Positions 1 through 20,347 of a DNA stretch of 20,347 bases are shown one piece after another. This DNA is from a virus, in the IMG/VR virus record IMGVR_UViG_3300006789_000246, positions 1-20,347 of that record; one strand, given 5' to 3'. Position numbers and translations under genes: made by a program. The notes below the pieces were generated by a model. The model ran no database searches and was not told the origin of the DNA. It worked only from the letters and a program-made list of their open reading frames with translations. Position 1 is the first letter of the stretch, and each line of letters starts with the position of its first letter.

Positions 1-22
1 AAGCGCGCGTGCAGGGAGAGTA

Positions 23-1489
23 ATGATACTTGATCGAGCTTCGGGTGCGCTGACAGATGATAGTGTGCGGGATCAGGTAGCAACGCTTTTAGCGGAGCGT
101 GCGGAGATCATAGAAACGAATAAGTTGACTGCGTATGCGCCTTATGATTATCAGCGCAAGTTTCATGCAGCATTAGATGAGACAGGCGCACCAGCGCGCC
201 AGAGGATGCTAATGGCTGCGAACAAAGTTGGTAAGACTTTTTGTGGTGCAATAGAGATGGCATACCATTTGACAGGTCTTTATCCAGATTGGTGGAAAGG
301 AATAAGGTTTGACCGCGCAATTCTAGCATGGGCTGCTGGGAACACTGCATACAACAGTCGCGATATTGTCCAGGCCGAATTATTGGGTGAGCCTGGAGAT
401 CCTGAAGATTATGGTAAGGGTGCGCTGCCGCGTGAGTTGATAGTGCGCACAGATCGAAGTCCAGGTATTCCGAATGGTCTGTCAGCAATTGTGGTGAAGC
501 ATATTTCTGGAAAGAACAGCAAACTTTTTCTAAAAGCTTACGAGCAAGGCAAGCAGGCATGGATGGGAAAAGCCGTTGATGTGTGCTGGCTTGATGAGGA
601 ACCACCACAGGATATTTACTCACAAACACTCAGGGCGACACTGAAAACTGGTGGAATTACTTATATGACTTTTACACCAGAATCGGGTGTTACAGATGTT
701 GTCAGCCAGTTCATGAATGAGATTCGTCCTGGTCAGTCGCTTTTTCATGCAACATGGGATGATGCAGAGCATTTGGATGATACGATCAAAGAAGAGATAT
801 TATCAGCGCTTCCTCCGCATGAGCGGGAGATGCGTTCAAAAGGGATTCCTATACTTGGGAGTGGTCTTGTGTTTCCTGTTCCAGAAGATCAGATCGTTGT
901 CCCAAGCTTTACGATTCCAACGCATTGGGCGCGCATTAATGGGATTGATTTCGGGTGGGATCACCCTTCTGCTGTTGCTTTTCTTGCTCATGATCGTGAT
1001 AACGATGTTGTTTATATCGTGGATGCACACAGTCAGTCAGCCGCTACTCCAGTGGTTCACGCGCAGGCTATCAAGGATCGTGGACAGTGGATACCGACTG
1101 CATGGCCTCATGACGGAATGCAGGCAGACAAAGGCAGCGGCACTCCGCTGGCGGCTCAATACCGCCGTTTGGGGGTTGAGATGCTGGGTTCGCACTTTGA
1201 AAACCCTGATGGGGGGATAACAGTAGAACCTGGAATTATGGAGATGCTAACGCGCTTGCAGTCTGGTCGTTTAAAAGTATTCAACCATCTTAGCATGTGG
1301 CTTCAGGAGTACCGCCAGTATCATCGTCAGGATGGGAAGATTGTAAAGAAGCATGATGATCTTATGAGTGCAACACGCTACGCGTTAATGTCGCTTCGAT
1401 ATGCGCGCACGCTTTCGTTTGAACCGAAGCCTGAGTTCGCTATTGGGGCGCAGGATTGGCAACCTTTTGAAACACAACTGGCATCATGA
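23..1489 (+). CDS. terL: Terminase large subunit (DNA-packaging ATPase/nuclease)
   Basis: This is the motor that pumps phage DNA into the prohead and cuts it, docking on the portal encoded downstream. The 488 residues carry the full terminase layout. An N-terminal ATPase has a variant Walker A (AANKVGKT, 65-72), a Walker B ending in LDEE (190-193) and a coupling motif TFTP (216-219). The C-terminal RNase H-like nuclease has acidic clusters in GIDFGWDHP (D309), PHDG (D364) and KHDDLMSATRYA (D445/D446), as in Terminase_6C-type proteins. All catalytic residues I can identify are present, so it should be active. The ATG at 23 follows a GGGAG ribosome site. A TAA at 21-23 overlaps the start and probably closes an upstream gene, possibly the small terminase, which is outside the window. 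Longer ORFs on other frames here are shadows. GCTAGC palindromes, common later in the window, are absent from this gene. Confidence 0.96.
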   Translation: MILDRASGALTDDSVRDQVATLLAERAEIIETNKLTAYAPYDYQRKFHAALDETGAPARQRMLMAANKVGKTFCGAIEMAYHLTGLYPDWWKGIRFDRAILAWAAGNTAYNSRDIVQAELLGEPGDPEDYGKGALPRELIVRTDRSPGIPNGLSAIVVKHISGKNSKLFLKAYEQGKQAWMGKAVDVCWLDEEPPQDIYSQTLRATLKTGGITYMTFTPESGVTDVVSQFMNEIRPGQSLFHATWDDAEHLDDTIKEEILSALPPHEREMRSKGIPILGSGLVFPVPEDQIVVPSFTIPTHWARINGIDFGWDHPSAVAFLAHDRDNDVVYIVDAHSQSAATPVVHAQAIKDRGQWIPTAWPHDGMQADKGSGTPLAAQYRRLGVEMLGSHFENPDGGITVEPGIMEMLTRLQSGRLKVFNHLSMWLQEYRQYHRQDGKIVKKHDDLMSATRYALMSLRYARTLSFEPKPEFAIGAQDWQPFETQLAS

Positions 1490-2208
1490 GCTTACTAACC
1501 AAAATCTATGATCTGAAGTCGAAGTATAAGACTGCTTCAGGAAACATTGCTAGAGAGCGCGCGCTTATTCAGGGGCTTAACCCTAAGATGAGTGCAGCAG
1601 CAAAATCTTTTAAAGCAGCAGATACCACTTATAAGTCAGGAATCCAGAGCTACTTGGATACTTATGATACAACAGGAGTTGATACAAGCGCATCTGATTT
1701 TGATTACGGAAAAATTGATTGGACAGGAATACAAAACGCGTATGGAGATAAGCTGATAGAAGATTTTAAGGATTATGAGCATGCAGGAACTTATGCCAGG
1801 ATTTCGACAGATATTGAATCAATGGGAAGAGGTAATGTGCAGGAACTTGTTTCATTAAACGATCAAATGGCAGGAGTCAGCAATTGGGCGAATTTTCTAA
1901 AAGCAGAAGCTTACTGGAAGCAGACTGTTACTGATCCATTATCAAAGATGACAGGAACCGATTGGACTGAACTTGAAGAAAAAGGAAAGACTTATACAAC
2001 TTCTTTTGAGACTTATTCTGGCTACAAGGATGATATAGAAGAAGCCAATCAGCGGATGCTGGGTTATGGAGCTTCGCAGCAGGAAATTCAAGGGATGCTA
2101 ACCAATACACAGCAAATGTATGGATTGTCAATAGAACAACGAAAAACAGGCACGCGCGGGAGTGCGCGCAGGCGTTCAATGCTAACCAGCCGATCAGGCT
2201 ACGCATAA
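1486..2208 (+). CDS. Unknown phage protein with C-terminal LT..SGY motif
   Basis: I do not recognise a named family for this 240-residue protein. It starts in an ATGA overlap with the terminase stop, so it is probably translated by coupling. It is hydrophilic and likely helical, with many Lys/Glu/Gln, aromatic Tyr-Asp-rich patches around residues 58-95, and no signal peptide or membrane segment. The last 20 residues are basic and end in RRRSMLTSRSGYA. The next gene ends with a related stretch (GRAETNLTGGSGYG), giving a shared pattern R..[S/T].LT..SGY. Placement between terminase and portal suggests a virion or head-completion role, but that is inference from position only. Confidence 0.85.
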   Translation: MSLLTKIYDLKSKYKTASGNIARERALIQGLNPKMSAAAKSFKAADTTYKSGIQSYLDTYDTTGVDTSASDFDYGKIDWTGIQNAYGDKLIEDFKDYEHAGTYARISTDIESMGRGNVQELVSLNDQMAGVSNWANFLKAEAYWKQTVTDPLSKMTGTDWTELEEKGKTYTTSFETYSGYKDDIEEANQRMLGYGASQQEIQGMLTNTQQMYGLSIEQRKTGTRGSARRRSMLTSRSGYA

Positions 2209-2217
2209 GGAGAAATT

Positions 2218-2826
2218 ATGTTGAACATATTTCAAAGTTTCGGTAATTGGGCTAGCGGTCAATTGGGGTTGCAAGACCAATGGGATAAAAGCGGTTTCCA
2301 AGATGCTTGGGGTGGTGGTAATTGGAGAGATCGCGTTAAAACTACTTTACCGTCAGCAACTCAGTTGCCTACGGCGTTGAAAAACCCTTCATTGCCAAAT
2401 GATAGAAACATGTTGTCGGTTGCTGGTGATATTGCTGTTAATAAAATATGGATGCCTGCTTTTGCTACTGAAGGTTCTGGTTTTCACAGGTTAGCTACTA
2501 ATCTTTCTGAAACAGGAAAAGCCATAGGTCAATCAGTTCAATATCCTCAGCAAACATGGGATCAATGGGGTGCAGAATGGACACGAATGACTCAGGGCGG
2601 GCCATCAGATAGTGATGATGATAATTATGTCCCTCCTTCACCTTCTGGCAATGAAGGAATAACTGGTAGTGAAACAGGTGGAAGTTCTAACACCGCAGAA
2701 GAAGAGCGCGCACGTTTAGATGCAATTCGGAGAATGCTAGCAGGAAGATATGGGCGTGCAGAAACAAATCTCACAGGCGGATCAGGATATGGTTCAGGCG
2801 AGTCAAGAGGTTTAGGTGGCTACTGA
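2218..2826 (+). CDS. Unknown phage protein, disordered Gly/Ser-rich C-terminus with LT..SGY motif
   Basis: This 202-residue protein starts at an ATG with a good AAGGAG ribosome site 5-6 bases upstream. The N-terminal part (1-55) is rich in Trp, Gln and Gly. A middle segment (128-160) is acidic and Ser/Gly/Pro-rich and looks disordered. A short basic helix (about 160-175, EEERARLDAIRRMLAG) then leads to a Gly-rich tail. The tail contains GRAETNLTGGSGYG, related to the C-terminus of the preceding gene. Short GR..T.LT..-type tails occur in several podovirus proteins encoded near the portal, as I recall; I cannot assign a function. Its last 11 bases overlap the portal start. No membrane segment or catalytic motif is visible. 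Confidence 0.85.
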   Translation: MLNIFQSFGNWASGQLGLQDQWDKSGFQDAWGGGNWRDRVKTTLPSATQLPTALKNPSLPNDRNMLSVAGDIAVNKIWMPAFATEGSGFHRLATNLSETGKAIGQSVQYPQQTWDQWGAEWTRMTQGGPSDSDDDNYVPPSPSGNEGITGSETGGSSNTAEEERARLDAIRRMLAGRYGRAETNLTGGSGYGSGESRGLGGY

Positions 2827-4504
2827 ACAAACCGAGCGTGATTTTGTCACGGAGCTAGTTCAGGAGTTTCAGGAGCTAGAATCAGATCGTCATAATTGGG
2901 AAAGTTACTGGCAGCAAGTTGCCGAGTATATGATTCCAAGGCGCGCTGATTTTATTTCAAATTACTCTCCAGGTGAGAAGCGCCGTTCCAAGATATTTGA
3001 AGGAACAGGCGTGCGTGCGCTTACGCGGTTTGCAAGTGGTATTCACAACACGCTCACCAATGCTAGCATGCCTTGGTTTCGACTTTCCGTGGAACGTGAA
3101 CTGATGCAGGACAGGCAAGTGCAATTGTGGCTTGAAGAAGCACAACGGCGCGCTGCCGAGATGTTCAACAAACCAGAAGCAAACTTTCATCCTGCCGCAC
3201 ACGAATATTACAGTGATCTTGGTGCGTTCGGATCTGGTGTGATGTTGGTTCATGACCAGCCTGGAGTTGGGCCGATGTTTAGAACATTTCATCTAGCAGA
3301 ATGTTTTCTTCAAGTGAACTATCTGGGGCGCGTTGATACAGTCTTCCGCAAGGTTAAGATGACTGCAAAGCAGCTTGTTGAAGAGTTTGGAATGGAAGCA
3401 GTTGCAGAGAGTGTGCGCAAAGCGTTCACAGAAGGAAAGCAGTACACGAAATATGATTGTGTTCATGTTGTAAAACCGCGTAAGGAGCGCGCATACGGAC
3501 AAGCAGGCGCAGATAATATGCCTTACATGAGCGTGTATATATGCCCTTATGATGAAAAGCATGTTGTCAATGTTTCAGGTTATGAGTCCTTTCCATACGT
3601 TTGCAGTAGATGGGAAAGAAACAGTCAAGAAATATATGGGCGCGGGCCAGGAATTGAAGCACTCGCAGACGTTAAGATGTGCAATAAAATGGAGGAATTG
3701 GGACTGAAGGCTCTTGCCAAGATGACTGATCCACCACTGATGGTTCCTGATGATGGTTTCCTGTCTCCGATACGGACAACGCCTGGAGGATTAAACTTCT
3801 TCCGTGCAGGACTTTCACCAAATGACAGAATCATTCCACTGGAAACGCGCGGGCGACCTGATCTCAACGAGAATAAAATGGCAATGGTCAAAGATTCGAT
3901 CAATAAAGCCTTTTATTTAGACATGCTGGAATTGCCTGGGCCTGTTGCACCCGATGGTGATGTTCTCAGATTCAGTGCAACCGAAGTCAATCAGCGCCAG
4001 CGGGATCGGCTTTCGATTCTAGGGCCGATTGTAGCAAGGCAGGAAGTAGAATTTCTTGGGCCGCTTGTGGAGCGCACGCTGAACATCATGATTAAAAACG
4101 GCATGATGCCAGAACCTCCAGAAGCCCTCATTGAAGCAAACTTCAATATTGAATACACCAATCCAGTTGGAATCTCGATGCGCACAGGCGAGTTGACATC
4201 CATAAACACGCTGATGCAATTCTTGACACCAATGGCGCAGATCGACCCGAATATCCTGCGAAGGCTTGATATTGGTCGGGTTGCAACGCTAGCAGCAGAG
4301 ATCCTTCGTGTTCCTCCAAGTGTGTTTAAGACAGATCAGGAGATGCAGGAAGAGATGGAAGCTGAAGCAGAACAAATGGCACGCCAGCAACAGCTTCAGG
4401 AACAGATGGCAGTTGCACAGGCAAATAACCTTATTTCAATGGCTGAGCGTAATCGGTCACAAGCAACACTAGCAGATGCTAAAGCGGCAGGAGAAGGAGC
4501 GTAA
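2816..4504 (+). CDS. Head-tail connector (portal) protein
   Basis: This is a podovirus portal of the T7 gp8 type (head-tail connector family, Pfam Head-tail_con). It forms the ring at one capsid vertex through which DNA enters and leaves, and it binds terminase, scaffold and gp11-like protein. Its 562 residues fit the family. Family-typical stretches include the N-terminal helix with W.SYW..VAEYMIPRR (28-43) and the core RWERNSQEIYGRGPG (about 265-279), followed by the helix ALADVKMCNKMEELGLKA and TDPPLMVPDD. The C-terminus (about 505-550) is Gln/Glu/Met-rich and helical. The start is a GTG at 2816 with AGAGG five bases upstream; the next in-frame ATG falls inside the conserved N-terminal region, so GTG is preferred. 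It overlaps the upstream gene by 11 bases and the next gene by 29. Confidence 0.95.
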   Translation: MATEQTERDFVTELVQEFQELESDRHNWESYWQQVAEYMIPRRADFISNYSPGEKRRSKIFEGTGVRALTRFASGIHNTLTNASMPWFRLSVERELMQDRQVQLWLEEAQRRAAEMFNKPEANFHPAAHEYYSDLGAFGSGVMLVHDQPGVGPMFRTFHLAECFLQVNYLGRVDTVFRKVKMTAKQLVEEFGMEAVAESVRKAFTEGKQYTKYDCVHVVKPRKERAYGQAGADNMPYMSVYICPYDEKHVVNVSGYESFPYVCSRWERNSQEIYGRGPGIEALADVKMCNKMEELGLKALAKMTDPPLMVPDDGFLSPIRTTPGGLNFFRAGLSPNDRIIPLETRGRPDLNENKMAMVKDSINKAFYLDMLELPGPVAPDGDVLRFSATEVNQRQRDRLSILGPIVARQEVEFLGPLVERTLNIMIKNGMMPEPPEALIEANFNIEYTNPVGISMRTGELTSINTLMQFLTPMAQIDPNILRRLDIGRVATLAAEILRVPPSVFKTDQEMQEEMEAEAEQMARQQQLQEQMAVAQANNLISMAERNRSQATLADAKAAGEGA

Positions 4505-4751
4505 AGCTCTTTTTGAAAGAGTTTTTGAAACAGAAGATGGTAAACGTGTGCTGGAAGATTTGTGCGTGCGTAACTTCATCTTCTCGCCGTGTATAGTCCC
4601 TGGCGATCCATACTATACACATTACAACGATGGCAGGCGGTCAGTAATTGCTGATCTTCTAAGCTATCTTAATATTAGCACTTCAGAACTGGAACGCATG
4701 GAGCGAGAATCCTATGAGCGAAGAAGCAACGAGTACGACAACGAATACTGA
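4476..4751 (+). CDS. Bbp19-like small phage protein
   Basis: This 91-residue protein resembles the Bbp19-like phage family, named after a Bordetella phage BPP-1 protein. It carries the pattern F.TEDGKRVLEDL at 18-30, then YTHYNDGRRSVIADLLSYLNI at about 47-67. The family is usually found between portal and scaffold in podoviruses, as here; its exact function is not established to my knowledge. The C-terminus is short, charged and Tyr/Glu/Arg-rich. Both ends are embedded in neighbours: 29 bases overlap the portal and 38 bases overlap the scaffold gene. No other in-frame start precedes the conserved block, which supports the ATG at 4476 although the ribosome site is weak and coupling to portal translation is likely. 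Confidence 0.85.
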   Translation: MLKRQEKERKALFERVFETEDGKRVLEDLCVRNFIFSPCIVPGDPYYTHYNDGRRSVIADLLSYLNISTSELERMERESYERRSNEYDNEY

Positions 4752-5544
4752 AGTACCACAGGAACCTAGCACCATTTTAGGTGGTGGAGGTGAACCCCAA
4801 GGTGCTGCATCAAACCTAGCATTCAATCCTGACAGTCTTCCAGGCGAGCTTGCAAACGAGCCGAGCCTGAGAAATTTTGACAGCATCGAAAAGCTAGCAA
4901 AATCATACGTTCATGCTGTTCGCAAGCTGGGCGCACCTGGAGAAGAATTGGTGCGTGTCAACGGCGAAGCAGACAAGGACGAAATATACAATCGACTTGG
5001 GCGACCTGAAGATCCAGGGGGTTACGAGTTCGATGGTGAAGTGCCAGACCACTTCCGCGAAGCATCTCACAAGATTGGCCTTAACAAAGACCAAGCGCGC
5101 GATCTTCTAGGTTATATTTCCGACCAGAATAAGCAGCATTCCGAGAGCATGCGCGATAACTATGAAAAGGAACAAGTCAACTATCAGCAATCTCTTCAGA
5201 AGGAATTTGGAGATGATTACGGCAAAAACGTGGAGCTAGCACGGCGCGCGTTTCTCCAGTACGGAGATGCTGAGACTGTCAAGTTTCTGGAAGAAAGCGG
5301 TCTTGGAAATCATCCAGGTTTGATAAAAACTTTCAGCAGAATTGGAAAATCCTTGTCTGAAGATAACTCTTTGCTCCCAGGTGCGGGCGAGAACCTTGGC
5401 GGGATGACTCCTGTTTCTGCGCAATCACGGCTTTCTGAATTGCGTGCCGACACTGACTTTATGCAGGCTTATAATGATGCATATCATCCAAAGCATTCTG
5501 AAGCAGTAAAACGCATGACCGATTTATATCAATATATGCACTAG
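4714..5544 (+). CDS. Capsid assembly scaffolding protein
   Basis: This protein templates prohead assembly around the portal and is expected to leave before or during DNA packaging. The 276 residues are acidic and largely helical. Typical elements are a disordered N-terminus (1-50, Thr/Glu/Gly-rich), the helix SLRNFDSIEKLAKSYVHA (51-68), the conserved turn EIYNRLGRPEDPGGYEF (90-106), a long charged helix (about 123-165), the EFGDDYGKNVELARRAF block (164-180) and a basic-containing C-terminal helix (235-275), where scaffolds usually contact the capsid protein. It sits directly before the capsid gene. The ATG at 4714 lies within the 3' end of the previous gene, with GGAGCGAG about nine bases upstream. 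It ends with TAG at 5542-5544, followed by the main non-coding gap. Confidence 0.92.
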   Translation: MSEEATSTTTNTEVPQEPSTILGGGGEPQGAASNLAFNPDSLPGELANEPSLRNFDSIEKLAKSYVHAVRKLGAPGEELVRVNGEADKDEIYNRLGRPEDPGGYEFDGEVPDHFREASHKIGLNKDQARDLLGYISDQNKQHSESMRDNYEKEQVNYQQSLQKEFGDDYGKNVELARRAFLQYGDAETVKFLEESGLGNHPGLIKTFSRIGKSLSEDNSLLPGAGENLGGMTPVSAQSRLSELRADTDFMQAYNDAYHPKHSEAVKRMTDLYQYMH

Positions 5545-5552
5545 CATTAAGA

Positions 5553-5561
5553 TGATATAAT
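5553..5561 (+). promoter_or_regulatory. Candidate extended -10 promoter for the capsid gene
   Basis: The string TGATATAAT fits the sigma-70 extended -10 consensus (TGnTATAAT) exactly and lies nine bases after the scaffold stop codon, in the only gap of more than 25 bases. No good -35 box is visible at 16-18 bases spacing (the region is TATATG-like), which an extended -10 can tolerate. Transcription would begin near 5568 and give a leader of roughly 140 bases ahead of the capsid start. If the phage uses its own RNA polymerase this site may be irrelevant; no phage-specific promoter repeat could be recognised. Confidence 0.45.
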
Positions 5562-5567
5562 TTAATA

Positions 5568-5710
5568 AAACGATTTCATCCACCTTGCTTGTCAGCAAAG
5601 CTTGAGGATAACGCGCGAGCGCCCAGGTAGCTAGCAGGCTGGAACCCCACTGTTCGGGATAACTCCAAATTTGTGCAAGGGATTTGAACCTTTGACATTG
5701 GAGTTATTCT
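5568..5710 (+). ncRNA. Structured 5' leader of the capsid mRNA (candidate cis-RNA)
   Basis: This stretch contains no plausible ORF on the + strand and is GC-richer than the AT-rich bases just before it. It can form a series of local helices. The first is an 8-bp stem with a two-base bulge, 5583-5590 with 5598-5607, loop GTCAGCA. The second is a 3-bp stem capped by a GCGA (GNRA) tetraloop at 5612-5621. The third is CCAG/CTGG at 5623-5626 and 5639-5642. The fourth is CCC/GGG at 5646-5648 and 5656-5658, which competes with the final RBS hairpin. It does not match any riboswitch or Rfam family I can identify by eye. Its position suggests control of translation or mRNA processing/stability for the most highly needed protein. 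The folding was done by hand and is not energy-scored. Confidence 0.45.
5656..5710 (+). promoter_or_regulatory. Hairpin sequestering the capsid gene ribosome binding site
   Basis: A perfect 10-bp inverted repeat, ATAACTCCAA (5659-5668) and TTGGAGTTAT (5698-5707), encloses the capsid Shine-Dalgarno GGAG (5700-5703). Two G-U pairs and one G-C pair (5656-5658 with 5708-5710) can extend it right up to the ATG at 5711. Inside it, CAAGGG (5676-5681) pairs with CCTTTG (5689-5694) with one G-U wobble and a seven-base loop. The wobble pairs form only in + strand RNA, not in the complementary strand, which supports an RNA function over a DNA palindrome. In the closed form the start region would be masked. 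Opening by a ribosome finishing the upstream scaffold gene, by the upstream CCCC pairing with GGG, or by a factor would allow translation. Confidence 0.6.
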
Positions 5711-6652
5711 ATGTCCACGCAGATAACAACTGCGTTTACCAAACAATATGCCGATAATGTTTCGCTGCTTGTGCAGCAACAAGGCAGTCGTTTGCGTAAC
5801 GCTGTCAGACTTGAAGCTGGCAAACGTGGCGAAGAAGTTTTCATGGAAAGAATTGGTTCTACAACTGCACAAGTTGTAACCAGCCGACATGCAGACTCTC
5901 CGCTGATTGATACCCCGCATGACCGCAGGCGAGTAACGCCAGTGAGTTACGATTGGGGCGATATGATAGACGATGCGGACAAAGTTCGCATGCTGATAGA
6001 TCCTACATCTCCTTATGCTGTCAACGCAGCTTATGCGATGGGAAGGGCTATCGACTCAAAAGTCATCGAACAGGCACTTGGGACTGCTTACACTGGAAAA
6101 ACTGGAACAGGATCACAAGCTTTAGGCTCAGGCCAAAAGGTTGCTGTCGATTTCCATACTTATGATGGTGGAAGCGGAGATGTCGGATTAACCATTGGTA
6201 AACTTCTGGAAGCACGCAGAATCTTAGGGGCGGGCGAAGCAGATGATTACGATATGGGCGGACGACCCAATATGTTCCTGGTCGCAAATGCTAAGCAGCT
6301 AGCAAAGCTTATGGCTGATTCCAGTTTTGCTCACTCAGCAGCAGCGGGTGGAGTCAATGCTGTGAGCGCAGACTATAATAGTGTGCGTGCGCTGGTAGCT
6401 GGTGAGATCAATACCTTCATGGGCTTTCAGTTCATCAGGTCTGAACTTATCACTACAGATAGTTCTAGCGATGACCAAGTGATTGCTTTTCATCGTGATG
6501 GACTTGGCCTTTGCATTTGGGATGATATTCGCGCGAGGATTACCGAGCGTGCTGACAAGCGTTTCTCTACATACGTTTATTTTTCGATGACCATCGGATC
6601 GGTGAGATTGGAAGAAGAGCGCGTTGTTGAGATTGCTTGCGATCCTTCTTAA
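5711..6652 (+). CDS. Major capsid protein (Phage_capsid_2-like, HK97 fold expected)
   Basis: This protein builds the icosahedral shell. The 313 residues show the pattern of the Phage_capsid_2-type coat protein found in many podoviruses. The N-terminal helix is about 11-35 (QYADNVSLLVQQQGSRL). The block DRRRVTPVSYDWGDMIDDADK (71-91) is followed by LIDPTSPYAVNAAYAMGRAID (95-115) and GTAYTGKTG (124-132). There is a Gly-rich region to about 145 and a C-terminal domain ending with SMTIGSVRLEEERVVEIAC. No protease or cleavage domain is evident. The ATG at 5711 has GGAG at 5700-5703, held in a strong hairpin. It follows the scaffold gene, as usual, and is the only gene in the window with its own long leader. 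No intrinsic terminator follows it. Confidence 0.93.
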   Translation: MSTQITTAFTKQYADNVSLLVQQQGSRLRNAVRLEAGKRGEEVFMERIGSTTAQVVTSRHADSPLIDTPHDRRRVTPVSYDWGDMIDDADKVRMLIDPTSPYAVNAAYAMGRAIDSKVIEQALGTAYTGKTGTGSQALGSGQKVAVDFHTYDGGSGDVGLTIGKLLEARRILGAGEADDYDMGGRPNMFLVANAKQLAKLMADSSFAHSAAAGGVNAVSADYNSVRALVAGEINTFMGFQFIRSELITTDSSSDDQVIAFHRDGLGLCIWDDIRARITERADKRFSTYVYFSMTIGSVRLEEERVVEIACDPS

Positions 6653-6674
6653 CCCCTAGCCACTAAGGAGTCTT

Positions 6675-7109
6675 ATGGCAAATAAGTTTGGTGTTAATTA
6701 CACCGCGCAAGACCCTGTTGGTGCTGGAGTCACTGATGGCACTGTTCCTGCCGCAGTTGATGTAGCCGAATGGGGTGGGCGAGTTCGTGTGTGCTATGAC
6801 AGCTTTACGGCAAGTGGAGCAACTGGCACAACTGATGTCCTTTATCTGGGAAAAGTCCCAGCAAATGCGACACTGCTTTATGGTGTACTCCAGCATAACA
6901 ACACAGGTTCTTCCACTTATGCTATTACAGTGGGAGCAACTACGATGCGTGCAGCTGCTACGGCAACCATTAGCGTAGCTCATATTTTTGGAGCAACTGC
7001 TGCTGGAACAAAAACCACAGCATTGTCGGATGTGAAAGTCACTCTTGGAACTGCTGCATTAGCGGATACCAAGACAATCAAGTGTATGATTTATTACACA
7101 GTTGATTGA
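6675..7109 (+). CDS. Small beta-rich protein encoded after the capsid gene (candidate head decoration/structural protein)
   Basis: This 144-residue protein is Ala/Thr/Gly-rich with alternating hydrophobic residues, suggesting a beta fold. It has no signal peptide or membrane segment. It opens with MANKFGVNYTAQDP, followed by a GGRVRVCYDSF block (about 34-44) and LYLGKVPANATLLYGVLQ (about 56-73). Marine podovirus genomes often encode proteins of this look and size right after the capsid gene, commonly left as hypothetical structural proteins. A capsid decoration or vertex role is plausible from position, but no motif proves it. A strong AGGAG at 6666-6670 gives an unambiguous start. An eight-base gap separates it from the gp11-like gene. 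Confidence 0.8.
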   Translation: MANKFGVNYTAQDPVGAGVTDGTVPAAVDVAEWGGRVRVCYDSFTASGATGTTDVLYLGKVPANATLLYGVLQHNNTGSSTYAITVGATTMRAAATATISVAHIFGATAAGTKTTALSDVKVTLGTAALADTKTIKCMIYYTVD

Positions 7110-7117
7110 GCAACTAA

Positions 7118-7678
7118 ATGGCATCTGTCGTTGATATTTGCAACATCGCCCTGAGTAATCTAGGCGATCAGAAGATATCCTCTTTATCGGATGCCAATGA
7201 GCGGGCGAGGCTCTGCAATCTCCGTTACAACGATGTGCGGGATGCGGTTCTTCGCTCACATCCCTGGTCTTGTGCTGTCACGCGCACGCAGCTAGCTCAA
7301 TCGGATACTACGCCGACATGGGGCTTTGATTATGCGTATCCGCTGCCCAGCGATTGCTTGAGGGTGCTAGATGTTGAAGATTGGGACGAACCTTATCGAA
7401 TTGAGAATGGTTCAATCGTCACCGATGCATCAAGTCTAAAGCTCAAATATATCAAGCAGATAACAGACCCGAATGAATTTGATTCGCTCATTATTCAGGC
7501 GCTAGGTTTGCGGCTCGCATCCGAAATTGCTGAGTCGCTTACTGGCCGCCCTGAGTTGCGCGATAATCTTTTTGGAAAGTATCAATCTGCGCTAGCAGAA
7601 GCACGCTCAGTAGACTCAGCAGAGCGCGCTTACGTTGACACACTCTGGAGTGATGTTTTTATTGAAGCGAGGCTCTAA
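7118..7678 (+). CDS. Tail tubular protein A (T7 gp11-like adaptor)
   Basis: This is the gatekeeper ring between portal and tail nozzle of T7-like phages. The 186 residues match the family length (T7 gp11 is 196). The N-terminus MASVVDICNIALSNLG is the family signature (helix 4-18). It is followed by RARLCNLRYNDVRDAVLRSHPWSCA (about 29-53), the beta segment WGFDYAYPLPSDCLRVLDV (about 68-86), and C-terminal helices containing AL.LRLASEIAESLTGRPEL (about 128-148). It lies before the gp12-like gene as in T7. The ribosome site before the ATG at 7118 is weak, and coupling with the preceding gene is likely. The TAA stop directly abuts the ATG of the next gene. Confidence 0.93.
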   Translation: MASVVDICNIALSNLGDQKISSLSDANERARLCNLRYNDVRDAVLRSHPWSCAVTRTQLAQSDTTPTWGFDYAYPLPSDCLRVLDVEDWDEPYRIENGSIVTDASSLKLKYIKQITDPNEFDSLIIQALGLRLASEIAESLTGRPELRDNLFGKYQSALAEARSVDSAERAYVDTLWSDVFIEARL

Positions 7679-10600
7679 ATGGCGCGCGTTCAAAGCGTTC
7701 AAACCAGTTTTGCAGATGGGCAGATCAGCCCGCGCATGCAGGGTTATGTCGATCTCCCTTCGTATCGTTCCAGCGTAAAGCTCTGTCAAAATTATATTCC
7801 TCTTCCTCAAGGATCGGTTTCACGCCGACCTGGGACTTTCTATACATCACGCGCAAAAGATAATGGTGCGGTTCGTCTGGTTCCATTCAACTTTGGAAGC
7901 GGGCAAAGCTATATTCTGGAGTTCGGCGCAAGCTATATCAGGTTTTATCGAGAAGATGCAATTGTTTCAACGGATGCAACAACGATTTCCAGTGTTAACA
8001 ATAGCACTAACGTAATCACGCTAGCAGATGCTAGCACGCTCAGCGTAGGCGATGACATTTACTTCTCGACCAGTGGATCACTACCAAACGGATTGCTCAC
8101 CAATCAGCGCTATTTCATAAAAACCAAAAGCACCAACGATGTCACGCTTTCGCTAGCAGATAATACGATAGGCGCGGCGTTTGATCTCAGTACGGCTTCT
8201 GGTTCAGGCACGCACACAGTCAAAAAACCTCTTGAAAAGGCTACAAGTTACACAGTCAGCCAGATTGATGATCTCTATTTTACACAATCTGCTGATGTTC
8301 TCTTCATAGCACATCCGAGCCATGAGTTTGCAGAGTTAAAGCGTGTGAGCGACACCAGTTGGACACTTGCTGATCTTACTTTAAAAGATGGGCCTTATCT
8401 TCCAATGAATACTGAAGATACTACGCTAACAATAGCTCAAAGCATTTCAGCAGAAACAGATCGACCCTTAATCGCAGAGCTTGCAGACACAAATATAGAT
8501 GCTGGCAACAACAAATTCAAAATCCCGAATCATGGACTTGTCGATAATAATGTTGTTCGGTTTGATGATGGTAGCAGCAACGATCTACCTAGCGGGCTTA
8601 GTGTTGCTACTGATTACTACATAATAAGCGCAACCCTTGATGAGTTTCAGGTTTCAGCAAGTGAAGGTGGAGGCGCGCAAGCCTTAGCAGATGCAGGCTC
8701 AGGAACGCGCAAACTCTATTACAAGGATTATGGTTTCCAGCTAATAGGTGAAATCTCCAAAGATGCAGTAGATACAAGCGGTACAAACTTATTTACAATG
8801 GTCAACCATCCCTTAGTAAATGGTCAAAGGGTTTTTTACAAAGTAGGTGATGGATTAAATGGGGTTTCTGCGGGGACTGTTTATTATGTGATAGCTGCTA
8901 CAATAAACACTTTTAAACTTTCAGATAGTGTTGGTGGGACAGAAAAAGTATTAAGTGGAACAGTAACCAAAGAATTAAAATTCTATAAAAAGTTTATTCC
9001 AAAGTATTCAAAAATAACCATTACAGCTAGTGCGGTAACAGGCATTAATGACAACACAGGATTTCAGACAACTGATGTCGGAAGGATCATACGCCTAAAC
9101 ACTGAAGTTGCTCCGCAGATAAGATGGGGATATGTAGAGGTTACAGCGCGTGCTGGTACTACCAGCATCACTGCTGTTGCTTCAGAACATTTAGCATTTG
9201 AAGATGCCACAACCGAGTGGCAGCTAGGTTCGTTTTCCGACACAACAGGATACCCGCGCTCATGCCAAATCTACCAGCAGCGCATGGTGCTAGCAGGAAC
9301 CACAGAAGAACCTCAAACAGTTCACTTCAGTAAAACAGGCGATTTCGACAACTTTTCAGCCAGTGAAGCGCTTGGTGTCAACACAGGAAATTATGACACG
9401 GCAGGCGCTAGCATCATGGGTGAGCAAATATACAGCGATAATGCGTTTTCGCTCATGATTTCATCCGATACAGTTGACAAGATCGAATGGATCAATGAAG
9501 GCAGGCGTTTATCTTTGGGAACATCAGGTGGTATTTATCAGATGTTTGGTAATCGTGATGATGTAACGATCACGCCTTTTAATTTCACTATTGAGAAGAT
9601 TTCCAACTGGAGTGCGCATGATAGCGCGTTGCCCGCCCAAGTCGGCAATAACGTGCTTTATGTCCAGAAGAACGGCAGAAAGGTGCGTGAGCTTATATTT
9701 GATCGAGAACAGGAACAATACAGTGCAAAAGATATCAGCTTGCGTGCGGAAGACATTACGCAAACTGGTGTAAAAGCACTTGTTTTTCAAGATCAGCCAG
9801 GATCGTTGCTTTGGGTACTCAGGACAGACGGAAAGGTGGCAACATGCACCTATAATGTCGATCTCAATATGAACTCCTGGGGGCTTCACATAATCGGAGG
9901 ATCACACACAGATGCAACGTATGGGAGCCATGCAAAAGTCGATAGCATAGCAGCAATCCCGCGCGGAACAGGATCTTCAGGACACGATCAGCTTTGGATG
10001 GTTGTCAAGCGCCATGTGGATGAATACCTGACACAGTTCCCGCACACAGATATCAATGCTAGCACCAACGTAATAACAATTACTGGACACGGCTTGAGCG
10101 ACACTGATCAGATCAAGTTCACCACCGCAGACACAATGCCTGCAAACATCACGGCAGGAACGACTTATTATATCCGTGACAAGACAACAAACACTTTTAA
10201 GGTTGCAGCTACATCGGGAGGAACTGCAATAGATATAGATCAAGGGAGCGGAACGCACACGATTTACAAGAAAGATGTAGAACAGCGGTTTGTCGAGTAT
10301 CTGGAAGAATTTTATGATAACAGCATGGCAGCAAGCGAAGCACATTTTGTAGACTGCGGGGCATATTATTCAGGTTCAAGCGCTAGCACGCTAACAGGAT
10401 TGCACTACATCGAAGGCGAGACTCTTTCTGTTCTTGGAGATGATGCAAACCAGCCCGATAAAACTGTAAGCGCAGGCCAGCTATCTTTAGCTCTTGCTGT
10501 CACAAAAGCCCGCGTTGGCTTTTCCTATAACAGTGATATTCAAACGCTTGCGCTAGCTATTGGCGACCCCAGCACTCAAACAAGCATTGGAAATAAAAAA

Positions 10601-10855
10601 CGCATACACAGGATTCATGTGAAACTACTTGACACAATGGGGCTGAAGTATGGTGTTTCCAGTGATGAATTAACGACAGAAACTTTTCGACTGACCAGCG
10701 ATGCACTTTCAACTGCACTTCCGCTGTTTACTGGCGACAGAGAATTAACGATGCCAGGAGTTTATGATTCTCTTGGTGAGATTTATTTAAGGCAGGACAA
10801 ACCTTTTCCAAGTTCGATCCTGCATGTAGCCATCGACTATGAAACTAATGAGTAA
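7679..10855 (+). CDS. Tail tubular protein B (T7 gp12-like nozzle) enlarged by four inserted domain repeats
   Basis: This is the nozzle of the short tail, attached below the gp11-like ring and carrying the fibres. Family hallmarks are the N-terminus (QTSFADGQISPRMQGYVDLP, 8-27), CQNYIPLPQGSVSRRPGT (36-53), and the central block from about 520 to 690 (SCQIYQQRMVLAGT, FSKTGDFDNFS, LRAEDIT), where the propeller-like core is expected. At 1058 residues it is much longer than T7 gp12 (794). Most of the excess is four related segments of 73-84 residues at about 100-183, 271-349, 365-437 and 790-866. Three interrupt the N-terminal part and one the C-terminal part. The third lies in AT-rich DNA unlike its surroundings. 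The ATG is immediately after the previous stop. Confidence 0.93.
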   Translation: MARVQSVQTSFADGQISPRMQGYVDLPSYRSSVKLCQNYIPLPQGSVSRRPGTFYTSRAKDNGAVRLVPFNFGSGQSYILEFGASYIRFYREDAIVSTDATTISSVNNSTNVITLADASTLSVGDDIYFSTSGSLPNGLLTNQRYFIKTKSTNDVTLSLADNTIGAAFDLSTASGSGTHTVKKPLEKATSYTVSQIDDLYFTQSADVLFIAHPSHEFAELKRVSDTSWTLADLTLKDGPYLPMNTEDTTLTIAQSISAETDRPLIAELADTNIDAGNNKFKIPNHGLVDNNVVRFDDGSSNDLPSGLSVATDYYIISATLDEFQVSASEGGGAQALADAGSGTRKLYYKDYGFQLIGEISKDAVDTSGTNLFTMVNHPLVNGQRVFYKVGDGLNGVSAGTVYYVIAATINTFKLSDSVGGTEKVLSGTVTKELKFYKKFIPKYSKITITASAVTGINDNTGFQTTDVGRIIRLNTEVAPQIRWGYVEVTARAGTTSITAVASEHLAFEDATTEWQLGSFSDTTGYPRSCQIYQQRMVLAGTTEEPQTVHFSKTGDFDNFSASEALGVNTGNYDTAGASIMGEQIYSDNAFSLMISSDTVDKIEWINEGRRLSLGTSGGIYQMFGNRDDVTITPFNFTIEKISNWSAHDSALPAQVGNNVLYVQKNGRKVRELIFDREQEQYSAKDISLRAEDITQTGVKALVFQDQPGSLLWVLRTDGKVATCTYNVDLNMNSWGLHIIGGSHTDATYGSHAKVDSIAAIPRGTGSSGHDQLWMVVKRHVDEYLTQFPHTDINASTNVITITGHGLSDTDQIKFTTADTMPANITAGTTYYIRDKTTNTFKVAATSGGTAIDIDQGSGTHTIYKKDVEQRFVEYLEEFYDNSMAASEAHFVDCGAYYSGSSASTLTGLHYIEGETLSVLGDDANQPDKTVSAGQLSLALAVTKARVGFSYNSDIQTLALAIGDPSTQTSIGNKKRIHRIHVKLLDTMGLKYGVSSDELTTETFRLTSDALSTALPLFTGDRELTMPGVYDSLGEIYLRQDKPFPSSILHVAIDYETNE
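7976..8227 (+). repeat. Protein-domain repeat copy 1 in the gp12-like gene
   Basis: Residues about 100-183. Shared pattern: N.IT...... v.d.v.F....LP.GL....YfI...t...f.ls ... SGTHTvkK. It shares STNVIT and GSGTHT exactly with copy 4, its closest relative. The fold reminds me of the small beta (E1 FCCH-like) domains inserted in phage tail proteins, but this assignment is from memory. Three GCTAGC palindromes lie in this copy. Confidence 0.7.
8489..8725 (+). repeat. Protein-domain repeat copy 2 in the gp12-like gene
   Basis: Residues about 271-349. It has the complete pattern N.FKIPNHGL.DNNVVRFDD...LPSGL....DYYIISATLDEFQVS...GGA...GSGTRKLYYK. The conserved elements are the HGL turn, LP.GL, the YYI strand, the FxVS strand, GG and the closing SGT..yyK. 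The relationship to the other copies is at protein level only; DNA identity is low. Confidence 0.75.
8771..8989 (+). repeat. Protein-domain repeat copy 3 in the gp12-like gene (AT-rich)
   Basis: Residues about 365-437: NLFTMVNHPLVNGQRVFYK, then GVSAGTVYYVIAATINTFKLS, GG and SGTVTKELKFYKK. It has the same order of elements as copy 2. The DNA of about 8761-9000 is about 34% G+C by hand count, against about 47% for copy 1, and has no GCTAGC, CTAG or GCGC, suggesting separate and more recent acquisition. Confidence 0.75.
10046..10276 (+). repeat. Protein-domain repeat copy 4 in the gp12-like gene
   Basis: Residues about 790-866: NVITITGHGLSDTDQIKF, then MPANITAGTTYYIRDKTTNTFKVA, GGTAIDI and GSGTHTIYKK. 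This is the clearest copy of the pattern, positioned more than 350 residues after copy 3, on the far side of the conserved central block. It therefore reached a different insertion site of the nozzle protein. Confidence 0.75.
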
Positions 10856-10857
10856 AA

Positions 10858-11523
10858 ATGATTGAATACATCGGCTATGCGTTGCTAGCCAAAGGGATTC
10901 TTGAAGGCTACGGAGGTTATCAGTCTAGCATGAAGTCTGAAAAGCTTATGCGCAGACAGGCTGATCTTAATCGAAAGTATGGAGACAGAAAGCTTCAGTT
11001 TGCAAACATGCAGGCCGAAGAAGTTCTCAAGGCAGCAGAACAAAACGCTCAATACATGGAATGGGAAGGTGGCTATCAAATAGCAACCCAGAGAGATAAA
11101 GGCGAGCGCGCAGTTAGAGATATTATTTCATCCACTGGAAGCAGTGGTGCAGTTGTCAATTATGGATCACCAAGGCGTGTAGCAATGGCGCAGGCGCTCG
11201 TTAATAAGTTTGCAGTGGATCAGATGAATCAAAGTCTTTCTATCAAGACAGCAACCATCCGAAACAATGCTAGCAGAAGTGCAGAAATGATCGTCAAACA
11301 AGGCGAAATGGAGCGCGAATATTATTATGACTTGGGGGGCATGGCGAACCGATCCGCAGACAACATGGGGAGCGCGCGTAATCTTACGCTCTTAACAAGC
11401 GCTTTAAACACAGGCTCGCAGATGATGTGGATGGATTATTCTTCAAGGACACAAACAGGCGCAGGAGGTAAAGCTTCAGGCGTAGGGGCTAAGGGAATGT
11501 CAATGTTTAACTGGATGTACTGA
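10858..11523 (+). CDS. Putative internal virion protein (T7 gp14-like position)
   Basis: This 221-residue protein directly follows the nozzle gene, where T7-like phages encode the small ejection protein gp14 that forms the outer-membrane channel. A short hydrophobic N-terminal stretch (YIGYALLAKGILEGYGGY, 4-21) is followed by a long Gln/Glu/Ala-rich helical region (about 25-165) and a Gly-rich tail ending in MSMFNWMY. That arrangement (apolar N-terminus, long helices, Ala/Met-rich) is typical of gp14-like proteins. I see no exact family motif, so the assignment rests on position and composition. It starts two bases after the previous stop with only a weak ribosome site. Confidence 0.75.
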   Translation: MIEYIGYALLAKGILEGYGGYQSSMKSEKLMRRQADLNRKYGDRKLQFANMQAEEVLKAAEQNAQYMEWEGGYQIATQRDKGERAVRDIISSTGSSGAVVNYGSPRRVAMAQALVNKFAVDQMNQSLSIKTATIRNNASRSAEMIVKQGEMEREYYYDLGGMANRSADNMGSARNLTLLTSALNTGSQMMWMDYSSRTQTGAGGKASGVGAKGMSMFNWMY

Positions 11524-11525
11524 TA

Positions 11526-14500
11526 ATGCCTAGACTTCGATTCAGACCAGCCCAAGCGCAGGCGAAAGCGCCAACGATCACGCCAGCTAAGAAAGCGCAA
11601 GGTGCTGCTGCCCCAAATGTTATGCAATGGCTTCAGTATGAGATCGGCCCAGAGCAAGCAATCAACAAATTAGGTCAAGTGGTAGGCAAAGGTGCAGATA
11701 TGGCGTTTGATGCTTATATTGATGATCTGGGAAGGCAGGAGCGCGAGCGCAGGCAGGAAGAAGCAGACATTATTGATGCGTTAGCAGGGCAAATAAAACG
11801 CTTTGCTCAAGATGAGCGCGTGGAATTATACAAAGATATAAGTAATAAAAAAATAACGACTGAAGATTTTAAAACTAAAATAAGAACAAGGATTGAAGAA
11901 AAAAGAAATTCTCTGCTTAGTAGCGAATTAGTCACGGCATATTTAGCAGACAATCCATCGCGTAAAAAGTCTTTTCTACGCGGAGCAAAGGTTAGTTTGG
12001 ATAACGCTGGTCACAGCAATACAGTTGAGACAATACTTCAAAAGCTTTCAAAAGCAGAAGAACAACAAAAAAGAACTTACGAGGAAACATTAAGAGAAGC
12101 AAAACTAGAATTTGCGCAAAAAGCTTCTGATTCAGGACTGCTTTATAAAGAAGAATATACGCCAGAGACTTCACGATCTGAAATAAGCGAAGAGCTTGAT
12201 TCAATTCAGGCAAATATAATCAATAATTACAATAACATACTGCCTAAAGAGTATCACCAAAGGCTTGCAAACGATCTGCAAGGGCTTTTTATAAACAGCA
12301 ACGGAGGATTGCAAACCTGGAGCGTTCATCAAACACTTGAAGAAAGAGGTAAAAAGAAAAGCAGAAAAGTTGTTTTAGCAAAAAGACAAGCAAGGCTAGC
12401 ATTAGCGGAATTTGCAAATGAAAACCGATTAGCACAGAAATTAAGTTCTGCAACTCCAGAAAAAGCAGATGAAGCGAACAGAACGCTTTTGCAGGAGATT
12501 GGATCAATCGTAGGTAATGTGATGAAAGATCCTAAATTTCGTGGGGTGCTAGACGATCTCCACGAAGAAGAAATCACTACAGACTTAAATTCTATTTTTA
12601 AAGACCAGGATTACGCAACCAAAGCTGAATCTATCAATCGGTTGCTTCAAGAAAAAGATGAAGTTGAGCGCAATCAAGAACAATTAAAATTAAAAGATAA
12701 GCGCACACGCCTTGGTCAAGCAGAAGTTGATTTCCAAAACGGAACCAAGAGCATTATCCAAAGATACAATGCTAAAGAAATAACGCTTGAAGAAGCAGAA
12801 TCGCAAATCAAGGCAGTAGCAGAATCAGCACGGCAAAAAAACCAGATTGAACCAACTCCTAATGCCACTGAACTATCTGACGAAGACAATCAGTTTAACA
12901 GGGATCTACAACTTCATGCAGATGGATTAAGGTCAAGCCTGGAAACACGACTTTCTAGTGCTGAAGGCACGCGCACCGCGCAGCAAAGCGAAGCGACAAA
13001 GCAAGAGCTAAAGCGCATGAGGGAGAAAAAAGAAAGAGATGATATAAATAACACAGCAGTTTTATATAGAGAGCGCTTAATTGACTTTAATAGCGAAATG
13101 CAGCGCAACAGGGGGGACAAAAAATATGACCTTGAATTTATTCAGCAAGAACAATTAAGAATTTTAGATGAAGTCTTAACAGATGAGTTCGGCATTCCAG
13201 GTGATCGTGAGCATCAAAGAGTTGCACTAAAGGGCAGAGCATTTGATGAACTTAAAAAGATTCAGGTTTCTCAAAAAGAACAATTATCTCATGCAATTAC
13301 CGCAGACTCAATAAATCTTGAAGCGGGTGGTTTCATGGGGCGCTTCATGAAAGAGATTACAGAGCAAAGAGACAGCCTTGAAGAACAAGTCAAAGACGGA
13401 ACCATAAGCAATCCTCTTGAAGCTTCTTCCAGCTTTGAGTCCTTTGTAGAAAAGAAGAAAGAGCATTATTTAGAGGAAGCTAAAAATGGCCCTTTACCCG
13501 CCGTAGCATTTGACTTTGAAACCGCTCCAGAGTTCAGATCAAAGGTTCCTGCAATGATCTCAGGTTTCAAAATGAAGATGACTGTTAGAAACGAGGGCAA
13601 CATCAAAGATATGGATGCTGCGCGCGTGCAGGAAATTATAGATTTAACAGATGATCTTGGTGAACTTGAGTCGCTATCGCCAAGCTATAGGACTTTCAAA
13701 GATGAAGATGATGTTGTTCGTGGAGAAAGTGAAGGTGATCAAAGGATCATGGCAGTTGCTAGCATCTATGCTTCAAAAATGGGATCAGTATATTCTCAAG
13801 GTGAAGTTGCAGACTTAATCCAAAAAGCAGCCATTCAGATCGACCACAATGATATGAATAGGCTTCTGATGGGTGATGAAGCAAGCCTGAGAAAAGGAAT
13901 CCAGATCCTCACACGCGGTTCAGAAGAAGAAGGCGCACCCGCTATTATAGGCGGGCCAAGAAGAGTGCTGCTAGGGCAATTTAGAACAGCATTAAAGCAG
14001 TATAAAGAGAATGACAGGGCAGGCATCCAACAACGAATCAGAAACCATCATGACCGCACGCTTCACGGCGCGCCCTCCAGAGATCCTGACACCCTGGAGA
14101 AACTCTTTAATGCAGGGTTATTTGACGATGACCCAAAAATAAACGAGCGCATTTACAAGAAGCACAAGTATCAACAAAAATACAACGAGACACTTCATGG
14201 GTTAATTAAGGGAACCACAAGCAAACTTGATGAGTCTTATGAGCCAGAATTGCCATTAATTCATAAAAGCAATGCTTCGCTGAATAAGCTCGCAGCGGAG
14301 TTAGACCCGACTGTATGGGTTGATAAAAACAAACCTGAAGGCTTTGATGTTAATGATGCAGATTTGCAAGAGTTAAGAATTAGCCACAATGAATTAGGAA
14401 GACAAATCTCAAGGATAGCGCAAGAACGAGAATTAGATTCCTCTGCGCCTGCTAGCAGAAGGTTTCTAGATACTGCGGAAGGTCAAAATATCCCTATGCC

Positions 14501-15515
14501 GAATACACAAGAAGAAGTGGCATTAGCAAGCACATTCCCTGAACTGTGGTCGCAACAAACATTTAGTTCAAAACGCATTAAATATGTCATAGGTGAACAG
14601 ATCCGAATCAATCCTCATAAAACTCCAGAGTTCTTCAGCAAGAACGAGATCGACAACATTAATAACTCTTTTTTAAACACTCAAGATAGCGGAGTTATGC
14701 GCGCCAACTTAATGGCAATGATAGAGCAGCAATCAGGGCCGGACTTTGATGATGTCATAGCAGAACTGGACAAAAAGACAGACATCAAATCAGAGAACCA
14801 GCTTTACCTGGACTTCATGGGGTCAAGAACAATTACTGAGAATCTTCATAGTGCGCTTACCGCGTCTAATGCTGCACTTTATAAGAGATTTGAAGAAGGC
14901 CAAGGCAAGGAATTTAATAGAATGGTTTCCGAAGATCCAGAAATAGGAGCGTTTACTTCCTCATTTGCAATTGATTCAACTACGGCAAATAAAATGGAGT
15001 TGGCTGTTCGGAAGTATGCTCTTCAACTACATAGCTCAGATCCGAAAAAAGAAATGACTGAATTGGAAGCAATTCAACAGGCAAAGGACGATCTGATCCA
15101 CTCCAAATACACTATAGTCCCGACTGACTATGGTGCAGCAAGCTTCTTACAGGAAAAAGAAAAAACAAATACACTGCTTCATGCGAACCCTAAAATAATT
15201 CAAAAAGGTTTAAAAAGCCTTACTGATAAAGTGGATTTTTTTGATGCTAGCCAGCGTGCTTATGATTCTGGTCATACTTTCTTTATTAATGCAGGCGAAG
15301 GCGTGCAGTTGTTTATGATGTCCGAAGGCAAAGCCACCCCCGCAGTAGACAAGTCAGGGAAGATCATCACGTTCACAGACAAGGATATTAATCTTGTCGG
15401 TCTGGAAGCATTGCTAGCAAAAGAAGAAGCACGCATGAAGAGCCTGAAGCACTATGTTCCAATCGATAAAGAATTACTGAAATCAATAAAAGCCGAGATC
15501 GAGCTTTATCAATGA
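11526..15515 (+). CDS. Large helical internal/ejection protein (T7 gp15-like position), 1329 residues
   Basis: This is the largest gene of the window. The product begins with a basic Pro/Ala-rich tail (RLRFRPAQAQAKAPTITPAKKAQG, 3-26). The rest is almost entirely charged helix, rich in Glu, Lys, Gln and Ala (for example about 170-210, 370-450, 480-560), with little aromatic content and no membrane segment. A C-terminal compact part (about 1195-1329) contains TDYGAASFLQEKEK and VQLFMMSEGKA. I find no lysozyme, transglycosylase or peptidase signature. Position and style match the elongated ejection proteins that form the trans-periplasmic tube in T7-like phages (gp15/gp16 in role); the exact counterpart is uncertain. 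The start lies just after the previous stop (TGATAATG). An AT-rich patch lies near 11821-12100. Confidence 0.82.
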   Translation: MPRLRFRPAQAQAKAPTITPAKKAQGAAAPNVMQWLQYEIGPEQAINKLGQVVGKGADMAFDAYIDDLGRQERERRQEEADIIDALAGQIKRFAQDERVELYKDISNKKITTEDFKTKIRTRIEEKRNSLLSSELVTAYLADNPSRKKSFLRGAKVSLDNAGHSNTVETILQKLSKAEEQQKRTYEETLREAKLEFAQKASDSGLLYKEEYTPETSRSEISEELDSIQANIINNYNNILPKEYHQRLANDLQGLFINSNGGLQTWSVHQTLEERGKKKSRKVVLAKRQARLALAEFANENRLAQKLSSATPEKADEANRTLLQEIGSIVGNVMKDPKFRGVLDDLHEEEITTDLNSIFKDQDYATKAESINRLLQEKDEVERNQEQLKLKDKRTRLGQAEVDFQNGTKSIIQRYNAKEITLEEAESQIKAVAESARQKNQIEPTPNATELSDEDNQFNRDLQLHADGLRSSLETRLSSAEGTRTAQQSEATKQELKRMREKKERDDINNTAVLYRERLIDFNSEMQRNRGDKKYDLEFIQQEQLRILDEVLTDEFGIPGDREHQRVALKGRAFDELKKIQVSQKEQLSHAITADSINLEAGGFMGRFMKEITEQRDSLEEQVKDGTISNPLEASSSFESFVEKKKEHYLEEAKNGPLPAVAFDFETAPEFRSKVPAMISGFKMKMTVRNEGNIKDMDAARVQEIIDLTDDLGELESLSPSYRTFKDEDDVVRGESEGDQRIMAVASIYASKMGSVYSQGEVADLIQKAAIQIDHNDMNRLLMGDEASLRKGIQILTRGSEEEGAPAIIGGPRRVLLGQFRTALKQYKENDRAGIQQRIRNHHDRTLHGAPSRDPDTLEKLFNAGLFDDDPKINERIYKKHKYQQKYNETLHGLIKGTTSKLDESYEPELPLIHKSNASLNKLAAELDPTVWVDKNKPEGFDVNDADLQELRISHNELGRQISRIAQERELDSSAPASRRFLDTAEGQNIPMPNTQEEVALASTFPELWSQQTFSSKRIKYVIGEQIRINPHKTPEFFSKNEIDNINNSFLNTQDSGVMRANLMAMIEQQSGPDFDDVIAELDKKTDIKSENQLYLDFMGSRTITENLHSALTASNAALYKRFEEGQGKEFNRMVSEDPEIGAFTSSFAIDSTTANKMELAVRKYALQLHSSDPKKEMTELEAIQQAKDDLIHSKYTIVPTDYGAASFLQEKEKTNTLLHANPKIIQKGLKSLTDKVDFFDASQRAYDSGHTFFINAGEGVQLFMMSEGKATPAVDKSGKIITFTDKDINLVGLEALLAKEEARMKSLKHYVPIDKELLKSIKAEIELYQ

Positions 15516-16918
15516 GATTACCACGCCGCCACTTCCAGCCGGACATGCACGCTCAGCAAGCATATCTGGATAATTATTCTCCAGGCTTTTTTGAGATGTC
15601 AGGAGTTGCTTTCGATGACAGTTTTGGAACCTCCAGTATCGGCTTATACCATAGTATCGGAGAGATGGACATAGCAGAACGCGTTGGTACGCCAATGATC
15701 GAAGAAGAATGGCGCGCAAGCAAAGACTACCGCCCTGGCCTTGAGTACCAGGATGGCATGACAGACCAGAGCGCGAAACTGCTAGCAGATCGCTACGACA
15801 ATAATCAGAACACGCAGTTTCTTATGGAGCGCTCCGGCGTGCTTGGCTGGTTCGGATATATCGGCGGTACGATCATGGGCGCAGTCCCTGATCCTATCAA
15901 TCTCATCCCTTATGGTGCAGTTCTTAAAGGCCGGTACTTGCTCAAGCTAGGCAAGGCTGCAAAAGCAATGCATCGTGTAGCAAACAAACATACTGAAAAA
16001 GCGCTCGGAAGGATTGCAATGGGAGGATTTGAAGGAGGTCTTGGGGCAGCAACGCTTCAGCCAGGAATAGCTTATGAGCGCGGGCGCTATCAAGAAGAAT
16101 GGGATTTCAAGTCAGGCGCTCTCGATGTGCTAGCAGGAATAGGCGCAGGCATGTTCTTTACAGGTGCAATCGAAGGTGGCAAGCGAGTGCTTTCACGCAG
16201 GCGCTTAGAAATTGACGGAGATGTTTTAGATCCAGATGCTAGCGTAACCACGCGGGCTGAAAGAGAACCGCCGATCCGTGAATCGATCATGGATGAAATG
16301 AATCCGTCTGAGTCTGCTGCTGCAACTCGTCAATCAGTGTCAGCATTCGACAATGGTGAAGATCCTGATGTTGCACGCGTGCTAGGTGAAGAAGCAGACC
16401 TCGATGCAGCAAAAGATGCTTTTGAAGCACCGCCAGAAGCAGACTATTACTTACTCGATCAGGACGGCAACGTGCTAGGTAACTCAGGAAGCGCGCACAG
16501 AGGGCAAGTGCAGATGCTTAAAGAAGAAGCCGCAGTGACAGATTGGAAATATAAGAAGAAGATGAAACTTTATGAGTACACCGATCCTGATAGTGGCGCA
16601 ACTATGTATATCGGTACACGCGAGAACCTGGAAGCAGGAGGTTATGAAGACACATTTAACCCAAAACAAAAACCTAAATACACGCGCGCGCAGCCAGAAC
16701 CAGAAGTCGATCTCAATCGCCCTAAACAAGATGATGCGCGGATTGACGAACAGATTCAGGCAGCAGACCAGCAACTAAATGAACAGTTTAGCCAGCGCGA
16801 AGCGACAGCAGAAGAAACTGAAACGATGCGCGCAGCAGATGAAGAGTCTGCAATGCATGACGAAGCATCCAAGATCATCGAAGACACAGCAAATTGCGTT
16901 CTTAACTCAGCAGCATAA
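15512..16918 (+). CDS. Internal virion protein with membrane-active segments (probable N-terminal partner of a split gp16-like protein)
   Basis: The 468-residue product overlaps the previous gene by ATGA. After a hydrophilic N-terminus comes a glycine-rich apolar segment (GVLGWFGYIGGTIMGAVPDPINLIPYGAV, about 109-137). Further Gly/Ala-rich apolar stretches lie at 164-184 and 202-223, resembling the membrane-inserting segments of gp16-like ejection proteins. A disordered acidic, Gln/Pro-rich half (about 230-468) follows, ending in EDTANCVLNSAA. It shares its last base with the ATG of the next gene (TAATG). I infer that this protein and the next together do the job of one long internal protein that enters the inner membrane during DNA ejection. 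No catalytic motif was seen. Confidence 0.75.
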   Translation: MRLPRRHFQPDMHAQQAYLDNYSPGFFEMSGVAFDDSFGTSSIGLYHSIGEMDIAERVGTPMIEEEWRASKDYRPGLEYQDGMTDQSAKLLADRYDNNQNTQFLMERSGVLGWFGYIGGTIMGAVPDPINLIPYGAVLKGRYLLKLGKAAKAMHRVANKHTEKALGRIAMGGFEGGLGAATLQPGIAYERGRYQEEWDFKSGALDVLAGIGAGMFFTGAIEGGKRVLSRRRLEIDGDVLDPDASVTTRAEREPPIRESIMDEMNPSESAAATRQSVSAFDNGEDPDVARVLGEEADLDAAKDAFEAPPEADYYLLDQDGNVLGNSGSAHRGQVQMLKEEAAVTDWKYKKKMKLYEYTDPDSGATMYIGTRENLEAGGYEDTFNPKQKPKYTRAQPEPEVDLNRPKQDDARIDEQIQAADQQLNEQFSQREATAEETETMRAADEESAMHDEASKIIEDTANCVLNSAA

Positions 16919-19500
16919 TGGCAGTAAATAATTGCGGTAGTTTAATCGCCAAAAAATACAATCTGGATCAAGCAGATGCAGATGAATTGGTAGCAGAAAT
17001 TAGCCAGCGTGCTAAGTCGTTCCGCGATGGTGATGTGCGTGTGACGATCAAACAGCTTACAAAGGTTATGACTGCTGAACAGAAGTTCTTTGCAAAGCAG
17101 AAAAAGCTAGCAGCCAAGAAGAATGTTCTGAAGGAGCGCTCTATTAATTTTCTTACCGATACGATGGGGAAGCTCACGCCAAAAAGTAATCTCCAGAAGC
17201 TCTTTAAGAAAATGAACATCCGTGATGAAGGATGGCTGGATGCGAACCTGAAAGCATTTGTAGCAGGAAGCACGCACGAAAGATTTGGAGGACTTGATAG
17301 CATCGCAGGCAGGCAACTAGCGAAGTTTAAACAGAACTATAATGGTGTGTTCAGGCATGTGATGAAAGCGCGTGGAATGCGGAGCAAACAGTTTTATACA
17401 TGGCTTAATGATGAACAGAATATAAATGACATCATCCTAGAGCTTTTCGGCCCGAATGGTGAGGGTTTTAGTTTGAAAAATCCGACTATGAAATCAGGCA
17501 ATGAGACTGCATTTGAGTTTGCACGCGGATACGTTCAAGCCAAACGCTCCCTGGTTGATGAAGCAAATGGTGAAGGCGCTGCTATCGGATGGCTGGAAGA
17601 CCATGTTACGAGCCAGTACCACAATCCTGTTGAGGTGCGCAAGGTTGACAAAAATGTATGGGTGCAAGAGATGCTAGATGATTATGTGAATCATGAGCGA
17701 ACTTTTGGCGCAGGCGTTTCAAATGAAAAGAAGATCGCATTTATGAATGCAGTCTATGACAACATCCTTGATGGGAAGCGCCGTGTTAAAGATGACTCGC
17801 CAATAATGAAGTCCACACAGGCTCTAGCAACCCGAATGGCTCAACATAGAAAGCTTCATTTTAAAACTTCTGATCGCTGGATCGCATATCAAAAGCAATA
17901 CGGACACGGCGATCTAAAAACAGCACTTATTAATGGTCTAAAAAACCTTTCGGATGAAGTTGTTTTGATCGAGCGCCTTGGTACTAATCCTGATTTGATG
18001 ATGGAAAAGCTGATTCAGCGCGCGAAAAAAGTGCATTCACATGCTAACGCAAAGTTTGATGAAGCAGGAATACGAACTCGCTACATGCAAGTAACTGGAG
18101 AGTCTTATCACATTGACAGTTCGTATGCTTATGCGCCTTCAGTCGCAAAGATTTCGCACAACATAAGGACTTGGAACAACATGACTTCGCTTGGCGGTGC
18201 AACCATCGCTAGCATCTCGGATCTTGCAAGCGTGATCCAAACTGCTGCCTACAACGGCATGAATATATTTGAATCCATTCACAATCATTTCGGGAATGTG
18301 ATGCGCCGATATAGCCAGGAAGAGCTAAATGAGGTGCTTTCCTACTTAGGCGAAGGCTTCGATGAGATTATAGGAGGATTCCAGGCGCGCTTTAGCTCCG
18401 ATGATTATGTAGCGGGCCGATTAAGCAATATGCAGGACACTTTCTTTAGACTTAATTTCTTACAGCAGTGGACGACAGCACACCGCAATGGTTTCACTTT
18501 AATGCTTTCAAAGCACATCGGGAAAAACCTTCGCAAGAGTTATGACAATCTCGATGATGATCTCAGGCGCTCGCTGAAACAGTACGGAATCTTAGGAGAT
18601 GATTGGGCGAAGATTCAGCAAGCAGGAGTTAAGGAATTTAATACGAGAGGTGAAGTCAGAAAATATGCTACGCCTGATCTAATTGACGACCTAGCATCTC
18701 AAGCCGCATCACAGACTGAAAAAGATGAATTAAAAGACCTAGCACTTCGCATGCGGGTTTATTTTGCAGAAGAAGCAAGAGTTGCAGTTCCAGAACCAGG
18801 AGCGAACCAGCGAGCTTTTATGCAGATGGGATATAAGCGTGGTTCAGGAATAAGGGAAGCACTTGATTTGTTTTTCCAGTTCCGCAGCTTCGGGCTGACT
18901 TATGTAATGAAGATGTTTCCGCGTTATCAGCAGATGGGTAAAGGTTTCACGATGGCAAACATGGTCGCCATGACGATGCTAGGATACACTGCACTTAGCA
19001 TTAAAGATATCATACAAGGCAAAAAACCGCGCCCTGTTGATCCTAGCGATCCCGCATTTCTAAAAACCGCAGCAGCAGCGCTAGTATATTCTGGCACTGG
19101 CGGAATCTTCGCAGACTTTATCCTAAACGATTTTGGTAAATACGGACAAAGCTTCGCATCCGTTGCAGGCGGTAAAACAGTATCCATTGCTGACGACCTT
19201 TTTTCTTTTGGATCAAAACTGATGAAGGGTGATGATGCTGCTAGCCAAGGCTTTAATACGCTATTGCGAAACACACCTTATGCAAATCTTTTTTGGGCTA
19301 GGACTGCGCTTAACTATTCTTTTCTGTATAATATTCAGGAGGCGTTTAATCCAGGCTACTTGCGGCGCATGGAAAACAGGATTCGGCGCGATCAAGGCCA
19401 GGAGTTTATAAGGGAGCCAATCAACATGCGACCTACAACCAGCCCGATTCGCAGAGCCACTTGGCCTGCTTTTCAACCGATTCAGGATGTAATGCGATGA
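16918..19500 (+). CDS. Large internal virion protein, C-terminal gp16-like part (860 residues)
   Basis: This looks like the C-terminal region of large podovirus internal core proteins. It is long and helical with blocks such as [16 protein letters not shown] (about 315-330), [20 protein letters not shown] (about 421-440), [21 protein letters not shown] (about 505-525) and [20 protein letters not shown] (about 650-669). Two apolar segments follow, [17 protein letters not shown] (about 680-696) and [16 protein letters not shown] (about 721-736). The FxFRSFGLT..M block before apolar helices is a recurrent feature of these proteins as I know them. The N-terminus is short and basic, without a separate enzymatic domain. 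It is translationally coupled at TAATG to the upstream gene and at ATGA to the tail fibre. Confidence 0.82.
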
Positions 19501-20347
19501 CAGTATCAGCAACAACCGAAACTAGAAAACAGTACACAGGCAACGGCAGCTATGGTACTAGCACCGATTTTACTGCTAGCTTTAAGTATCTAGACACTTC
19601 CGAGATTAAAGTCGTCCATACTGATACCAGCACTGGCAACGACACAAGTTATGTTGAAGGCACTCATTATAGCGTTCAATCGGGTGCTTCAGCTACTAGC
19701 GTAACTATTCGCTTTCTTACTAGCTACGTTCCCACTAATACAGCGCACTATGTAACGATTTACAGAGAAACACCTTTTAGTCAGCTTACAGACTACACTG
19801 AAGGATCTGCCCTCGATGCTGAAACCCTAGAGCAAAACTTTGACAAAGCTGTGATGTTAATCCAGCAAGTGAATAATAACCTCACAGACCTGAATTTATC
19901 TTTCACATCAACAAATGATTTTAACACCACCGCCGCCGCAGCAAGCGACATTAGCATTAGTAAAACAAATCGCGCAAGCAAGGCGTTAAAGTTCGACACA
20001 AACGGCGACATTGGGGTTAGCACTAACGATCCAGATGCTCAAGTTGATCTAGCAACAGCGCAAGCTACTGCTGCCGCTGGAAGTGCTTCCACAGCATCAG
20101 GACATGCCACGAGTGCTTCTGAATGGGCTTCTAAAACAAGCGGACAAGTTGCTAGCACTGATTATTCAGCAAAAGAATTTGCTATTGGATCTCAGTCATC
20201 TACTGGCGGCAGTGCTAAGAATTGGGCGACTCAAACGGGTGCAGATGTCACTGGTGCTAGCTCTGGCAGCATGAGTGCTAAAGAGTGGTCAGTAGGCACG
20301 CTTGGGCGCGGCGTTGCAAGTGAAGGTTCAGCAAAGGATTGGGCGAC
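19497..20347 (+). CDS. Tail fibre protein, N-terminal part (T7 gp17-like anchor), cut by the window edge
   Basis: The ATG at 19497 overlaps the previous stop (ATGA), and the frame stays open for 283 codons to the window end. Residues about 1-130 match the T7 tail fibre N-terminal domain (Phage_T7_tail), which fixes the fibre to the nozzle: [33 protein letters not shown], an ITIR-like strand, [19 protein letters not shown] and [21 protein letters not shown] Thr/Ala-rich linker (about 135-205) leads into tandem SAKEW-type repeats from residue 206. The receptor-binding C-terminus is outside the window, so host range cannot be judged. Confidence 0.93.
20112..20347 (+). repeat. SAKEW-type short peptide repeats in the tail fibre
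   Basis: The six-residue motif S-A-[KS]-[EDN]-[WF]-[AS] recurs at residues 206, 224, 239, 260 and 278 (SASEWA, SAKEFA, SAKNWA, SAKEWS, SAKDWA) at spacings of 15-21 residues, with Gly/Thr/Ser linkers. It continues past the window edge. The pattern fits a trimeric fibre shaft with repeated aromatic positions; DNA copies differ, so this is a protein repeat. Confidence 0.8.

Follow-up and report, generated by a model that had tools for sequence, protein, structure and literature searches.

The window, i.e., the entire stretch of DNA analysed here, is a 20.3-kb virus record (20,347 nucleotides) carrying podovirus-like structural genes for a terminase, a head-tail connector, an assembly protein, the major capsid protein and tail proteins. 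The major capsid protein gene is located at positions 5711–6652 of the + strand (PHROG 3437, major head protein; E = 5.5e-71). Its product is 44–48% identical to Pelagibacter phage capsids, HTVC010P among them, and the source is a marine phage related to HTVC010P; a nucleotide search of phage records using the window gave no match. HTVC010P is an abundant Pelagibacter phage, from one of the most abundant phage groups of the sea. Upstream, positions 4714–5544 (+ strand) encode a capsid assembly (scaffold/protease-like) protein (PHROGs 3742 and 458); the gene at the same position in phage Baldr is annotated as capsid assembly protein. Two proteins of the structural cluster (6675–7109 and 10858–11523) have no PHROG match, and in Baldr and Skadi the gene at the place of the former is annotated as a TonB-dependent receptor domain protein.

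The capsid leader and its Shine-Dalgarno hairpin

The interval separating the assembly protein gene from the capsid gene (5545–5710, 166 nt) is non-coding. Since an ORF running off the 3′ end covers that part of the window, this capsid leader is the sole long gap, as an earlier sequence-only reading had claimed. At its downstream end, ATAACTCCAA (5659–5668) and TTGGAGTTAT (5698–5707) are perfect reverse complements of 10 bp, and the pairs G5656-T5710 (G-U), G5657-C5709 and G5658-T5708 (G-U) lengthen the Shine-Dalgarno (SD) stem to 13 bp (5656–5668/5698–5710), which stops at the base adjoining the ATG at 5711. The 3′ arm (5698–5710, + strand), assigned from sequence, fold and ensemble, contains the SD motif GGAG (5700–5703), 7 nt upstream of the ATG. 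No other strand of the leader complements the SD as well as the 5′ arm, GGGAUAACUCCAA (5656–5668, + strand), which constitutes the anti-SD strand. Inside the hairpin (5676–5694, + strand; sequence and fold), a nested stem of 6 bp, including one G-U, is formed by CAAGGG (5676–5681) and CCUUUG (5689–5694) around a 7-nt loop (5682–5688). The inverted repeat with its G-U/G-C/G-U extension, the nested stem and the location of GGAG had all been reported in the sequence-only reading, and each is found in the sequence as reported. On the minus strand, TTCAAAT at 5682–5688 together with the flanking stem resembles a tRNA T-arm; ARAGORN detects no tRNA, the motif is not conserved in the relative L009, and the resemblance is probably a coincidence.

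The segment 5650–5713 folds with −24.3 kcal/mol at 37°C (z = −5.69), a stability equalled by none of 200 shuffled sequences, and its fold contains 13 + 9 pairs in the window hairpin. The minimum free energy fold of the wider region 5568–5730, which had been suggested as a check, has a z of −2.49. In the predicted ensemble of the window, the SD core has an unpaired probability of 0.00, and freeing the SD is predicted to cost 14.3 kcal/mol. The proposal of a + strand RNA hairpin hiding the capsid SD is supported. The wobble pairs had also been taken as a sign that the hairpin acts as + strand RNA; in L009, T5710 is replaced by C and the G-U becomes G-C, which fits this view. A thermometer reading would have to accommodate the stability of the SD hairpin at 37°C together with a conserved upstream partner strand, which is unexpected for an RNA thermometer.

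Lack of conservation or covariation in relatives had been named as evidence that would count against the hairpin. Across the window superclade, the SD-hairpin pairs are conserved and covary, being 82.9% paired as compared to 67.0% in shuffles (0/2000). Among the closest relatives (alignment A3) there are no double changes, an uninformative result because the SD hairpin is nearly invariant there; RNAalifold on A3 returns mainly the SD hairpin.

A core of bulged hairpins in homologous leaders

Capsid searches in IMG/VR and phage records yielded a first set of 234 leaders, with 105 representatives. Homologous capsid leaders contain two bulged hairpins in mirror orientation, hairpin A with the bulge on the 5′ side and hairpin B with the bulge on the 3′ side. 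The bulge consists of four bases, AYAA or GUAG (variants GCAA, GCAG, GAAG and AGAA), opposite a single C or U; C is the partner of AYAA and U that of GUAG, as might be expected if isosteric A-C and G-U wobbles were formed. Several clades have extra hairpins or a pseudoknot between A and B. In L556, L557, L561 and L562, the coding sequence further upstream seems to contain a second B-type bulged hairpin (UUAG-C-CC..GG-ACAA-CUAA), so that the A-B pair is replaced by a B-B pair.

By homology with the hairpins of its relatives, the window has a hairpin A at 5606–5624 (+ strand; GG-AUAA-CGC-GCGA-GCG-C-CC) and a hairpin B at 5641–5666 (+ strand; GGA-A-CCC..GGG-AUAAC-UCC). Both are weak: the outer stem of A has 2 bp and fails the strict two-module test, while B has 3 bp on either side of the bulge and is not reported by the strict B detector. 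The strict two-module detector fits L014, L015, L038, L048, L101 and L057 of the window superclade, as well as L125, L126, L061 and L063, and each fit is matched by 0/300 shuffles. No fit is obtained in the window, L009, the L026 group, L109/L114, or the HTVC010P and L225 types; hence the window hairpins are called by homology only, and the membership of the window in this family is likewise drawn from its relatives. A long-range helix between CCUUGC (5583–5588, + strand) and GCAAGG (5675–5680) could tentatively close the whole core. This tentative candidate was read directly from alignment A3 and has as counterparts CCUUGC/GCAAGG in the window clade, CCUGC/GCAGG in the L026 group and CCUGCC/GGCAGG in L031.

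Because the covarying structure was not recovered when core sequences were folded singly by minimum energy, the core was derived by comparison. In the L225 clade (alignment A2), hairpin A, a GNNAGA-loop hairpin, an H-type pseudoknot and hairpin B make up 25 pairs; 93.0% of the cells are paired, as compared to 24–41% in slid controls. Changes on both sides occur at 15 pairs (90 such cells versus 30 in shuffles), and one pseudoknot pair varies among CG, GC, UA and AU. The HTVC010P clade (A6) has hairpin A, a central hairpin, a second hairpin and B, with 26 pairs that are 99.2% paired, 9 of them with changes on both sides. In a part of the window superclade (A5), B is 100% paired (helices 3 and 4) and shows changes of the types G-C/A-U and U-A/C-G; the outer B pairs show no covariation beyond shuffles in the wider superclade set, because they are nearly invariant. 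Overall, the alignments point to a conserved structured core common to distant relatives, to which the window itself is assigned by homology only.

In some lineages this RNA overlaps genes, since it sits within the open frame of the upstream gene in the L225 clade, and hairpin A lies inside a small annotated CDS in HTVC010P. Covariation combined with invariant third codon positions suggests selection at the RNA level. It is the C-terminal coding part of the upstream frame (L225 clade) or of the small upstream ORF (HTVC010P) that is overlapped, an arrangement of dual coding (L301 1227–1403; L225, L288).

The covariance model R1, built from A2, finds the capsid leaders of distant clades (L123, E = 1.3e-14; L058, 4.9e-11; L124, 2e-9; L060, 2e-4), gives a weak match on phage Lederberg (E = 0.12), and produces at most one match per record when run on whole records; the window and most of its superclade are not detected by R1. 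L125 and L126 bridge the two styles, having AYAA bulges and the GAAAGA-loop hairpin together. When matches were collected by a capsid-independent pattern scan followed by R1, 32 of the 33 full-length matches examined, a number that leaves out six short partial or secondary R1 matches with E >0.05, lay directly upstream of a capsid homologue. The RNA therefore occurs with one gene family and in one copy per genome, like a phage protein operator or an element of autogenous control. A divergent capsid lineage (L362, L325, L361, L366 and related loci; about 32–36% identity, about 345–380 aa) also has the core, and no SD is recognisable upstream of the capsid start in L362-type leaders.

When bacterial genomes were scanned for the core pattern, 6 matches were obtained, only one of which reached R1, and that weakly (L431, a Pseudonocardia MAG; 22.9 bits); it is not upstream of a capsid gene and was judged a chance match. 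The loose pattern CGGACCN{2,10}GGAYAATCCG had 15 of its 80 matches in capsid leaders, the rest looking like chance. Rfam 15 contains no match at the gathering score and no convincing weak match at relaxed thresholds, and we found no description of a capsid-leader RNA in open-access papers.

The strand shared by hairpin B and its downstream partners

As far as the aligned sequences indicate, the 5′ arm of the SD hairpin corresponds to the 3′ half of the conserved upstream bulged hairpin B. In 17 of the 19 representatives from the window superclade, no part of the leader is a better SD complement than the post-bulge strand of B, and the same holds for L123, L124, L127, L129, L136, L171, L180, L192 and L196. 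The length of the SD helix is 13 bp in the window, 12 in L109, 11 in L317, 10 in L014 and L026, 8 in L124, and 7 in L038/L048 and L196. Within the window superclade, the strand pairs with its own SD at −10.9 kcal/mol versus −6.9 kcal/mol with SDs exchanged between clades, a difference reached in 1/20,000 permutations, or in 0/20,000 once other lineages are added, both figures coming from few independent lineages. The exchange test did not detect this lineage-specific fit in the HTVC010P, L225 and L060 clades, nor in L125/L126. Between L038 and L048, an A-U of B becomes G-C while a G-U of the SD helix becomes G-C; in L556 and L562, from another lineage, both strands of B differ without loss of the SD partner (read by eye). 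Since the same strand pairs in B and in the SD hairpin, the two helices cannot coexist, and the leader has the appearance of a mutually exclusive expression platform, with a terminator form in L435.

In L435 (7402–7340, minus strand), the capsid gene is preceded by a strong intrinsic terminator (z = −5.87), in which a hairpin of 13 + 6 bp adjoins a downstream UUUUUUU and has GGGGACAAUCCGG, the 3′ half of B, as its 5′ arm. Its predicted form is that of a textbook intrinsic terminator, probably a natural antiterminator/terminator pair. The interval between core and capsid in L378 (1609–1765) and L337 (4443–4596) contains a terminator-like GC hairpin and a T run, with which B is not visibly shared. 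Most leaders have no terminator downstream of the core. Regulatory leaders typically exchange outputs on a common core.

The SD hairpin is not universal: in leaders of the HTVC010P type, and in two further large clades, the core is present and a lineage-specific SD hairpin is not. The leader RNA is much more widespread than this hairpin, which is only one of the various devices found downstream of it. The presence of the core where SD pairing is missing (HTVC010P, L225 and L060 types) or where there is no clear SD (L362) implies a role of the core beyond SD hiding. The sequence-only reading thus stands as regards the SD-hiding hairpin and the idea of a switch, which is strengthened by the strand sharing, conservation and covariation in relatives; it overlooked the wider leader RNA, and its further suggestion of processing by a double-strand RNase fares badly (see below).

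A proposed switch, its alternatives and known systems

We estimate at roughly two in three the probability that the capsid leader acts in cis as an RNA switch. Starting from the hairpin, the core in relatives, the covariation, the mutual exclusion and the link to the capsid gene, all established by comparison and computation, we infer a switch that works in cells, the direction in which it would act and the nature of its trigger. In this model, a conserved core of bulged hairpins stands directly upstream of the capsid start. In the ON form, the 3′ strand of B would pair with its own 5′ strand, leaving the SD free and the capsid translated; in the OFF form, it would pair with the SD (through the 13-bp hairpin in the window) and capsid translation would be off. 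Freeing the SD is predicted to cost 4–14 kcal/mol in the window superclade, and by energy OFF would thus be the default state. Because the SD hairpin alone is far more stable, something must hold the B form or catch the RNA before refolding; the core would be both the ON form and the part recognised by a trigger. An assembly-pathway protein is a better candidate than a metabolite, given the restriction to one gene family, the presence of at most one copy per record and the small size. We tentatively suggest the capsid or scaffold protein, a choice that falls well short of even odds; with such a trigger, capsid would be made when assembly can use it.

A different role for the core, doubtful in our judgement, would be mainly that of enhancing translation or stabilising the mRNA of the most-needed protein, by ribosome docking or by a protected 5′ end after cleavage in the scaffold-capsid intergenic region, with the SD hairpin as a secondary local brake. 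The distance between core and start codon speaks for this role: in the leaders scanned, strand B3 starts 32 to 54 nt upstream of the start codon, a near-constant spacing kept even where there is no SD hairpin or SD. However, the repeated capture of the same B strand by SD helices or by a terminator would be left unexplained.

We also regard as doubtful that the core is the aptamer of a metabolite or ion riboswitch, with B as the switching helix. A conserved core with a pseudoknot, followed by variable and mutually exclusive outputs (SD hairpin, terminator), is what such a riboswitch would look like. On the other hand, the RNA is found only upstream of capsid genes, at most once per record. Glutamine riboswitches have been reported in SAR11-related myophages (PMC9004378), but the RNA has no Rfam riboswitch match and falls into no described family, and the shortest leaders (L043 and L104) retain hairpin B alone, which is small for an aptamer.

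Rather unlikely is a kinetic timer that needs no trigger, in which B would form first on the nascent RNA, ribosomes would load, and the SD hairpin would later shut off old mRNA. B lies 5′ of the SD and is hence made first, and the energetic preference for the SD hairpin given above agrees with such a timer, but B is very weak in the window and the strong conservation of the bulge sequences would not be needed.

It is very unlikely that the leader is a put- or EAR-like antitermination RNA with RNA polymerase as its target. The structured RNA with its paired bulged hairpins does lie inside a late operon, and terminators are found directly downstream in L435, L378 and L337; yet such an element would be expected neither to keep a constant distance from one start codon nor to show lineage-specific pairing with the SD, and the absence of a downstream terminator from most leaders also speaks against it. 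RNase III processing, for which the 13 + 9 pairs of the window hairpin would be suitable, is highly improbable since a long conserved double-stranded stem is not found: the SD stem has only 4–8 bp in many relatives, in which the overlap with B is retained. Short inverted repeats are common, but a chance hairpin, scarcely credible here, is refuted by the z of −5.69, the conservation, the covariation and the comparison of own with exchanged SDs.

If the preferred reading of a cis-acting switch is extended to the whole family, tailed phages related to HTVC010P may widely share a regulatory RNA of a new class. Its twin bulged hairpins would sense how far virion assembly has advanced, through free capsid or scaffold protein, and capsid synthesis would be set through exposure or concealment of the SD or, in some lineages, through antitermination; we put this forward as a possibility rather than as the expected outcome. 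Little is known of RNA-level control of capsid synthesis in tailed DNA phages. If this proposal is true, relatives of a very abundant marine phage group share an undescribed capsid leader RNA, and annotations would change, since a small annotated ORF of HTVC010P, as well as open frames of the L225 clade, overlap with the RNA. It also offers a testable model (strand B3 paired either to B5 or to the SD), together with a covariance model and natural variants that differ in output.

The capsid leader resembles translational riboswitches with SD-sequestering platforms in its conserved upstream core and in the strand shared with an SD helix or a terminator; it differs from them in having no known ligand, a single target gene family (the phage capsid) and no Rfam 15 match. 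Among phage translational operators are the MS2 coat hairpin and the pseudoknot of the T4 gp32 leader. A bulged hairpin or pseudoknot near a phage start codon and a likely protein target are common to these operators and the capsid leader, whereas the latter has two mirror-image bulged hairpins, SD control by strand exchange, and the capsid gene of a dsDNA phage as its target, its protein binding being putative. Ribosomal-protein leader RNAs exert autogenous control and, like the capsid leader, comprise one RNA per gene family with SD hiding or terminators depending on the lineage; the capsid leader is viral, however, with the capsid as target and a putative regulator. Finally, put (HK022) and EAR are antitermination RNAs that make the polymerase ignore distant terminators. 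They too are structured RNAs with several hairpins inside long operons, whereas the capsid leader is held at a near-fixed distance from one start codon and is coupled to its SD.
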